The notes beneath the pieces were generated by a model. It made no database searches, was not told where the DNA came from, and saw only the letters and a list, made by a program, of their open reading frames with translations. Source: Sorangium aterium (GTDB taxonomy: Bacteria; Myxococcota_A; Polyangia; Polyangiales; Polyangiaceae). Taken from it: DNA of 64,000 nt. The translations under genes and the position numbers were made by a program. This document shows, in pieces, positions 1-64,000 of this stretch. The first letter of the stretch is position 1; every line of letters begins with the position of its first letter. The DNA lies in NCBI RefSeq assembly GCF_028368935.1, contig NZ_JAQNDK010000004.1, positions 992,001 through 1,056,000 of the forward strand. The letters run 5' to 3'.

Positions 1-353
1 GCGGCCGGCGCCAGGGTCGCGTTGTGCGCCGCGGGCGTGGCGACCAGCTGCGACCCGCTCACGCTCGTGGTGGCGCTCCACGCGTTCACGAGCGTGGAGC
101 CGTTCAGGTTCGTGGTGATCCGCCAGGTCGTCGTCGTCGCGGTTCCGGTGTTCCGGATGGCGACGTCGGCGCAGTACCCGGTCCCCCAGTCCGACGCGAC
201 CGTCAGCGTGGCGGTCAGCCCGTCGCCGGTCAGCGGCTGATCCCAGCCTTCCTGTTGCTCGATCTCCCCTTCCGGCCCGTAGGCGTCCTCCACGACGCAC
301 GCTCCGAGGAGCACGAGGGCGGCGGCGGTCGCCGCCGACAAGCAAGTTCGCAT
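1..353 (-). CDS. Lipoprotein with CBM2-like cellulose-binding module (truncated by window edge)
   Basis: The reverse strand reads from an ATG at 353 off the left edge. The N-terminus is a lipoprotein signal (MRTCLSAAT... LLGAC lipobox), so the protein should be lipidated after export. After a short acidic spacer the chain reads like a family 2 carbohydrate-binding module: WGTGYCADVAIRNTGTA, then W-R-I-T and N-A-W-S, with the aromatic residues placed as in CBM2. Family knowledge: CBM2 binds crystalline cellulose or xylan and is usually joined to a glycoside hydrolase, esterase or LPMO. Any catalytic domain lies outside the window. A purine-rich RBS (GAAAGGAAC) precedes the ATG. The start and module are clear; the overall enzyme is unknown. 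Confidence 0.82.
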   Translation of the reverse strand, partial: MRTCLSAATAAALVLLGACVVEDAYGPEGEIEQQEGWDQPLTGDGLTATLTVASDWGTGYCADVAIRNTGTATTTTWRITTNLNGSTLVNAWSATTSVSGSQLVATPAAHNATLAPA

Positions 354-589
354 GGAAAGTTCCTTTCAGAGCACGCGGAGCGCGAGGCGATCCGCGAAAG
401 GTCCTCGGCCTCCGGCGCCGGCGGCCCTGCGGCCGGTGGCGCTCGGAGACCGAGGATCAATGAATGACCTCCATGGTTGCCCGAGCAGCTCGGACCCAAT
501 CACGAAAGCGACGAGAGCCGTGTATTTCGCGGTCGGTCGGAGTTTTTGAGCCGCATCAGAACGACGCCGCTCTCAGCATCCGGCCTACG

Positions 590-1309
590 TCAGGACAGCG
601 CGCGGATATCCATCGTGATGTCGCCCATGACGTCCGCGTAGCGGAGCGCGATGTTTTTGGCGTCGTCGAGAGACGGCACATCGACGATGACGTACCCGCC
701 GATCAGCTCCTTGGCTTCGGCGAACGGGCCGTCGGTCACCTTGTGCTTGCCGCCGGTCGACACGATGCGAGCGCCCTTCGCGCTCGGCTGCATTCCCTCG
801 GTCGCGAGCAGCACGCCGGCCCGGGTCATCTCCTCGATGAGGCGACCCATCGACGCCATCAGCTCCGGCGCGGGCGGCGCGTCGCCTCCCGCCTCGTCGT
901 GGCAGTGGACCGCCATGTACCGCGTCGTCGTGAGCCCCTCGGGCTTCGGCCCCATGCCGAGATCCCACATCTCCGTCACAGGCCGGATGTCGATGTCGAC
1001 GTCGCCGATCAGGGCCGCGAACCGCGACACCCAGCCGATCGCCTCGTCGAGCGACGTGACGCGGAGGACCGCGAAGCCGGCGGGCACCGCCTTTGCGCCG
1101 CCGAAGGGCCCTCGGGTGACGGTGCGCTGGCCGCCGGCGAACTGGAGGCGAACGCCCTCGGAGCTGGGGCGGAGCCCATCGCCGCCGCGCAGCACCCCCG
1201 TCTTCACCAGGTCCCCCATCATCTGCCCCACACGCGCGATGAACTCGGGGCTCGGCATCGCGCCGGCTTCAGTCTGTGCGTTGGTCCTGTGCATGATCAT
1301 GAAACGCAT
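590..1309 (-). CDS. Tandem YCII-domain (DGPF family) protein
   Basis: A 239-residue cytoplasmic protein made of two similar halves (about 1-115 and 125-239). Each begins like a YCII/DGPF domain (MRFMIMHRTN; TTRYMAVHCH) and contains the family signature (RGPFGGAKAV in the first, DGPFAEAKELIGGYV in the second). YCII-related domains form ferredoxin-like dimers. Stand-alone DGPF proteins often sit beside ECF sigma factors, and their catalytic role is unproven. I chose ATG at 1309 because an AAGGAGAA ribosome site lies 8 bases upstream; the frame stays open to 1348. The internal duplication is probably a covalent version of the usual homodimer (inference). The first half lacks the Asp of the DGPF motif, so the halves may have diverged in function. 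Confidence 0.85.
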   Translation of the reverse strand: MRFMIMHRTNAQTEAGAMPSPEFIARVGQMMGDLVKTGVLRGGDGLRPSSEGVRLQFAGGQRTVTRGPFGGAKAVPAGFAVLRVTSLDEAIGWVSRFAALIGDVDIDIRPVTEMWDLGMGPKPEGLTTTRYMAVHCHDEAGGDAPPAPELMASMGRLIEEMTRAGVLLATEGMQPSAKGARIVSTGGKHKVTDGPFAEAKELIGGYVIVDVPSLDDAKNIALRYADVMGDITMDIRALS

Positions 1310-1651
1310 GTCCACATTCTCCTTGGTATGGGCCGACAGGGAGCGCACGAGCTGCCGTCGTCCAGCGCGACGCTCTTCTCGATGTCTCCCGGAGCGGTGG
1401 CCCTCACGCGCCGGCGTGCTCGCTGCAGCCCTGCTCGTTCGTGCCCTCGCTCCGGTCCTGACGCTGTCTGCTCGTACACTCTTCCCACGGGGTCGTTACC
1501 GGGAGGAAGCCCGGCGTTCAGCAGGGCGACGAACGGAAGCGCGCCGGATCGACACGGGGGAGCTTTTTTTTTCGCGCCGCCGCGGGACGCGCCCGGGCGC
1601 GCCGGCCGTACCCTCACGGGCCGCGCGCCTCCGCGGCGGCGCTGGCCGCGG
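1310..1651. other. Intergenic region, no gene seen
   Basis: A 342-bp gap between two reverse-strand genes. It holds a T-rich run near 1563-1573 next to a very GC-rich segment, and it must contain the promoter of the YCII gene. No conserved protein, RNA gene or convincing terminator was recognised. Confidence 0.5.
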
Positions 1652-1876
1652 TCACGCCGCCAGGCGATGCTCGATCTCGATCGGCGTGAGCGGCGGTGGC
1701 AGCTCGTCGATGACGACCGCGCTGCCCGGGTGCTGGCGGACGAGCTCCTCCGTGGACTCGATCGCTTCCTGCACCGTGCCGTACGGGAGCGAGCGGGTGA
1801 CGTAGCCCTCGGCCGCGACCACCCAGCCCCAGCCGTCGGGGTCCGGCATGACGTGGTATGTGAGCCTCTGTGTCAT
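1652..1876 (-). CDS. Small DUF2188-like protein
   Basis: A 74-residue protein reading MTQRLTYHVMPDPDGWGWVV, then EGYVTRS, TVQEAIESTEELVRQHPGS and VVIDE. This is the layout of DUF2188 proteins: a short beta-rich start 'Y-H-V-x-P-x-P-D-G-x-W', then a helix with A-I/E-x-A, then a V-I-H/D strand. Their function is not established. The start at 1876 is favoured by a strong GGAGGGAGGA ribosome site just upstream; the frame is open to 1924. It is monocistronic, about 70 bp upstream of the mglA stop on the same strand. Assignment rests on pattern similarity only. Confidence 0.7.
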   Translation of the reverse strand: MTQRLTYHVMPDPDGWGWVVAAEGYVTRSLPYGTVQEAIESTEELVRQHPGSAVVIDELPPPLTPIEIEHRLAA

Positions 1877-1946
1877 GGTGTGTCCTCCCTCCGGGAGGGT
1901 GAGCTCGGCGCGCGCGAGCAGCAAGAGATCGGCGCTCGCGGAGGCC

Positions 1947-2537
1947 CTACCGCTGGCGGCGCTGCACCTCCTTGAGGGCGAGCTTCGAGATCGCCCTCAG
2001 GGTGTCGAACACGCCGCGGCCGCTCGCCGCCGCGGCCTCGAACTCGGGCGCCCCGTCCGGGTTGAGGAGCTCCCGGAGCTCCGCGACATCGGCGATCCCG
2101 TCGAGATCCCGCTTGTTGTACTGGACGACGAACGGCAGCCGGCCGGGCGAGCGGCCCTCCTCGGCGAGGTTGTCCCAGAGGTCCGCCAACGACTCGATGT
2201 TCGCGTCGAGCCGGGCGCGCTGCGAGTCCGCCACGAACACGACGCCATCCAGCCCCTTCAGGATGAGCTTCCGGCTCGCCCTGTAGAAGATCTGGCCCGG
2301 CACCGTGTAGAGCTGAAGGCGCGTCCGGAAGCCCGACAGGCCCCCGAGATCGAGCGGCAGGAAATCGAAGAACAGCGTGCGATCGCTCTCGGTCTTGAGC
2401 GAGATGAGCCGCCCCTTGGCGGCCGGCACCGTCCGGTCGTACACGTACTGAAGGTTCGTCGTCTTGCCGCAGAGACCGGGTCCGTAATAGACGATCTTGC
2501 AGTAGATCTCCCGGCTCGCATAGTTGATGAACGCCAT
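1947..2537 (-). CDS. mglA: MglA-type Ras-like small GTPase
   Basis: A 196-residue Ras-superfamily GTPase of the bacterial MglA branch. The P-loop is YYGPGLCGKTTNL (residues about 18-30). It is followed by the MglA hallmarks SDRTLFFDFLPLDLG, LYTVPGQIFY (switch 2), GLDGVVFVADSQ, and the base-specificity motif QYNKRDL. Family knowledge: MglA-GTP sits at the leading cell pole and sets polarity and gliding direction in Myxococcus, with MglB as its GAP and RomR/RomX as partners. The start at 2537 has a GGAGGAGC ribosome site; the frame runs open further upstream but without such a site. No mglB lies beside it, unlike the mglBA operon of Myxococcus, so this is an orphan or paralogous copy. Confidence 0.93.
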   Translation of the reverse strand: MAFINYASREIYCKIVYYGPGLCGKTTNLQYVYDRTVPAAKGRLISLKTESDRTLFFDFLPLDLGGLSGFRTRLQLYTVPGQIFYRASRKLILKGLDGVVFVADSQRARLDANIESLADLWDNLAEEGRSPGRLPFVVQYNKRDLDGIADVAELRELLNPDGAPEFEAAAASGRGVFDTLRAISKLALKEVQRRQR

Positions 2538-2587
2538 CGGCGTGCTCCTCCAGAGTCGACGTTCGAGGGGAGGCAAGGCCGGCCCCC

Positions 2588-2680
2588 GCATTGAAAAAGA
2601 AGGCGACCGTCGTCCATCGCATTGGAAGCGATGGCGACTGTCGTGAAGCGCATTGGAAACGAAGGCGATCAGCGGCCGCC
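2588..2680. repeat. Three tandem copies of a ~31-bp direct repeat upstream of mglA
   Basis: Units begin at 2588, 2619 and 2650, each opening with GCATTGRAARMGAWGGCGAY. Spacing is exactly 31 bp. The first 20 bases of each unit are well conserved, and units 1 and 2 also share the following CGTC/TGTCGT stretch. The array ends 50 bp before the mglA start codon, so it lies in the promoter or 5' leader. There are no unique spacers of CRISPR kind. It could be an operator array or a recent slippage duplication. Confidence 0.8.
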
Positions 2681-2898
2681 GCGCTCGAGGCGGCGGCCGT
2701 CGTCGACTCCTGCGCTGGGAGGGGAGGCGGCGGCCGCTCTCCCCACGATTCCATGCGCCGCGCCGGGGGCGCCCCGGCTCGCCCACGGCGCGCCGCGCGG
2801 CGCGCCCCGCTCGCTGCTCCCCGCGCTACGTCACGCGCGGCCGGCGGCGAGCGGGCGCGCCGCTGCTGCCGCCGCGAGCGGCGCCGCGCCGGCGGCGA

Positions 2899-4146
2899 TC
2901 ACGAAGACGCGTCGGCGATCGCGTGGAGGGCGGCCACGAAGCCCTCCAGGGAGGCGTCGCGCGCGTCGCTGTGCTTCACCAGCCGCTCGTTCACGGCGAT
3001 GAGCTCCACCACGTCCGGGCTCGCGCCCGGGACCCGCCGGAGCTCGTGCACAGCGCGGCTCACCCGCGACGGCGGGTCGAGGCACGCGAGCGCCGACAGC
3101 GCCGCCGTCGCGCCCGCCTCGCGGCCCGCCGCGAGCGCCTCCCGCGCCATCCCGAGCAGCACCAGCGCGAAGGCGACCTGGATCGCCTCCAGGAAGCCGC
3201 GGGAGACCTCCTTGCCGCCCTGGCTGGCCTCGCTCCACGCGAGCGTCACGAGCTCGCCTATCTCCGAGAAGGCGCGCCTCGACATCAGCGTGGAGAGCGT
3301 CTCCAGGCCGTGTTTGTCCCACGCCGCCCGCGTCGTCAGCTGGCGCGCGAGCCAGGAGAGCACGGCATACGCGTCGTCCCCCGCCCGGATCGCGCCGAGC
3401 GCGATGTCCATCAGCGCGGCCCGCCCCACGCCGTGCGCCTCGAGCCAGCCGAGCAGGTTCGCCCGCTCCGCGCCCCGCGGCGTCCGGCGCGCCTTCTCGA
3501 GGATCGCGTCCCGGAGCGCCGGGGGAAAACGGAGGATATCGACGCTCCAGTCCTCGTCCGAGCCGCGCGCGCGCTCCATCGCCAGCGCGGCCAGCGCGTC
3601 GTCATCGAGCGAGAGCGCCCCGGCCCGCCTCGCCGCGAGGATCTTCGGGACCGGCAGATCGCGCAGCGCGGGGCGCTCCCCGTTCAGGCCGTCGAGCTCG
3701 TCCCCGTCGAGCAGCGGCGGCAGCCCCTTGTGGACCTTGGGCGCGAGGATGAACTCCGAGGGCCACTGGACAGGCTCGCGCCGGCAACGCTCGAGCACGC
3801 GCTCGTAGATCCCCGCCGGGACCTTGCCGCGCACGAGATCCGAGAGCTCGATCCACTCCTCCTCGTCGAGCACGAGGCGCGGCACGCCCAGCACCTCATG
3901 CTGGAAGTGCGCGGGATCCTGGATCGCGAGCCGCGCGAGCTGCCGGATCACCGGCCCGCTGAACCCGCTCTCGCAGCGCGCTCTCCAGCGCAGGAGATCG
4001 GATGTCCCGAGCTCGTCGATGTGCTCGGACAGGAAGGCATGATCGTCTGGCTCCAGCGACGGCTGACGGAGCACATGAAAGAACGCGACGGGACGGGCAC
4101 GGCCCCGGTGCGCGCGCACCAGGGCCTCTATCTCCGCCTTTCGCAT
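2899..4146 (-). CDS. Unrecognised 415-residue cytoplasmic protein
   Basis: I do not recognise the family. The protein is mainly alpha-helical and rich in Leu, Ala, Arg and Glu, with no signal peptide, membrane segment or catalytic motif that I can name. It starts MRKAEIEALVRAHRGRARPV with a GAGGTCG ribosome-like site before the ATG at 4146. Segments such as LLGWLEAHGVGRAALMDIAL and AYAVLSWLARQLTTR look like helical hairpins, so a HEAT-like or helical scaffold is possible (inference). Codon use is the same high-GC3 style as its neighbours. It stands alone on the reverse strand between mglA (361 bp downstream) and the large kinase. Confidence 0.75.
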   Translation of the reverse strand: MRKAEIEALVRAHRGRARPVAFFHVLRQPSLEPDDHAFLSEHIDELGTSDLLRWRARCESGFSGPVIRQLARLAIQDPAHFQHEVLGVPRLVLDEEEWIELSDLVRGKVPAGIYERVLERCRREPVQWPSEFILAPKVHKGLPPLLDGDELDGLNGERPALRDLPVPKILAARRAGALSLDDDALAALAMERARGSDEDWSVDILRFPPALRDAILEKARRTPRGAERANLLGWLEAHGVGRAALMDIALGAIRAGDDAYAVLSWLARQLTTRAAWDKHGLETLSTLMSRRAFSEIGELVTLAWSEASQGGKEVSRGFLEAIQVAFALVLLGMAREALAAGREAGATAALSALACLDPPSRVSRAVHELRRVPGASPDVVELIAVNERLVKHSDARDASLEGFVAALHAIADASS

Positions 4147-4332
4147 GGCACGACCTCATCACCCGAGACCCCATGTGGGATCAGGGACGCTCTCAGGTCC
4201 ATCGTCGCCAGGCGCTAGCGCGGCCCGTCATGACTCGTCGGTCGGTGGAATGACGGATCCTGTTCCTGACCGGTGTGCCCAGGGTAGCGCCAGCGCGCCC
4301 GCTGTCAACGCCCTCATCGCTGCTCAACTACT

Positions 4333-7300
4333 CTACTCAGTGCGCCGCCGCCGCCGCCGCTCCCGGTCGTTCGCGGGTGGCTTGACGTCGCGCGAGAGCG
4401 GCAGCTCGACGGAGAAGGTCGAGCCCTCGCCGATCTCGCTCGCCACGCTCACCCGCCCTCCGTGCGCCTCGACGATGGTGCGCGTGATGTAGAGGCCCAG
4501 CCCGAGCCCGCCGTAATGACGCGACGAGACGCCCCGGCGATACCGCTCGAAGACCTGCTCTCGCACGTCGGCGGGGATGCCGATGCCATGATCGGTCACC
4601 GAGAGGCGGGCGATCTCTCCGTCCGACGCGATGGTGAGCTCGAGCGGCTTGCCCCCGCCGAACTTGATCGCGTTGCTCAGCAGGTTGGTCACGACCTGCT
4701 CGATGCGCTGCGCGTCCCAGCGGCCGACGACCGGCCCGGCGGCGCGCACGTCGAGCGCGCAGCCTGCCCGCGCGAGCTGGTCGTCCAGGTACGTGGCGAC
4801 CTCTCCGACGATCGCGCGGAGATCGATCTCGATCGGGTCGAGCTCCAGGCGCCCCGCCTGGATGCGGGAGACGTCGAGGAGCATGTCGACGAGGGCGACG
4901 AGGCGCTTGATCTGCCGCTGCGAGAGATCGACCGACGCGCGCGCCCGCTCGATGCCCTCCGCGCCTCGCGAGAGCTTCTTCTCCATCGAGTGGACGGCGA
5001 GCTGCAGGCTGGTCAGCGGCGTCCGGAGCTCGTGCGAGGCGACGGAGAGGAACTCGTCCCGCACGCGGACGGCCTCCTCCGCGCGGGCGCGCGCTCGCTG
5101 CTCATCCGCGAGCAGGCGGTCCCGCTGCTGCTCGGCCTGCACGCGCGTGGTGACGTCGCGGAAGCTCCAGACCCGCCCGACGATGCGCCCGCTCACGCGC
5201 TGAGGCTGGGAGCAACGCTCGAAGACCCGGCCGTCGTCGAACGTCAGGGTGTCGACGCCGCTCGCCTCCCGAGGATCGTCGACGCTCCTCGTCGTCCTCG
5301 TCATCTTCGCTGTCTTCGCCGTCTTCGCTGTCCTTGCTGTCTTCGTTTCTTGCAGGAGCTGCTCCGAGTCCGCGAGCTGATCGACGCAGAGCGCCAGGCG
5401 GTCGTCCTGCGAGAGGAGCACATGCTCGGGGATCCCCCACATCTCCCTGAACCTTCGGTTGTGCCGCACGGGGCGGCCCGCGTCGTCGACGACGAGGATG
5501 CCGTCCGCCGTCGAGTCGAGCGTGGCCTCGAGCAGCGCGTGCGAGTGGCGCAGCATCTCCTCGGCGCGCTTGCGCTCGGTGACGTCCGTCGAGATCCCGC
5601 ACACCGCATACGACGTCCCGTCCGGATGGCGCAGCGGGAACTTGAGGGAGAGGAACACGTGCATGCCGTCGGGCGCCGAGACGAACTCGTCCCTCTCGAT
5701 GGGGTTGTCCTCCCGCAGCGCGGCGAGATCGTTGGCGCGCACCGCGTCGGCGATCTCGGTCGGGAACAGCTCGTGGTCGGTCTTGCCGAGGATGTCCTCG
5801 CGGCTCACGTGCACGACGTCCTCGTAACGGCGGTTGATGAGCAGGTACCGCCCGTCCGGGGCCTTGACGAACACGACGGCGGGCGTGTTGTCGAGGATGG
5901 CCTGCAGGAGCGAGCTGCTGTCGTGCAAGGACGCCTCCGCGCGCCGGCGCTGCGCGTTCTCCAGCTGGAGCTCGCCGTAGAGCCGCGCGTTCTCGAGCGA
6001 GATGGCCGCCTGCGACGCGAGGACATCGAGGACGTCCAGCTCCGCCGTGGAGAAGGCGCCCGGGACCAGGTCGTTCTCCAGGTAGAGCAGGCCCACCGCC
6101 TCGTCCTGGCGCACGATGGGCACGCCGAGGGCCGAGCGGCGAGGGCGCAGCGCGTCGCCGAAATAGGGATCCATCGTGAAGCGGTGCGGCGCAGCCGCGT
6201 CGGCGATCGCGATGGGCTTGCGGGCGCGGACGACGGCCCTGCAGAGCGACAGGGGCACCTGCGACGGCGCCGCGAGGCGGCCGGCGGGGCCGAAGGCGCG
6301 CTCGCCGTCGCCGCTCGCCTCCGCCAGGACGAGGCCCTCCGGCGACGAGAGGAGCAGGCAGCCGCGCTGCGCGCCCACGTGCTCCATGGCCACGCGCAGG
6401 AGCCGCGCGTGCAGCTGGGGCAGGACCAGCGCGCTCGAGATCTCCTGGGAGGCCTTCAGAATGCCGAGCATATCCAGGTACTTGACGTCGGCACACCCGG
6501 ACGCGGGCCGCCTCGCGAGCTCGGGGTGCCGCTGGAGCAGGGCGCAGACCTTCGCCCGCGCGCCCCAGGCCTCGTAGCTGTCGCGGGCGCGCGCGAGGTA
6601 GGCGCTCGCCGCCGTGTCGAGCCCCCGCTGCTCGTAGAAGCGCGCGCAGAGCTCGCTGGCGAGCCCCTCGACCTCGAGGAACCCGCCGGCGCGGGCGTCC
6701 TTGAGGGCCTGCTCGTACGCGCGCTCCGCGGCGAGCTCATCGCCCGAGAGGCGCGCGAGTTCGGCCGAGACCAGGGCTGCCTGGTGTGCGAAGTTCGCCG
6801 GGGAGACCTCCGCCAGCGCCGTCAGGTGGGCGAGGTGCGCGCGCACGGCCTCGAGGCAGGCGGGCGGGGGCGCGCGAGCGTGGCCGGCAGAGCGCGCGAC
6901 CGCCGCGTAGAAGTGAAGCTGGGCGGCCCCGAGGAAGCCGCGCGCGGCCTGCAGCAATGCGCCCGCGCGCTCCGCCGCCTCGACGGCCCCGCCCGGATCG
7001 CCGAGGTGCAGGCGCGTCTGCAGCTCGAGGAGGTGGCCATGGAAGCCCCTGATCGGCGACCTCTGCGCGAGCTCCTCGACGGCGCAGTCCGCAGGGCGAT
7101 CGGGCGCGGAGGGGTCGCGCAGCCGCGCGATCAGGCGCAGCTGGGCGCGGAAGACCTCCTGGTCGAGCCAGCCGCTCGTCCGCTCGGCGAACGCGAGGCG
7201 CCGGGTCGCCTCGTCGGCGACGTCGTCGAGGGAGTCGCCGACGAACAGCCGGAGCGCGACGAGCTGATGGCCGAAGTAGCACGCGAAAGGGTAGTTGCCG

Positions 7301-10290
7301 GCGGAGATCGCCGCGTCCAGCTCGCGCTGCATGAGCTCCAGACAGCGTCGGACCGGCATCTTCAGGTAGCCGAGCAAGACGATGAACGTGAAGCTCGCCC
7401 TGGGCCTGTACGGCGAGTGCTCCTCGCGCTGGGCGAGCCGATAGCCCGCCTCGCCGAAGGCGAACGCGTCCGCGGGGCGCCCGCGCCGCTCGGCGAGGAC
7501 GAGCCCGAAGGTCGCGTAGGCGGCCGCGGAGCTGCTCGTGTTCCCGTGCGTCAGCGAGAGCTCCACGGCGACGCTGGCGGCGGCCGCCATGACGTCCCAG
7601 CTCGCGTGGTAAGCAGGCTGGTAGAGGGTGGCGGCGAGATCGCAGACGGCCCGGGTGCGCGGGTCGGTCATGGGCGGCAGGTCCGGGAGGGCGGAGATGG
7701 CGAGGGCGCGGCCCTCGAGGCGACCCAGGGCCGCTGCGACGGCGGCGTCCACCGCGGCGGCCTCCGGGTGGCGCGGCAGGGGGAGCCCGCAGTGGCCGAA
7801 GCCTGCGACGCAGCTCTCGACGGCGGCGTCCATCGCGCCTTGCGCGACCTGGATCTCGGCGAGCAGGGCGTACACGGTCGCGGCCGCGCACCGCCCGGAG
7901 GCGCGCTCGCACAGCGACGCGCAGATGCGCTCGGCGGCCGCGAGCTCGCCGGTCGCGAACCGGCACTGGGCCAGCGCGAAGTCGAGCTCGAACGCGAGCT
8001 CGGCGCGCGCGCCCCCGAGCAGCTCGGCGCCCTGCAGGAAGAAGCCGATGGCCGCGGCGTGGTGGGTCGCGGCCTGGGCCTTCCGGCCCGCGCGCAGGTC
8101 GAGCTCGGCGGCCCGCGCCCGCTCCTCCGGCGACGTGATCCGAGACGCGCCGCGGGTGATCTGGCGGACGATCTCGAACAGCTGGGCCTCGATGCGGTCG
8201 GGCAGGAGGCCGTCGAGCAGGGCGCGCGCGGCGGCGAGGTGCGCCTCGGGCCGCTGCTCGGCGGGGGTGAGCTCGTAGGCGACCTGATGGATGCGGTCGT
8301 GAAGGAAGCGGATCTCGCGGTCGATCCGGACGATGAGCCGCAGCGCGAAGGCCGCTTGCAGGCGCTCGATGACGGCGTCTTCCGGGCAGCCGAGGAGGAG
8401 CGCCAGGGTCGCCAGATCCGCGGCGTCGCCGAACACGGCGAACCGCCGCAGCGCGTCCTGCGTGCCCGCATCGAGGCTGCGGAGGTTCGCGGCGATGATC
8501 TCGGCGACGTCGTCCGAGCACCGCTTTGCCCGGATCTTCTCGAGATCCCACCGGAACGCTCGGGCGGTGGTCGAGAAGCGGATCAGCCCTTCCTGGTAGA
8601 GCGTGCCCGCGAGCTGCGCGACGAACAGCGGATTTCCCCCTGTCTTCTCGTGGAGGCTCACCGCGAGCGGGGCGACCTCCTCCCGGGGAGCGCGCAGCGA
8701 GTCGGCCACCCACGAGGTCACGGCGTCGGCGGACAGCGGGGCGATCGCGATCTCGGTCACGGCGACGTCCTGCTCGCGGAGCCGGCGGATCATCCGGCGC
8801 ACCGCGTGGGAATCGGAGACCTCGTTGCTCCGGTATGCGCCGAGGATCAGCGTGTCGCGGACGCCGGGGTCGGTCGCCCAGCGCTCGACGACCTTCAGCG
8901 TATCGGCGTCTGTCCACTGGAGATCGTCGAGGAAGACGATGAGCGGCTTCCCCGGCCGCGCGAGCGCGCCGAGGAGCTGGCCGAGCGCCAGGAGGAACCG
9001 GGCCTCGGCCTCGGGGGGCGGGATCTCGGGCGGCGGGCTCTGCTGGCCGAGGATCCGGGCGAGCGCCGGGAGCATGCCGGCCAGCAGCGACGCGTTCGCG
9101 CCCAGCGCCCCCGCGAGGCCGCGCTGCAGCTCCGCGCGCGACGCCTCGCCCTCTTCGAGGGCCTGGACGAGCGCGCCGTCCAGCGCCGCGAGGAGCGCCT
9201 CGCACGAGGCATGGCGCGGGGCCGCCTCGCACCTGCCGCCCGTGAAGCGCGCGGCGGGCGCGCGGACGGACTCGCCGAGGCGATGGACCAGGCGCGTCTT
9301 GCCCACGCCCGGAAGGCCGGAGATCAGGACCAGCTCCGTCCGGCCATCGCTCCCGACCCGCGCCACGGCGCCCTCCAGCCGCGCGACCTCGCCGGCGCGG
9401 CCGTAGAGCCCGGGGGTCAGCCGCAGAGGCGGCGGCACGTCGGCGAGACCCGGCTGGAACGGCGCGATCCGCCCCTTCGTCCGGAGCGCCTCCCGGCACC
9501 GGACGAGATCGTGCTGGAGGCCGGCGGCGCTCTGGTACCTGTCCTCGGGGAGCTTCGCGAGCAGCTTCAGGACGAGCTCGGCGACGGTCGAGGGCAGCCC
9601 GGGCACGGACACGAGCGGCGACGGGGGGACCACCGCGGCGTGGCAGTAGAGCCATCCCAGCAGATCGTTCGCGGCGAACGGCAGCCGTCCGGTGAGGAGC
9701 TCGAACAGGATCACGCCGAGCGAGTAGAGGTCCGACCGATGATCGATCGCCACGCCGAGGCGCCCGCCCTGCTCGAGCGACAGGTACGGCCAGGTGCAGG
9801 GGGCTGGACGGGCGGATCGGGGGCTACACCGGCCCGGAGAGAGCGACCAGGGGCTGAACCCGGTCAGCTTGATGTCGTCGCCGGGCATGAGCATCACGCG
9901 GTGCGGGGTGAGGCCGAGGTGGACGATCTGCCGCCCGTGGATCGTCGCCAGCGCGTCGGCGATGGCGATGGAGAGCCTCAGGAACCGGCCGAGATCCATG
10001 GGGGTGCCCATGAGGCGGGCGAGCGGCGTCGCGCCGTCGTCCTGGATCACGAGCGCGGGCTGGCCATGGAACGTGCAGATCCGCACCGCCTCCATGGCCA
10101 CGTCGCAGCCGACCAGCCGGGTCGCCTCCAGCTCGCGCCGCAGCGCCTCGTACTCGGCCGTCGAGGGGTGAGCGGCCTTCAGGGCCTTGACGAGGACGCT
10201 CCGCCCCGCCGGCCCGCGCGCCCGGTAGAGCGCGAAATCCGGACCTTCGTCCAGCACGGCCTCCGCGAGGTATTCGGTCGCTGTCTGCAT
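4333..10290 (-). CDS. Giant hybrid sensor: pseudokinase-AAA ATPase-GAF-PAS-PAS-histidine kinase
   Basis: About 1985 residues. Order: a Ser/Thr-kinase-like domain (about 20-275) that keeps a VLVKALK lysine but has HLGLTPHRV where HRDLKPxN is expected and KLTGF where DFG is expected; an AAA-type ATPase (Walker A GLPGVGKTR near 325, Walker B LIVFLDDLQW near 453); a long helical region; GAF (about 1290-1440); two PAS domains (about 1457-1720); HisKA with the phospho-acceptor H1753 in VASHELRTPL; and HATPase (LLSNAIKFGG, DHGIGIP, GLGLGLYIT). The domain order matches 'trifunctional' kinase/ATPase/histidine kinases of myxobacteria and cyanobacteria. The kinase domain should be catalytically dead. 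No membrane segment is seen, so it is probably cytosolic. Start chosen at 10290 (MQTATEYLAEAV); the frame is open to 10449. No response regulator lies next to it. Confidence 0.92.
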   Translation of the reverse strand: MQTATEYLAEAVLDEGPDFALYRARGPAGRSVLVKALKAAHPSTAEYEALRRELEATRLVGCDVAMEAVRICTFHGQPALVIQDDGATPLARLMGTPMDLGRFLRLSIAIADALATIHGRQIVHLGLTPHRVMLMPGDDIKLTGFSPWSLSPGRCSPRSARPAPCTWPYLSLEQGGRLGVAIDHRSDLYSLGVILFELLTGRLPFAANDLLGWLYCHAAVVPPSPLVSVPGLPSTVAELVLKLLAKLPEDRYQSAAGLQHDLVRCREALRTKGRIAPFQPGLADVPPPLRLTPGLYGRAGEVARLEGAVARVGSDGRTELVLISGLPGVGKTRLVHRLGESVRAPAARFTGGRCEAAPRHASCEALLAALDGALVQALEEGEASRAELQRGLAGALGANASLLAGMLPALARILGQQSPPPEIPPPEAEARFLLALGQLLGALARPGKPLIVFLDDLQWTDADTLKVVERWATDPGVRDTLILGAYRSNEVSDSHAVRRMIRRLREQDVAVTEIAIAPLSADAVTSWVADSLRAPREEVAPLAVSLHEKTGGNPLFVAQLAGTLYQEGLIRFSTTARAFRWDLEKIRAKRCSDDVAEIIAANLRSLDAGTQDALRRFAVFGDAADLATLALLLGCPEDAVIERLQAAFALRLIVRIDREIRFLHDRIHQVAYELTPAEQRPEAHLAAARALLDGLLPDRIEAQLFEIVRQITRGASRITSPEERARAAELDLRAGRKAQAATHHAAAIGFFLQGAELLGGARAELAFELDFALAQCRFATGELAAAERICASLCERASGRCAAATVYALLAEIQVAQGAMDAAVESCVAGFGHCGLPLPRHPEAAAVDAAVAAALGRLEGRALAISALPDLPPMTDPRTRAVCDLAATLYQPAYHASWDVMAAAASVAVELSLTHGNTSSSAAAYATFGLVLAERRGRPADAFAFGEAGYRLAQREEHSPYRPRASFTFIVLLGYLKMPVRRCLELMQRELDAAISAGNYPFACYFGHQLVALRLFVGDSLDDVADEATRRLAFAERTSGWLDQEVFRAQLRLIARLRDPSAPDRPADCAVEELAQRSPIRGFHGHLLELQTRLHLGDPGGAVEAAERAGALLQAARGFLGAAQLHFYAAVARSAGHARAPPPACLEAVRAHLAHLTALAEVSPANFAHQAALVSAELARLSGDELAAERAYEQALKDARAGGFLEVEGLASELCARFYEQRGLDTAASAYLARARDSYEAWGARAKVCALLQRHPELARRPASGCADVKYLDMLGILKASQEISSALVLPQLHARLLRVAMEHVGAQRGCLLLSSPEGLVLAEASGDGERAFGPAGRLAAPSQVPLSLCRAVVRARKPIAIADAAAPHRFTMDPYFGDALRPRRSALGVPIVRQDEAVGLLYLENDLVPGAFSTAELDVLDVLASQAAISLENARLYGELQLENAQRRRAEASLHDSSSLLQAILDNTPAVVFVKAPDGRYLLINRRYEDVVHVSREDILGKTDHELFPTEIADAVRANDLAALREDNPIERDEFVSAPDGMHVFLSLKFPLRHPDGTSYAVCGISTDVTERKRAEEMLRHSHALLEATLDSTADGILVVDDAGRPVRHNRRFREMWGIPEHVLLSQDDRLALCVDQLADSEQLLQETKTARTAKTAKTAKMTRTTRSVDDPREASGVDTLTFDDGRVFERCSQPQRVSGRIVGRVWSFRDVTTRVQAEQQRDRLLADEQRARARAEEAVRVRDEFLSVASHELRTPLTSLQLAVHSMEKKLSRGAEGIERARASVDLSQRQIKRLVALVDMLLDVSRIQAGRLELDPIEIDLRAIVGEVATYLDDQLARAGCALDVRAAGPVVGRWDAQRIEQVVTNLLSNAIKFGGGKPLELTIASDGEIARLSVTDHGIGIPADVREQVFERYRRGVSSRHYGGLGLGLYITRTIVEAHGGRVSVASEIGEGSTFSVELPLSRDVKPPANDRERRRRRRTE
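5284..5354 (-). repeat. Short in-frame repeat encoding Lys-Thr-Ala units inside the giant kinase
   Basis: A run of roughly 9-bp units (GTCTTCGCT/GTCTTCGCC and variants on the + strand) encodes KTARTAKTAKTAK and then MTRTTR on the reverse strand. It interrupts the second PAS-like region. Its Lys/Thr-rich composition is unlike the surrounding sequence, and it looks like slippage expansion in a surface loop. Confidence 0.75.
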
Positions 10291-10746
10291 GGCTCTGGCG
10301 TGCTGGGCGTGACAACACGGCTCCGGGGCGCAGCTGCGCTCGAAAGCGCCTGCGCTGCCGACCGGCAGGCAGGATCGGTACCAGAGGTGAGCGGTCGGCT
10401 TCGCGGCGGATCCAGGCATCCGGGCGACTCGACGCGCCGGCTGCGACATGACGGCCGGCCAGGGCGAGCCGCGTCGATCGCGGGGTCATCGGACGCTGTC
10501 TGCCGAGCTCAGCATTGAGCGGAATGCCCACCGCATCGTCCGCTGGCGCGCAAGTGCGCGAGTGACGGGGGGGGGGCGAGACGACGAGAGAGGCAGCGGG
10601 GGAGACGTCAGGCCACGAGCGCCCGCAACCCCGCCTCGCGGGCGCGTCGGGCGCCGCTGGTCTGGAGTCGATAGGACATGACAGCATGTCGGGGTCGGCC
10701 GGTGAAGGACGCCCGTGATCGGTGAGCTAGCCTCCAAACGAGCTCG

Positions 10747-10835
10747 GAACGGGGCGGAGCGGGGCGGAACGGAGCACAACGGGGCACAACGGGAACAGCG
10801 CGTTCATTCGTCCGCGGTCGTCCACGGTCGTCCAG
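10747..10835. repeat. Two adjacent 10-bp-period tandem repeat tracts
   Basis: Tract 1 (about 10747-10795) consists of imperfect decamers close to GGGGCGGAAC, drifting to GGGGCACAAC. Tract 2 (about 10808-10835) repeats TCCRCGGTCG. Both have helical-turn periodicity, so a bound protein would see each unit on the same face of the DNA. This could equally be slippage. Confidence 0.7.
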
Positions 10836-10858
10836 GATGTCATCTGCTTGCGTCATCC

Positions 10859-10872
10859 CGCAATCGATTGCG
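10859..10872. promoter_or_regulatory. Perfect 14-bp palindrome CGCAATCGATTGCG, LacI-like operator candidate
   Basis: CGCAATCGATTGCG is its own reverse complement and has the central CpG typical of LacI/PurR-family operators. It lies about 240 bp before the serine hydrolase start. No regulator gene is adjacent, so the link is an inference. Confidence 0.45.
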
Positions 10873-11111
10873 CTTCCATTCCAGTCGTGCCAACTCCATT
10901 GGAGGGGACGCGCCGGACCTCTCAGCTGAAACCAGCGGCCAGGTGGAAGCTCTTTTTGGCGGTGCAGCTCGAAGGGGAGACGGCAGGTCACGCTGGCGTA
11001 CATATTGCGAGCCTTCACGCCAGACGCCCACGCTGAATGCGCCTCCGGCCCTCCGGGGGGCAAACGCCGTGGAAGGATTCGTTCTGCATGAAAGCAAGGT
11101 TGGGAAGAGCC

Positions 11112-12389
11112 ATGATCGATCAACGACGAGGGGTCAACCGCAGGACGTTCTTGCAAGGGATGACCCAGATCGCCTCGGTGGCCGCCGCGGCGCCTGCGCT
11201 CGGTTCGGACCCATGGAGAGGCGCCTGCTCGACCACGCTCACCACGGGGCGGCCCGAGGACGTGAACATGAGCTCGGAGCGGCTGGAGGACGTCTTCGCG
11301 CGGATCCAGCGCCGCGTGAACGACGCCCTGTTTCCCGGCGCCACGGCGCTGGTCGCCCGGCACGGGGTCATCGTGGGTCACCGGGCCTTCGGCAGCAAGG
11401 TCGCCGGCGCCGACGAGCCGGTGACGCTCGATACGATCTTCGACGTCCAGTCGATGAGCAAGGTGCTCTCGACCGCGGCGACGGCCCTCGCGCTCGTGGA
11501 AGAGCGCGTGATCCGGCTGGACGCGCCGGTCGCCAGGTACCTGCCGGAGTTCGCCGCCAACGGAAAGGGGGCTGTCACCGTCTACGACATGCTCCGTTAT
11601 TCGTCCGGTCTGCCGCTGGACAACCAGTGCTTGGATGAGGACGTCGAGACGGCCTGGTGCATCATGGCCGAGACGCCGCTCGAATACGCGACGGGCAGAT
11701 CGGCGCTGTACAGCGATCTCACGTACCGCCTCCTCGGCCGCATGATCGAGGCCGCCGCGGGGGACGATCTCGACGCCATCGCGAGAGAGTGCATCTGGCG
11801 TCCTCTCGGCATGAGCGACACGATGTACAACCCGCCTCCGGAGCTCGTCGAGCGCATCGCGGCCACGGGGTACTCCGCCCGCCGGGGCTGCCTCGTGCGG
11901 GGCCAGGTGCAGGACGAGCAGGACTTCGCGCTGGGCGGCGTCGCCGGCTGCGACGGCGTGTTCACCACGGCGCGCGACGTGGCCGTCTTCTGCCAGATGA
12001 TCTTGAACGGCGGCGCCTACGGCAACGCCGAGGTCTTGCGGCCCGATCTGGTCCGGCAGATGAAGAAGAACAACACGCCCTACGTGACGGAGGCGGCGAC
12101 CGACACCTCGCCCATCAACAACCTGCTCCTCGCCCCGAAGGGCCTCGGGTGGGAGCTGCGGACGCGGCGCTTCTCGAACGGCGGCATGCGCCTGTCGCCG
12201 CGCTCCTACGGAAAGGCGGGCGGCGCCGGCACGTTCATGTGGGTCGATCCCGATCTCGAGATCATCGGCGTCCTCCTGACCAACCACGGCCTGCCGCAGC
12301 CGTTCGACGAGCTCGGCTGGAACCGCATGCTCGACAGCGTCGGTTGCACCGAGTTCTTCGACGGCATCATCAACGCCGTGCACCGCTGA
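11112..12389 (+). CDS. Tat-exported serine hydrolase, class C beta-lactamase / esterase EstB family
   Basis: The N-terminus carries a twin-arginine signal (NRRTFLQG followed by a hydrophobic Ala-rich stretch ending near APALG), so the protein is exported folded. The body is the class C beta-lactamase/PBP-like fold. It has the SxxK nucleophile motif in DVQSMSKVL, a YSD in the place of YxN (SALYSDLTYRLLG), and GKAGGAGTFMWVDP in the position of the third (KTG/HxG) box. Members act as carboxylesterases, D-aminopeptidases or beta-lactamases; EstB-like esterase is most likely. ATG 11112 follows GGGAAGAG; in-frame ATGs at 11088 (preceded by GGAAGG) and 11037 are alternatives. It appears monocistronic, with a hairpin downstream. 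Confidence 0.88.
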   Translation: MIDQRRGVNRRTFLQGMTQIASVAAAAPALGSDPWRGACSTTLTTGRPEDVNMSSERLEDVFARIQRRVNDALFPGATALVARHGVIVGHRAFGSKVAGADEPVTLDTIFDVQSMSKVLSTAATALALVEERVIRLDAPVARYLPEFAANGKGAVTVYDMLRYSSGLPLDNQCLDEDVETAWCIMAETPLEYATGRSALYSDLTYRLLGRMIEAAAGDDLDAIARECIWRPLGMSDTMYNPPPELVERIAATGYSARRGCLVRGQVQDEQDFALGGVAGCDGVFTTARDVAVFCQMILNGGAYGNAEVLRPDLVRQMKKNNTPYVTEAATDTSPINNLLLAPKGLGWELRTRRFSNGGMRLSPRSYGKAGGAGTFMWVDPDLEIIGVLLTNHGLPQPFDELGWNRMLDSVGCTEFFDGIINAVHR

Positions 12390-12539
12390 GCGTCGGCGCC
12401 GCTCTGGTAGAGCGTGCTGGCCGTGTCGCTGCTCCTGTGACCCGGGACAGCGCGACCGACGTGATCGCGGTCGGGAAGATCGGCCTCACGGGCCCGTTCA
12501 CCGGGCAGCGACCTGTCGATGCGCGACACCGGCGACTGA

Positions 12540-12586
12540 CCTCGCGGAGCGGGGAGCGAGGGAGTTCAAGCTCCCGCTCCGCGAGG
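12540..12586. terminator. Strong hairpin between convergent genes
   Basis: The arms CCTCGCGGAGCGGGGAGC (from 12540) and GCTCCCGCTCCGCGAGG (to 12586) pair over about 17 bp with a one-base bulge and a loop of about 12 bases. It sits between the ends of two convergent genes and probably serves both. There is no U-tract on either side, as is common for high-GC genomes. Confidence 0.65.
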
Positions 12587-12614
12587 CTGGCTTGCAGGCA
12601 GAGAGGCGAGGTCG

Positions 12615-15600
12615 TCAGGGATTGAACGTGGCGACGAAGATGTCGCCGCCCGCTGCGTAGGGGATCGGGCCGGTCCCGAAGTCGACCGGCGCGCCCGTGC
12701 TGCCGGTGATCGCAACCGTGCCATTCGGAGACACGGCGATGTCCTCCACGAAACGGTTGAGTGGATCGCTGCTGGGCGGGTCGAAGGCGACCGACCAGAG
12801 CTTGGTCCCGTTCTCGTCGAGCTTGGCGAGCCCCGAGGGCCCGGCGACGAACATTCCGCCGGCAGGATCGAGGAAGATCCGATGGAAGTGAGGGGTCGTG
12901 TGGGTGGAGATGACCTCTCCTGCCGCGTCCAGCTTGAGCAGCACGGAAGAATCCTCCACGGCGCCGCCGCCGAAGTCGACGGTGCCGTCCGTGAAGCCCG
13001 TCACGAGGACCTCGTCCGCCGCGTTGACCGCCACCGAATAGGCCGCCGCTCGGGGGTACGTCGCCATCGACGGAAACTGTTTTTCCCACAGCACGGCCCC
13101 CGTCGAGGCGATCTTGGTGACGTTGAATGTCGTCGGCCACGGGAGCGTGCCCGTAAAGACGCTTGGGGTCGCCGCCAGCACGTTGCCGGCGCTGTCGAGC
13201 GCGATGCCTCCCGCTCCCGTTGCCTGTGTATAGCTGTACATCCCGGGCAGGCCGGCTGTCCAGAGGACGGCGGTGCCTCCGGCGCCCACCTTTGCCAGTC
13301 GATAAGATTCATCGACGACATGGAGCACGTACACATCGCCGGCGCCGTCGACGGCAGCCTGCTGTACCATCCAGGGCCAGCCCGAGGTGCCGAGTCTGCC
13401 CGGGAAGCCGTTGCTCCAGATGTGATTGCCATCGGAGTCGAATGCGGCCACGAACAGCGTGCCCTCATCGAGAACGGGCGGGAGGGGACCCCCACCGAGA
13501 TCCGGACCTGGCGTGAGAGTTTCACCGTCATAAACCCCGACGAGCACGATATTGCCGCTTCCGTCGACGGCCATGGTGGCGTTCGCGTCGTTGTATTCGG
13601 TCCCGAAGCGCTTGCTCCAGATCACCGAGCCAGCGGGATCGAGCTTGAGGAAGAAGACGTCCGACCCCCCTGCGCTGGTGACGGGGCCGGCGCCGAAGTC
13701 GACCGTTCCTCGGAAGCTACCCGAGACGTAGAAGTTGCCAGCGGCGTCGCTCATGATGGACAGCCCCAAGTCGTCGCCGGACCCCCCGTATCCCCGCGCC
13801 CACGGCGGAAGCCGGGGGCAATCGGGCACGCCGTCGCAGCTCTCGTCCACCGGCGTGGCGCAGATCTCGTCGGCGGGCGTCACCGCGCCTGTGCAGGGCC
13901 CGTAACCCAGCCCATCGGAGCGGCACGTCTGCGTCCCGGTGACGCACGGCCCGACGCCGACGGTCCCCACGGGGCCCGTGTAGCAGGTGAGGACCGAGCC
14001 CGGCACGCACGTGCCTTCCGTGCTGCCACCGCCGCCCGCGCCGCTGCCGCCGTCGCCGCTGCCGCCTGCGCCGCTGCCGCCGTCGCCGCTGCCGCCTGCG
14101 CCGCTGCCGCCGTCGCCGCTCCCGCCGCTGCCCGCAGTCTCGCAGTCCCACTCGCCGCCGTCGCAGGGCGGGCTGAACGTGGCGACGAAGATGTCGCTCC
14201 CCGCTGCGTAGGGGATCGGGCCGGTCCCGAAGTCCGCCGGCGCGAGCGCCCTCCCGGTGACGGCCACGGTGCCGTTCGGCGAGGCCGCGATGTCCTTCAC
14301 GAGAGGATCGAAGTCGACCGACCAGGTCTCCGTCCCGCTCGCGTCGAGTCTGGCAAGGCCGTGCCCGACGACGAACATGCCGCCTGCGGGATCGAGGGTG
14401 ATCTTGTCGCCGAAGCGAACCGAGCGGCTGAAGAGATGCTGGCCTCCGGCGTCCAGCTTCACGAGCGCGGCCCCACGGGGGAGCACGCCGCCGCCGAAGT
14501 CGATGGTCCCGTCCGTGAAGGTCGTCACGAGGATCTCGTCCGCCGCGTTGACCACGACCGACGCGGCCAAGGGGGCGGCGGATCTGTCGGTCGAGCTCGA
14601 CGCGAACGATCGTTGCCACAGCAGCGCACCACCGTAGCTGAACCTGGTGACGATCAGCTCGAATGGAGGGAATTCCGGGTCACTATGGCTCACCTCCTCC
14701 ACCACGATCACGTCACCTGCGTCGCCGACCGCGAGGCCTGCTGCGACGGTGCCCGGGTCGTATGTAAGCACTTGACCCCCACCGGACCAGACGGGTCCTC
14801 CGGCCACGGAGCGCGTGAACCCCACGATACCGCCGCCGTCGTCGAAGAGCATGAACACATCGCCGTCGCCATTGACAGCGAGTTGTTTGGGCTCAGCGCC
14901 AGGGATCATGATCTCGAAGTCCGTGTTCGTGACCTGATTGCCTTCGTGGTCGAATCTGGCGCCGAAGACCGAGCTCCCGTTGTAGTAGCGGCCGACAAGG
15001 ACGATGTTTCCGCTCCCGTCGACGGCGATGGTGGCGCTGTCATCGTCGTGCGCGGCCCCGAAGCGCTTGCTCCAGATCACCGAGCCGGAGGGATCGAGCT
15101 TGAGGAAGAAGATGTCGGAGCCCCCTGCGCTGGTGAGGGGGCCGGCGCCGAAATCGACCGTCCCCTCGAATTCACCCGCGACGTAGTAGTTGCCGGAGGC
15201 GTCGCTCACGATGGATAGACCGTCGTCGTCGCCGGGGCCGCCGTATCCCCGCGCCCACAGGGGGAACCGAGGGCAACGGGGCTCGCCGTCGCAGTTCTCG
15301 TCCACCGGCGTGGCGCAGATCTCTTCGGTGGGCGTCACCGCCCCCGTACAGGGGCCGTAGCCCAGCCCGTCGGAGCGGCACGTCTGCGTCCCGGTGACGC
15401 ACTGCCCGATGTGAGCGACCCCGACGGGGCCAGTATAACAGGTGAGGACCGAGCCCGGCACGCATGTGTCTGGCGTGCTGCCGCCCGCGCCGCCGGTGCC
15501 ACTGCCGCTCGCGCCACCACTGCCGCTGGGCCCGATGCCGCCGCCCTCGCCGCCGCTGCCGCTGGGCCCGCTGCTGCCGCCCTCGCCGCCGCTGCCGCTG

Positions 15601-15839
15601 GGCCCGATGCCGCCGCCCTCGCCGCCGCTGCCGCTCTCGCCTCCGCCACTGCCGACAGCACCGGCGCCGCCGCCCTGATCACCGGTCGTGGAGCCGCCGC
15701 CCGTTTCGGCGCCGCCGCCCCCGCGCACCACGAGATCGCACGCCGTGGAGGTGAGGACCACCGCGATGGTCAACGCTGCCGCGACACCGCTGCCTGACCT
15801 GGATGGTACTGAAACAAGCTGCTCAGGGTCTCTGGTCAT
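12615..15839 (-). CDS. Two-module secreted lipoprotein: Gly-rich linkers, Cys-rich MopE-like motifs and propeller repeats
   Basis: About 1074 residues. A hydrophobic N-terminus ends in TSTAC (a weak lipobox), then a Gly/Ser linker of GGEGG-type repeats. A Cys-rich segment follows (CVPGSVLTCYTGPVG, CVTGTQTC, GPCTGAVTP, EICATPVDENCDG) resembling the putative metal-binding MopE motif. Next comes a beta-propeller-like stretch with recurring FFLKLDPSGSVIWSKRFG, VDGSGNIVLVG and VDFGAGPL units. The whole linker + Cys + propeller block then occurs again about 1.45 kb further on. Such proteins are common on myxobacterial cell surfaces; their role is unknown. Start chosen at 15839 (MTRDPEQLV), though no good ribosome site is visible; 15860 is an alternative. 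Confidence 0.82.
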   Translation of the reverse strand: MTRDPEQLVSVPSRSGSGVAAALTIAVVLTSTACDLVVRGGGGAETGGGSTTGDQGGGAGAVGSGGGESGSGGEGGGIGPSGSGGEGGSSGPSGSGGEGGGIGPSGSGGASGSGTGGAGGSTPDTCVPGSVLTCYTGPVGVAHIGQCVTGTQTCRSDGLGYGPCTGAVTPTEEICATPVDENCDGEPRCPRFPLWARGYGGPGDDDGLSIVSDASGNYYVAGEFEGTVDFGAGPLTSAGGSDIFFLKLDPSGSVIWSKRFGAAHDDDSATIAVDGSGNIVLVGRYYNGSSVFGARFDHEGNQVTNTDFEIMIPGAEPKQLAVNGDGDVFMLFDDGGGIVGFTRSVAGGPVWSGGGQVLTYDPGTVAAGLAVGDAGDVIVVEEVSHSDPEFPPFELIVTRFSYGGALLWQRSFASSSTDRSAAPLAASVVVNAADEILVTTFTDGTIDFGGGVLPRGAALVKLDAGGQHLFSRSVRFGDKITLDPAGGMFVVGHGLARLDASGTETWSVDFDPLVKDIAASPNGTVAVTGRALAPADFGTGPIPYAAGSDIFVATFSPPCDGGEWDCETAGSGGSGDGGSGAGGSGDGGSGAGGSGDGGSGAGGGGSTEGTCVPGSVLTCYTGPVGTVGVGPCVTGTQTCRSDGLGYGPCTGAVTPADEICATPVDESCDGVPDCPRLPPWARGYGGSGDDLGLSIMSDAAGNFYVSGSFRGTVDFGAGPVTSAGGSDVFFLKLDPAGSVIWSKRFGTEYNDANATMAVDGSGNIVLVGVYDGETLTPGPDLGGGPLPPVLDEGTLFVAAFDSDGNHIWSNGFPGRLGTSGWPWMVQQAAVDGAGDVYVLHVVDESYRLAKVGAGGTAVLWTAGLPGMYSYTQATGAGGIALDSAGNVLAATPSVFTGTLPWPTTFNVTKIASTGAVLWEKQFPSMATYPRAAAYSVAVNAADEVLVTGFTDGTVDFGGGAVEDSSVLLKLDAAGEVISTHTTPHFHRIFLDPAGGMFVAGPSGLAKLDENGTKLWSVAFDPPSSDPLNRFVEDIAVSPNGTVAITGSTGAPVDFGTGPIPYAAGGDIFVATFNP
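14041..14125. repeat. 30-bp tandem repeat encoding the second Gly/Ser linker
   Basis: Identical 30-bp units at 14041 and 14071 and a partial third at 14101 encode alternating Gly-Ser-Gly residues of the second interdomain linker in the two-module lipoprotein. Confidence 0.85.
15522..15633. repeat. 36-bp tandem repeat encoding the first Gly/Ser linker
   Basis: About three units of 36 bp, near-identical, encode GGEGG-x-G-x-SGS blocks of the N-terminal linker in the two-module lipoprotein. Unit length differs from the 30-bp repeat in the second linker, so the two arrays expanded independently. Confidence 0.85.
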
Positions 15840-16588
15840 GCCGCGTCCGATGCCCGGCATGACCAGAACATTCACGCTCCGCCACGAGCCCGACGAGAGG
15901 CAAGATGCTCCGACGCGGCAGACGGCGGCCGTGAACATCACGATGAGGATCTGCCGGGCTCGCTGCGAGGTCAGGAAGATGGTGCTGCGACAGGGCCCAC
16001 CGGTGACCATCGCGAGCTCGACAGAGACGATGATGCCGGTCGCAAGTGTCTTGAGCGACAGCGGCTCAGGCGACCGAAACCAGACCAGGAGACAGCCGAG
16101 CGACGCGCACAAAGCTGCGAGCTCGAAAGGCGATGTGGGGATCCGGCGGTTCGACGGAGAGCATGGCCGGGTGGGTACCAGGGGGCAACACGACGCGGGG
16201 TTCCCTCCACGGATCGTCGAAGACATGGTCGGCGCCGAAACCGCGCGCGCTGAGCGCCGTAGAGGGACCAGGAGCCACGGGGCGAAGTCGGCACCCTTCG
16301 GTGCGTGGATCGACGATCGAGATCGTGTAGCCGTCGCACGAGGGTGGGCGGATCGCATCAGGGTACGGTCGTCCGAGGTGGGCGTGGCGATCGCCGCGTG
16401 AGGCCCCGGGGTCGCATCGTTTCCTCGTTCCACGCGGGACGGCTGTGGCCAACGTGCCACCAATTGCCGGTATCCTGCTGTGCAATGGCTCGTTTCCTGT
16501 AAAGGCATCATCTAGGCGTGACGAATCGCGGCGTGCGTCTCGCGAGCCGTGCGACGCTGGCTCACGACGCTCCCGTGGGGAGGAGAGT
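15840..16588. other. 749-bp region without a recognised gene
   Basis: The region separates the divergent two-module lipoprotein and amidase genes. Open frames cross it on both strands, but their products are Arg/Ser/Pro-rich, lack recognisable motifs and look like non-coding translations. It should carry both promoters. Confidence 0.5.
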
Positions 16589-18130
16589 ATGACCCAATCT
16601 GCAAACGTCGATGACCCGGGCGCTGCCGGGCACACAGGGGAGATCTCGCGCCGCTTCTTCTTGCGGGCGTTCGCCGGGAGCGTGGCGGCCCTGTCGGGCG
16701 CGTGCGATGGGATGACGCCCGTCGAGGAGCCTGCAGCGGAGGCGCTGTCGGAGCTCACGCGGGCGACCGGGGGGCAGCTGGCGGATCTGATCCGCCGGAA
16801 GCGGGTGTCGTCGCTCGAGGTCGTGGAGGCGCACCTGGCGCGCATCGCGAAGATCAATCCGCGGCTGAACGCCGTGGTGAAGCTCCGCGCCGACGAGGCG
16901 AGAGCGGAGGCGCGGGCGGCGGACAAGGCCCTGGCGAGCGGCAAGCCGCTCGGCCCGCTGCACGGCGTGCCGATGACGATCAAGGATTCCATCGACACCG
17001 CCGGCGTGGTGACGACCGGCGGGACGGCCGGGCGAACGAATTTCGTTCCGAAAGAGGACGCCACCGTGGTCCGGCGCCTCAAGGAAGCGGGCGCGATCCT
17101 GCTGGGCAAGAGCAATACGCCCGAGATGACGTGGTCGTACGAGACGAACAACGCGGTGTACGGGCGCACCAACAATCCGTATGGCCTTGACCTGTCGCCG
17201 GGCGGCTCCAGCGGGGGGGCGGGCGCCATCGTGGCCGCGGGCGGCTCGCCGTTCGACGTGGGCAGCGACACCGGCGGGAGCATCCGTGTGCCGTCGCATT
17301 TTTGCGGGATTGCCGGGCTCAAGCCGACCGCTGGCCGCATCTCGCGGACGGGCCATATCGTCCCGGCGGAGGGGTTGCTCCAATCGTTCACCGTGCTCGG
17401 GCCGATGGCCCGCTCGGTCGACGATCTCTGGCTGCTCTTCAGCGTCCTGGCGGGGCCCGACTGGCGCGACGCGGCGCTGATCCCGGCGCCGCTCGGCGAC
17501 CCGAAGCACGTGCAGCTCAGGGAGCTGCGGATCGCGATGCACACCGACAACGGGATCGCGGCGCCGGACGCGGCGGTGCGCCAGGCGGTGGTGGACGCGG
17601 CGGCGGCGCTGGAGGCGGGCGGCGCGCGGGTGGAGTCGAAGAAGCCCGACGCGCTGAGCGACGTGCTCACGATAGACGCAGATATCTTCCGGGCGGACGG
17701 CGGCGCCTGGTTGAGGCGGCTCCTGGATCTGGCCGGAACCACGGACCCCGGCGCCGAGGTGGACGCCGCGCTCGCGAGCGAGCCGCTGTCGAGCGGGGAG
17801 CTGACCGCGGCAGTCGAGCGGCTGGACGCGTGGCGGGGGCGGATGCTCGGCTTCATGAAGGATGTCGACGCCATCGTCTGCCCGCCGTGTGTCCTCGAGG
17901 CGCTGCCCCACGATGCGTGGGTCGAGCACGGAGTCTACGCAGGATTCAGCTACTCGTTCGCTTACAACATGACAGGGTGGCCGGCGGTCGTCGTGCGCGC
18001 GGGCACCTCGTCGCGAGGAACGCCGGTCGGCGTCCAGATCATCGGCCGCCCCTTCCGCGAGGATGTCGTCCTCGCCCTGGCCGGCCACATCGAGCGGGAG
18101 CTCGGCGGCTACCGAGCGCCGGCGATCTGA
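16589..18130 (+). CDS. Exported amidase-signature family hydrolase
   Basis: 513 residues. The N-terminus combines a twin-arginine motif (SRRFFLRAFAG) with a Cys at the end of the hydrophobic region (SGAC), so it is probably a Tat-exported lipoprotein. The amidase signature is complete: catalytic K132 in TIKDSIDTAG, cis-Ser S207 in PGGSSGG, and nucleophile S231 in DTGGSIRVP, with the usual 24-residue spacing between the serines. Family members hydrolyse C-N amide bonds (fatty-acid amides, indoleacetamide, Glu/Asp-tRNA amides, peptide amides); the substrate here cannot be read. Glu-tRNA amidotransferase is excluded by the export signal and lack of gatB/C. The start at 16589 follows a strong GGGGAGGAGAG site. 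Confidence 0.92.
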   Translation: MTQSANVDDPGAAGHTGEISRRFFLRAFAGSVAALSGACDGMTPVEEPAAEALSELTRATGGQLADLIRRKRVSSLEVVEAHLARIAKINPRLNAVVKLRADEARAEARAADKALASGKPLGPLHGVPMTIKDSIDTAGVVTTGGTAGRTNFVPKEDATVVRRLKEAGAILLGKSNTPEMTWSYETNNAVYGRTNNPYGLDLSPGGSSGGAGAIVAAGGSPFDVGSDTGGSIRVPSHFCGIAGLKPTAGRISRTGHIVPAEGLLQSFTVLGPMARSVDDLWLLFSVLAGPDWRDAALIPAPLGDPKHVQLRELRIAMHTDNGIAAPDAAVRQAVVDAAAALEAGGARVESKKPDALSDVLTIDADIFRADGGAWLRRLLDLAGTTDPGAEVDAALASEPLSSGELTAAVERLDAWRGRMLGFMKDVDAIVCPPCVLEALPHDAWVEHGVYAGFSYSFAYNMTGWPAVVVRAGTSSRGTPVGVQIIGRPFREDVVLALAGHIERELGGYRAPAI

Positions 18131-18257
18131 CGGGAGCTCGGTCCGGTCTGCCGTGTCGGTCCGGGGGGCCTCCGCGGGTCCCATCCCGACCCGTGTCGAG
18201 TCTCCGCATTCCTCGACGGGGCTTGTCTCGACGACGCTCCGGACGAGGGGGACGCGA

Positions 18258-20084
18258 CTATCGGGGGACCAGCACCGACACGCTGTGGGCCGGCATCGCG
18301 TAGGTGAAGGCGTTCGTGGCGCGCGGCGCAATCGGATCCGCACGCACGAGATCGGCCTTGGTGGATGTGAGTTGCCACGTGTCGATGGCCGTGTAGCTCT
18401 CGTAGGCGGCGAGGGTCACCGCGGCCGTGAGCGGGGCCGCGGTCTTGTTGATGGCGACGAGGACCATCCGGCTCGGATCGGCCTCGTCGATGCTCGCGTA
18501 CACGGTGGCCTTGGCGACGTCGCTCGTCTCGGCGCGGACGGACGTATCGCCGAAGCGCGCGCCCTGCCCGTCGTAGCTCGTGAAGGCGCGCACGCCGGCC
18601 CGGAGCATCGAGACCTCTTCGCCGGGATCCCAGATCGTCGCGAGGAACACGCCTTCGCGGCCGAAGACGCCGAGGGCGTCGGCCTGCGCGATCGCCCCGG
18701 AGATGTGGTTGCCGCCCCCGTAATTGTACTCGGTGATGCCGAGGGCGGTGCCCGGGTAATGGGCGTCGATGAGGCCCTGGAGCCAGGGGATGAGCTTGAT
18801 CGGGCCGCGCACGACGTCCTTCGCGATCCAGCTGTCCTCGACGAAGGTCGGGTCCCAGAGCGAGCGCGGCGCCTGTACGCGGGCCTCGACCGACGCGGGG
18901 GAGGCGTCGGAGCCCGTGAGGCGCTCGCCGTTCGCGTAGATCTCCGTGTACCAGTGCAGGTCGAGCACGTCGACCAGGCGGCGCCCCTCGCTCGTCTCGG
19001 CGGCCTTCATGGCGTCGAGCCAGTACTCGATGAAGTTGCCGTCCGCGTCGGGCGCGTCCTGGAGGCTGACATAGCCCGAATACCCGTAGGAGACGAAGCC
19101 GGTGACGAGCGCATTGGGCGCGACGTCCTTGATCGCGGACGCGAACTCGATGTTCTTGTCGACGAGCTCGGCGTAGCGCACCGGCTCCGGGTGGATGCGC
19201 TCGTGGCTGTGATTCCAGAGGTCGGGCTCGTTATCGAGCGAGAACAGCACGCTCGCGACGTCGCCCTCGAAGGCGCCGGGGAAGGCCTGCTTCATCCAGG
19301 CGACGAACTCGTCCTGGTACACGGCGTTGTCGTTGAGATTGGGCGACGAGGAGAAGGGAGCGCCCTTGCGCGCGATCGTCGGGTGGAAGCGGGTCTCGAG
19401 GTAATTCCGGGTCTGGTTGACGTCGCCGCCGCCGTTCTTGTCCGCCGCGACATAGCCGCAGATGGGAATGGTCGCGATGAAGGCGGCGCCGTGCGTCAGC
19501 GCGCCCTCGGCGTGCATGCGCACCGCCTCCCCGGGGACATCGCCCTTCGGGCTGTTGTCGACGAGGTGCGCGTCGTTCTGGTGCATATAGTCTGAGCCGG
19601 CGTTGGAGGCGTTGTTCTCCCAGTTGTACGCGGTCATGCGGTTGCCGCCCATGCGCACGACGGTGGTGCCGCGCTGCTCGCCGTCCAGGTCTTCGGCCCA
19701 GTTGGCGCCGTAGATGAGCCGGCTGATGGGGCGCACGTCCCGATCGGCGCGCACGGTGAACGTGACATCACCCGGGCCGGGATCGCCGGGCTCGACGAGG
19801 TCCGCGGGAGGATGGCCGCCGGACCCGCCTTGACCGCTGCTGGCCGTGCCGGTGCCGCCGCCGGAAGCGCCGGCGCCGCTGCTGGCCGTGCCGGTGCCGC
19901 CAGAAGCGGCGGCGCCGCCGCCGGAAGCGCCGGCGCCGCCGCCAGAAGCGCCGGCGCCGCCGCTGCCAGCAGAGGAGGTGTCGGCGTCGTCGCCGCAGCC
20001 GAGGAAGGCGGCAGATGCGAGGAGGACCAGCGTGACGTGCAAGAAGGGCGCGTGTCGAGAAAGCATGCGGTGCATGTACTCCAT
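18258..20084 (-). CDS. GH44 endoglucanase/xyloglucanase lipoprotein
   Basis: 609 residues. A lipoprotein signal ends at C30 (AAFLGCGDD) and is followed by a Gly/Ala/Ser linker of short repeats. The catalytic part is glycoside hydrolase family 44: it opens with FTVRADRDVRPISRLIYGAN and TVVRMGGNRMTAYNWENN. The acid/base is E286 in FSLDNEPDLW and the nucleophile E452 in LGITEYNYGGG. GH44 enzymes cleave beta-1,4-glucan, carboxymethylcellulose and xyloglucan with retention. The C-terminal part is the usual beta-domain (TVYASIDEADPSRMVLVAIN). It is the last gene of a three-gene reverse-strand operon, 32 bp after the DUF1552 gene. Start at 20084; ATGs at 20075 and 20066 are alternatives. It probably acts at the cell surface. 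Confidence 0.93.
   Translation of the reverse strand: MEYMHRMLSRHAPFLHVTLVLLASAAFLGCGDDADTSSAGSGGAGASGGGAGASGGGAAASGGTGTASSGAGASGGGTGTASSGQGGSGGHPPADLVEPGDPGPGDVTFTVRADRDVRPISRLIYGANWAEDLDGEQRGTTVVRMGGNRMTAYNWENNASNAGSDYMHQNDAHLVDNSPKGDVPGEAVRMHAEGALTHGAAFIATIPICGYVAADKNGGGDVNQTRNYLETRFHPTIARKGAPFSSSPNLNDNAVYQDEFVAWMKQAFPGAFEGDVASVLFSLDNEPDLWNHSHERIHPEPVRYAELVDKNIEFASAIKDVAPNALVTGFVSYGYSGYVSLQDAPDADGNFIEYWLDAMKAAETSEGRRLVDVLDLHWYTEIYANGERLTGSDASPASVEARVQAPRSLWDPTFVEDSWIAKDVVRGPIKLIPWLQGLIDAHYPGTALGITEYNYGGGNHISGAIAQADALGVFGREGVFLATIWDPGEEVSMLRAGVRAFTSYDGQGARFGDTSVRAETSDVAKATVYASIDEADPSRMVLVAINKTAAPLTAAVTLAAYESYTAIDTWQLTSTKADLVRADPIAPRATNAFTYAMPAHSVSVLVPR
19838..19975. repeat. Degenerate repeats encoding the GH44 Ala/Gly/Ser linker
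   Basis: Repeated GCCGCCGGAAGCGCCGGCG-type units (18-30 bp, imperfect) encode alternating SGGGAGA/ASGG residues between the lipid anchor and the GH44 domain. The DNA repeats are explained by the protein linker. Confidence 0.75.
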
Positions 20085-20116
20085 CGTCCGCGGGATCGCG
20101 GCGCGCGCTGGCGCGG

Positions 20117-21493
20117 TCAGACCTGGATGCCCGCGAGCGGCGACGTGACCCGCCCCGCGTCGATGCCGATCTCCTTGATCGGCAAACCCATGATCTGGGC
20201 GACCGTCAGGAGCGCCTTGCTCAGGTTGTCGCCGGGAAAGTTGTGGTGCTCGTCGCCGCGCAGCCGCCCTCCGGCTTTCCCGGCGAAGAGCACCGGCCAT
20301 TCCGTCCTCGTGTGCACCTTGCCCCACGCGGTGTCGGACGTGACGTACACGAGAGAGCTGTCGAGCAGGTTCGAGCTGCCGTGCGGCGTGTTCTTGAGCT
20401 TCGTCAAGAACTCGTTCAGGCAGCGCATCGTGTAGATCACGCCCTTGTCGACGCGAGGCTGACTCGATTGGTCCCCGGCATCTCCGTGGCAGATGGTGTC
20501 GTGAAAGTCGTCGTTCATGTCCTGCGCGAGGTGCCGGTAGTAGACGTGCGCGGCGGGCAGCGAGAACATGAACGAGAGCACGCGGGTCCTCTCGCACGCG
20601 AGCGCGAGCGCCGAGAGCTCGACCATGGCGGCGTTCACGTCGGGGGGCGCCTCGCTCCGCGCATCCTTTCCGGCGGTGGGGGCCGTCGGGCTCTTGCACG
20701 CTGACGTCGAACCGCCTCCGGACGACATGGTCTCGAGGCGCTGCTCGATGGCCCGGATCGACTCGAGATGCTCCTCGATACGATGCTTGTCGGCCTCCCC
20801 GAGCCGCTGCTTCAGGCTCGCGCCGTCCTGCAGGATGGAGTCGAGCACGCTCTTCCGGACGTTCGCGATCTTCGCGGCCTGAGCCGCGCCGTCGTCGCTG
20901 GGCTCGGGCAAGCCGCTCATGAACAGTCGATTGAACACGGCCTTCGGATCGAACTCCGGGTTGTTGCGCGCGTTCGGCCCCTTGTGCGAGACCGTGTGCA
21001 GCGAGTCCTGAGGGCCGTTCGGCGTCGCAGGCGTCACCCCCACCTCGAGGGAGCGGTACGGCGCCCCCGCCGAGATGGCGTCCGCGACGACCTGGTCGAT
21101 GGACGCGGCCCGCACGGCGTTCCCGCTGAGCGGCGCGCCGGTCGTGACCCCCGCCGACCCCGAGGGGTGCTCGACGCCCGATACCACGAGCTTGTTTTCG
21201 AGGCCGCTGATCACCGTGAGGTACGACTTGAGGTCCGCGAGGGGCTGGAGCTGGGGGCTGAGGTCCCAGGCCTGACCGGAGCCCGTGCGCGTCGGCTTCC
21301 AGCGACCGGGAAGCGTGCCGTTCCCGAAGAACCACGTGACGTAGAGCGGCGAGACCGGGGTCTTCGTCTGAGCGAGCGCCGTGCCGCTCTCGTTCAGCAT
21401 GATCTCGAGCAGGGGGAGCGGGATCGTGACGGCGGCGCCCGTCGCCAGAATGCCCCGGAGAACAGTTCGTCGGTTCAAGGCTTTGTTCGTCAT
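20117..21493 (-). CDS. Tat-exported DUF1552 protein
   Basis: 458 residues. The N-terminus MTNKALNRRTVLRGILATGA is a Tat signal. The body has the DUF1552 pattern: VTWFFGNGTLPGRWKP near the start, ISGLENKLV, HPSGSAGVTTG, the central AQAAKIANVRKSVLDSI, then ERTRVLSFMFSLPAAH, FHDTICHGD and a C-terminal HHNFPGDNLSKALLTVAQIM. DUF1552 proteins occur almost always beside DUF1592/1588/1585/1587/1595 cytochrome-like proteins in myxobacteria and planctomycetes; no activity has been assigned. Here it lies 14 bp downstream of such a gene and 32 bp upstream of GH44, so the three are probably co-transcribed. It should be periplasmic or secreted. Confidence 0.9.
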   Translation of the reverse strand: MTNKALNRRTVLRGILATGAAVTIPLPLLEIMLNESGTALAQTKTPVSPLYVTWFFGNGTLPGRWKPTRTGSGQAWDLSPQLQPLADLKSYLTVISGLENKLVVSGVEHPSGSAGVTTGAPLSGNAVRAASIDQVVADAISAGAPYRSLEVGVTPATPNGPQDSLHTVSHKGPNARNNPEFDPKAVFNRLFMSGLPEPSDDGAAQAAKIANVRKSVLDSILQDGASLKQRLGEADKHRIEEHLESIRAIEQRLETMSSGGGSTSACKSPTAPTAGKDARSEAPPDVNAAMVELSALALACERTRVLSFMFSLPAAHVYYRHLAQDMNDDFHDTICHGDAGDQSSQPRVDKGVIYTMRCLNEFLTKLKNTPHGSSNLLDSSLVYVTSDTAWGKVHTRTEWPVLFAGKAGGRLRGDEHHNFPGDNLSKALLTVAQIMGLPIKEIGIDAGRVTSPLAGIQV

Positions 21494-21507
21494 TGGGGTA
21501 CCTGCGA

Positions 21508-23229
21508 TCAGGGTTGGGGGGCGACGGACGAGAAAGCGTCGTTGGTCACGACGTCGAGGACCAGCTCGCGCAGCTTGTACCCCGACCCTTCGAACGAGGC
21601 GGTCAGCGCGTTGAGCACGCTCTCGTCCACCTTCCTCTCCTCGTGACCCGCTGCGTACATGTAGTACTTGCGGACGAGGCATTCCGCGACGGAGGCGTCC
21701 GCGCTGAGGGTCACGCCGAGCGCGCGCGCGTCGGCCACCGGCTGCCCGTCGAACTCGCCGCTCGGGTCGATCGGCAGGCCGTGGTCGGTCGTGCGGAAGC
21801 GGCCGATCGCGTCGAAGGTCTCGAGCGGCAGGCCCAGCGGGTCCATGTACGAGTGGCAGCCGGCGCAAGCGGGCTCGGTCCGGTGGATCTCGAGGCGCTG
21901 GCGCTTCGTGAGGGGCTTGTCCGCAGGCGGCTCCGGGAGCTCGAGAGCGACGTCGCCGGGGGGCGGCGGGATGGGCGTGCACATGAGGGCGTCGCGCATG
22001 AACTTGCCGCGCAGGGTGGGAGAGCCCTCCTTCTGGTTCGCGAACTGCGAGAGGAAGCCCGCTTTGCTGAGGATCCCGATGCGCGGGCCGTCCGCGGGCA
22101 ACGAGCGGACCTCGAAGGCGCCCGAGCCGAGGCCGGCCGTGTCGAGACCGTAGACCTGGGCGAGGTCGCTGTTGACGACGACCTTCGTGGTCGAGAACAG
22201 GTCGAGCGCGCTCGCTTGATCGTCGAACGCGAGGACCTCCCAGGTGCCTCGCATGTCGCGGACCATCGCCGCTTGCAGCGCGGGGTTGTACTCCGGAAAG
22301 AGCCCCGAGTCCTTTGCCTGGGTGCCGATCCGATCGAGCCGCATGTACTCCTCGGCGAAGGCGCCGACCGCCTCGCGCCCGGCGGGCGTCTCGAGCAGCC
22401 GCGTCGCCGCCGCGCGGATCCCCTCCACCGTTCCGAGCGCCCCGCTCGCGGCCTCGTCGAGCAGCTCCTGGTCCGGCAGGCTGTTCCACAAAAGGAACGC
22501 GAGCCGGGACGCCATCTCGTAGCCCGTCAAGCGAAGCGACCCGTCGGCGCTCGGCGCCCCGAGCTCCGGGCGATACAGGAAGTTCGGAGAGGTGAAGAGG
22601 GCCACGGTCGCCCAGCGAGCCCCCTCGACGGGGCTCTCGAGCTCGGTCGCGGCCTTCGCGGCGACGGCCGCGAGCCGGTCGAGCTCGGCGGCCTCGAGCG
22701 GGCGGCGCCATGCTCGAAGCCCGAGCGTCTGGAGGAAGCCACGCACGCAAGCGTCGTTCTCCGCGCCGCTGGGCGCGCAGCCGATGAACTGGTCCCGCTT
22801 CGCGCGATCCGCGAACACCGCGTCGACGGCGCTCTCGATGGCCGCGTGGTACTGCTCGACGCCTCGCTCCGAGGTCACGACGGTCGATGCGCCGATGACC
22901 GCAAAATTCCCGTTCCAGCTGTCGGCGTCGAGGTCATTGATATTGACTTCCACGCCGAAGACGTCGCGCACGGCGTTGCGAAATTGCGTTCTCGTCAAAC
23001 GGCGCAACATCCCGGCCGCGGGCTGGAACGGCGGGGGATCCGCGTCCGTCGGTGATCCGCCGCTGCCGACACCCGAGTCCGTCGGTGATCCGTCGCCTCC
23101 GGCAGAGGATGCCCCACCGCCCTTCGTCGTGTCACCCAGCGCGCCCGTGCACGCGGCCGCGAATGCGAGCGCGCAAATGGCGGCGCCTTCTCTTGAGAAA
23201 CGGAGCTCGTGCCAGGACGGCTTCTTCAT
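21508..23229 (-). CDS. DUF1592/DUF1588/DUF1585-type lipoprotein with CxxCH haem motif
   Basis: 573 residues. The lipoprotein signal ends AFAAAC. A Gly/Ser linker is followed by the DUF1587/1595/1592/1588/1585 series: RRLTRTQFRNAVRDVFG, then LGLRAWRRPLEAAELDRL, SPNFLYRPELG, YEMASRLAFLLWNSLPD, GILSKAGFLSQFANQKEGSPTLRG (split by me), EPACAGCHSYMDPLG, and the C-terminal ECLVRKYYMYAAGHEE. C455-A-G-C-H459 is a c-type haem attachment motif. Family knowledge: these 'planctomycete cytochrome-like' proteins are exported and presumed to carry electrons, but their substrates are unknown. First gene of the DUF1592-DUF1552-GH44 operon. Start at 23229 with a GGAGAGC ribosome site; two LacI-like palindromes lie upstream. 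Confidence 0.9.
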   Translation of the reverse strand: MKKPSWHELRFSREGAAICALAFAAACTGALGDTTKGGGASSAGGDGSPTDSGVGSGGSPTDADPPPFQPAAGMLRRLTRTQFRNAVRDVFGVEVNINDLDADSWNGNFAVIGASTVVTSERGVEQYHAAIESAVDAVFADRAKRDQFIGCAPSGAENDACVRGFLQTLGLRAWRRPLEAAELDRLAAVAAKAATELESPVEGARWATVALFTSPNFLYRPELGAPSADGSLRLTGYEMASRLAFLLWNSLPDQELLDEAASGALGTVEGIRAAATRLLETPAGREAVGAFAEEYMRLDRIGTQAKDSGLFPEYNPALQAAMVRDMRGTWEVLAFDDQASALDLFSTTKVVVNSDLAQVYGLDTAGLGSGAFEVRSLPADGPRIGILSKAGFLSQFANQKEGSPTLRGKFMRDALMCTPIPPPPGDVALELPEPPADKPLTKRQRLEIHRTEPACAGCHSYMDPLGLPLETFDAIGRFRTTDHGLPIDPSGEFDGQPVADARALGVTLSADASVAECLVRKYYMYAAGHEERKVDESVLNALTASFEGSGYKLRELVLDVVTNDAFSSVAPQP

Positions 23230-23490
23230 CTTGCTCTCCGATGATGCGACGGGGTGACCCGACGGACCGTACCGAGGATTTCTCGACCCCCGTCGAATCG
23301 ACGAGGTCTGTGGTGTCCTCCGGTGGCTCACCCTCGGTAAGAACACCAAGCACCATCGCTCGACCATCGCTTTCGCGGCGGTCGGGCGAACGGAGCTCTG
23401 GAATCGACAAGAACTCGATTGGATGACGAAGGGCGCGGCGCGCAGGGCGACCCGCTCATGCGCGAAGTAAAAGGATACCCCTTGAACCAA

Positions 23491-23506
23491 ATGTGAACGA
23501 TCACAT
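23491..23506. promoter_or_regulatory. LacI-like operator candidate 1 (ATGTGAACGATCACAT)
   Basis: A 16-bp inverted repeat with one mismatched pair and a central CpG, 262 bp upstream of the DUF1592 gene start. Its half-site TGTGA matches the second palindrome 188 bp away. CRP sites share TGTGA/TCACA but use a 6-bp spacer; here the spacer is 4. Confidence 0.6.
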
Positions 23507-23678
23507 GGCCGAGGTCAATGCCAATCGACCGGCCCGTGCCGCTCCGCGAGGCCGAGGGAGGGCAGGGCCGGCGAGCTCCTCCGGATCACTGCGTCAAGAG
23601 GGCGGGCGCCGGTCGCCGCGATCGCGCGAGGTGCGCCTGCTGCGCGGCGTCGATGTCGTCGCTCGGACGTGACGTTAT

Positions 23679-23694
23679 TTGTGAACGTTCACAA
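23679..23694. promoter_or_regulatory. LacI-like operator candidate 2 (TTGTGAACGTTCACAA)
   Basis: A perfect 16-bp palindrome with a central ACGT, 450 bp upstream of the DUF1592 gene start and 188 bp (centre to centre) from candidate 1. Two matched sites at this spacing would suit DNA looping by a LacI-type tetramer (inference). Confidence 0.65.
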
Positions 23695-23778
23695 TATGGC
23701 GGAAGCGGTGCCATCCTTCCGGCGGGGCGGGGGAGTTCACCACCATGCGCCGACGGGCGCGGGCGCGCTGGGCCCCCT

Positions 23779-25590
23779 TCAGTCCGGATCGAGCGCGTAC
23801 ACGGCCGTGGTCGTCTTTCGCCCCGTGAGGTTGCGCTCGCCCAGCGCGCGCAGCGGGAACGCGTCGCCGGCGAGGTCCCTCGTCGCCGCGGAGACCAGCA
23901 CCTGGTTCGGCGCCGCGATCGCCTCGAGCCGCGAGGCCACGTTCACCACGTCGCCTATCACTGTGTACTCCATCCGCTTGTCGGAGCCGATGTTGCCGAC
24001 GATGGCCTCTCCGGAGTTCACGCCCACGCCGAGGCGGACCTCGACGTCGTACCGCTCGCGCCACTCCTCGTTCGCCGTCTCGAGGAAGCGCATCATGTCC
24101 TCCGCGGCCGCGAGCGCGCGGCGCGCGTGATCCTCCTGCGCGATCGGGGCGCCCCAGACGGCCATGACGCAGTCGCCGATGAACTTGTCGACCGTGCCCC
24201 CGTGCCGGAACACGATCTCGGTGAGCATCGAGAAGAGCTCGTTGAGGAGGGCGACCATCCGCTCGGCGTCGCGCGACTCGGCGAGCGGCGTGAAGCCGAC
24301 GACGTCGGCGAAGAGCACCGACACGGCCGCCCGCTTGCCGCCGAGGGCGAGCGGGTGCTCGCCCCGCACGATCGCGTCGACGACCGCCCTGTCCATGAAC
24401 CGGCCGAGATCGCCGCGGAGCTTCGCCTCCCGGGCGATGTCGGCCTCGCCTTGCTCCAGGTCCTGGGCCATGCGGCCGAGGGAGGTCGTGAGCTCGCCGA
24501 TCTCGTCGCGCCGCCCCCGCAGCGCTTCGCCGAGCGCGATCTCGCGCCAGCGCCGGGCGCCGATGAGCCGCGCCTGCGCGACGAGGTGCAGGATCGGGCG
24601 CGTCACGTGGCGGGCGGTGACGAGCGCGAGGGCGAGCGCGAGGACGAGCGCGCCCGCCGCGACGGCGAGGCCGCGGCGCCGCATCTCATCGAGCGCTGCG
24701 AAGGCCTCCGGCTCCGGACGCCAGATCGCGACCGCCCAGCCGAGATCGGGCACCGTCTCGATGGCGCCGATCATCTGCCGGCCGCCCTCGTCGTGCGGGG
24801 CGAGCACGGTGATCCTGTCGTTCAACCCCGCGCCGGGGGGGAGGTTACGCCAGATCGGCAAGGATGAGGCGTCGCTGCCCGGCGCGACACCGGGCACCCC
24901 GAACGCCGCGATCACCTGGCGGTTGTGGCCCGCGATGAGCAGGCGCACGGCGCGGCCCCCGAAGCGGCGCCCGGCGATCACCTCCAGGTCGCGTCCGAGC
25001 ATGTCGAGCGCCACCTCGGCGATCACGTAGCCGGCCGGGCCGCCCGGGGGAGGCGGCGCCGCGGCGCCTGCGCCTGCGCCCGGCGCGGCGCCGGCACCCG
25101 CGTCGCCGGCGGGCCGCACGCGGGCCACGAGGAGGCCGCGGGCCGGCCCGATCACGCCGAAGCCGACGCCGCGCTCGTCGGCGAGCCGGCGCAGCGCAGC
25201 CGGCGCGGCGGGGACGTCGGCGCGGGACGACGCCTTGCGGATCAAGGTGCTGATCCCCGCGTCGGGCACCTCGAGCCGCACCGCGTCGACGAGCGCGCGC
25301 GTCGCGACGAGGGCGCGCACCGAGGCGACAGCGTCCTCGTCCCGGATGGCGCCGCTCGCGGCGTGGCCGAAGATGGCCGCCGCGGCGACGGCATCGCTCT
25401 CGACATCCCGGACGAGCTGGATCGAGGCCGAGGCCACCTCGGAGAGGATCGACGCCTGCAAGCTCTCCTCGGAGGTCCGCACGGCGCGCTGGTTCACGTC
25501 CGTGAGGAGCGTGACGGCGACGGCCACGGGGACGAGCGCGATCGCCGTGAAGAGCGCGATCGCCTTCGTCTTGAGCGAGAACGCCCTCAC
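23779..25590 (-). CDS. Membrane-bound class III adenylate/guanylate cyclase with extracytoplasmic sensor and HAMP
   Basis: 603 residues. TM1 lies at about 8-30, then a large periplasmic sensor region (about 35-300, containing an Ala/Gly/Pro-rich loop), TM2 at about 303-325, HAMP (about 325-380, RDEIGELTTSLGRM), and a class III nucleotidyl cyclase domain (about 405-590). The cyclase part includes SVLFADVVGFTPLAE (first metal Asp), KFIGDCVMAVWGAP (second), and EYTVIGDVVNVASRLE with the transition-state residues. It should make cAMP (or cGMP) in response to an envelope signal. Starts with GTG at 25590, 24 bp after the OmpA-family gene on the same strand, so the two probably form an operon and the outer-membrane protein may be its partner (inference). 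Confidence 0.92.
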   Translation of the reverse strand: MRAFSLKTKAIALFTAIALVPVAVAVTLLTDVNQRAVRTSEESLQASILSEVASASIQLVRDVESDAVAAAAIFGHAASGAIRDEDAVASVRALVATRALVDAVRLEVPDAGISTLIRKASSRADVPAAPAALRRLADERGVGFGVIGPARGLLVARVRPAGDAGAGAAPGAGAGAAAPPPPGGPAGYVIAEVALDMLGRDLEVIAGRRFGGRAVRLLIAGHNRQVIAAFGVPGVAPGSDASSLPIWRNLPPGAGLNDRITVLAPHDEGGRQMIGAIETVPDLGWAVAIWRPEPEAFAALDEMRRRGLAVAAGALVLALALALVTARHVTRPILHLVAQARLIGARRWREIALGEALRGRRDEIGELTTSLGRMAQDLEQGEADIAREAKLRGDLGRFMDRAVVDAIVRGEHPLALGGKRAAVSVLFADVVGFTPLAESRDAERMVALLNELFSMLTEIVFRHGGTVDKFIGDCVMAVWGAPIAQEDHARRALAAAEDMMRFLETANEEWRERYDVEVRLGVGVNSGEAIVGNIGSDKRMEYTVIGDVVNVASRLEAIAAPNQVLVSAATRDLAGDAFPLRALGERNLTGRKTTTAVYALDPD

Positions 25591-25614
25591 GCGGAGGCCT
25601 CCGCGGGCGATGCG

Positions 25615-27405
25615 TCATTCAAGAGGGCCGTCCCTCCAGCCTGCCGCGCCCTCGTCGGTGCGCTTGCGGATCTGGAACTCCACCCTGCGGTTTTTGGCCC
25701 GGCCGTCTCGGGTGCGGTTGTCGGCGAGGGGGCGGCGCGCGCCGAAGCCGCGCGCTTCGAGGCGGCGGGCGTCGATGCCGTGCGCGGTCAGCCACGCGAC
25801 GACGGCGAGCGCGCGGCGCTGCGAGAGGCTCAGGTTCGCCTGCGCGGAGCCCTGGTTGTCCGTGTGGCCGTCGACCGCGACCCGGGCGATCTCGGGGTGC
25901 TCCTCGAGGACGGCCGCGACCTCGGAGAGCAGCTCGAAGCTCTCCGGCTCGATCTCGGCCCTGCCCGTCCGGAACTGGACCTGCTGCAGGATCACGATCT
26001 GCGAGCCCTCGATGCGCACGGCGAACGGGCAGCCGTGCGTCGCGGGATCCTCGCTCGGCTTGCCGCGCTCGTAGGGGCAGGCGTCCGCGGCGTTGGGGAT
26101 GCCGTCGCCGTCCGTATCCGCAGGGCACCCGTGCTTCGACGCCGGTTGGGACCCCGCGTTCGCGGGGGCTGCGGACGCGGGGCCGGATCCCGCGTCGGCG
26201 GCCGCGCTGCTGACCCCCGGCACGTCCGGGCAGCGATCGTCGACATCGTAGATCCCGTCGTCGTCCCTATCCGGCGGGCAGCCGCGGCGGAACGCCGGTC
26301 GGGCGCCCGCCGCCGCGGCCGGCGGGCGCGCCTCGCCGATGACCCGGGGGCAGGCGTCCTCCGCGTCGGGGACCGAGTCCCCGTCGAAGTCGGCGGCCGG
26401 AGGCGCAGCCCGCGCCGCGCCGCGAGCGCCCTTCGTCGCGGCGGACGCGCCGGCGAAGGCCGCAGGGGCGGCGGCAGGGGGCGCCGACGGAACGACGTCC
26501 GCCGCGACGCCGAGCGCCGCGAAGAAGCGCGCCTTCGGGATGCCGGGCAGCCGCCCGAAGCCGGGGCCCGCGCCCGCGTCGAGCGTGAGGGGGCCGAGCG
26601 ACCAGCGCGCGGTGAGCAGGAGCTCGGCCCCCGCGCGGCCCGGGACCTCGAGCGCCGAACCCTCGCCGGCGGCGGCCCAGACGGAGAGCTCCGACCCGAG
26701 CTGCAGCGGGCCTTTGCGGACGCCCGCGCCCGCGGCGAAGAGGACCTCGCTGCCCGTCAGGCTGTCCGACGAGGCCTTCTGGAACCGGCCCCCCGCCGAG
26801 GCCGACCAGCGGAAGCCCGGGTGCTCGGCCCCCACGATCACCCGCGGCGCATAACGCACGGCGCCCGCGCCGGCGAACGCCGCCTCGTCTCCCGTCGGCA
26901 GCCAGACGGAGAGCCCGAGCGCCGCCGCCGGCCGGAGCCCCTCCTGGGGCAGCAGCGTCACCCTTCCTCCCGCCTGCAGATCGGCGAGCGTGGCGCCGCC
27001 CGCGGGCGCCGTGACGCGGATGCCCCCGAGCGCGCCGGACGCGCCGCCCTGCTCCAGCACGAACGGCGCGTCGAGATCGAGCTTGATCCGGCGCAGGAGC
27101 TCGACGCTCGCGAGCGCGTGGAGGATCGCCTGCCGGCCCACCCACGTTACCGAGCCGGCAGGCGCGGTCCCGCGCAGGCTGAGCGGTTGATGAGAATAGG
27201 AGAACAGAAGTCCGACCGCGGGCCGGAGCTCCCCCGATACGCCGGCAGAAGGGACAGTGGATAGCCCGTCGCCCGCGGGCGCGGGAGCGAGCCTGTCGAG
27301 CGCTGTGGCCTCCTGCGCTGCGGCCGGCATGGAAGCCGTGGCCGCGGCGACGAGCAGCGGGGAGGCCAGGAGGGGCGCGATGACGCGCGCCGACCAATAC
27401 GCCAT
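25615..27405 (-). CDS. OmpA-family outer-membrane protein with thrombospondin type 3 repeats
   Basis: 596 residues. Signal peptide about 1-30. Residues about 40-330 are a beta-barrel-like region with alternating polar and hydrophobic strands. TSP type 3 calcium-binding repeats follow (DFDGDSVPDAEDACP, DRDDDGIYDVDDRCPD, DTDGDGIPNAADACP), separated by Ala/Pro-rich linkers. The C-terminal OmpA domain (about 470-585) has VDGHTDNQGSAQANLSLSQR and a final GARRPLADN...KNRRVEF peptidoglycan-binding signature. It should anchor the outer membrane to peptidoglycan. First gene of an operon with the adenylate cyclase and divergent from the LysM/FecR-like gene across only 68 bp. Confidence 0.92.
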   Translation of the reverse strand: MAYWSARVIAPLLASPLLVAAATASMPAAAQEATALDRLAPAPAGDGLSTVPSAGVSGELRPAVGLLFSYSHQPLSLRGTAPAGSVTWVGRQAILHALASVELLRRIKLDLDAPFVLEQGGASGALGGIRVTAPAGGATLADLQAGGRVTLLPQEGLRPAAALGLSVWLPTGDEAAFAGAGAVRYAPRVIVGAEHPGFRWSASAGGRFQKASSDSLTGSEVLFAAGAGVRKGPLQLGSELSVWAAAGEGSALEVPGRAGAELLLTARWSLGPLTLDAGAGPGFGRLPGIPKARFFAALGVAADVVPSAPPAAAPAAFAGASAATKGARGAARAAPPAADFDGDSVPDAEDACPRVIGEARPPAAAAGARPAFRRGCPPDRDDDGIYDVDDRCPDVPGVSSAAADAGSGPASAAPANAGSQPASKHGCPADTDGDGIPNAADACPYERGKPSEDPATHGCPFAVRIEGSQIVILQQVQFRTGRAEIEPESFELLSEVAAVLEEHPEIARVAVDGHTDNQGSAQANLSLSQRRALAVVAWLTAHGIDARRLEARGFGARRPLADNRTRDGRAKNRRVEFQIRKRTDEGAAGWRDGPLE

Positions 27406-27462
27406 CGGTCTGCTCGTATCCTATTGCCTGGTCCCTTGCAACGCCGATCTCGATCCGGTAGC

Positions 27463-27480
27463 GTGCCACCGGCGTGGCAC
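27463..27480. promoter_or_regulatory. Inverted repeat GTGCCAC-N4-GTGGCAC at a divergent start
   Basis: Perfect 7-bp arms around CGGC in the 68-bp gap between the OmpA-family and LysM/FecR-like genes. It overlaps the proposed GTG start of the latter, so a bound protein or RNA hairpin could affect initiation. It also casts some doubt on that start. Confidence 0.5.
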
Positions 27481-29954
27481 CGTCAAATGGCCAGTCTGTC
27501 GCTATCGCGGTGCTCCTCGGCTGCGCCGGCCACGCTGCGATCCACGTTGGATACGTCGGCGTGGCGAGCGCCAGAGAGCCGACGCCCGGATATCCGGAGG
27601 CGGTCATTCAATGGGGCGTGCAGGCGGGAGAGACGTGCGACGACATCGCGGCGGTCCTCTACGGCTCGTCCAAGCATGCAGCGCTGATCCAGCGGTACAA
27701 CCGCGTCGCGTGCGGCCCGGGCACGACGCTCGCCGAGGGGCTCACGCTGGTCCTCCCGGCCGAGGTGACGTCGATCCCCGACGCGAAGCTCCGGTCGATG
27801 CACCCGGACGTGCGCGCGCGCCCGGCCGGCGGCGCCTGGTCGCCCGCGGCTCAGGGGATGCCGCTGCTCACGAACTCGAGCGTCAACACGCTGGATGAGG
27901 GGAGGGCAGATATCGAGTTTGTGGACCGGACTCGGGTGCTCCTCGCGCCGAATACGCTCGTCGTCATCTACGGCACGGCGAGCCGAGCGCGGGTATCGAA
28001 GACGCCGCCCGCAGCCGTCGAGCTCGCGGACGGCGAGGTGAAGGCCGCGCTCGCCGCGCTGCGGGGACAGTCGGTCGAGGTCGCCGCGAGCGGGGGAGGC
28101 CGCGTGAGCGCGTCGTCGCGGGACACGGTGGTGCAGCGGCGCGGGGAGCGGACGACGGTCGCGGTGTTCGACGGCAAGGCAGGCGTCACGTCGGGCGGCC
28201 TCTCCGTCGTGGTCCCGAAGGACCACGGCACCCGGTTCGTGGGCAAGGCGCCGCCCGCGCGCCCGCGCCCGCTGCCGGCGCCTGTCGAGTGGACGACCGC
28301 GGACGCCGCGCAGATCGCGCTCGCCCCGGAGGGGCTCGGCGTCCTGTCGGCGTCGTGGAAGCCGGCGCCGGCCGCGGCCGGCTATCGCGTCGAGATCGCG
28401 CGCGACGCGGAGTTCAACGATCTCATCGCCCGCGAGGAGGTGAAGCCGGACGTCCTGTCGTTCCGCGCGGAGAAGATGCCGGCCGGCGCCTATTTCCTCC
28501 GGGTCCGGGTCGTCGATCGCGAGGAGTACCTCGGCGTGGGCGCGGTGCGCAGGTTCCACCTCGTCGCCGCGCGGGCCGCCGGGGGCGTCGTGCCGGCGGC
28601 GCAGGAGATCACCGCGAACCCGTACGGGATCATCGAGCTCACGCCGTCTCCCGCGCTCGAGCTCTCGCTCGACGACGGCCCGTTCGGCCCCGTCCCCGAG
28701 CGCATCGATCTGCTCCAGCGCGCCCCGCGCGCGCTCCGGCTGCGCGAGCGGGGCAGCGCCGCGGCGGAGCGTGGGAGCGACGCGGCCACGTCGCTCCCGG
28801 TCCGGTACACGAAGGTGGGCGCGGTGGTCTCGGCCTCGCGCGCGGGGTCGACGTCGACGACATCGACGACGACGCAGGGCGGGCCGGCGCTCGAGGCCCG
28901 GGTCGAGCTCGAGGGGCTCGCCGGGGTCGACGTAGGACGGCGGGTGGCGCCGCGGCTCGTCGCCCACCTGCCGGGGGGGGTGCGCTCCGTCGCGCTCGCC
29001 GGCGGCGATCGCGGCGGCGCCCTGACGGCGCGGATCCCGCTGCCCCGGGAGGCGCTGCGCCCCGGCGAGCCGCTGCGCGTCCGGCTCGACGTCGCCGACG
29101 GCCGCGGCGGCGTGATCGCGACGAGCGACGCCGAGCTGCCCGCCGCGCCGGAGGCGCCGCGAGCCGCGCCTCCGCCTGCGCCCCCGGCCGCGCCGGTGCT
29201 GGGCGCGTACCTCCCGCTCCTCCCGATGTCCGGGGTGGCCGACGGGCTCTGGCTCGCGCCGACGCCGCCCTCGGTCGCCGCGGTCGGCGCGGCCGCGGCG
29301 CGCTCCGGGGGCGGCTGGGTCGCCGCGGGCCAGGTGCGCGCGAGCGGCGCGATCGGCCCACTGGGCCTCGACGTCGCGCTCCGCTCGAACCCGGCCGGTG
29401 AGGGCGACGGCGCGGGCGTGGGCAGCACCGGCTGGTTCGGCGCGCGCCTGCGCGTCCTGCGCCTCGGGCGCTCGGAGCTCGAGCTCGGCCCCACGCTCCG
29501 CCTCGGCGTGCCCATGGCCGACGGGAGCCCGCCTGTCCGCATCGAGCCCGGGATCGCGCTCGGCGGCGCCGCGGGCCGGTTCACGTGGGTGGCCGATGCC
29601 GGGGCCCGCATCCGCGCCTCGGGCGACGGCGCGGCGGTGGAAGCGGGCGACGGCGCGGCGGCGGGCGACGGCGCGGCGGGCGGCGAGCCGGCCACGCCGG
29701 ACGTGCAGGGCTTCCTGCTGGCGGGGGCGACGGCGGATCCGGCGCCGTGGCTCCGGCTGCACGGCGCGCTGGATCTGCACCTCGTCCACCGGGAGGTCAG
29801 GGCGGACGACGTGCTCGGCGGGCTGTCGGCGGGCGTGGAGGCGGGCGGCGCGCTCTTCGGGGCGCTGTCGGTGCGGGTGAGCCCGTGGCGCGACGAGGGC
29901 GAGGGCCTTGTGACGGGGCAGATCGCGGTGGGCTTCCGCGAGGCGTCGCCGTGA
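27474..29954 (+). CDS. Exported LysM- and FecR-domain protein
   Basis: 826 residues. A short hydrophobic N-terminus (VAIAVLLGCAGHAAI) looks like a signal peptide. Residues about 40-100 resemble a LysM peptidoglycan-binding module (IQWGVQAGETCDDIAAVLYG, RYNRVACGPGTTLAEGLTLVLP). A FecR-like domain follows (DIEFVDRTRVLLAPNTLVVI, VELADGEVKAAL, GERTTVAVFDGKAGV). Then come a fibronectin-like segment (LSASWKPAPAAAGYRVEIARD) and a C-terminal Gly/Ala-rich region that could form a membrane barrel. FecR domains here probably sense or scaffold at the envelope rather than control a sigma factor, as none is adjacent. The GTG start at 27474 has no clear ribosome site. The stop overlaps the next gene's GTG (GTGA), so the kinase downstream is translationally coupled. 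Confidence 0.85.
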   Translation: MAPSNGQSVAIAVLLGCAGHAAIHVGYVGVASAREPTPGYPEAVIQWGVQAGETCDDIAAVLYGSSKHAALIQRYNRVACGPGTTLAEGLTLVLPAEVTSIPDAKLRSMHPDVRARPAGGAWSPAAQGMPLLTNSSVNTLDEGRADIEFVDRTRVLLAPNTLVVIYGTASRARVSKTPPAAVELADGEVKAALAALRGQSVEVAASGGGRVSASSRDTVVQRRGERTTVAVFDGKAGVTSGGLSVVVPKDHGTRFVGKAPPARPRPLPAPVEWTTADAAQIALAPEGLGVLSASWKPAPAAAGYRVEIARDAEFNDLIAREEVKPDVLSFRAEKMPAGAYFLRVRVVDREEYLGVGAVRRFHLVAARAAGGVVPAAQEITANPYGIIELTPSPALELSLDDGPFGPVPERIDLLQRAPRALRLRERGSAAAERGSDAATSLPVRYTKVGAVVSASRAGSTSTTSTTTQGGPALEARVELEGLAGVDVGRRVAPRLVAHLPGGVRSVALAGGDRGGALTARIPLPREALRPGEPLRVRLDVADGRGGVIATSDAELPAAPEAPRAAPPPAPPAAPVLGAYLPLLPMSGVADGLWLAPTPPSVAAVGAAAARSGGGWVAAGQVRASGAIGPLGLDVALRSNPAGEGDGAGVGSTGWFGARLRVLRLGRSELELGPTLRLGVPMADGSPPVRIEPGIALGGAAGRFTWVADAGARIRASGDGAAVEAGDGAAAGDGAAGGEPATPDVQGFLLAGATADPAPWLRLHGALDLHLVHREVRADDVLGGLSAGVEAGGALFGALSVRVSPWRDEGEGLVTGQIAVGFREASP

Positions 29955-31462
29955 GCGCGGGCGACGGCGAGCGCCCGCCGCCGGCCGGGGACCCGGACCG
30001 CACCGTGCTGAAGGGCCAGCGGGCGCCGGACGGGCGGGCGCCCGCGCCTCGACCGGGCGCCGACCCCTTTGCAGCCGCGGAGACGCTCGCCTCGGATGAT
30101 CCTGGGGCGGACGCGCGGCAGCGGACGCGCGCCGGGCGGGTCCTTGGCGGGAAGTACAACCTCGTGCGGCTCCTCGGCGCCGGCGGGATGGGGGAGGTCT
30201 ACGAGGCGGAGCACGTGCTCCTCGGCGTTCCGGTCGCGGTGAAGACGATGCACCCGCACGTCGCGATCCTCCCCGAGAGCCGGCGGAGGTTCTTCCGCGA
30301 GGCGCGCGCCGCGTCGCGGCTGGTGCACCGGAACGTGGTCAAGGTGCTCGACCTCGGGGGCGACGAGGACGGCGGCGACGGCTCGATCTACCTCGTGATG
30401 GAGCTGCTCAAGGGGCAGTCGCTCGGCGCGCTGCTCCGGGCGTCGCGCGAGCTGCTGCCGCTCGCCGAGGTCGCGGCCCTGTTCGCGGACATCCTCGACG
30501 GCGTGGGCGCGGCGCACGCGAGCGGCATCGTCCACCGCGACCTCAAGCCGGAGAACGTGCTGCTCGCCGAGCAGGACGGGGAGCGCGTCGCCAAGGTCGT
30601 CGACTTCGGCCTTGCGCACCTCGACGACCCGCTCGACGCCGGGCCGACGCTCACCTCGAAGGACATGGTCGCGGGCACGCCGGAGTACATGAGCCCGGAG
30701 CAGTGCCGCTCGCTCGCGGTGGGCCCGAGCACCGATCTGTACGCGTGCGGCTGCATCCTGACGGCGCTGTTGCAGGGAGCGGCGCCGTTCGTCGGCCTCC
30801 CGGCGGTGGAGCTCATGGCGATGCACATGTTCTCGATCCCGCCGCCGCTGCGGCGGCCGCCCGGGGCTCCGCCGGTCCCGCCGCTCCTGGAGCGGCTCCG
30901 GCTGGATCTGCTGGCGAAGCTGCCTGAGAAGCGCCCGGAGAGCGCCGCGGCGGCGCGGTCGCGGCTCGACGAGGCGATGTCGCGGGAGGCCGAGGCGCGG
31001 CGGCTGCCCGCGCGCAAGGCGGGCGCGCCGCTCGGCGACCGGGCGGAGCGGGCGCAGGCCTGGCCGGAGGGCGAGACGGCGGAGCTCGCGCCCGTGCCGG
31101 AGCGCGCTGTGGCGCTGCTCCGGCTCGCGCCGGCGGGGCAGGGGCTCAGCGAGGCGTGCGAGATCGGGCTCGACGCGCAGGGGATCCACCTCGCCGAGGT
31201 GCCGGACGCCGCAGCGCTGATCGAGGCGGGGCTGGGCGTGGCGGTGATCGACGCCGGCGCCGACGTGGAGGGCGCGTGCGCGCTGCTCGAGGCGCTCGGC
31301 CGCGCGGCGCCGGGCGTGCGCGCCGTCGTGTGCGCTGCCGGGCTCTCCTCGGACCGGATGAACGCGCTCGTCGCGGCGGGCGCCGCGGACGTGGCGCGTT
31401 ATCCGGTCGCGCCGGACGCGCTGTCTCGAAAGATCGCGCGGGTGGTGCGCCGGGGGCGCTGA
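29951..31462 (+). CDS. Hanks-type Ser/Thr protein kinase with C-terminal degenerate receiver-like domain
   Basis: 503 residues, no membrane segment. The kinase domain (about 60-345) is intact: LLGAGGMGEVYE, K98 in VAVKTMHP, catalytic D197 in VHRDLKPENVLL, D218 in VVDFGLAH, and GTPEYMSPEQC. The C-terminal ~125 residues read like a response-regulator fold: LIEAGLGVAVIDAGAD at the phospho-Asp strand, GVRAVVCAAG, and GAADVARYPVAPDALSRKI. The conserved Lys before Pro is replaced by Tyr, so phospho-signalling is doubtful. Starts with GTG at 29951 inside the stop of the LysM/FecR-like gene, implying coupled synthesis and a shared task. It may phosphorylate a protein of that envelope system (inference). 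Confidence 0.92.
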   Translation: MSAGDGERPPPAGDPDRTVLKGQRAPDGRAPAPRPGADPFAAAETLASDDPGADARQRTRAGRVLGGKYNLVRLLGAGGMGEVYEAEHVLLGVPVAVKTMHPHVAILPESRRRFFREARAASRLVHRNVVKVLDLGGDEDGGDGSIYLVMELLKGQSLGALLRASRELLPLAEVAALFADILDGVGAAHASGIVHRDLKPENVLLAEQDGERVAKVVDFGLAHLDDPLDAGPTLTSKDMVAGTPEYMSPEQCRSLAVGPSTDLYACGCILTALLQGAAPFVGLPAVELMAMHMFSIPPPLRRPPGAPPVPPLLERLRLDLLAKLPEKRPESAAAARSRLDEAMSREAEARRLPARKAGAPLGDRAERAQAWPEGETAELAPVPERAVALLRLAPAGQGLSEACEIGLDAQGIHLAEVPDAAALIEAGLGVAVIDAGADVEGACALLEALGRAAPGVRAVVCAAGLSSDRMNALVAAGAADVARYPVAPDALSRKIARVVRRGR

Positions 31463-31549
31463 TCCGCGGGTCGGAAATCCCCGTATCGCTGTACCCTGCT
31501 GAGCGTTGACCGCGCGGCGGTTCGACGCGAGCCGCGAGGGAGGTCGCCA

Positions 31550-32629
31550 TCACTCCCAGCCGGACACGCCGTTCGTGTCGCGCAGGATGGCGTGGACGGC
31601 GTGCACCTGACCGCCGGACATCTTGATCATATGCATGTCCAGATGCCCGTCCGTCATGAAGTCGAAGATGGTGAGACCGATGGCGATGCCGCGCACCTCG
31701 TCGGCCAGGATGACGCGCGGGATGAAGGTGCCGCCGGACCCAGGATCGCCGGCGCTGCAGGATGCTCCGGTGCGGCAAGAGAAGTTGCCGCCCCCGTTCT
31801 CCAAGCGCTTGCAGGCTCCCGTGACGTCGCAGACGCCGGAAGGGAACGCGCGGAAGTACTTGTCGATCCAGCTCGTCAGCTCTTCCCGGGTGGCCCGCTC
31901 GGCCTCCGGGACCTCGTCGTGCCAACCGATCTCGTCCGAGATGGCGATGATCGCGGCGGGATTCGAGGCGACCGCGAACGATGCCGTGTAGTCGCCCGGG
32001 CGGACGACGATCGTCTCGATCTCCGTCAGCTCCGAGCCTTCCACCTTGATGCGGAGGGCGACGGGAAGATCCCTCCCGCCTTCCGGGATCACCGCCTGAG
32101 CGCCGGCGCTGCACGCCTCGGTATCCAGGGCACGCTGCGAGTGCTTCACCTCGCCAGCGTCCCTCCAGAAGTCCGTCGTGCCGATCTCGGCCTGCATGCC
32201 GTTCTCGGTGAACTTCACGCCTTCTGCCAGGGGTAGGCTGGAAGGATCCCCGGCAGCGAGGGCGGCGAAGTAGTCGTCCAAGAGGCCATCCAAGAGCTCG
32301 CGCGTGCAGTCGCCACCCGGAGCGCCGCCCGACCCCGACGTTCCGCCGGTGGCCGCTCCGGATCCACCGCCGCTGGAGGTGCTGCCGCTCGGCCCCGCTC
32401 CGCCGGTCGACGTCGCGCCGCCGCTGGCGCCGCCGGATGAGGCGCTGCTGGCCTCTTGCGGCGTGCCGCCGGCGCCTCCCGCGGAGCTCTGGCTGCCCGA
32501 GCCCACCGTGCCGCCTGAGGCTCCACCACCTCCGGTGCCGCCCGTGGCGTCACCGTTTTCACCAGGGCCGCAAGCGCCCAGCGTCAGGGCCAGGGCGACC
32601 CCGAGAGAGAGGAACGAGCTAGGGTTCAT
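31550..32629 (-). CDS. Lipoprotein with DUF8021/NTF2-like domain
   Basis: 359 residues. The lipoprotein signal (ALALTLGACGPG) is followed by a long Gly/Ser linker. The folded part opens CTRELLDGLLDDYFAALAAG and GVKFTENGMQAEIG, typical of an NTF2/SnoaL-like cone. It ends with GACKRLENGG, a Cys-containing stretch, VRGIAIGLTIFDF, MHMIKMSGGQVHAVHAIL and GVSGW. This C-terminal pattern resembles DUF8021, otherwise best known from fungal secreted proteins (recalled, not searched). Function unknown. The gene starts 19 bp after the CE15 esterase stop on the same strand, so co-expression with that lignocellulose enzyme is likely. AGAGGTAG precedes the ATG. Confidence 0.8.
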   Translation of the reverse strand: MNPSSFLSLGVALALTLGACGPGENGDATGGTGGGGASGGTVGSGSQSSAGGAGGTPQEASSASSGGASGGATSTGGAGPSGSTSSGGGSGAATGGTSGSGGAPGGDCTRELLDGLLDDYFAALAAGDPSSLPLAEGVKFTENGMQAEIGTTDFWRDAGEVKHSQRALDTEACSAGAQAVIPEGGRDLPVALRIKVEGSELTEIETIVVRPGDYTASFAVASNPAAIIAISDEIGWHDEVPEAERATREELTSWIDKYFRAFPSGVCDVTGACKRLENGGGNFSCRTGASCSAGDPGSGGTFIPRVILADEVRGIAIGLTIFDFMTDGHLDMHMIKMSGGQVHAVHAILRDTNGVSGWE

Positions 32630-32648
32630 ACGCTACCTCTGCGCTGGA

Positions 32649-34160
32649 TCAAAGCTCGCCGCTGAGCGTCGGCGGTGTCCAGTCGATGTGGTCCAGGTGG
32701 TTGGGTTTATTGGGCAGGTCCGTGGCGAAATTGCCCGTCGCCGTACCGTCGTTGCCCTTCAGGAACCTGTCGACCATGGCGTTGAGGGATGCAGTGTACT
32801 GCGAGCGCCAGCTGCAGTGGCTCCCACCTGCGCCCGTGTAGGCGATGTGGTCTCCGACGCCGAGCGCCTCGAAGATCATCTTGCCGACGTTGGCGGTGAC
32901 CCACGCCGAGTTCCGATCGAGCCCGTTGTACATGGTGCTCGGATTGTCCACGATGTAGAGGCCGCGTGGAGCGATGAGGCCCATCATCTCGTGCATGTCG
33001 ACGGGCAGCTTGTTCGTGTTGTCGGCCCCAGCGTTGTTGCCCGTGGTGAACTGACCGAGCGCCACCTCCGAAAGCCAGCGGACGTAGCTGATGCCATGAT
33101 AGGGCCATTCGGAGCCGCTGTAGCTATCGAGCACCTCGACGAGGCGCAGGCCTATCGTGCCCCCGAGACCCGACTCCACCGGGATGGTCAAGGCGATGCG
33201 GTTGTCGAGCACGCCGGCGACGAAGGCACCCTTGCCCCAGCGTGAGCAACCCGTCACACCCACCCGGCGTGGATCGATGACGCCGGGGTTCTGCTCCAGG
33301 ACGTCGAGGACGCGACTGATCTGCCAGGCCTGCGCCGTGAGGTAACCCGCGGGATGGTCCGAACCGTACACGCTGTAGAACGGCCCGTTCTTCGCGCCGC
33401 TGGTGCCTTGCGACTCGACCGCGGTGAAGGTGATCGTCGCGACGCCGCTCGGAACTGGCATGCCGCTCAGGCCGCCGTAGCCGATGATCGCCGGGGCGGG
33501 CGCGGTCGCCCCGTTCATGTTCACGGTGAGGTTGAACGAGGCGCTGCCGCTGCCATCCTTGACCTCGACCGTGATCCTGCTGTTGCTCACGGTACCGGAC
33601 ACGGATCCCTTTGCCGGGACGGGCTTGTCGCCGTAGATGAACTTGTAGGCTTGCTGGAGGATCTCTTCGCGCCGGCAGGCCCACTCGCTCTTGCTGGCGA
33701 TGCGGTTGCCGTCCATCTTCTTGAAGGGGTCCGGCAGCTTCGAGTTCGCCGTGAGCGAAGCGACGCTCGGCATCGGTCCGACGGTGCACCCGGCTCCAGG
33801 GTTTTCCACCTCGCCCCACTCGGCGCTCACGGCGTTGCCGCCGTCGCCGCTGCCCCCGGCACCACCGGTTCCCGGCGCTCCGCCCGTTCCGGCCGGGCCC
33901 CCGCCACCGGTGCTGGCTTCGCCCGTCGTCACGTCGCCGCCCGTCCCGGTCGGGGTACCGCCCGAAGAAGAGGAAGGTCCACCAGTGCCCGTCGGCGTCC
34001 CTCCGGTGCCGGTGCCGGTGCCGCCCCCCGTGCCGACTGTAGAGCTTCCTCCTGAACCGACAGGATCCGATTCGCCTCCGGTGGCGCAGGCGGCAAGCAT
34101 CCAAGGCAGCGCTGCGAACAAGGCCAAAGAGATCGTGGGACGTGCAGTGCGTAGACGCAT
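32649..34160 (-). CDS. CE15 glucuronoyl methylesterase (lipoprotein)
   Basis: 503 residues. Signal and lipobox MLAACATGG are followed by a Gly/Thr/Ser linker (about 25-110). The catalytic domain matches carbohydrate esterase family 15: NGATAPAPAIIGYGGLSG, then RRVGVTGCSRWGKGAFVAG with nucleophile S306, catalytic acid E329 in PVESGLGGT, and H448 in TGAGGSHCSW. The Ser-Glu-His arrangement is that of fungal and bacterial glucuronoyl esterases. Family knowledge: CE15 cleaves ester links between lignin alcohols and 4-O-methyl-glucuronic acid of xylan. Start ATG 34160 follows GGAGCG. It is the first gene of a two-gene operon. Confidence 0.93.
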   Translation of the reverse strand: MRLRTARPTISLALFAALPWMLAACATGGESDPVGSGGSSTVGTGGGTGTGTGGTPTGTGGPSSSSGGTPTGTGGDVTTGEASTGGGGPAGTGGAPGTGGAGGSGDGGNAVSAEWGEVENPGAGCTVGPMPSVASLTANSKLPDPFKKMDGNRIASKSEWACRREEILQQAYKFIYGDKPVPAKGSVSGTVSNSRITVEVKDGSGSASFNLTVNMNGATAPAPAIIGYGGLSGMPVPSGVATITFTAVESQGTSGAKNGPFYSVYGSDHPAGYLTAQAWQISRVLDVLEQNPGVIDPRRVGVTGCSRWGKGAFVAGVLDNRIALTIPVESGLGGTIGLRLVEVLDSYSGSEWPYHGISYVRWLSEVALGQFTTGNNAGADNTNKLPVDMHEMMGLIAPRGLYIVDNPSTMYNGLDRNSAWVTANVGKMIFEALGVGDHIAYTGAGGSHCSWRSQYTASLNAMVDRFLKGNDGTATGNFATDLPNKPNHLDHIDWTPPTLSGEL

Positions 34161-34689
34161 GTTGAGCGCTCCTCGTGAGGGGGTCGTGAAGCAGGCTCAC
34201 GCCGGGGTCGGGCGATGGGATGGCGGACGAGGGCCCGACCCGCGAGTGCCGCCGAAGTTATTCCCCACTTTGCCGGTCGTCTTCAAGCTGATTTTGTGCT
34301 ACTTTTCGTAACAAGCGTGCGCTGCACGTGCCGCTCAGGTGGACTGTTCTCGGCTCTTGCGAAATGTCGATTCTTGTGGGATGCGCCGGGCGTGCAGCTG
34401 GTGCGCTGCTTCGACGGCCTGCCACCGAACGAGCTCTCTGCGTCCTTTTCGATGGCCTCGATCCTCGGGCCTCCGCTGGTCATCGTCCCCTTCGCCCACG
34501 CCCGGGGCCAGGAGCAGGCCGAAGCCGATTCCCTATTTGACCCTTGATGGCACGATGAAAGAATACTTTGCCTTCTATGCGAAGGTAGTAAGATGCACGA
34601 GCGAGTTCTCGCAGACGTTCGGCGAGTCGCCGATGAAAGATGTATTCGTCTGCCCACACCGTGGTGAGTGGCCCGCCGGCATAGGGCGC
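34161..34689. other. AT-richer region with no intact gene
   Basis: Between the CE15 start and the reverse-transcriptase remnant. Around 34260-34400 and 34540-34620 the base composition is clearly less GC-rich than the rest of the window. Open frames here lack recognisable domains. It probably consists of mobile-element or recombination debris plus the CE15 promoter. Confidence 0.5.
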
Positions 34690-34914
34690 AGCGATCTCTT
34701 CATCGAGGGCCGGCTGCGGCTCAAGGTGAACGCGGCCAAGAGCGCGGTCGCGCGACCCGAGGAGCGACACTTCGTCGGTCTCTCCCGCCGGCCCATGCCG
34801 GAGGAGGTGCGCGTAGTCGACCGTACCGTGACCCTGGATGCGATCCAGGAGGCCTATGCCTACATCGCGTCCGGACAGAAGACGGGGAACGTGGTGCTGA
34901 AGCTCATCGCATGA
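34690..34914 (+). pseudogene. Chimeric remnant: group II intron reverse transcriptase fragment fused to alcohol dehydrogenase C-terminus
   Basis: In one open frame, about 34700-34785 encodes LRLKVNAAKSAVARPEERHF, a close match to the motif of group II intron reverse transcriptase/maturases (L-K-L-K-V-N-x-x-K-S-A-V-x-x-P-x-x-R-x-F-L-G). From about 34800 to the stop at 34914 the frame reads RVVDRTVTLDAIQEAYAYI and SGQKTGNVVLKL, the typical C-terminus of zinc-dependent alcohol dehydrogenase/quinone reductase family proteins. Neither parent is complete, so this is a junction of two broken genes. Upstream sequence in the same frame is unrecognisable. Confidence 0.7.
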
Positions 34915-35043
34915 GAGGCCTTGGCGCGGGCGCAGCGCTCGCTCGGAGCGACGATGCACGCGCGACGGCTGGCGCTGGCGTGCGGCAAGGCTCCGGCAGC
35001 GAGTCCACGCGAGCGGCGTGCTCGACGTTCGGTCCAAGCTTGC

Positions 35044-35160
35044 TCACCGCTCCGGTGTCACCGGCAGCCCGAGCAGGCGACCGATCGTCTCGTGAACGAT
35101 CCGAGCCGCCCCCTCATCCCCGAGGGCGACGGCGGGGACCGTGCGCGATGGCCGGCGCAT
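35044..35160 (-). pseudogene. Short possible C-terminal gene remnant
   Basis: A 38-residue reverse frame ending VPAVALGDEGAARIVHETIGRLLGLP looks like a genuine protein C-terminus (amphipathic helix, high-GC3 codons) but has no upstream coding sequence. I cannot name the parent family. It could be chance. Confidence 0.3.
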
Positions 35161-35198
35161 GGACCCCGATTCTACCACGATGTGCTAAGCGCTCGGAG

Positions 35199-36467
35199 AT
35201 GGCTTCGGGAATAAGGTTATGGCGCTGCACACCGCTCGCCTTGGTCATCGCCTGCGCGGGCGAATCCTCGCGCGCGCCCGTCGACGCGGGCTCCGACGCG
35301 CCGCCCGCGGGCACCGCCACCGCGCCTCCACCGCTCCCGCGTGAGGCCGCCCTCGACGCACGCTTCGTGAAGATCACGCTGCACCGCGAGTTCACCTGCG
35401 AGGGGGCGAGCTTTGCGGACTTCAATCACGACGGGGTGACGGACGTCATCGCGGGCCCGGATTGGTACGAGGGTCCGGGGTATGGCACGAGCCATCCCGT
35501 GTGGCCGAAGGAAGCCTTCGATCCGCACGGCTACTCGGATTGCTTTTTCGAGTTCCCCTACGACTTCGACCACGACGGGTTCACCGACGTCCTCGTCGTC
35601 GGCTTTCCGGGTGCGCCCGCGGCTTGGTACCAGAACCCGCGCGGCGGCGACGCGCTCTGGGCTCGTCACGACACGCTGCCGTGGCCGATCGACAACGAAT
35701 CGCCGCTGTTCGCCGACATCACCGGCGATGGCGCGCCCGAGCTCGTGCACATGTCGGGGGGCGTGCTCGGAATGTCGTCGCCCGGCGTGGACCCGACCGA
35801 GCCATGGGTCTTCCGGGCGCTCACCGAGAATCGGGGGTACGGCGCGTTCACGCACGGCCTCGGTGCAGGCGACGTCAACGGGGACGGCGCGAGCGACTTG
35901 GTCGAGGCGAGCGGCTACTTCACGCGGAGCCCAGAGTCGCCCGACGGCTTGCCGTTCACGCGCGTCGAGCAGCCGTTCGGTGCCGGGGGAGCGCAGATGC
36001 CGGTGGTCGACGTGGACGGCGACGGGGACGCGGACATAGCGGCCACGCTCGCCGCTCACGGCTACGGGCTCTCCTGGTTCGAGCAGGTTCCGAACGCGGC
36101 CGGCGCTGCGTTCGTGGAGCACGTCGTCGTTCCGGGGACCACACCCGATGCCGCGTCGAGCGTGCTCATGCACGAGCCGCACGCGCTCGCTCACGCCGAC
36201 ATCGACGGTGACCGGCTCCAGGACCTCGTGAGCGGCGAGCGCTTCTGGGGTCATGTGCCTGACGGCATGCCGGACTTCGACGCGCCGGCCCGGCTTTACT
36301 GGTTCGAGCAGGCGCGAGCGGCGGAACGCGTCGACTTCCAGCCCGTTCTCATCGATGACGATTCGGGGGTAGGCACCCAGCTCACGGTCGCGGACGGCAA
36401 CGGAGACGGCCGGCCGGACATCGTCATCTCGAACAAGAAGGGCGCTTTCGTCTTCCTACAACGCTAG
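35199..36467 (+). CDS. FG-GAP/VCBS repeat lipoprotein
   Basis: 422 residues. A hydrophobic N-terminus ends ALVIACAGE (probable lipobox), followed by an Ala/Pro-rich spacer. The rest consists of FG-GAP/VCBS-like blades with Ca-binding loops: ASFADFNHDGVTDVIAGPDW, FDHDGFTDVLVVG, ADITGDGAPELVHMSGG, GDVNGDGASDLVEASG, VDVDGDGDADIAAT, DIDGDRLQDLVSG and DGNGDGRPDIVISN. Seven such units suggest a seven-bladed integrin-alpha-like propeller at the cell surface. The pattern 'DWYEGPGYG ... WYQNPRGG' is typical of FG-GAP proteins often found near sulfatases or dehydrogenases; none is next to it here. Start at 35199; an in-frame ATG at 35148 is an alternative. Confidence 0.85.
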   Translation: MASGIRLWRCTPLALVIACAGESSRAPVDAGSDAPPAGTATAPPPLPREAALDARFVKITLHREFTCEGASFADFNHDGVTDVIAGPDWYEGPGYGTSHPVWPKEAFDPHGYSDCFFEFPYDFDHDGFTDVLVVGFPGAPAAWYQNPRGGDALWARHDTLPWPIDNESPLFADITGDGAPELVHMSGGVLGMSSPGVDPTEPWVFRALTENRGYGAFTHGLGAGDVNGDGASDLVEASGYFTRSPESPDGLPFTRVEQPFGAGGAQMPVVDVDGDGDADIAATLAAHGYGLSWFEQVPNAAGAAFVEHVVVPGTTPDAASSVLMHEPHALAHADIDGDRLQDLVSGERFWGHVPDGMPDFDAPARLYWFEQARAAERVDFQPVLIDDDSGVGTQLTVADGNGDGRPDIVISNKKGAFVFLQR

Positions 36468-36685
36468 GGCAGGCTCCTCGCGAGAAGCTCGCCTTTGCGG
36501 CGCGGCATTCACAGCGCCCATCGAAGCCCGGCCCCGCCGAGGCCGAGCGTCAGCGCGACACCCAGCGCGGAGAGGAGCAGGGCTTCCACGAGGGCATGAT
36601 CGCTCAGAGGACCTCGCCCGGCCAGGGCGACGCCCGTTCGCGCGAGGCGGCCGACGGGAGCCGCGCCGGGGTATAGTCGCCGCCT
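36468..36685. other. Short intergenic stretch with a TATAGT element
   Basis: The region ends in TATAGT at 36672-36677, 8 bases before an ATG, a possible -10 box for a near-leaderless transcript. On the reverse strand a frame ending LSALGVALTLGLGGAGLRWAL resembles a membrane helix but has no body. Confidence 0.35.
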
Positions 36686-36924
36686 ATGCTCGATCGCCAA
36701 CAGGTGTTGCGCCAGACGCGGGCCCGGCTGCACCCGGAGCGCATCGCCCGCCGGGAGGACGCGCTCGCACGCGCGCGCACGCTGATCGAGGGCTCCCTCG
36801 GGCAGCTCGACGAGACCGGCCTCCGGCGGCTGCCGGGCGGAAGATCGACCGTGACGTCTCCGCCTACCACCTCGATGAGCGCGGCTCGTTCGGCTACGAG
36901 GTCCCGACCGCCCGCCGCACATGA
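36686..36924 (+). pseudogene. Small unrecognised gene broken by a single-base deletion
   Basis: The first frame reads MLDRQQVLRQTRARLHPERI and RTLIEGSLGQLDETGLRRLPGG. At about 36840 it degenerates, while the next frame continues sensibly as KIDRDVSAYHLDERGSFGYE, then VPTARR and a stop at 36924. Joining them needs one extra base (GGCGGN-AAG), giving a ~79-residue protein. I do not recognise the family. It is a recent frameshift or a sequencing error; both halves retain codon bias, which argues against an old pseudogene. The gene is preceded by TATAGT 8 bases before the ATG. Confidence 0.6.
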
Positions 36925-36958
36925 CGCCTCACCCGCGCCATAGGGGAGATGACACCAC

Positions 36959-38071
36959 ATGAATACGCCGCTGTCGCCACCTGGAGCGGAGCAGACCGAC
37001 GGCTCATCCGTCCAGATCGGCGCTCTCGTTCCGCTAACTCGGCCCGGCTGGATCGAGGCAGGCCGGCACTTGCTCGCTGGACTCGAGCTGGCCGCTCGCG
37101 AAGTCAATGACGCCGGCGGGATCGTCGGAAGACCCCTCGAGCTGGTGGTCCGAGACACCGCGGCTGATCCACAGAGGGCCGCGGCGGCCGTCGATGAGCT
37201 GGCTCGCCTGGGCGTGGCTGCCTTGGCGGGGGAGTATCACAGCGTCGTCGCTCGCGCCGCTGCCGCCAGGGCCGACGCCCTCGGCCTGCCGTTCCTCTGC
37301 TCGTCAGCGGTGCTCGACGCGCTCACCGAACAGCCAACGGAATGGGTCGCGCGCCTCGCCCCGGCGCAGTCCCACGGCTGGCGGATCTACGCGAAATTCC
37401 TCCTCGGCGCGGGCCACAGGCGCATCGCCGTAGCAGCTGATTCGAGCGTCTACTGGGCGTCTGGCGCCCGCATCCTGCGGGACTACCTCGCTCCACGCGG
37501 CGGCACCGTCATCGAGCTCGACATGCGCGCGCTCGCCCCCGCGGCCATGTGCGACGAGCTCGTCGACAGTCGCGCGACAGCCCTCCTTCTTCTGGTCGGC
37601 TACCCGGAGCCGGCGGTGTCGATCGTCAAGTCTGTCCGCCGCGACCGGCGCCTCGCCGAGATCATGATGGGTGCTCCGGCCGGGCAACCGGAGTTCGCCG
37701 AATGGGCGACGTTGCTGGGCGGCGACGGCGCCGCGATCCCGTTCTTGCGCTACCGGCCCGAGCGCCTCAGCCCGCTCGGTGCCCGAGTCGAGACGGCCCT
37801 GCGCGAGCGGCTGGCCGAAGCGCCCTCCTTCGTCGCCTTCGAGGGCTACGACACGGTCGCCGTCCTCGCCGATGTGCTGCGTTCTCAAGGCGCGGACCGG
37901 GTACGCGCCGCCGAATCCTGGGCGCGCGTCGCAGTCGAAGGCACCCGCGGGCAGATCCAGCTCTCCCGCACGCCAGGGATCAGCGTTTGGCAGTGGGCTT
38001 GGCCGCCGGTCCAAGTCGTTGATCGAGATCCGGCGGAGCCCGATCGCTTTCGGATCCTTCACGCCGGCTGA
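36959..38071 (+). CDS. Type 1 periplasmic-binding-fold protein (Leu/Ile/Val- or amide-binding-like)
   Basis: 370 residues of the branched-chain amino-acid/AmiC-type binding fold: VQIGALVPLTRPGWIEAGRH, LAAREVNDAGGIVGRPLELV, VRDTAADPQRAAAAVDELA, and later EMPTY-site helices such as AAIPFLRYRPERLS and PSFVAFEGYDTVAVLADVL. There is no signal peptide or lipobox: the chain starts MNTPLSPPGAEQTDGSS and enters the fold directly. No ABC permease or ATPase is nearby. It could therefore be a cytosolic ligand sensor, as AmiC is, rather than a transporter subunit (inference). The start at 36959 has AGGGGAG about 10 bases upstream. Confidence 0.85.
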   Translation: MNTPLSPPGAEQTDGSSVQIGALVPLTRPGWIEAGRHLLAGLELAAREVNDAGGIVGRPLELVVRDTAADPQRAAAAVDELARLGVAALAGEYHSVVARAAAARADALGLPFLCSSAVLDALTEQPTEWVARLAPAQSHGWRIYAKFLLGAGHRRIAVAADSSVYWASGARILRDYLAPRGGTVIELDMRALAPAAMCDELVDSRATALLLLVGYPEPAVSIVKSVRRDRRLAEIMMGAPAGQPEFAEWATLLGGDGAAIPFLRYRPERLSPLGARVETALRERLAEAPSFVAFEGYDTVAVLADVLRSQGADRVRAAESWARVAVEGTRGQIQLSRTPGISVWQWAWPPVQVVDRDPAEPDRFRILHAG

Positions 38072-38188
38072 GAGGGCACGGAGCTCCGACGGCCGGAGGC
38101 GCCGCTTGAAGCCGACATGGCCCCGCAACCCAGCGGGGTGGCGCGATCGGACTGGTCGTGACGGCTCGATCTCGGTAGGTTTTTCGCG

Positions 38189-39178
38189 GTGAACGGTGAC
38201 GTCGTCCGCCTCTCGTCAGCGGTGCGCGCTCGGCTCGCGCGCCTCGGCGCGAACGTGCCCCATGCGACCGCCGCCGCGCGGGCGCCGTCCAGCGGCGAGC
38301 TGAGCACCGCGCAGTTTTTCACCTTCTGGGAAGCGCTCGGCGCGTCGTCGCCGCACGACGTCGGGCTTCGTCTGGCGATGGAGACACAGGTGCACGAGTA
38401 CGACGTCTCGTCGCTCGCGGCGCTGCACTCTCCCGACCTCGGCACCGCCTTGACCAAGCTCGCCCGCTACAAGCGGCTTTGCGGGCCGAAGGACATGGCC
38501 ATCGACACGACGGGGAAAGAGGTGGCGATCCACACGACCTACCAGCACGCGCCAGGCCCCATGCCCCCGCGCCTGGTCGACGCATCGCTCGCCTCGCTCC
38601 TCGTGCTCTTGCAGCGAGGCAGCGGCCTCGCCCTCGCGCCGAAGCGCGTCGAGCTCTCTCGCGCGCGCAGCGACGAGCCGATGCTGCTGCGTTTCTTCGG
38701 CTGTCCGCTGCGGTTCCGCGCGAAGCGCGACGCGCTCGTCCTCGAGGCGCGCCTCCTGACGACGCCGTTCATCACGCACAACGCCGACCTGTTGCAGGTG
38801 CTCGTCCCCAGCCTCGACCAGAAGCTCGCGCCCCTCGAGCAGGGTTCGTTCGTCGAGCAGGTCCGCGCGGTGGTCGCTCGCCGCATGGCGGGCGAGCGGC
38901 CGAGCATCGCGAAGGTGGCGCGCGAGCTGTCGCTCAGCACGCGCACGTTACAGCGGCGCCTGGGCGAGCTGGGGGTCAGCTATCAGCGCGTGCTCGACGA
39001 GGTCCGGCACCACGCCGCGCTGCGCCTCCTGCGCACCGACGACGTCGACGTCAACGAGATCGCCTTCCTGCTCGGCTTCGACGAGGTCAACTCCTTCACG
39101 CGGGCGTTCCGAGCCTGGGAGGGGACGACCCCGAACCGCTGGCGCGATTCGATTCATTTATGGCGCGATCGGATTTGA
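38189..39178 (+). CDS. AraC-family transcriptional regulator
   Basis: 329 residues. The N-terminal ~200 residues resemble the 'arabinose-binding domain of AraC, N-term' family found in OruR/ArgR-like regulators (SSPHDVGLRLAMETQ, DLGTALTKLARYKRLCGP). The C-terminal AraC helix-turn-helix pair is clear: SIAKVARELSLSTRTLQRRL and VNEIAFLLGFDEVNSFTRAF followed by WEGTTPNRWR. The ligand is unknown. It starts with GTG and precedes two SDR genes by 31 bp and then 23 bp on the same strand, so it probably controls or is co-transcribed with them. Confidence 0.93.
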   Translation: MNGDVVRLSSAVRARLARLGANVPHATAAARAPSSGELSTAQFFTFWEALGASSPHDVGLRLAMETQVHEYDVSSLAALHSPDLGTALTKLARYKRLCGPKDMAIDTTGKEVAIHTTYQHAPGPMPPRLVDASLASLLVLLQRGSGLALAPKRVELSRARSDEPMLLRFFGCPLRFRAKRDALVLEARLLTTPFITHNADLLQVLVPSLDQKLAPLEQGSFVEQVRAVVARRMAGERPSIAKVARELSLSTRTLQRRLGELGVSYQRVLDEVRHHAALRLLRTDDVDVNEIAFLLGFDEVNSFTRAFRAWEGTTPNRWRDSIHLWRDRI

Positions 39179-39209
39179 ACGCTGGCGCCTCGCGCACGAT
39201 GTTTCGTGC

Positions 39210-40112
39210 ATGACGGAGAACAACTCGCAAGTATGGTTCATCACCGGAAGCTCGCGGGGGCTCGGCCGCGCCCTCGCCCTCGCCGTGCTCGCCGCCGGGC
39301 ACCGCGTCGTCGCCTCGGCGCGCAAGCCCGCCGATCTCGATGACCTCGTGAAACAGCACGGCGACCGCGTGAAGACGGTGGCGCTCGACGTCACGCAGCC
39401 CGAGCAGGCCGTGCGCGCGGTCAAGGAAGCGGTCGACGCCTTCGGTCGCATCGACGTGCTCGTCAACAATGCGGGTTACGCGAACGTCGACTCGGCTGAA
39501 GATATCCCGCTCGACGATTTCCGCGCGCAGATCGACACCAATTTCTACGGCGTCGTACATGTCACGCGCGCGGTGCTGCCCGTGATGCGCGCGCAGCGCA
39601 GCGGGCGTATCCTGCAGATCAGCTCCATCGGCGGACGGCGCGGCGGCACGCCGGGGCTGAGCGCGTACCAGGCGGCGAAGTTCGCCGTCGCGGGCTTCAG
39701 CGAGGTCGTCCTCAACGAGGTCGCGCCGCTCGGCATCCAGGTCACCATCGTCGAGCCGGGCGGCTTTGGCACCGACTGGGCTGGCAGCTCGATGACGATC
39801 TACCCGTCGCAGCTCGACTACGAAGCCACCGTGGGCGCGACCAACAAGCGGCTCCGGGGCAACCCCGGCGCGGCGCGCGGCGTGCCCGAGAAGGCCGCGA
39901 AGGCGCTGCTCGAGCTCGCGTCGATGGACAGGCAGCCGCGGCGCCTGCTGCTGGGGAGCGACGCGTACGTGCTCGCCAAGCTGACGCTGCAGGAGCTCGG
40001 CGCCAGCGATGATGCCCACCGGGCCCTCAGCGCGAGCACCGACGCCGACGGCATACCCGACTTCGCCGACACCGACGTGGGGCGAGCGATGCTGAAGCTG
40101 CACCACGACTGA
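39210..40112 (+). CDS. Short-chain dehydrogenase/reductase
   Basis: 300 residues, classical SDR. It has the cofactor motif TGSSRGLGRAL, NNAGYA, catalytic Ser in LQISSIGG, and Y-x-x-x-K in SAYQAAKFAV. The sequence VIASARKP-like VVASARKPADLDDL after beta2 suggests NADP(H) preference (Arg/Lys near the ribose). C-terminal length and the GGFGTDW segment match SDRs annotated as oxidoreductases acting on ketones or sterols; the substrate is not readable. Middle gene of a likely AraC-SDR-SDR operon. Confidence 0.92.
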   Translation: MTENNSQVWFITGSSRGLGRALALAVLAAGHRVVASARKPADLDDLVKQHGDRVKTVALDVTQPEQAVRAVKEAVDAFGRIDVLVNNAGYANVDSAEDIPLDDFRAQIDTNFYGVVHVTRAVLPVMRAQRSGRILQISSIGGRRGGTPGLSAYQAAKFAVAGFSEVVLNEVAPLGIQVTIVEPGGFGTDWAGSSMTIYPSQLDYEATVGATNKRLRGNPGAARGVPEKAAKALLELASMDRQPRRLLLGSDAYVLAKLTLQELGASDDAHRALSASTDADGIPDFADTDVGRAMLKLHHD

Positions 40113-40135
40113 CGAGGGCGCAAAGCGAGGACACC

Positions 40136-40942
40136 ATGGAACTTCATCTGAAAGACAAGCGCGCGCTCGTCACCGGATCGAGCTCGGGCATCGGCGCGGA
40201 GACGGCGCGGCTCCTGGCGCGCGAGGGCGTCGAGGTCGTCGTGCACGGCCGCAACGCCGAGCGCGCACAGGGCGTCGCGAACGAGATCACCGCGGCGGGA
40301 GGGCGCGCGGCCGTCGCGATCGGTGACCTGTCGACCGTCGATGGTCTGAGCAGCGTCATCGACGCCGCCGAGCGTGCCTTTCGCGGCATCGACATCCTGG
40401 TCAACAACGCGGGCGGCGCGACGAACGTGGCCCACGCGTCGTGGTTCGACGCGCCGATCGAGGAGTGGCTCGACGAGTACAAGAGCAACACGATGCCTGC
40501 CGTGCGGCTCGCGCAGGCGTTCGTGCCGGGAATGCGGGAGCGTCGGTGGGGCCGCGTCATCCAGATCTCGTCGCGCAACGCGATCTCACCGCACGCGCAG
40601 CTCGGTGCCTACGGCGCATCGAAGGCCGCGCTCAACAACTTCACGCTGAGTTTGTCGAAGGCCCTGGCCGGGACCGGCGTGACGTCGAACGGCATCATGC
40701 CCGGGCTCATCTATACGCCCAGCCTCGACGGGTGGTTCCGCGAGGTCGCCGCCAGGCAAGGCGTGACCGATCCCGCCGAGGGACGCGCGTGGGTGTTGAA
40801 GAACGCGGTTCATCAGACGGTGGATCGCCTCGGCATGCCGGCCGACATCGCTGCAGCGGTGTGCTTCCTCGCGAGTCCGCTGACGGACTTCATGACGGGC
40901 ACGACCTTTCGCATCGATGGAGGGGCCACGCCCACGTTGTGA
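40136..40942 (+). CDS. Short-chain dehydrogenase/reductase (FabG-like)
   Basis: 268 residues. Classical SDR motifs: VTGSSSGIGAETARLL, NNAGGATN, catalytic Ser in VIQISSRNAIS, YGASKAALNNF, and the FabG-like C-terminus DFMTGTTFRIDGGATPTL. The VVVHGRNAERAQ segment after beta2 is typical of NADPH-using members. It lies 23 bp after the preceding SDR gene, so the two enzymes may act on one substrate in sequence (inference). Confidence 0.92.
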   Translation: MELHLKDKRALVTGSSSGIGAETARLLAREGVEVVVHGRNAERAQGVANEITAAGGRAAVAIGDLSTVDGLSSVIDAAERAFRGIDILVNNAGGATNVAHASWFDAPIEEWLDEYKSNTMPAVRLAQAFVPGMRERRWGRVIQISSRNAISPHAQLGAYGASKAALNNFTLSLSKALAGTGVTSNGIMPGLIYTPSLDGWFREVAARQGVTDPAEGRAWVLKNAVHQTVDRLGMPADIAAAVCFLASPLTDFMTGTTFRIDGGATPTL

Positions 40943-40999
40943 CGACGAGGAGGGCGGCGCGCGGGCGACGCGGGGTCGCCCACAGCCTGCGGAGCGAGG

Positions 41000-41986
41000 C
41001 TATCCGGAGGCGCGCCGGGGGCCGCCGGGCGATATCGAGCGTGGGCGCAGGCCGCTCTTCGCCGCCCGCTTCGGCTTCGGCGCGTCCGCGCGCGGGAGGA
41101 GATTCTCCCCTCCCCACGCCATCACCGCGTCGATGAAGGCGCGGAGCTGCGGCGGCATGAACTCCCGCTCCGCGTAGACCACCGCGATGTGCGAGTCCGC
41201 CTGGATCGCGCCTGGCAGCACGTGCCGGAGGGCGCCGCTCTCGAGGTGAGGGCGCACGATCTGCTGCGGCAAGAGCGCGATGCCGAGGCCCTGGAGCGCG
41301 GCGTCGCAGAGCAGGAGGAGGTCGTTCGTGAAGAGCGCGCCCTCGACCTGGAACTTACCGCCGGAGGACGGCCAGTGCGTCTGCGGCAGCTCCCCGCGGG
41401 CGAAGCCCATCATGCAACGGTGGCTCCGCAGATCGCGGCGCGTGCGCGGCGTGCCGCGGGCCTCTAGGTACGCGGGCGAAGCGACCGCGAGGAGCGGCAT
41501 GCGCGCCAGCGTCCGGGCGACGAGGCCGGGCTCGAGCGCGCTGCTCGCGCGGAGCGCGACGTCGTAGCCGCCGCGCTGGAGGTCGACGTACTGGGTCGTG
41601 CTGTGGACGTGGAGGCGGACCTCGGGGTAGCGCCGCCCAAAATCGCAGATCATCGCGTTGAAGCTCGTGTCCATCATCGGCGGCACCGAGACGCGCAGCT
41701 CGCCGCGCACGGCGCCGTCGGCCTTGCGCACGCTCGCCTCGGCGTGGTGGACGGCGTCGAGCACGATGCGGGCGTGGCGGTAGAGCGCCTCGCCCGCGTC
41801 GGTGAGGGCGAGGCTGCGCGTCGTCCGGCGGAGCAAGCGCACGCCGAGCCGCTCCTCCAGCCGCGCGAGGCGGCGGCTGATGGTGGCGCGAGGGACGCCG
41901 AGCTCGGCGGCGGCGCGGGACAGGGATCGGGCCTCCACGGTCTTCGAGAAGGCGAGGAGCTCGGAGGTCTCGAGGGGGTCGTCCAT
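41000..41986 (-). CDS. LysR-family transcriptional regulator
   Basis: 328 residues. N-terminal winged HTH: LLAFSKTVEARSLSRAAAEL, VPRATISRRLARLEERLG, RLLRRTTRSLALTDAGEAL. The C-terminal effector domain has the usual two subdomains (SVPPMMDTSFNAMICDF; GLGIALLPQQIV). It is of the CrgA/DsdC-like group with a long basic tail (KPKRAAKSGLRPR). ATG 41986 is preceded by AGGA about 10 bases upstream; an in-frame TTG at 41995 is possible. It diverges from the nitroreductase gene, which it may regulate. Confidence 0.92.
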   Translation of the reverse strand: MDDPLETSELLAFSKTVEARSLSRAAAELGVPRATISRRLARLEERLGVRLLRRTTRSLALTDAGEALYRHARIVLDAVHHAEASVRKADGAVRGELRVSVPPMMDTSFNAMICDFGRRYPEVRLHVHSTTQYVDLQRGGYDVALRASSALEPGLVARTLARMPLLAVASPAYLEARGTPRTRRDLRSHRCMMGFARGELPQTHWPSSGGKFQVEGALFTNDLLLLCDAALQGLGIALLPQQIVRPHLESGALRHVLPGAIQADSHIAVVYAEREFMPPQLRAFIDAVMAWGGENLLPRADAPKPKRAAKSGLRPRSISPGGPRRASG

Positions 41987-42063
41987 TTGGATCAAATCCT
42001 GGCAGATGCTTCCAACTGTTGATGCATTGTTGCAGGCGTGTCCAGGCCTCAGAATGCCCGCTC

Positions 42064-42159
42064 ATGAACGACAAGGCACGCACCATGGGCGCCTGGATCG
42101 CGAGCGCCCCGAAGCCCGAGGCCGAGGCCCGCGTCGGCGAGCACGCGCTCGCGACATGA
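42064..42159 (+). CDS. 31-residue ORF, possible truncated enzyme N-terminus
   Basis: Reads MNDKARTMGAWIASAPKPEA and then EARVGEHALAT before TGA. The beginning resembles the N-terminus of an oxidoreductase, but the chain ends at once. It could be a remnant, a leader peptide of the nitroreductase gene 58 bp downstream, or chance. Confidence 0.3.
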   Translation: MNDKARTMGAWIASAPKPEAEARVGEHALAT

Positions 42160-42217
42160 GGCGGGATCTCACGCAGCGACTCGCCCCACCTCACCCACAT
42201 ACCACCGAGCAAGCATC

Positions 42218-42802
42218 ATGAGCGACCAACTCCTCCAGCAAGTCCTCCTCGAAGCCCGCACCCACAACGGCTGGCTCGCCGAGCCCATCGACGACGCGAC
42301 CCTGCACCGCCTCTACGAGGCCCTGCGCCTCGGCCCGACCGCGGCCAACAGCGTGCCGGCGCGGATCGTCTTCGTGAAGAGCCCCGAGGCCAAGGAGCGC
42401 CTGCGCCCCTGCCTCGCGGAGGGCAACGTCGAGAAGACCATGAGCGCGCCCGTCACCGCGATCATCGCCCACGACACGCGCTTTCACGAGAAGATGCCGA
42501 AGCTCTTCCCGGCGCGCCCGACGATGGGCGAGGCCCTCGCCGCGATGCCGCAGGAGCAGCGCGACTTCTTTCTCCTCCAGAACGCCTCGCTCCAGGCCGG
42601 CTACCTGATCCTCGCGGCCCGCGCGCTCGGGCTCGACTGCGGGCCGATGGGCGGCTTCGACCGGGAGAAAGTCGACGCCGCGTTCCTCGCCGACGTGCCC
42701 TGGAAATCGATCCTCCTCATCAACCTGGGCCACGGCGATCCGGCGAAGCTCTACCCGCGCAACCCGCGCCTCGATTTCGACGAGGCCTGCCGTATCGCGT
42801 AG
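42218..42802 (+). CDS. RutE/HadB-type nitroreductase-family oxidoreductase (probable malonic semialdehyde reductase)
   Basis: 194 residues. The nitroreductase-family FMN fold is visible: LLEARTHNGWLAEPIDDATL, ALRLGPTAANSVPARIVFV, the central LQNASLQAGYLILAARALGL, DCGPMGGFD, and a C-terminal LLINLGHGDPAKLYPRNPRL. This variant, with T-A-A-N-S-x-P-A-R and the GPMGGFD motif, is that of RutE, which reduces malonic semialdehyde to 3-hydroxypropionate in pyrimidine catabolism. No other rut genes are nearby, so the true substrate could be another aldehyde or a quinone. Divergent from the LysR gene. Confidence 0.87.
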   Translation: MSDQLLQQVLLEARTHNGWLAEPIDDATLHRLYEALRLGPTAANSVPARIVFVKSPEAKERLRPCLAEGNVEKTMSAPVTAIIAHDTRFHEKMPKLFPARPTMGEALAAMPQEQRDFFLLQNASLQAGYLILAARALGLDCGPMGGFDREKVDAAFLADVPWKSILLINLGHGDPAKLYPRNPRLDFDEACRIA

Positions 42803-43043
42803 TCGACCGGCCCCCGCCGGAGGTCTGCGCGATGCTGCTGTCGCGCGGCGTCTGTCTCGCCTCCATCTGCGCGATGTACCTTCCGTGGCGACGAGAGCGG
42901 AGTGGGCCGACCGGGGGGCGCGATGGGAGAAGACACGTCACCAGCCAGGATTGAGGCCCACAACCGCCTCAGCACCGCTGAGCCCCGCGCGGCTGAGGGC
43001 TGTCGCCCTGCCTCGGGCGAGCCGCTGCCCCGGAGCTGCTGAC

Positions 43044-43616
43044 CTACCGCGTCAGGTCGACGTTGTAGTTGCCGTCGCCGCTCGCGGCGGTGCCCGTGAT
43101 GTGCGTCGTCCCCGGCTTTCGCTCGACCTCGCTTTCATCGTCGGGCGACGGCTGCAGCTCACCCGTGAAGGTGAGCGAGAGGGTGAGGTCGCCCTCGAGA
43201 GCACCCGCCATCGTGAAGCGACCGTCGAGGCTCCCTTCGAGCGTACCGGTCGGAACCTTGCTGAGCTTCATCGAGAGCACAGGCAGCGTTTCGTTCGTGT
43301 TGTAGGTAATCTCGCCGTCATCGGAGTAGTCCTTGAGCTCCTCGATGAGGTTCATTGTCTTGTTCGTCGAGGCGCCCTGATCGACCTGCCCGCTGATGGT
43401 GATCGTGCCTGTTTTCGCGCCATTCGCCGTCTGCGGCGCGACATTCGCGCTCGTGGCGGCGTTGAAGCCCTGAAAACCGAGCGTGATCGCCTTGTCGATC
43501 GAGTCGTCAAGCCCCTCGTAGGCGCGCCGGGCGTCCTCGTCCGAGCTGACGCCGCTCGAGCCGCAGCCCACAAGCACGAGGGAAAATGTGATGACGAACT
43601 GTGCTGTTCGAAACAT
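43044..43616 (-). CDS. Small unrecognised lipoprotein
   Basis: 190 residues. Signal and lipobox VLVGCGSSG. The mature part has no domain I recognise. It is Thr/Asp/Gly-rich with alternating strands (TGTITISGQV, LEGSLDGRFTMAGALEGDLT, HITGTAASGDGNYNVDLT), suggesting a small beta-sandwich or barrel. The ATG at 43616 has a strong GGAGGATC ribosome site. It stands alone between the nitroreductase and protease genes. Confidence 0.8.
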   Translation of the reverse strand: MFRTAQFVITFSLVLVGCGSSGVSSDEDARRAYEGLDDSIDKAITLGFQGFNAATSANVAPQTANGAKTGTITISGQVDQGASTNKTMNLIEELKDYSDDGEITYNTNETLPVLSMKLSKVPTGTLEGSLDGRFTMAGALEGDLTLSLTFTGELQPSPDDESEVERKPGTTHITGTAASGDGNYNVDLTR

Positions 43617-44090
43617 TTGATCCTCCTCCGCTGACAAATACCACGAAAGCCACCCCAACCGTCGCCTGGAGCTGCGGGGGGCGACCCGACCGGTCCTCCA
43701 GGATCGGCAACGGCGTCTCCGCCAGATCGATCATGTCGGCCCCGGCGCCCGCTCCCGGAGCTTCCGCTGCAGGTGATGGGCGGGGATGTCCGCTTGCTGG
43801 AGGCGGCGCCAATCCATTGGACAATGGTCAATCCGTCGTCAGGGCGCGCCCCCGCGCCCCGGGCCGCCCCGGCTCGATGCAGCGTGTGCATGAGGTCCAT
43901 GGCGCATACGAATTGGTGCGCGCCGCACGAAGAAGTAGATCCCCCTCGCTGCGAACGGAACGAGCGTGCCACTCGGGGGTCCTTGCTTGTCGGGCGCCAG
44001 ATCCTTGCTCGACGCCGGCCAGGTGTTGACACGTCGTCATCGGGCCCGCCGGGTGATCGTCGCTCTGCCTCGAACACTTGGGAGCTTGTC
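43617..44090. other. 474-bp intergenic region
   Basis: Holds the promoters of the divergent lipoprotein and protease genes. TTGACA at 44024-44029 is a possible -35 box for the protease gene. No coding sequence recognised. Confidence 0.4.
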
Positions 44091-45596
44091 ATGAGAGCGA
44101 ACCGCTTCATCATTGCTGCTGGCTTGTCGTCCGTGTGGGCTGCCGCGGGGTGCGCGGCGCCGGCGCCTGCCGGGGAGGAGGCCGCCGGCGAGGCCCGCTC
44201 CGAGGTCATCTATGGCCAGGATGACCGTGAGGAGCCCTTCACGTACGCGGATCCAGCCTGGGCCGCGCGGGCGCTGGACTTCACCGTGGCGCTCATCCCT
44301 GCGTCGGCCGTCGACGACTCGGACCCGAACAACATCCAGATCGCCGGGCCCACATGGGCGCAGCGCGACGACGTGTGCCCCGACGAGCGCTTCGCGTCCC
44401 AGCCGGCGCTCGCCGACTGCAGCGGAACGCTGATCGACGACGACCTGGTGCTCACGGCCGCACACTGCATCAACAACTGCCGCGACAGCCGCTTCGTCTT
44501 CGATTATGCGATGACGCCGTCCGGCCAGCTCGGCCAGATCACCAGCGATGACGTCTACAGCTGCGTGGATTTCATCACCTATTACCAGGACCGGCGGGGC
44601 GCGGACTATACGGTCGTGCGCCTCGATCGGCCCGTGGTGGGGCGGACGCCCGCCGCGGTGCGTGTGTCGAGCGATCCGTTGGCCATCGGGACGCCGCTCG
44701 TTGTGCACGGGTTCCCCCGCGGGTTGCCGCTCAAGCTGGCGGACGGGGCCGCGGTCCGGAGCAACGCGGCGAGCCTCGACTTCTTCGTCGGCAACCTGGA
44801 CACGTTCGTGGGCAACTCCGGGTCCGGGGTGTTCGACACGAACACGAAGGAGCTCGTGGGCATCCTGGTGCGCGGCGAGCGCGACTTCGTGCAGGACGGC
44901 GACTGCGTGCGTCCGTTCACCTGCGCCGACGACGCGTGCCGCGGCGAGGACGTGACCTATGCCTTCCGGGCCATCCAGGCCATGTGCGAGCGCACGGTCT
45001 CCGACCTGTGCTCCTGCGGTGACGGCGCCTGCGGCCCGCTCGAGAGCCCGGCCTCGTGCGCGAGCGACTGCTCCTGCGGCGACGGCGTCTGCAGCAGCGG
45101 CGAGAGCACCACGTCGTGCCCTGCGGACTGCCAGCTGGAGGTGCTGTACGACTCCCACGCGCCGCAGCCGAGCTGGGTGACGCCCGGGATCCAGGTGCGC
45201 AACACGGGAAGCCAGAGCGTGTACCTCGCGGGCTCGACCGTGCGGTACTACTTCAGCCAGGAGCCGCCCGGCACGCTCGAGGCGACGTGCTGGAGTTGCT
45301 CGAGCGAGCTCGAGATGAGCTTCCACGAGGTGCCCGGCGGCGGTTGCGCGGGCGCGACGCACTACCTCGACGTGCGCTTCCCGTTCCTCTCGGTCGATCC
45401 CTCGTCCTCCACCGACCGGTTCAACATCGCGTTCCATGCGTCGAGCTGGCAGGCGTTCAACCAGTCGAACGATTACTCCCATGCGGGGGGCAGCTGGAAC
45501 TGGGCGCCGAACCCGAAGATCACGATGTACCGGCTCGGCACCAGGGTCTTCGGCGACGAGCCCTGTCCGGGCCTCTTCATCCCGCCCGCCGACTGA
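44091..45596 (+). CDS. Trypsin-like serine protease fused to CBM3
   Basis: 501 residues. The N-terminal signal ends WAAAGCAAPAP (possible lipobox). Residues about 40-300 are an S1 chymotrypsin-fold protease with a complete triad: H125 in LTAAHC, D172 in GADYTVVRLD, S243 in GNSGSGVFD. A Cys-rich linker follows, with two short repeats (CSCGDGACGPLESPASC; CSCGDGVCSSGESTTSC). The last ~150 residues match a family 3 carbohydrate-binding module: GIQVRNTGSQSVYLAGSTVR, YYFSQEPPG, then FNIAFHASSWQAFNQSNDYS and NPKITMYRLG. A protease targeted to cellulose is unusual. It could free plant-wall proteins, process cellulases at the substrate, or serve predation. ATG 44091 follows GGGAGC. Confidence 0.9.
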   Translation: MRANRFIIAAGLSSVWAAAGCAAPAPAGEEAAGEARSEVIYGQDDREEPFTYADPAWAARALDFTVALIPASAVDDSDPNNIQIAGPTWAQRDDVCPDERFASQPALADCSGTLIDDDLVLTAAHCINNCRDSRFVFDYAMTPSGQLGQITSDDVYSCVDFITYYQDRRGADYTVVRLDRPVVGRTPAAVRVSSDPLAIGTPLVVHGFPRGLPLKLADGAAVRSNAASLDFFVGNLDTFVGNSGSGVFDTNTKELVGILVRGERDFVQDGDCVRPFTCADDACRGEDVTYAFRAIQAMCERTVSDLCSCGDGACGPLESPASCASDCSCGDGVCSSGESTTSCPADCQLEVLYDSHAPQPSWVTPGIQVRNTGSQSVYLAGSTVRYYFSQEPPGTLEATCWSCSSELEMSFHEVPGGGCAGATHYLDVRFPFLSVDPSSSTDRFNIAFHASSWQAFNQSNDYSHAGGSWNWAPNPKITMYRLGTRVFGDEPCPGLFIPPAD

Positions 45597-45631
45597 CCGA
45601 GGCTCCTCGTCGTGGAGCGGCCTGCCCCGAG

Positions 45632-46768
45632 CTAGCGGCCGCTCGCAGGTACCGGCAGCCCTCCGCGCACGAGCGCCGCCTCGGGCACGCGCGTGCGCCC
45701 CGCCACGGCCGCCATGAGGCTTGGGCAAAGGCGCGCCGCCGCGCCGAGCGCCGCCTGGCCGGGCCGCCGCACGAGGCCGTGAGAGAGGCCCGTCGCGAGC
45801 AGCACCTGCCCGAGCACGTCGCGCGAGAGCCGACGCTGGAACGCCTCCGCGCTCGCCCCTTCGAGGTACGCCGTGGCCGCGAGCCGCGCGCTGTGCAGCG
45901 CGATCGACATGCCGTCTCCAGAGAAGGAGGGGATCACCGCCGCCTGATCGCCGAGGCGCCATATCCCGTCCGCGCGGCGCTGGACATGGCCGTACGGGAT
46001 CGTCGAGAGCGCGAGCGGCCGCGCCCGGCACGGCTGCGCGCCCGCGAGCCGCGCGTCGAGGTGCGGCGACCCCTCGCGCATCGCGAAAAGGAGGCGGTCC
46101 CAGCGCTGCCCGAGCGCGGCGAAGCGGCTCTTGCGGACGAGGAGGCAGAGGTTCGCCCGACCGCCCTCGACCGGCTGCAGGCCGGCATAACCGCCCTCGA
46201 ACAGCACGAGCTCAACGTGCCTGTCGAGCTCCGCCGCCTGCCGCGGCGACAGCCGCCAGTGCAGCTTGAAGGCGACGAGATCGTCCTGCAGCCCAGAAGG
46301 TCGCCTCAGGCCCCGGACGTCGTGCTTGCCGGTCGCGAGGAACGCGGCGCGCGCCTCGATCGCGCTGCCGTCCTCGAGCCGCGCCCCCCAGCCCGCGCCC
46401 GCCCGCGTGAGCGCCTGGACCCGGGCGCCCCGCCGGATCGACGCGCCAGCCGCCGCGGCGCGCGCGAGCAGCGCCTCGTCGAGCACGCGGCGCGACAGGC
46501 TGAGCGCGGAGAACGGCAGCGCCGCGGCCGCGACCCGATCGCGCTCGACCAGGCGCACGGCCTCGATCGGCGCCGCGCCGAGCGCCCGCAGATCGAGCCC
46601 GAACGACGCAAGGTAGAGCGCGGCCTCGCGCGACAGGAACTCGCCGCAGACCTTGTCCGCCGGGCCGGCCTCGCGCTCGATCAGCGCGACCTTGCGCCCC
46701 GCCTGCGAGAGGAGCAGCGCGACCGCCGCCCCGGCCAGGCCTCCTCCGACGACGACAGCGTCGTTCAC
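45632..46768 (-). CDS. FAD-dependent oxidoreductase of the type III PKS operon
   Basis: 378 residues. N-terminal FAD dinucleotide motif VVVGGGLAGAAVALLLSQAG followed by ALIEREAGPADKVCGEFLS; later IWRLGDQAAVIPSFSGDGMS, the GD motif binding the FAD pyrophosphate. It belongs to the geranylgeranyl-reductase / UbiH-like hydroxylase superfamily. In alkylresorcinol-type clusters (for example srsC) such an enzyme hydroxylates the polyketide-derived aromatic ring. The GTG start at 46768 overlaps the methyltransferase stop by four bases (GTGA), so expression is coupled. Third and last gene of a PKS-methyltransferase-oxidase operon. Confidence 0.88.
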   Translation of the reverse strand: MNDAVVVGGGLAGAAVALLLSQAGRKVALIEREAGPADKVCGEFLSREAALYLASFGLDLRALGAAPIEAVRLVERDRVAAAALPFSALSLSRRVLDEALLARAAAAGASIRRGARVQALTRAGAGWGARLEDGSAIEARAAFLATGKHDVRGLRRPSGLQDDLVAFKLHWRLSPRQAAELDRHVELVLFEGGYAGLQPVEGGRANLCLLVRKSRFAALGQRWDRLLFAMREGSPHLDARLAGAQPCRARPLALSTIPYGHVQRRADGIWRLGDQAAVIPSFSGDGMSIALHSARLAATAYLEGASAEAFQRRLSRDVLGQVLLATGLSHGLVRRPGQAALGAAARLCPSLMAAVAGRTRVPEAALVRGGLPVPASGR

Positions 46769-47490
46769 GGGACCTTGAGCCTCCCGACGGTGAGCCGGAA
46801 CGGCATCCACCATCGAACCTCGACGGCGCGCGGATCGAGCCCGGCCTCGGCGATGAGAGATCGCCAGTCGCTGGCCGAGAAGGCGCGGGCGATCGACACC
46901 GGCCCATCGTGCTGCACGAAGCGGTGCCAGCCCGCGAGGCGCGAGAGGTGGCGGAAGAAGTGATATGGCAGCGGATGGCGGTGCAGATCGTTGATGAACC
47001 AGCCGAGCCGCGCCTTCGCCTCCATCCAGGCGAGGAAGCGGACGACCGCCGGATCGGGGAGATGATGCGTGAAGAGCGAGCTCAACACGACGTCGATGCC
47101 GCCGGGCGGCTCGTAGGCGAAGGCGTCGGCGGTGACCCAGGTGATCGGCCGGCCCGGCGGGGTCGCCTCGGCGGCCGACCGGCGCGACCACGGGTTGAGG
47201 TCGACGCCGGTGAGCGAGACGGCGATGCCGCGCTCCCTGGCCCACGCGTCGATCCGACGCAGCATGTCGCCGTAGCCGCTGCCGACGTCGATCACCTCCA
47301 GCGGCCGGTTCTCGGGCAGGCCGCGCGCGACGAGGCGCTCGAGGAACGCGAGCGTCGGCCGGTAGGCGAGCGTCAGCCGGTTGACCCGCGCCAGATCGAC
47401 CAGGCAAGCGCGGAATTCCTCGAAGCCCACTGTCTGGGTATCCATGAGCTCGTCGAGCGTTGATCGACGCGAGAAGTCCAGGGCGCTCAT
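46765..47490 (-). CDS. Class I SAM-dependent methyltransferase of the type III PKS operon
   Basis: 241 residues. SAM-binding motif I is EVIDVGSGYGDML, followed by an acidic residue at the end of beta2 (SLTGVDLNPWS) and motif III-like IDVVLSSLFTHHLPD. The general layout is that of phenol or polyketide O-methyltransferases. It starts 4 bp after the PKS stop and overlaps the oxidase start. By analogy with srsB it may methylate the aromatic hydroxyl of an alkylresorcinol or alkylpyrone (inference). Confidence 0.88.
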   Translation of the reverse strand: MSALDFSRRSTLDELMDTQTVGFEEFRACLVDLARVNRLTLAYRPTLAFLERLVARGLPENRPLEVIDVGSGYGDMLRRIDAWARERGIAVSLTGVDLNPWSRRSAAEATPPGRPITWVTADAFAYEPPGGIDVVLSSLFTHHLPDPAVVRFLAWMEAKARLGWFINDLHRHPLPYHFFRHLSRLAGWHRFVQHDGPVSIARAFSASDWRSLIAEAGLDPRAVEVRWWMPFRLTVGRLKVP

Positions 47491-47494
47491 CGGT

Positions 47495-48610
47495 CTAGTC
47501 CGTATGGAACAGCATCGTCTCGGCGGTCAAACCTGGACCGAACGACATGGCGCATCCGCGCATGCCCGGCCGCGCGTCAGCGACGAGCGACTGCAGCACG
47601 AACATGATGCTCGCCGAGGACATGTTGCCGAAGCGCGCGAGCACGTCGCGCGACGCCGCGAGCGCGTCCGGCCCGAGCTCGAGCGCGTGCTCGACCGCGT
47701 CGAGCACCGACCGCCCGCCGGGGTGCACCGCCCAGAGGTCGATCTCGCCCGGCGCGGCGCCGTCGAGGATCGCGCCCGCGGCGGCCTTGAGCCCCCGGTC
47801 GATCGCGCCCGGCACGCGGCCGGACAGGAACATCTCGAAGCCGAGATCGCGGATGTTCCACGTGATGAGCTCGCGCGTCCCGGGCACCACGACGGCGTGC
47901 AGCCGGTCGAGCGCGAGCCCGGTCGGCTCGGCGCTGACCACGGCCGCGGCGCAGCCGTCGCCGAACAGGAGGAACGACAGCATCTGATCCATGGCGACGG
48001 CCTCCTGCAGGTGCAGCGTGCACAGCTCGACGTTCACGACGAGCACGCGCGCCTCGGGCGCCGACCGCACGATATGCCGCGCGAGCTTCAGCGCGTTGAT
48101 CGCCGCATAACACCCCATGAAGCCGATCGTCGTGCGCTCGACCGATGGATCGAGGCCGAAGCGCTCGACGAGCGCGAGGTCGATGCCCGGCGCGGAAAAG
48201 CCTGTGCACGACGTCACGATGACATGGGTGATCCGGCGCGCCGTGGTCCCGAGGTCGAGGCCCGAGACGGCCTGCGCGGCGAGCTCCGGCGCGTGCTTCT
48301 CGTACAAACGCATGCGGTCCGCGGTCGTCGGGAAGCTGCCGCGCAGGTAGAACCGCCCCGCGTCGATCGAGGCGCCGCCCACCTCGACGCTCGGGGCCAG
48401 CACGGAGAACCGGTGTGAAATCTGCGCCTTGTCCGCCATCCGCCCGAACAGCACGCGGCTGCGTTCGTCGCTGAACAGCGTCCTCGCGAAGCGGACAAAG
48501 GAGGAGTGCACGTCGTTCGGCGGCACGGCCGTGGCAATGCGGTTGATGTAGGCGGTTACCGGCGGCCGTCCCTTCGCGTCCGAGCCTCGGCAGGCATCGT
48601 CGCCGTGCAC
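47495..48610 (-). CDS. Type III polyketide synthase (chalcone/stilbene synthase-like)
   Basis: 371 residues. Thiolase-fold ketosynthase with a complete catalytic triad: C167 in IGFMGCYAAINALKLA, H296 in LWAVHPGG, N329 in RFGNMSSASIMFV. Other signatures are VIVTSCTGFSAPGIDLALV and FLLFGDGCAAAVVS. Type III PKSs extend an acyl-CoA starter with malonyl-CoA and cyclise the chain to alkylresorcinols, pyrones or phloroglucinols. The starter here is probably a fatty acyl-CoA given the srsABC-like neighbours. I place the start at GTG 48610 after an AAGAGG site; the frame is open further up, but upstream residues do not look like this family. First gene of the three-gene operon. Confidence 0.93.
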   Translation of the reverse strand: MHGDDACRGSDAKGRPPVTAYINRIATAVPPNDVHSSFVRFARTLFSDERSRVLFGRMADKAQISHRFSVLAPSVEVGGASIDAGRFYLRGSFPTTADRMRLYEKHAPELAAQAVSGLDLGTTARRITHVIVTSCTGFSAPGIDLALVERFGLDPSVERTTIGFMGCYAAINALKLARHIVRSAPEARVLVVNVELCTLHLQEAVAMDQMLSFLLFGDGCAAAVVSAEPTGLALDRLHAVVVPGTRELITWNIRDLGFEMFLSGRVPGAIDRGLKAAAGAILDGAAPGEIDLWAVHPGGRSVLDAVEHALELGPDALAASRDVLARFGNMSSASIMFVLQSLVADARPGMRGCAMSFGPGLTAETMLFHTD

Positions 48611-48809
48611 CAGGCCTCTTCGTGAGTCGTTAATATTGATCACGCTCGTACGAAGCAGGCACGGAGCATGCCATCTGCGGAGTCGCGCTGCCGACCGACG
48701 GACGGGGGAGCGTGGCGTCCGCAACGTCGACCCTGCTGGTTCCGCAGCTGCCGACTGCGTATTCCGGGCGGACGTGACGGCCGATTCCGAGCGCACGCCA
48801 ACTCGCGTT

Positions 48810-49964
48810 CTAGTTCGACTTCTTGTTCTTTCCGGGACCGCCGCTCCTGGATTGCCGAGATGGATCCGGTGAGCCGTCGGCCCTCCGCGCTCTCCGCGCG
48901 CGAGCTCGCCCCTCGCTGCGCGGTACGTCCGATGTTCGCGCGGTGAGGCGAGGGGGGAGCAGGACCTCTCGCGCGACCTCGGCGCCCGCCAGCCTTTGAA
49001 GGAGCAGCCGGACCGCTTCGCGCCCTATCCCGCCGACGTCCTGATCGACTGTCGCGACGGGATAGCGCAAGAGATCGGCCATCAGGATGTCATCGAATCC
49101 GACGACGTCGATCTCGTCGGGTACGGAGAGGCCGGCGGCGCGGATGCCCCGCAGGGTCCCGACCGTGCTGCAGAAATTGGCTGCGTAGACCGCCAGAGGT
49201 CCACGCAGCCGCTGGAGGAGCTCGACCATGCGCGCCTCGGCCGCTTCCGGGGTGGCCTCCTTCAACTCCTCGATGGCCGCCGCCGCGACGCCGCTCCGCG
49301 TCAACTCCGCCTGGAACCCGTCGAGACGATGTCGGTAGGTGGCGATGTCGAGCGGGCCGCCGATGTAGACGAGCGACCGATCCTCGTGCCTGAGGAGGTG
49401 GCGGAGCGCCAGCACCGAACCGGCCGCGTGATCGGTGCGCACGCACGCCACGTCGAGGTCCGGGACCGCCCTGTCGATCTGCACAAAGGGAAGTCCCTGC
49501 TCGTGCGCCGCGATGAGATCGCAATCCCCTCCGGAAATCGGGGACACGATGAGCCCATCCACCCGGGACTCGTGCACGAGCTGCAACGCGCGGCGCAGGC
49601 GCCCCGTGTTGCCGGCCAGGTGGCTCACCACGAGGGTGTAGCCGTGGAGCTCGGCCTCGCGCTCGGCGCCGACGGCTATCCCGGCCCAGAACGGGTTCGA
49701 CAGGTCCTCGACGGCGAGGGAGATCGCGTACGATTTTTGCTCCCGGAACGCCTGGGCCATGGCGTTGGTCCGGTAGCCCAGCTTCTGGGCCAGCGCCCAG
49801 ACCCGCTCCACCGTGGCGGCGCTGATGCGAAATTTCGCATGCTTGCCCGTCAGGACGTGGGACACCGTGGTCTGGGACAACCCCAGCTGTTCGGCGATGT
49901 CCTTCATACGGATCGGACGCAGCCCGGGCACGTGCGGGGGGTCGGGGTCGGGGGGATCGTTCAA
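48810..49964 (-). CDS. LacI-family transcriptional regulator of the isomerase-GH43 operon
   Basis: 384 residues. N-terminal LacI HTH: RMKDIAEQLGLSQTTVSHVL, RISAATVERVWALAQKLGYR. The sugar-binding core follows (YAISLAVEDLSNPFWAGIAV, VDGLIVSPISGGDCDLI, PFVQIDR, IDVVGFDDILMADLLRYPVA). A basic disordered tail of about 35 residues ends the chain. The TTG start at 49964 is supported by AAAGGGAGC just upstream; ATG 49907 would lack a ribosome site but keeps the HTH. It is divergent from a sugar isomerase and a GH43 gene, with a palindromic operator 16 bp from its own start, so it probably represses both directions until a pentose-type sugar binds. Confidence 0.94.
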   Translation of the reverse strand: MNDPPDPDPPHVPGLRPIRMKDIAEQLGLSQTTVSHVLTGKHAKFRISAATVERVWALAQKLGYRTNAMAQAFREQKSYAISLAVEDLSNPFWAGIAVGAEREAELHGYTLVVSHLAGNTGRLRRALQLVHESRVDGLIVSPISGGDCDLIAAHEQGLPFVQIDRAVPDLDVACVRTDHAAGSVLALRHLLRHEDRSLVYIGGPLDIATYRHRLDGFQAELTRSGVAAAAIEELKEATPEAAEARMVELLQRLRGPLAVYAANFCSTVGTLRGIRAAGLSVPDEIDVVGFDDILMADLLRYPVATVDQDVGGIGREAVRLLLQRLAGAEVAREVLLPPRLTARTSDVPRSEGRARARRARRADGSPDPSRQSRSGGPGKNKKSN

Positions 49965-49979
49965 GCGCGCGCTCCCTTT

Positions 49980-49997
49980 AGCTAATTCGGATTAGCT
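49980..49997. promoter_or_regulatory. LacI-type operator AGCTAATTCGGATTAGCT
   Basis: An inverted repeat with perfect 7-bp arms (AGCTAAT/ATTAGCT) around a TCGG centre containing CpG, as LacI-family sites do. It ends one base before a TTGACG box, so a bound repressor would block RNA polymerase. It lies 16 bp before the lacI-family start and 193 bp before the isomerase start. Confidence 0.75.
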
Positions 49998-49998
49998 G

Positions 49999-50026
49999 TT
50001 GACGCTAGCACGGACATGCATAGTAT
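49999..50026 (+). promoter_or_regulatory. Sigma-70-like promoter TTGACG-N16-TAGTAT
   Basis: TTGACG (49999-50004) and TAGTAT (50021-50026) with a 16-bp spacer form a good housekeeping promoter directed at the isomerase-GH43 operon, leaving a leader of about 155 bases. The operator abuts the -35 box. Confidence 0.6.
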
Positions 50027-50189
50027 TGAAGCGGAATACGCGGTCGGTGTTGGCGGTCCCCCGCGCGCGAGGGAGCCATGGCCGCGATCCCACGGATCCA
50101 CCCGATCGAAGGGTCGTTCGGCGGTGTCGAAGCGCTGGCGGAGGTCCAGGGTCATTCTGGCTCGAGCCCGCCTGCTCCAGGAGACAGCA

Positions 50190-51716
50190 ATGGCACAGAG
50201 TGAACCGGTGATTTTGGGCTTCATGGGCAACCGGGGCTTCTTTCCGACGGAGTTCGCCGAGGAGGGAGCGAAAGCCACCCAGTCGGCGGTGGGCCGTGTG
50301 CTCGGCGAGCGCGTGCGCTACGTCGATCTCGGCAACGTCGAGACCTACGCCGACGCGCGCGCGGCCGCGGGCGTCGCCCAGCAGTACCGCCGCGATCCCG
50401 ACGGCGGAGGGGCCATTGGCGTCATCTGCTCGATGTACAATTTCTCCGATGAAAACGGGATCCGGGACTTCCTGCGGCTGGCCGACCTCGATGTGCCGGT
50501 GCTGCTGCACACAGAGCCTGACGTGCGCGGTCTGGGGCGCATGGGACAGAAGGGCCGGCGGGACGGGGCGTGCGGGCGCTTTTCGGCCGCCAACGCGCTC
50601 CGCCACATCGGCTACCCGTACACCCTCACGTCCAGGCATTGCGAGGCCGTGAGCTCGGCGGCCTTCGCGGACGATCTCCACGCCTTCTACGCGAGCTGCG
50701 TATTGGCATCGAAGTTCCGTCGCCGGGGCCGCGGCGTGCGCCTCGGGCTCGTGGGCTCGGGGCCCGACGCGTTCCAGACGGTCACCAACGTCTCCACCGA
50801 GCTGCTGGGGCACATGGGCCTGAGCACGGTCGGCCTGGAGCTCATCGCGCTCGATCGACAGATGCGCAAGGTCTCGCCGCGCGAGCTATCCACTCAGCTG
50901 GAAGCGGTCTCCGGCTACATGGCGGCGGCTGACGTTCCGCGCGCCTCGCTGGAGGCGATCGCCCGGATGGGCGTCGTCTTCGATCGCTTCGTGAAAGAGA
51001 ATGACCTCGACGGCATCGCGGTGCGCTGTTGGACGGAGATGCAGAAGTACCAGATTGGCGGAGAGGTGGGCGTGATGCCCTGCACCTGCATGAGCATGCT
51101 TTCCGACAAGCTCATCCCCGCCGCCTGCGAGACCGACATCGCGGGCTGGATGGGGATGTACATGCTCCAGTGCGCTTCCGGGCTCGTGCCGCTGCTGGGC
51201 GACTGGAACAACATGTACGATGACGAGCGCGAGGAGGTGGATCTCTTCCACTGCGGCGTCTGGGCCAAGAGCGTGATGCGCCCCGGCGCCCGCATCACCC
51301 GCCAGGAGATCCTGGCCACCCAGGCCGACATCGGCGCGGAGAACACCTGGGGCGCTGTCGACGGCGAGCTCAAGGCGGGCACCTGCGCCTTTCTGAGACC
51401 TTGCACCAACGCGCGCGAAGGCAGCGTGTTCCTCTACGGCGGGGTGGGCCGGGTCAGCGAGGAGGGCATCGACACGTTCGGCACGCGCGGCCGCATCCAC
51501 ATCCCGCGCATTCAGGAGCTCTTTCGCTATCTGACGCAGCCCGAGCGGGCGGTGGAGCACCACACCGCCCTCGTGGTCGGGACGCACAAGAACATCGGGC
51601 TGACGATGAAGGCGATTCGAGACGCGGTGCCCTACATCAATGCCCAGGCGGGCCTCGGCCGCGGCGGCCAGGCGCTTGTTGATTTCCACGAGCACAGCCA
51701 GGTGGGCGAGCTCTGA
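50190..51716 (+). CDS. L-fucose/L-arabinose isomerase-family protein
   Basis: 508 residues. It reads like the FucI/AraA fold: VILGFMGNRGFFPTEFAEEG at the start, GVICSMYNFSDENGIRDFLR, DVPVLLHTEPD, then DGIAVRCWTEMQKYQIGGEV, GVMPCTCMSMLSDKLIPAACETD (split by me), and the C-terminal RGRIHIPRIQELFRYLTQPE and HHTALVVG. These enzymes interconvert aldoses and ketoses using Mn2+. The neighbouring GH43 suggests arabinose or another pentose (inference). A good CAGGAGACAG ribosome site sets the ATG at 50190. Operator and promoter lie upstream; the GH43 gene follows after 143 bp. Confidence 0.88.
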   Translation: MAQSEPVILGFMGNRGFFPTEFAEEGAKATQSAVGRVLGERVRYVDLGNVETYADARAAAGVAQQYRRDPDGGGAIGVICSMYNFSDENGIRDFLRLADLDVPVLLHTEPDVRGLGRMGQKGRRDGACGRFSAANALRHIGYPYTLTSRHCEAVSSAAFADDLHAFYASCVLASKFRRRGRGVRLGLVGSGPDAFQTVTNVSTELLGHMGLSTVGLELIALDRQMRKVSPRELSTQLEAVSGYMAAADVPRASLEAIARMGVVFDRFVKENDLDGIAVRCWTEMQKYQIGGEVGVMPCTCMSMLSDKLIPAACETDIAGWMGMYMLQCASGLVPLLGDWNNMYDDEREEVDLFHCGVWAKSVMRPGARITRQEILATQADIGAENTWGAVDGELKAGTCAFLRPCTNAREGSVFLYGGVGRVSEEGIDTFGTRGRIHIPRIQELFRYLTQPERAVEHHTALVVGTHKNIGLTMKAIRDAVPYINAQAGLGRGGQALVDFHEHSQVGEL

Positions 51717-51859
51717 GGTCGCGCCGCGCAGCTCGTCCCTCGCCGAGCGCACCCGCGCGGCGCGTGGCAGGACATGGCGACGCCGGGACCGAGCGCGTCC
51801 GGCATGGGCGGGCGCGCGTCGCTGGCCCCGATCGCCGACGTCACGGAGGAGCCCGCCGC

Positions 51860-53314
51860 ATGAACGCCGAAGCCACGCCGTTGCGCCTGCGGACGCCGCC
51901 CGGCGCGCCGTTCGCCTTCGAGATCGCGGTCGAGGTCCGGGGGCCCCGCGGCTTCCGGGTGATCGAGCCCGGGCGGGGCGCGCGGAGCTATGCGCTCGCC
52001 CGGGCGGAGCAGCCGGACTACCTCGACCTCTTCGAGGCGCTGGCGCGGGACTTCGGCGCCCGCATGCCGCTGGCCCGCACCCCGCCGCCGCCGCGGAACG
52101 GCGGGCCGACGCTGCGCCCCCTGCTGACCGAGCCGGTCGCGCCGGAGATCCTCTACGGCTATGGCGACCCCTGCGTGGTGCGGGTGGGCGAGGGCGAATG
52201 GCGCTTGCTTGTGACCTCGAACGACGCGCCGAACGCCTTTCCCATCCTGGCCTCTCGCGATCTGGTCACCTGGCAGCTGACCGGGTTCGTCTTCCCGGAG
52301 GGACGCGCGCCCGCCTGGGCGCTGACCGGTCCCAACCAGGCAGACTTCTGGGCTCCGGAGATGCACCGGGTCGCGGACGCGTACTGGCTCTGCTTCACGG
52401 CCCGCATGCAGGACCGCTCGCTCGCGATCGGCCTCGCCAGATCCGAGGGCCCGGATGGCCCGTTCAACGCGGATGAAGCGCCGATCGTCACCGGGGACGT
52501 GATCGACGCCCACATCCTCGTGGACGCCCGCGGCGCGCCCTGGCTGGTCTGGAAGAAGGACGACAACGGCGTGTGGCCGCGCAAGCTGGCCGCCTTGCTC
52601 CACCGGGAGCCCGCCAGGGTGAACGAGCTCTTCGCCGCCCCGGAGGACCAGCGCACCGCGGTCCTGGCGCTGACGCTGTGGCCGTGGGCGGAGACCCTCG
52701 AGCCCATGGAGCAGTTCTTCGTCTTGCAGCCCCTGATCGAGGCGGCGACGGCGGAGTTCACGCGATTCGCGGGGCGGCTCGAGAAGCTCGGGGGGCGCGC
52801 GCGCGGCGCGGAAGCGGCGGAGATCGCCGCGATCGCGCGGGCGCTCAGGACCCGCATCCACGCCCAGCGCCTGTCGGCGGACGGCCGCTCGCTGGAAGGG
52901 GAGCCCGCCGTCATCCTCGAGAACGATCAGCCCTGGGAGGCGCACCTCATCGAGGGCGTCTGGATCACCCAGGAGGGCGGGCGCTATCACCTGCTCTACG
53001 CCGGCAACGACTTCTCGACCGCGCACTACGGCATCGGCGCGGCCGTGGCGGACGCGCCCACGGGGCCCTACCGCAAGTCGTCGGAGGTCCTCCTGAGCTC
53101 CAGCGCGGAATGGTGGGGGCCAGGGCACCCGTCCGTGGCGATCGGCCCCGACGGGCTTCACCACATCTTCCTTCACGCCTTCCGCCCGGGGGTGGCGGGA
53201 TACAAGGCCTTTCGCGCGTTGCTCGCCGCCCCGATCCGCTTCGAGGGCGGCGTCATCTCGCTGGACGGATCCTGGCTCCGGCGGACCTGCCTCGGCCGCG
53301 AGCGGCCGGCGTGA
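51860..53314 (+). CDS. GH43-family glycoside hydrolase (arabinofuranosidase/xylosidase type)
   Basis: 484 residues without a signal peptide, so probably cytoplasmic. The five-bladed propeller of clan GH-F is visible through its catalytic trio: base D103 in GYGDPCVVRV, pKa modulator D216 in VIDAHILVD, and acid E365 in LIEGVWIT. Blade motifs include FPILASRDLVTWQLTGFVFP, NQADFWAPEMHRV, YHLLYAGNDFSTAHYGIGAA and WWGPGHPSV. A helical insert (about 265-335) is unusual. GH43 enzymes release arabinose or xylose by inversion from imported oligosaccharides, which suits the adjacent isomerase. ATG 51860 follows GGAGGAGC. Confidence 0.9.
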   Translation: MNAEATPLRLRTPPGAPFAFEIAVEVRGPRGFRVIEPGRGARSYALARAEQPDYLDLFEALARDFGARMPLARTPPPPRNGGPTLRPLLTEPVAPEILYGYGDPCVVRVGEGEWRLLVTSNDAPNAFPILASRDLVTWQLTGFVFPEGRAPAWALTGPNQADFWAPEMHRVADAYWLCFTARMQDRSLAIGLARSEGPDGPFNADEAPIVTGDVIDAHILVDARGAPWLVWKKDDNGVWPRKLAALLHREPARVNELFAAPEDQRTAVLALTLWPWAETLEPMEQFFVLQPLIEAATAEFTRFAGRLEKLGGRARGAEAAEIAAIARALRTRIHAQRLSADGRSLEGEPAVILENDQPWEAHLIEGVWITQEGGRYHLLYAGNDFSTAHYGIGAAVADAPTGPYRKSSEVLLSSSAEWWGPGHPSVAIGPDGLHHIFLHAFRPGVAGYKAFRALLAAPIRFEGGVISLDGSWLRRTCLGRERPA

Positions 53315-53665
53315 AGTGCGCCACACGCGCGCGAAGACGCGAAGACTGGCCACCAAACGTCCCGGCGCGCCGCTGCACGGCGCCGTTGCGCTCCACGAGC
53401 CCGCTCGGTACCCTCGGGGGGAAAAATGACGTCCACCGCGCCGCAGGGCTGCTGCGAGAGGAGCCATGTCCACCGTCCGGCTCCCCCTCTGACCAGAGCC
53501 CTGCCTCCTGCCGCCGCTCTCCCTGGCCCGATGAACAAACGGCGCGGTGCCCCGTCCCCCTCCAAGGCATGTTGCGCTCAGCGGCGCACACCGACATGCG
53601 GATCAAGCACCACGCCAGGGCCGAACGCCGTGGCTTCCTAGACCGATGAAAGGAGTTCTGACGAC
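53315..53665. other. 351-bp intergenic region, nothing recognised
   Basis: Between GH43 and DUF2147. Open frames are Pro/Arg/Cys-rich without motifs. No terminator with a clear stem was identified. Confidence 0.45.
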
Positions 53666-54112
53666 ATGAAGAGGTTCCTGGCTCTTTGGGCCGCCTTGGG
53701 TTGCTCCCTCACCACGTCGCTCGTGCTCGCGGATCCTCTCCCTGTGACCGGCCAGTGGCGGACGATCGATGAGCAGGGGGTCGAGCAGTCGGTGGTAGAG
53801 ATCTACGAGAAGGGCGGGAAGATATTCGGCAAGATCGTGAGCCTGAAGCAGCCGCTCGACGAGAAGGGGAAGCCGAAGATCTGCACCGCCTGTGAGGGAG
53901 CCGACAAGAACAAGCCCATCGTGGGGCTCGTCATCATCAGGAACATGGTCCGCGATGACGACGAGTACGATGACGGTACGATCCTGGATCCGAACAACGG
54001 CGAGACCTATAGCTGCAAGCTCGAGGCGATCGAGGGCGGGAAGAAGCTGAAGGTGCGCGGCTTTTTGGGCATCTCCCTCCTCGGCAGGACCCAGACCTGG
54101 CTGAAGAAGTAA
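53666..54112 (+). CDS. Exported DUF2147 protein
   Basis: 148 residues. Sec signal peptide (FLALWAALGCSLTTSLVLA) followed by the DUF2147 pattern: VTGQWRTIDEQGVEQSVVEI, GGKIFGKIVSLKQP, CTACEGADKNKPIVGL, GTILDPNNGETYSCKLE, LKVRGFLGISLLGRTQTW. DUF2147 proteins are small periplasmic beta-barrel-like proteins of unknown role. Base composition is lower in GC than neighbouring genes, which hints at later acquisition. A GAAAGGAG ribosome site lies upstream. Confidence 0.9.
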   Translation: MKRFLALWAALGCSLTTSLVLADPLPVTGQWRTIDEQGVEQSVVEIYEKGGKIFGKIVSLKQPLDEKGKPKICTACEGADKNKPIVGLVIIRNMVRDDDEYDDGTILDPNNGETYSCKLEAIEGGKKLKVRGFLGISLLGRTQTWLKK

Positions 54113-54199
54113 AATCCCTAGATAACGAGTGAGGTGAGGCACGTGGGATGTGCGGTGCGACTCTCACGACCGTGGGGTTGCTGCTGAGCATGTGTCCGC

Positions 54200-54369
54200 A
54201 CGGCGGCGACGTGGTGCGCGAGAGGCGGCGGCCACCGCCACGCTGCCTCCATCATTTCGTACGTCACCCGGCCAAAGAGGAGGGCGTCGGCCTGGGCGAT
54301 GTCCTCGACCGCGTGACGATGCAAGTCTTCGTCCGCGGGTATTGCACGATGCTCGCAGCACCCGTCCAA
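54200..54369 (-). pseudogene. Fragment of a RibD-C/DHFR-like family gene
   Basis: The reverse frame reads PADEDLHRHAVEDIAQADAL and LLFGRVTYEMMEAAWR, the characteristic stretch of 'dihydrofolate reductase family' proteins, which are normally about 190 residues. The N-terminal part (the V-S-L-D-G start) and everything after the match are missing, so this is a truncated remnant. Confidence 0.7.
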
Positions 54370-54425
54370 TGTGACGTTGGATCGAGGCGCGCCGCGAAGC
54401 GGCGTCGGCTTGAATGAACAGTACG

Positions 54426-54761
54426 CTACTGGCGGTAGGACTGAAATCGCACTTGCGACCCGTAGATGATCTCGCCTTGGTTGATTCGATGCTCCAGCTC
54501 GTCAAGCTGACGCATGATGGCCTTGTAGTGTCGCACCCAATGAACGACGTTGAACAGGCCAAGGACGACGAAGACGCCACTGCACATGGTTGTAACGGCC
54601 ACGAGCTCGGGTCCATACAGGGCATAAGTGAGCCCTGCTGCCACAGCAGCGACAGCAAGCCAGCACAAGGCGGCTGTTGCAACGACGCGCCGGGCGGTGC
54701 CGGCCGTGATGCTCCGCACCCGGTCCAGGTTATCAAGCTTGATGATGTCGCTGTCTTCCAT
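54426..54761 (-). CDS. Small two-helix membrane protein
   Basis: 111 residues. Two hydrophobic helices (about 27-47, ATAALCWLAVAAVAAGLTY; about 53-73, VAVTTMCSGVFVVLGLF) joined by a short loop, then a charged helix (RQLDELEHRINQGEIIY). No family recognised. Base composition is clearly less GC-rich than the surrounding genes, suggesting horizontal gain. The start has no strong ribosome site, so expression is uncertain. Confidence 0.65.
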   Translation of the reverse strand: MEDSDIIKLDNLDRVRSITAGTARRVVATAALCWLAVAAVAAGLTYALYGPELVAVTTMCSGVFVVLGLFNVVHWVRHYKAIMRQLDELEHRINQGEIIYGSQVRFQSYRQ

Positions 54762-54897
54762 GGCGGCCCAACTATCCGTCGATCGGTCGACCGAAGCCGC
54801 CGGACCAGGTCTTTCTAGCTCGTCGCCTTTTGCGACTCCCTGACTCCTCCGGCGTCCAGGAGGGCTTCGGGATCGCGTCGCGAGTGCCCATGGGAGC

Positions 54898-55482
54898 TCA
54901 CCATGTGACGCGGTAGGTACAGGAGTCGGCGCCGCGCTTCCGCGACGGGCGGGACTCGTCGAGCACGACGTCGACGCGCGGCCTGACCCCGCGCGACGCC
55001 GCTCGCCGCGCCGTGCCGAGCAGGATCCCGCGATCGAGCTCCGAGGGATAAGGCGTATCGCAGACGATGATGATCTGGTGCTTCTCCGGATGACAGCGAT
55101 AGTGGCCGATCCCCTCCCGCATGACGCCGGTCGCCGGATCGAACATCACCTCTCCGTCAAGCCTGTGATTCATGTGGTATGCCACGTCGATCATCTGGAG
55201 GGCGTCCACCATGGTCGGCGGCATGGCCGGCCACACGGCGTGATCCACGAGCGCCTTCCCGATGGCGAGCAGCGTATGGTCGCCGCTCGCCCGGGCCACG
55301 CCCTTCAGCAGGTCGAGGAGCATCTGGAGCGGGTACCACTCGCCCGCGACCAGCTCAGGTACGCCCAGCGTCGAGAGCACCTTCTTCCCGATGTCTCCGT
55401 GCGCCCCGAGAGCCGCGGCGACCGACGCGAAGGCGGTCCCGGAGCCCTCGAGCCCGGGATGAGGAGAGACGTAGTTAGCCAT
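54898..55482 (-). CDS. Unrecognised 194-residue protein, possibly V4R/HNOB-like fold
   Basis: The chain reads VAAALGAHGDIGKKVLSTLG, GEWYPLQMLLDLLKGVARAS, MIDVAYHMNHRLDGEVMFD, GIGHYRCHPEKHQIIIVCDT and a final DSCTYRVTW. The layout (helical first half, then 'G-x-x-x-C-x-Y-x-V-x-W' at the end) recalls V4R or haem-NO-binding-like proteins frequent in myxobacteria, but I cannot prove it. No signal peptide or membrane segment. Start ATG 55482 lacks a clear ribosome site; the frame is open to 55641. Confidence 0.7.
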   Translation of the reverse strand: MANYVSPHPGLEGSGTAFASVAAALGAHGDIGKKVLSTLGVPELVAGEWYPLQMLLDLLKGVARASGDHTLLAIGKALVDHAVWPAMPPTMVDALQMIDVAYHMNHRLDGEVMFDPATGVMREGIGHYRCHPEKHQIIIVCDTPYPSELDRGILLGTARRAASRGVRPRVDVVLDESRPSRKRGADSCTYRVTW

Positions 55483-55727
55483 ATTTGCTGGTGGTTGAGG
55501 CGCTCCTCCTGCCGACGATCGACGATATCGAACATCGCGCGACACCGCAAGGTGCCCTGCTCCCGGGCGCCGGAGCCCCGGCAGCCCCGCCGGCGAGCCA
55601 AGCGATGTTCGTGAGCTCGACGCTCGGCCTCGTCCGGTCATCGGCTGTCCGGGGCGTTCGCTCGTTGGTCCGCACGCCCGAGAGCGGCGCTGTCGCAGAT
55701 CGCCCCCTGACGCGGCGGCGCTCAGCG

Positions 55728-56090
55728 CTAGGGGCGGATCACCGACATGAGCGCGCTCCGCATCGTGCTGTAGGTCTTCGCGTCAGCCGGCGCCGCGTCC
55801 ACCGCCGTCATGGCCCTGGCCACCGCGGGCTGGATGCCGCATATCCGGCTCTCGGCGCCGAGCAGCGCCACGGCGCGGGAGATCTTCGCGAGGTGATCCG
55901 CGGTGGCGGCGTCGATCGCCTCGACGCCCGCGTGATCGAGGATCCCGCAACGGGCCTGCGTCCGCACGAGCGCGCCGAGGACATCCTCGGCGCATACACG
56001 TCGGCGAGCTCCTCCGGGACATGATAGCTCGTGAAGCGGCCCCCCGGATCGAGCGTGAAGACCACCTCGCTGTTTGACGACAGGATCGCG
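55728..56090 (-). pseudogene. Broken PAS-STAS (RsbR-like) regulator gene
   Basis: From about 56090 the reverse frame reads ILSSNSEVVFTLDPGGRFTS and YHVPEELADVYA, the start of a PAS domain. There the frame slips: adding one base (CCN-GAG) continues as EDVLGA and then LVRTQARCGILDHAGVEAID, DHLAKISRAVALLGAES and GIQPAVARAM, a STAS domain as in RsbR-type anti-sigma antagonists. The middle of the PAS domain is also absent. So the gene has a single-base deletion and an internal deletion. The STAS part ends at the stop at 55728. Confidence 0.7.
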
Positions 56091-56149
56091 CCCGCCGCCG
56101 CTCCTCGCTCTCAAGCCAGGTCCGGGACGAGCAGCTCGGGCGGCAGCCC

Positions 56150-57934
56150 TCACTTGGGCTCGTCGCGCTTCCGGAACCACTTGGAGAGGTAGCGCTCTCC
56201 GAGGTCGATGAAGGCTTCGCGCATCATGGCCTCGTAGACGATGGCTTCGAGGATCCCAGGGCGCGGGGAGGGGGTCTGCTGCTGGATGAGCCCGGCCGGG
56301 ACCCGCCGCGCGCTCTTGTGGCTCATGAGCAGCGGCTCCGCGTCTCCGGGCAGGATGAACTCCGCTTTGAAGAAGAACTTGAGCCCCATGATGATGATCT
56401 GCGGCTTCTTGCTGGCATGGGCGATCCCGGACGGCTCGACGCGATAGCTCACCACGAGGGAGGGGGAGGTCACCGAGAGCTGCTCCTCTGCTGCGGAGCC
56501 CTCGAAGGGCGGGCCTGGCTCGAAGGTGACGAGCTCCGGCTGGAACCCCCGCGCGAGCCCCTCCGCCAGGGCCGTCGCGGTCCGCTTCTCCTGGGGATCG
56601 AGGCGGGTCGCATCCACGTAGCGCGAGGGCAGGGACGCACCGCCGCTGAACATCGGGATCTTCCGGACGATATCGTCGGCGCGCTCCAGGTCCTGCGACG
56701 GAAGCCGCCGGAAGCGGACCTGGACGGCCGGGCCGCGGAGGCCCTGCGGCGTGCTCCTGGGCCCCACGCGCTCCGCGTAGGCGAGGAGCCGCCGCGCGAA
56801 ATCCGCGTTCTGCTCGCTCCCTTCGGGCATCTCGCTCTTGTACCGATCGAGCGCGCGCACATAGAGCGCGTGCCTGGCGTCATTGAAGGCCTTGTCCAGG
56901 CCGTGCTTCGGGTAGCGCTCCGCGAACGCCAGCAGCGCCGCGAGCGTCCCCACCTCCCGCGCCCGCTCGAGCTCCGCGGCGAGCGCGGCGCGGCGGGCCG
57001 CGGCGACCTCGGCCTGGATGCCCGTCGTCGGGTACGCGCGGATGAAGTCGTCGATGGCCTCCACCGAGCCTCTCGCCGCCGCGAGGCGCAGCTCGGCCCG
57101 CGGCAGCAGCACCTGCGAGACGGCGTCCCCGTGGCCGCGGCCGCGCGTGAGGTAGCTCTGGTACGCGGCCACGTCGTCGCGCTCCCGCGCCGCGGTGTAC
57201 ATCCGAGCGTCGCTCATCCGGTTGCGGAGGACGAAGAGCCCCAGGCCGAGGGCCACGCCGACCGCGGCCGCGAGGAGCCATGCATAGCTGTGCCACCCCG
57301 GGACCTCGCGCGAGAGCGGGATGGGCGACGCGAACGGGCTCTCGATGGCAGGCGGCTCGAACGGATCGAGCCGGCGCAGCTCCGCGGGGTCGGGCTTCGC
57401 TTTCATGCGGCTGCACGCCGCTTCGACCTCCCGGATCACGTCGCCCGAGCGCGACGGGTCCTCGAGGGGAAAGGCGTGCTGCGTGCCGCCGAACGTGAGG
57501 ACCACGGCGCCGCGAGGTGTCGCCGAGACGCGCGAGAGCTCCGCGAGCGAGAAGACCCGGAGCCTGTGGTCGCGCGCGTCGATCAGGTTCGCGGGGAAGA
57601 CGAACAGGCCGGGCGTGAACGGCAGCGTGATGAGATCGGCGTTGTAGGCGAGCGCCCGGAGCACGCCGATGACGGTGGTCGCGGCGAGCAGCACGTACGC
57701 GGCGGCCGCCGCCGTCGGGTGGAGCGCGAGAGCGCTGTTGACGTCGCCGAAGCCGGCCGCACAGAGCGCCGCCAGGAGGAGGCCCGCCGCCGCGCTGACC
57801 GCGAGCCAAGCCACGATGGTGTGCCGAGTCCCGAACCGGCTGACGATCGGCGCCGGCGCGAACCGCCCGCGGAACGCCTCGATCACGCCGTCCTGAATGG
57901 CACGCGGAAGCTTGTAGAAATTGATCTCGTTCAT
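56150..57934 (-). CDS. Large unrecognised membrane protein
   Basis: 594 residues. Starts MNEINFYKLPRAIQDGVIEA. Two transmembrane helices at about 38-60 and 72-95 enclose a short loop. A soluble PH-like segment follows (LFVFPANLIDARDHRLRVFS, GAVVLTFGGTQHAFPLEDPS), resembling bacterial PH or photosystem-assembly-type membrane-proximal domains. TM3 lies at about 216-236. The C-terminal half is helical (AYQSYLTRGRGHGDAVSQVL, TLAALLAFAERYPKHGLDKA), like tetratricopeptide-type hairpins, and ends in a beta-rich part. I do not recognise the family. Start 57934 is preceded by GGGAGC. Confidence 0.8.
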   Translation of the reverse strand: MNEINFYKLPRAIQDGVIEAFRGRFAPAPIVSRFGTRHTIVAWLAVSAAAGLLLAALCAAGFGDVNSALALHPTAAAAAYVLLAATTVIGVLRALAYNADLITLPFTPGLFVFPANLIDARDHRLRVFSLAELSRVSATPRGAVVLTFGGTQHAFPLEDPSRSGDVIREVEAACSRMKAKPDPAELRRLDPFEPPAIESPFASPIPLSREVPGWHSYAWLLAAAVGVALGLGLFVLRNRMSDARMYTAARERDDVAAYQSYLTRGRGHGDAVSQVLLPRAELRLAAARGSVEAIDDFIRAYPTTGIQAEVAAARRAALAAELERAREVGTLAALLAFAERYPKHGLDKAFNDARHALYVRALDRYKSEMPEGSEQNADFARRLLAYAERVGPRSTPQGLRGPAVQVRFRRLPSQDLERADDIVRKIPMFSGGASLPSRYVDATRLDPQEKRTATALAEGLARGFQPELVTFEPGPPFEGSAAEEQLSVTSPSLVVSYRVEPSGIAHASKKPQIIIMGLKFFFKAEFILPGDAEPLLMSHKSARRVPAGLIQQQTPSPRPGILEAIVYEAMMREAFIDLGERYLSKWFRKRDEPK

Positions 57935-58398
57935 CGCGCTGCTCCCACTCGGCGCCGGAGCCTGGCGCCCTTCCACGCCTCGACCTGCCGATCGACCCTA
58001 ATGCATTTCGCGCCGAGCTCCGAGACCGGAGATGGCCACTCCTTGCAGCAGGAGTGTGCAGCAAGGCATCGACTTCTGCTCCTCTGGCACTTGTGCAGTC
58101 TCGTCGGCGCGGGCGCTGCGTCGGCGACGAGCCCCGGGAGGGCGGCTGGAGCGCGCCGGGGCTGGCGGCTCCGGTGCCGCCGCTTCCGGGGGCGGCGCGC
58201 CGGGCCGCAGCGGCGCCGGCTGGTGCACCTTCGAGGCCAGGAACGGCTCTCGCCGCTGCCCATGGCGGAGCCGCGCCGCCGGGTCGCGGGCGGAGCGCCA
58301 CCGCGCCGTGCGCCGCGAGTGTCATGTTGCAATTTCGCAGATCCGATCGGCATGGGTATGCGTTCCTGACGTCAGCGCCCATGGGTATCTTCTCTGCC
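57935..58398. other. 464-bp intergenic region, nothing recognised
   Basis: Between divergent genes. Open frames on both strands are Ala/Pro/Arg-rich without motifs. It contains the promoters of the membrane protein and reductase genes. Confidence 0.45.
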
Positions 58399-59244
58399 AT
58401 GAAGATCGCGATTCTGGGGCCTGGTGCTATCGGGAGCACGTTTGCGTGGCATCTGTCGCGGGCTGGGCACGACGTCACGGTCGTGGCTCGTGGCGCGCGC
58501 CTCCGCTGGCTCGAGGAGGAGCGGGCCATCGTGCGAGGCGACGGCGAACGCGCAGGCGTGACGGTCGCCTCCTCGCTCGACGCCGCCACGCCGTGGGACA
58601 TCGTGCTCGTCACGGTGCTCTCACCGCAGGTCGCGGCCGTGCTGCCGGCCCTGCGCGCGAGCGCGGCACGGCGCGTGATGTTCATGTTCAACACCTTCGA
58701 GCGGCTGGAGCCGCTGCGCGACGCCGTCGGGGCCGAGCGATTCCGCTTCGGGTTCCCGGGCGGCGTGTTCACGCTCCTCATCGACGGTCGGATTCACCCG
58801 CAGGTGCGGGCGGGCACCACGGTCGACGACGCCGACGTGGCGCAGCTGTTCAACGCGGCCGGCGTCCCCACGGTCGTCGAGCGCGACATGCAGAGCTGGC
58901 TTCGCAGCCACGCGGCGATGGTCGCGCCGCTGATGTCTATCGGCGTGATCGTCCATGCCCGCGGCGCGGGCGTGACGTGGGAGGAAGCCGCGACCCACGC
59001 GCGCGCCTTCGCGGCCGGATTCGAGATCGTGCGCGCCCACGGCAACGCCATCCTCCCGACGGCCATCGGCGTGTCGGCGAGGCTCCCCCGCGTCGTCGTG
59101 ACGGCGCTGCTCTGGATGATGAGCCGCACGAAGATGTCGAGCGATCTCGGCAGGCTCGGGGCCGCGGAGCCCCGGATGCTCATCGACATGATGAACACGG
59201 CCGCTCCCCAGCTCGCGGCCCCGCTCCTGGCCATCCGGCCGTAG
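58399..59244 (+). CDS. Ketopantoate reductase (PanE/ApbA)-family protein
   Basis: 281 residues. N-terminal Rossmann motif MKIAILGPGAIGSTFAWHLS and TVVARGARLRWLEE; then WDIVLVTVLSPQVAAVLPAL and the C-terminal helical domain (VVERDMQSWLRSHAAMVAPL). The family reduces 2-dehydropantoate with NADPH for pantothenate synthesis. The usual Lys (acid/base, in 'K-x-x-x-N') is not obvious here, as the region reads SWLRSHAAMVAPL, so it may act on another 2-oxo acid. Start MKIAIL at 58399; an in-frame ATG at 58381 is an alternative. Confidence 0.85.
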   Translation: MKIAILGPGAIGSTFAWHLSRAGHDVTVVARGARLRWLEEERAIVRGDGERAGVTVASSLDAATPWDIVLVTVLSPQVAAVLPALRASAARRVMFMFNTFERLEPLRDAVGAERFRFGFPGGVFTLLIDGRIHPQVRAGTTVDDADVAQLFNAAGVPTVVERDMQSWLRSHAAMVAPLMSIGVIVHARGAGVTWEEAATHARAFAAGFEIVRAHGNAILPTAIGVSARLPRVVVTALLWMMSRTKMSSDLGRLGAAEPRMLIDMMNTAAPQLAAPLLAIRP

Positions 59245-59252
59245 CGTCCAGC

Positions 59253-60137
59253 TCAGCCGAGCTGCCGGCGCGTCTCCGCTTCGATCTCCTTCACCACCAC
59301 CCGGACTCGCGGCGTTTTCCTTGCGTCGCGATGAAAGGCGAGGAAGACGTCCACGTGCGGAGGCGACGCCTCCAGATCGAGCTGCACGAGGCCGGGGAAC
59401 GTCCTGCCCTGCATCTCGCTCAGCAGGCCGATGCCCATCCCCTCCAGCACCGCTCGTTCGATGGCGATCGCGGAGTTCGAGCGGAACACGAAGCGGCTCG
59501 CGCCGTACTCGCGGAGCCACACCTGATGGGGCAGGCGATCGAGCGAGTCGTCGAAGCCGACCCATTCATGCAGCCCGGCCAGGTCGCGCGGGAGCTTCGC
59601 GCCCGGGAGCCTCCGGTCGACGTAGGCGCGCGATGCGAACAGCCCGGTGCTCGCTCGCCCGAGGAACTTGGAGACGATCGACGGCGACGTGGAGCGGACG
59701 ATCCGGATGCCCACGTCGGCCTCTCCGCGCGCGAGATCGGCGACGCGCGACTCCGAGATGAGCTCGACGGCCAGCGCGGCGTGCTTGGCGCGCAGCCGCG
59801 CGAGCGCCGGTACGATGGGACGGATGAAGCCTTCGGGCAGCGACACGCGCACCGTGCCCGAGACCTCTGCGTCGCCCCCGTCGCGGACGAGCGACGCGAG
59901 CCCGAGCTCGAGCTCCTCGGCGAGCGCCACCAGCCGGAGCGCGTGAGCGTCGAGCCGCGTGCCGTCGTTGGCGCGATGTACGACGGGGCGTCCGAGCGTG
60001 CGCTCGAGCGCCTCGACGCGGCGGGCGACGGTCGAAGGCGCGACGCCGAGCGCCTTGCCGGCGGCGAGGAAGCTCTTGTCCCGGTGGACCGCGAGCAAGA
60101 TGCGGAGGTCGTCCCACGAGGGGGTCCTGGTCTTCAT
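59253..60137 (-). CDS. LysR-family transcriptional regulator
   Basis: 294 residues. N-terminal wHTH: WDDLRILLAVHRDKSFLAAG, VAPSTVARRVEALERTLG, then VVHRANDGTRLDAHAL. C-terminal effector-binding domain with SLPEGFIRPIVPALARLRA and GEADVGIRIVRST. Convergent with the PanE-like gene, whose stop lies 8 bp from its own stop. Divergent or target genes are not obvious: the gene downstream of its promoter region runs the same way. The target could be the PanE-like gene. Confidence 0.92.
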   Translation of the reverse strand: MKTRTPSWDDLRILLAVHRDKSFLAAGKALGVAPSTVARRVEALERTLGRPVVHRANDGTRLDAHALRLVALAEELELGLASLVRDGGDAEVSGTVRVSLPEGFIRPIVPALARLRAKHAALAVELISESRVADLARGEADVGIRIVRSTSPSIVSKFLGRASTGLFASRAYVDRRLPGAKLPRDLAGLHEWVGFDDSLDRLPHQVWLREYGASRFVFRSNSAIAIERAVLEGMGIGLLSEMQGRTFPGLVQLDLEASPPHVDVFLAFHRDARKTPRVRVVVKEIEAETRRQLG

Positions 60138-60368
60138 CTTCGCAAAACGACCCTCGCACGAGTCGCGGCGGCCGTCATCGTCGGCTGCACCTCAGGTCAG
60201 CAGCGGGAGGAGACATTCACCGCGACCGTCGCCTCCCGCTCGCGCACACGAACGCGGAGGGGGCGCCGGTGCGCCCACGAGCAGGCCATCTTCAGGATGG
60301 CGATCTTGACCCGGCGCGGGGCGCGTCGCCAGCGGGCACCAACAAGCGGTTGACGGCTGCATGGCAGA

Positions 60369-61271
60369 TCAGAAGTAGTGAGCGCGCATATCGTCGAGCA
60401 GGCCCGGCTGCTCCGGCTTCCAGCCGAGTAGCTCACGGGTCGCCTCGCTCGATGTCCGGTTATCGAGCCCGACGACCATCGACATCCATCCGAAGTGAGC
60501 GCCTGCCTCCGCGGCCGGCACGCTCTTCGTCGGCGCACCGGTGCCTTTGCTGATCGCCTCCGCGATCGCGCGCATCGTGATGCCTTCCTCGGCGGTGCCG
60601 TGCAACACGGATCCCGGCGGTGCGCTCTCGACGGCAAGCCGGTACAGCCGCGCCGCGTCGTCGCGATGCACCGCGGGCCAGTGATGGTTGCCCTCGTCGA
60701 CGTAACCAGCGGCCTTCTTCTCGCGCGCGATGTCGATCAGCATCGCGATGAAGCCCTTGTCGCCGGCGCCGTGCACCGTTGGAGCCAGCCGAATGACACT
60801 GCCGCGCACTCCACGCTTCGCAGCATCGACCACGAGACGTTCGGCCTGCAACCGGACCGAGAGCGGCGAGCTCGCCGGCGACTCGTCCGCCTCGAGCGCG
60901 ACCTTGCCGGGCTTCGAAACCACCAGCGTGCCGTTCGTGCCGACGAACGCCTTGTTCGTGCCCGCCATCGCGTCGAGCATCGCGCGGATCGCGTCGCGAT
61001 CGATCTGGTTGATCCTCGGGAAGTCCGAGAAGTCCATGTGGAACGCCAGGTGGATCGTCGCATCGGTCGCGCGGACGCCCTCGACGAGGCCTCTCGGGTC
61101 CCTGAGGTCGCCGCGAACAACCTCCACGCCTTGCGCCTTCAACTTGTCGGCGCCCGCATCGCTGTGCGCCATGCCGAGGACGCTGTGGCCGGCCCCACGG
61201 AGCTCCTTCAGCACCGCCGTACCGATCCAGCCGGTCGCGCCGGTGACGAACACTCGCATTGACTTGGTCAT
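60369..61271 (-). CDS. NAD-dependent epimerase/dehydratase-family (extended/atypical SDR)
   Basis: 300 residues. Cofactor motif RVFVTGATGWIGTAVLKELR; then DATIHLAFHMDFSDFPRINQ, SVIRLAPTVHGAGDKGFIAM, GNHHWPAVHRDDAARLYRLA. The catalytic Tyr of classical SDRs is not in an obvious Y-x-x-x-K here (the region reads SPLSVRLQAERLV), as in atypical SDRs of the NmrA/dTDP-reductase kind. It could therefore be a redox sensor or an enzyme of unknown substrate. Divergent from the XRE/MmyB regulator, an arrangement typical of a regulator and its target. Confidence 0.88.
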   Translation of the reverse strand: MTKSMRVFVTGATGWIGTAVLKELRGAGHSVLGMAHSDAGADKLKAQGVEVVRGDLRDPRGLVEGVRATDATIHLAFHMDFSDFPRINQIDRDAIRAMLDAMAGTNKAFVGTNGTLVVSKPGKVALEADESPASSPLSVRLQAERLVVDAAKRGVRGSVIRLAPTVHGAGDKGFIAMLIDIAREKKAAGYVDEGNHHWPAVHRDDAARLYRLAVESAPPGSVLHGTAEEGITMRAIAEAISKGTGAPTKSVPAAEAGAHFGWMSMVVGLDNRTSSEATRELLGWKPEQPGLLDDMRAHYF

Positions 61272-61314
61272 GTGAGGACCGTACGCTCGGATTGCTCGTC
61301 CGAAAAGACGGGTC

Positions 61315-61331
61315 CCTATACTGGTATGGCG
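61315..61331 (+). promoter_or_regulatory. TATACT -10 box abutting a start codon (leaderless transcript candidate)
   Basis: CCTATACTGGTATGGCG at 61315-61331 places a -10 hexamer (61317-61322) three bases before the ATG of the regulator, implying a leaderless or near-leaderless mRNA. A near-identical element CCTATACTGGATGGCGG occurs at 62265-62281. Confidence 0.4.
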
Positions 61332-62129
61332 ACTACCACCCTCCCGACGTTCCTGCGCGACCGCCGCGAGCGCGTCCATCCGGGAACGACCGCACGCCGA
61401 CGCACCCCCGGATTGCGCCGCGAGGAGGTCGCCGCTCGAGCCGGCGTGAGCGTCACCTGGTACACGTGGCTCGAACAAGGTCGCGGCGGCGTGCCGTCGG
61501 ACGACGTGCTCGAGCGCCTCGCCCGCGCCCTCGAGCTCGACGACACGAACCGCGAGATGCTGTTCCTGCTCGCGCACGACCGTCCGCCGCCGCGCAAGCC
61601 CGCGCCGCCCGTGGCGGTCACGCCGTCGCTCCAGCTCGTGCTCGACAACATCTCCGTCCCCGCCTTCGTGAAGACGCCGACGTTCCAGATCGTCGCGTGG
61701 AATCGCGCGGCGGTCGCGGTGATCGGCGATTACGCGGCGGTACCGGAGCGCGACCGCAACTTGCTGCGCCGGGTCTTCCAGCCGGGTTCAGAAGACAGGG
61801 TGCACGACGTCGACGACGTTCGCCGTACCTGTCTCGCGTCGTTTCGCGTCGACATCGCGCGTGCCGGCCAATCTGACGAGGCGACGGCGCTGATCGACGA
61901 ATTGATGGCGACGAGCCCCGACTTTCGCCGTCTGTGGGACGAAGGTGAGATCCGGTCGCACGGCGGGTTCCAGAAGCGGCTCGTCCGTCCCGATGTCGGC
62001 GAGATCGTGCTCGAGTCGTCGGTGTTCCACGTCGAGGGCAGCGACGGCCTCTCGATGTTCGTGTTCTCACCCGCGAACGAGGCAAGCGCGCGCGCCATCG
62101 CGCAGCTGGTCCAACGGTCCGGAGCCTGA
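61326..62129 (+). CDS. XRE-type HTH regulator with MmyB-like ligand domain
   Basis: 267 residues. N-terminal HTH: LPTFLRDRRERVHPGTTARR, RRTPGLRREEVAARAGVSVT, WYTWLEQGRGGVPSDDVLER. A MmyB-like ligand-binding (PAS-fold) domain follows: PAFVKTPTFQIVAWNRAAVA, LLRRVFQPGSED, SPDFRRLWDEGEIRSHGGFQ, ESSVFHVEGSDGLSMFVFSP. These regulators typically repress an adjacent oxidoreductase and bind a fatty-acid-like or small ligand. It is divergent from the NAD-dependent epimerase gene, 54 bp between starts. In-frame ATG at 61272 would lengthen it, but homology begins at 61326. Confidence 0.93.
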   Translation: MATTTLPTFLRDRRERVHPGTTARRRTPGLRREEVAARAGVSVTWYTWLEQGRGGVPSDDVLERLARALELDDTNREMLFLLAHDRPPPRKPAPPVAVTPSLQLVLDNISVPAFVKTPTFQIVAWNRAAVAVIGDYAAVPERDRNLLRRVFQPGSEDRVHDVDDVRRTCLASFRVDIARAGQSDEATALIDELMATSPDFRRLWDEGEIRSHGGFQKRLVRPDVGEIVLESSVFHVEGSDGLSMFVFSPANEASARAIAQLVQRSGA

Positions 62130-62291
62130 TCGAGGAGCCACGCGAGCAGGTCGCTCAAGCGCTCGTGGCATAATTCGTCAATGGTGGTGCAACATCGGCA
62201 CCCGTGACGATGTGGACTCGAGCCGTGCGGCTTCGCCAGCCCTCACCCCAGGGCATCGCCCGGGCCTATACTGGATGGCGGAGGTTCGGTC

Positions 62292-63500
62292 ATGCCGGTG
62301 CGGAGCAGGCGGGTTTGGTATTGGGCGCCGATAACGGCGGCAGGGCTCGTCGCAGCAGGAGGCCCATTGGCTTGCGGGAGGGTGCTTGTTGACGATCCTG
62401 GCGTCGCGGACGACAGGGAAGGGGGAACCTCCTCCGAGGTCGACGGTTCCGTGGGGGCCGGGAACGAGGCGACAGGAGGACGTGGCGCGGGCGGAACCAC
62501 GGGCAACGGCTCCGGCACGGGTGGCCTGTTCGGGTCGACCGGGGCGAGCGACGGCGGCGCGGGAACGAACGCGGGCGGCATGGATGCGGGCAGCACGAGC
62601 GGCGGGGCTCCGGATGGAACCGGCGGGAGCGCGGGGGCGCCCGCGGAGCTGGACTGCGCCACGGCGCGGCCGAGCTCGAGCTCGCTCGATTTGAAGTACC
62701 AGGTCGATGTCGACGACTTGCCGCTCATCTCGGAAATCCACGGGGACCTCGTGCTCAGCGAAGGGGTGAATCGGCTGCACCGCCTTGGCTGCCTGCGGCA
62801 CGTCACGGGCACGGTCACCATCCGGTACACGCGTAACCTCCCCACGCTCGAGGGGCTCGAGCGGCTCGAGTCCATCGCGGCGGCCTTGACGATCCAGAAC
62901 AACGATACGCTCGCGAGCATGACGGGGCTTCAAGGCCTGAAGACCGTGGATGGCCCATTGAACATCAGCTCGAACCTCCGCCTCGCCGACCTGGGCGGGC
63001 TCGAGAGCCTGACGGCGGCGCGCTCTGGAATCCAGATCGAGAACAACCCCGTCCTGGCGAGCCTCGCCGGGCTGCGCAACCTGACCGGCACGGGCGCCGT
63101 AACGCTCAAGTCCAACCCGGCTCTCAGGAACTTGCAGGGCCTCGAAGGCGTGAATCAGCTCGCCAACCTGCTCGTCTTCGGCAACGCGAAGCTCGAGAGC
63201 TTCGAGGGGCTCTCGGCGCTCGAGACGATCCACCAAGATCTCACCATCGGGAGCAACGCCGTGCTCACGTCCATCGATGGACTTTCTGCGCTCCGGGCGA
63301 TCGATCAAAATCTCATGATCTCGAACAACCCGGAGCTCACCAGCATCGATGGACTTTCTTCGCTCGAGCGGATCCACTACGGTCTCGAGATCACGACGAA
63401 CCCGAAGCTCCCCACCTGTGAGGCGGAGGAACTCCGTGTGCGGACCGGCGTTCCAGAAGCGTTCGTGATGGACAACGACGACTCGGCGACGTGTCTTTGA
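62292..63500 (+). CDS. Exported receptor-L-domain/LRR-like protein
   Basis: 402 residues. A hydrophobic N-terminus ends GGPLACGRV (atypical lipobox). A long Gly/Thr/Ser linker follows (about 45-120). The body consists of repeated right-handed units with hydrophobic and Asn positions: LPTLEGLERLESIAAALTIQ, NNDTLASMTGLQGLKTVDGP, NLRLADLGGLESLT, SNPALRNLQGLEGV, and so on, about nine times. This resembles receptor L-domains or bacterial leucine-rich repeats, usual in ligand binding at the cell surface. Function unknown. GGCGGAGG lies 7-14 bases before the ATG. An upstream 18-codon frame starts at 62275 and overlaps the gene. Confidence 0.83.
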   Translation: MPVRSRRVWYWAPITAAGLVAAGGPLACGRVLVDDPGVADDREGGTSSEVDGSVGAGNEATGGRGAGGTTGNGSGTGGLFGSTGASDGGAGTNAGGMDAGSTSGGAPDGTGGSAGAPAELDCATARPSSSSLDLKYQVDVDDLPLISEIHGDLVLSEGVNRLHRLGCLRHVTGTVTIRYTRNLPTLEGLERLESIAAALTIQNNDTLASMTGLQGLKTVDGPLNISSNLRLADLGGLESLTAARSGIQIENNPVLASLAGLRNLTGTGAVTLKSNPALRNLQGLEGVNQLANLLVFGNAKLESFEGLSALETIHQDLTIGSNAVLTSIDGLSALRAIDQNLMISNNPELTSIDGLSSLERIHYGLEITTNPKLPTCEAEELRVRTGVPEAFVMDNDDSATCL

Positions 63501-63510
63501 CGACGGGGCT

Positions 63511-63544
63511 GTCCGCCCGCTTTCCAGGCGGCGGCGGGGCGGAC
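63511..63544. terminator. Weak hairpin between convergent genes
   Basis: GTCCGCCC (63511-63518) pairs with GGGCGGAC (63537-63544) around an 18-base loop that can itself pair. It lies between the ends of two convergent genes; no T-tract follows. Confidence 0.4.
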
Positions 63545-63588
63545 GCCTCCCGGCAGATCACGGTCAGCGAAAGGCATGGCCGCCCCGC

Positions 63589-64000
63589 CTACCTGCGCAG
63601 GAGGCGCCCCTGCCGGGTCTTGCTGGTCAGCGCGCCGTCCTGCGCCACCACCTCGCCGGTGATCAGGACGGCGCGGATCCCCGACGGCGGCGCGTCGGCC
63701 CGCCGCGGCGTCGTGTTGTCCGCCACCGTGGCCGGATCGAACACGACGAGATCCGCCCAGTGCCCGGGCAAGATGCGCCCCACGTCGCGGAGGCCGATCC
63801 GCTCGGCGGGCAGCGACGTCATCCGGCGCACGGCCTCCTCGAGCCGGAACAGGCCGAGGTCGCGGCTGTAGTGACCTAACACCCGGGGAAACGTGCCGAA
63901 CGACGCCGGGTTGTGCCGGCCGCGCCGGGTGAGGATCGCGTCGGTCTCGAACGCGCAGAGCGGGTGCGAGAGCACGGCCCGGAGCGGCTCGTCGTGCGCA
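63589..64000 (-). CDS. D-aminoacylase-type amidohydrolase, C-terminal part (runs off window)
   Basis: The reverse frame is open from the right edge to 63589. It reads like the C-terminal third of N-acyl-D-amino-acid deacylases: LSHPLCAFETDAI, HNPASFGTFPRVLGHYSRDL, RLEEAVRRMTSLPAERIGLR, GRILPGHWADLVVFDP and GIRAVLITGEVVAQDG. The conserved Asp (FETDA) replaces the usual SD metal-site signature. The family hydrolyses N-acyl-D-amino acids with zinc. The catalytic start and the rest lie outside. Confidence 0.88.
   Translation of the reverse strand, partial: AHDEPLRAVLSHPLCAFETDAILTRRGRHNPASFGTFPRVLGHYSRDLGLFRLEEAVRRMTSLPAERIGLRDVGRILPGHWADLVVFDPATVADNTTPRRADAPPSGIRAVLITGEVVAQDGALTSKTRQGRLLRR

Follow-up and report, generated by a model that had tools for sequence, protein, structure and literature searches.

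The closest described system is the LysM-FecR/CHASE2 operon (BiofilmReg) of Burkholderia contaminans, which comprises a COG4254 LysM-FecR protein, a CHASE2 histidine kinase, a CreB-type regulator and DUF4136, and in the available text its authors proposed that the kinase senses a different signal from the LysM/FecR protein (PMC5192318). As far as that description goes, the locus studied here has a similar arrangement, an exported protein with LysM and FecR domains beside a receptor in the inner membrane and a relay in the cytoplasm. However, its receptor is a Cache-like/HAMP cyclase accompanied by a Ser/Thr kinase, its FecR protein also contains an FN3 domain and an outer-membrane barrel, and it has an OmpA partner and often an FHA-sigma54 activator. 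Among the domain matches listed for 10 family and 9 distant module cyclases, none is to CHASE2 or a histidine kinase, and no CreB-type response regulator is among the four window proteins, an FHA-sigma54 activator adjoining many relatives instead.

Other known systems share single parts with the locus. As in FecA-FecR-FecI and PupR, one protein has a FecR domain, with a predicted fold near the C-terminal signalling domain of PupR. Unlike in FecA-FecR-FecI, the protein lacks a cytoplasmic anti-sigma part and an inner-membrane helix, the signal peptide leads straight into LysM, and a cyclase and a kinase take the place of the usual partners; no TonB-dependent receptor with a signalling domain and no ECF sigma factor occurs among the four module proteins. 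OmpA and OprF resemble the locus in the OmpA C-terminal domain with its invariant Asp and Arg and in the OprF-like eight-stranded barrel predicted for a distant LysM/FecR protein, whereas in the module's second protein LysM, FecR and FN3 stand before the barrel. We know of no OmpA linked to a cyclase/kinase pair. CyaA and CyaB of Myxococcus xanthus are membrane receptor cyclases from the same phylum as the module's host, and no LysM/FecR or kinase partner of theirs is known to us. These receptor-type cyclases are described, in the part of the source available, as involved in osmosensing (PMC7643160). The gene adjoining many relatives has FHA and Sigma54_activat domains as in FHA-sigma54 enhancer-binding proteins, and no description of such a protein linked to a cyclase/kinase/LysM-FecR module was found in the literature searched. 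In the same literature the module is nowhere described as a system, in keeping with the original prediction that no named system has this composition. The gene table of one paper lists such genes side by side in the flank of the miuraenamide cluster of Paraliomyxa miuraensis (orf25, OmpA family, 235 aa; orf26, LysM protein, 771 aa; orf27, protein kinase, 441 aa; orf28, HAMP protein, 599 aa). Judged by names and sizes alone these are the same module, and in the available part of that paper they are table entries that carry no remark (PMC10051162).

Features of the locus in the window, the whole 64,000-nucleotide stretch of Sorangium aterium DNA analysed.
Feature	Position	Strand	Basis or remark
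Receptor-type adenylate cyclase, 603 aa	23779..25590	-	two TM segments, periplasmic sensor of ~260 aa, HAMP, class III catalytic domain
Cyclase catalytic domain	23806..24327	-	Guanylate_cyc 1.2e-30; D, D, K, T, N, R conserved
Cyclase HAMP domain	24451..24618	-	sub-threshold in window copy; above cut-off in 8/9 distant orthologues scanned
Cyclase periplasmic sensor region (approximate)	24691..25491	-	TM positions in relatives; Cache-like, below Pfam cut-off
OmpA/TSP3 outer-membrane protein, 596 aa	25615..27405	-	signal peptide (by eye), barrel-like N-terminal region
OmpA peptidoglycan-binding domain	25687..25974	-	OmpA 7.7e-23; D516, R531 invariant in 10/10
Thrombospondin type 3 repeats (approximate limits)	26071..26391	-	TSP_3 7e-11
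Divergent intergenic region, 68 bp	27406..27473		almost invariant in three Sorangium
Inverted repeat GTGCCAC-N4-GTGGCAC	27463..27480		overlaps GTG start; lacks conservation and is probably incidental
LysM-FecR-FN3-beta-barrel outer-membrane protein, 826 aa	27474..29954	+	domain search and predicted folds
LysM-like region, residues 44-95	27603..27758	+	secondary structure in model; Pfam matches in distant orthologues
FecR domain, residues 137-236	27882..28181	+	FecR 1e-5, 26.3 bits, cut-off 24
FN3 domain, residues 267-365	28272..28568	+	predicted-fold comparison
C-terminal 12-strand beta-barrel (predicted), residues 599-825	29268..29948	+	NanC Z 14.0, r.m.s.d. 3.0, 158 aligned
Soluble Ser/Thr kinase, 503 aa	29951..31462	+	GTGA overlap with preceding LysM/FecR gene
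Kinase catalytic domain	30155..30949	+	Pkinase 2.4e-42; catalytic residues intact
Kinase C-terminal pseudo-receiver and basic tail	31091..31459	+	profile match to PDB receivers

Pfam domain matches bear out the predicted composition of the four genes, and the 68-bp gap and the GTGA overlap of the LysM/FecR and kinase genes are as originally described. The inverted repeat reported over one of the starts is also present, but it is disrupted in So0157-2 and in So ce26 (an insertion of 6 bp plus a change), the remaining gap being almost invariant, and it was rejected as an operator on account of this disruption. With at most one mismatch, 0.02 such repeats are expected in the window, for a pattern picked post hoc. 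A hexamer TTGCAA at 27436 is followed in one direction by TAGCGT and in the other by TACGAG, each after 17 bases. Only weakly can we infer a shared -35 for both directions, since conservation extends over almost all of the gap and the hexamers fit the consensus poorly.

Analysis of 98 family genomes showed that high-scoring homologues of the LysM/FecR protein, the cyclase and the kinase are all present in 28, partly present in 3 and absent from 67 (Fisher p 5e-21 to 5e-24, genomes taken as independent), where absent means that no high-scoring version occurs, some of the 67 having a divergent version of the module. The three partial cases are fragmented assemblies; one genome scored without the LysM/FecR protein (G005) retains part of its gene where a contig ends. 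The cyclase cut of ~500 bits, picked after viewing the list, retained 30 genomes (39 of the 98 under the initial limit). It excluded nine that have only a divergent module cyclase of about 375-477 bits, and the divergent module was observed in five of these (L101, L105, L112, L117, L118). Throughout the phylum, a cyclase and a kinase lie within 8 kb of the LysM/FecR relative in 36 of 48 loci, versus none of 12 controls, which are FecR loci elsewhere in the window's genome (p 2e-6). The control cyclase result is independent of the 200-bit cut, as E<=1e-3 gave only one 15-bit fragment, in L140. The 48 loci are every non-window LysM/FecR match down to 1.7e-31, two of them (L082 and L083) being halves of one module; L117-L119, outside the 48, also have the three genes. 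Among 11 loci taken from the weaker matches (L129-L139), the three genes occur together in L130, L139 has the kinase and LysM/FecR genes at a contig end, and the other nine lack the arrangement. The genes are thus kept together in many members of the phylum, contrary to the alternative, raised with the original prediction, that they are not conserved together.

The LysM/FecR, cyclase and kinase genes are co-directional in 34 of the 36 linked loci and often overlap. Overlaps of 4 or 1 base occur in varying gene orders, at 28/36 cyclase-kinase, 21/32 kinase-LysM/FecR and 18/27 LysM/FecR-kinase junctions; these are upper estimates, as each start was placed at the codon closest to the stop before it and loci fetched twice (e.g. 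L043/L163) were included. Tree distances of the module proteins correlate (r 0.74-0.86, n 47), and shared descent accounts in part for both this correlation and the co-occurrence. Several observations count against a module: only 26 of the 48 loci have an OmpA gene within 8 kb, and 20 have all four genes; L124, L126 and L127 have a LysM/FecR gene with ~8 kb on either side and neither enzyme above threshold; L122 has no kinase above threshold; and L158 has no cyclase or OmpA despite 10 kb on one side. Seven flanking window ORFs, just two of them with domain support, had no match at E<=1e-5 in the stretches of 11 relatives, indicating sharp edges of the block in those stretches. In the search outside the phylum, plasmid records gave no match to the LysM/FecR core at E<=1e-3. 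We conclude with high confidence that the four genes make up a single ancestral module for trans-envelope signalling, which is inherited as a unit and is rearranged in Sorangium. The original prediction of two separate pairs gives way to a single module because the genes are co-directional in most relatives.

The FecR assignment is supported by matches in all eight orthologues at E<=0.5, and the predicted fold of the region resembles the signalling domain at the C-terminus of PupR (6ovk; Z 14.6, r.m.s.d. 2.5, 130 aligned). The LysM match of the window copy falls short of significance (0.23); however, we count the region as LysM given matches above the Pfam cut-off in three of five distant orthologues scanned and a strand-helix-helix-strand order at residues 44-95 of the model, which agrees with the LysM pattern in secondary structure only. 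The window model is of middling confidence (pLDDT 69, pTM 0.46), and its barrel, together with the eight-stranded barrel predicted for the distant protein (like OprF, Z 18.1), suggests that the LysM/FecR protein is an outer-membrane beta-barrel. A C-terminal aromatic residue was rejected as proof of a barrel, since only 17 of 58 LysM/FecR proteins end in one (a count in which L039 and possibly L172 are remnants or partial copies and L040 is a split gene). A hydrophobic segment after the signal peptide is absent in most copies, the exceptions being L098 and L104. By eye, L101 and L112 encode short LysM/FecR proteins with no obvious barrel at the end. In the OmpA/TSP3 protein the invariant Asp and Arg are 15 residues apart and support peptidoglycan binding; from the spacing in Acinetobacter OmpA, we take them to be the residues that bind the wall peptide.

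The class III residues of the cyclase, presumably two metal-binding Asp, the Lys and Thr substrate pair (IIIb) and the transition-state Asn and Arg, are intact in all 67 cyclase sequences of the fetched loci, duplicates included. The closest PDB matches are adenylate cyclases; the expected product is cAMP. HAMP scores 22.6 bits in the window copy against a cut-off of 25, and each of the 10 aligned orthologues has a HAMP match at E<=0.5 (best 3.1e-8). For the sensor, dCache_1 was found at E<=0.1 in six of nine distant orthologues (best 3.8e-7) and in one of 10 family cyclases (best 0.013), and it exceeded the 45-bit cut-off in none of these 19 (best 30.3 bits); the sensor is Cache-like only, short of Cache membership.

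The VAIK Lys is present in 90 of 92 kinase matches, and the HRD Asp, the Asn and the DFG Asp in 91, the remainder being gaps; the 92 are all matches in the fetched stretches, non-module kinases included. A hydropathy scan found no TM segment in the kinases of 21/21 relatives' loci, and the kinase looks soluble. Its C-terminus matches the profile of PDB receivers (2.8e-6), but the acidic pair and Lys of receivers were not found by eye in the window kinase and the Asp is absent in several relatives; it is therefore regarded as a pseudo-receiver. Since the kinase lacks a TM segment and the LysM/FecR protein is exported and modelled as a barrel, the two should not touch directly, and a signal would need the cyclase or some other protein of the inner membrane as intermediary. 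The fifth gene, the FHA-sigma54 activator, was noticed in an all-against-all BLAST of neighbours, in which several clusters looked like its wrong-frame copies. It adjoins many family copies, lies 14-64 kb away in Sorangium and has FHA and Sigma54_activat in 10/10 tested, suggesting that it may be the kinase's output; a sigma54-activator ORF was present in 31 of 78 loci rather than in all, which counts against the proposal.

The four genes very probably form one envelope-reporting system, not previously described as such. In the relay that we propose, the space between the outer membrane and the peptidoglycan would be occupied by the two outer-membrane proteins, both predicted to have a barrel and each carrying a wall-binding domain in the periplasm (OmpA in one, LysM in the other). 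The FecR/FN3 part would contact or gate the Cache-like periplasmic sensor, and the HAMP of the inner-membrane cyclase would then switch cAMP synthesis. The co-translated kinase, which has a pseudo-receiver and a basic tail, may dock on the cyclase or the inner membrane, be switched by the cyclase or its product, and phosphorylate targets that the FHA-sigma54 activator reads. The signal may be wall integrity or the outer-membrane-to-wall distance, and wall sensing is a plausible role. This specific route is tentative, at somewhat less than an even chance; one module together with the relay is, as a whole, the explanation that we moderately favour.

Alternatively, a small molecule may bind directly to the Cache-like domain of the cyclase, the barrels being outputs or clients such as a pore, an adhesin or a structural tether. 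Cache-type domains are typically ligand sensors, and the sub-cut-off dCache_1 matches in distant cyclases, the likeness of the barrels to NanC, Tsx, FapF and OmpA-type proteins and the two short proteins lacking an obvious barrel all fit this reading. However, it is harder to reconcile with a FecR region resembling the periplasmic signalling domain of PupR and with enzyme genes that overlap the LysM/FecR gene in differing orders, and we consider it unlikely. An osmosensor, in which the cyclase would report osmolarity as CyaA and CyaB do and the barrels merely tether the outer membrane to the wall, draws on the role described for those cyclases and on a similar sensor-HAMP-cyclase layout. The likeness is one of layout, and the constant kinase partner is left unexplained; we consider the osmosensor improbable.

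Two independent operons adjoining here by chance would agree with the divergent arrangement in Sorangium and with one genome (G036, L041) whose cyclase and OmpA genes lie ~3.3 kb apart. The near all-or-none presence in genomes and the co-directional runs in relatives already contradict it as an explanation of the conservation, and G003, a single-contig genome of the same genus, has no high-scoring homologue of the LysM/FecR protein, the cyclase or the kinase. Chance adjacency is thus very improbable, and independent regulation in Sorangium is possible.

Returning to the relay, its widest form would be an ancestral pathway of the phylum Myxococcota in which the two barrel proteins read the condition of outer membrane and wall and convert it into two simultaneous cytoplasmic outputs, cAMP and Ser/Thr phosphorylation, with an FHA-sigma54 activator reading the phosphorylation; it would be an envelope-stress pathway operating without a histidine kinase or an anti-sigma factor, and we put this forward with reserve, as a possibility that falls a little short of even. 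To our knowledge, the inputs of most myxobacterial eukaryotic-like kinases are unknown. Such kinases number 317 in Sorangium So ce56 and 353 in Minicystis rosea, according to the available part of one report (PMC8436480). The module ties one kinase to fixed partners, from the outer membrane to a transcription factor, making input, relay and output directly testable. If the proposal is true, a single envelope sensor would be coupled to both cAMP and protein phosphorylation.

Gene calls and domain matches bore out the original prediction in its four genes, their strands, the GTGA overlap and the divergent gap of 68 bp between the minus-strand and plus-strand pairs. The source genome (13.5 Mb) shares its genus with Sorangium cellulosum So ce26 and So0157-2. 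The inverted repeat GTGCCAC-N4-GTGGCAC over the LysM/FecR start, predicted as a feature of this gap, is present in the window but is not conserved, being interrupted in one of these two genomes and mutated in the other while the remaining gap is nearly invariant in all three. It was rejected on this ground as an operator, and from the sequences it is probably incidental.

Features of the window and of its contig (C4); positions are relative to the window unless prefixed
Feature	Position	Strand	Remarks
Receptor cyclase and OmpA/TSP3 protein	23779-27405	-	Gene calls and domains
Exported FecR protein and Ser/Thr kinase	27474-31462	+	GTGA overlap between them
DUF1592/DUF1588-type protein	21508-23490	-	PSD2, PSD3, PSD4, PSD5 and PSCyt3 domains
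Protein with a match to the glucuronyl esterase family of fungi	32649-34160	-	4.8e-68
Best FHA-sigma54 match of the window's genome	C4:950111-951526		~64 kb from the module, outside the window

The domain set of the DUF1592/DUF1588-type protein is typical of Planctomycetes. Upstream of the ORF for this protein, the palindrome TGTGAACG(T/A)TCACA, which we take to resemble a LacI- or CRP-type operator, occurs twice, at 23492-23505 and 23680-23693. These are the two matches in the window at up to two mismatches (0.10 expected), and genome-wide the 16-bp form TTGTGAACGTTCACAA has a single location.

Searches with tblastn over 11 stretches around the closest relatives showed the four genes together in seven genomes, including one (G036) with the cyclase ~3.3 kb off and So0157-2 with its LysM/FecR gene split; in G011 and G028 the set is divided between two contigs. 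They form a single co-directional run of OmpA, cyclase, LysM/FecR and kinase in G018, and the first three are co-directional as far as the contig end in G011. Seven flanking window ORFs, only two of which have domain support as genes, gave no match in the same stretches at E<=1e-5. The original prediction named separation of the four genes in relatives as its refutation; the outcome was the opposite, the genes staying together. Among 98 genomes of the Polyangiaceae, high-scoring versions were found in 29 for LysM/FecR, 29 for the kinase and 30 for the cyclase, the last on a bit-score cut picked afterwards. All three genes occur in 28 genomes, some in 3 and none in 67, where none means no high-scoring version and at least five of the none or partial genomes have a divergent one. 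The partial sets are in fragmented assemblies (G002, G005 and G023, with 890, 1270 and 570 contigs). The single-contig G003, of the same genus as the window, has none of the three genes at the survey thresholds.

The LysM/FecR profile matched in 76 of 282 genomes across the Myxococcota. Taking every non-window match down to 1.7e-31 (48 loci), cyclase and kinase domains scoring 200 bits or more both lie within 8 kb in 36. Counted separately, cyclase and kinase are each present at 38 loci and OmpA at 26, and 20 loci have all four genes. Several of the 12 loci missing the pair end at contig ends. Three (L124, L126 and L127) have neither enzyme with ~8 kb present on both sides, and L122 has the cyclase and no kinase above threshold. 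Among 22 loci from Sorangium, Polyangium, Minicystis rosea and MAGs, 16 have all four genes and five are cut by contig ends, leaving one real exception (L158). The window's genome has 18 cyclase-profile matches (the module's at 1008 bits, the next at 210) and at least 150 kinase matches, so a nearby kinase is not rare whereas a nearby cyclase is; at its 12 other FecR loci, taken as controls, a kinase passes the threshold once and a cyclase never. Across 47 loci, the three proteins have correlated tree distances (r 0.74-0.86; highest permuted value 0.17), a correlation that shared descent alone could explain. The linkage of the module genes is strong.

Cyclase, kinase and LysM/FecR are co-directional in 34 of the 36 loci having all three. 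With L117-L119 and L130 added (38 co-directional loci), the order is cyclase-kinase-LysM/FecR in 32, cyclase-LysM/FecR-kinase in 3 and LysM/FecR-cyclase-kinase in 3. Stop/start overlaps of 4 or 1 bases, upper estimates as duplicate loci are counted, occur at the cyclase-kinase (28/36), kinase-LysM/FecR (21/32), LysM/FecR-kinase (18/27), OmpA-cyclase (13/37), cyclase-LysM/FecR (3/10) and OmpA-LysM/FecR (7/7) junctions. So ce26 carries a remnant second copy of the divergent OmpA and LysM/FecR starts (L039:3177-3704) ~6.5 kb from the intact pair. The LysM/FecR homologue of So0157-2 is split across reading frames (L040:10760-13193), a pseudogene or a sequencing error, and L172:7978-10304 has two LysM/FecR pieces on opposite strands, like an inversion inside the gene.

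The aligned LysM/FecR proteins show, by eye, Sec-type signal peptides. LysM is under the Pfam cut-off in the window protein and above it in three of five distant orthologues scanned. In its AlphaFold model (mean pLDDT 69), the window protein has a C-terminal 12-strand barrel that best matches NanC (Z 14.0, r.m.s.d. 3.0, 158 aligned), with FapF and Tsx lower. The model of a distant relative, L095 (pLDDT 81), has an FN3 domain at residues 258-359, a FecR region resembling the C-terminal signalling domain of PupR (Z 14.6, r.m.s.d. 2.5, 130 aligned) and a C-terminal 8-strand barrel resembling OprF (Z 18.1, r.m.s.d. 1.8, 124 aligned). At the 21 loci examined, the cyclase has two hydrophobic segments separated by ~260 residues, with a weak third in L092; it also carries HAMP plus a Cache-like region. 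HAMP is under the cut-off in the window and above it in eight of nine distant orthologues scanned; dCache_1 matches six of nine distant cyclases (best 3.8e-7), none above cut-off. The catalytic D, D, K, T, N and R are kept in 67/67 sequences, and the pairing of K and T is characteristic of class IIIb adenylate cyclases. Kinase catalytic residues are present in 90-91 of the 92 kinase matches of the fetched stretches, the remainder being gaps. No hydrophobic segment was found in 21 loci by a hydropathy scan that began 80 residues ahead of the kinase domain and ran on from there. The profile of the C-terminal domain matches PDB receiver domains (2.8e-6), but the domain lacks the full acidic pocket. 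A basic tail (at least four Lys/Arg among the last 12 residues) in 56 of 59 loci is a possible dock on the membrane or the cyclase.

An ORF with sigma54-activator motifs was present in the fetched stretch at 31 of the 78 module loci, a total that counts duplicates, compared with 0 of 12 controls; all 10 such ORFs scanned have both FHA and Sigma54_activat domains. In So ce26 the gene lies ~14 kb from the module; the corresponding distances in So0157-2 and G036 are 25 kb and ~0.1 kb. Among 88 matches to the Polyangium gene in the window's genome, the best is at 68% and the next at 53%; G003 and G024, without a high-scoring module version, have matches of only 53% and 47%. Since FHA domains bind phosphothreonine (PMC10470591), the FHA-sigma54 activator is the natural candidate for the output of the module kinase. 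The mechanism of the module is a hypothesis, for which we infer the contacts, signal and output.

None of the PMC titles and abstract openings listed by the searches, subscription papers aside, describes this composition, in line with the prediction of no named system. In the nearest published system, BiofilmReg, the partners of the LysM/FecR protein are a CHASE2 histidine kinase and a response regulator (PMC5192318). The Paraliomyxa miuraensis gene table in PMC10051162 lists an OmpA family protein (orf25), a LysM protein of 771 aa (orf26), a protein kinase of 441 aa (orf27) and a HAMP protein of 599 aa (orf28) beside the miuraenamide antibiotic biosynthetic cluster, their role being passed over in the accompanying passages. 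By names and sizes, these are likely the module's counterpart in another named myxobacterium. The table also has an FHA-domain protein and more OmpA proteins.

In six genomes (G357, G038, G217, G239, G228 and G173) the module, or its LysM/FecR gene, is present two or three times; these genomes are suited to asking whether copies diverged as whole sets. The four-gene block is a real, conserved module of known parts. It is undescribed as a system in the literature searched, and is a variant of LysM-FecR-linked envelope signalling in which the combination of outputs is new.
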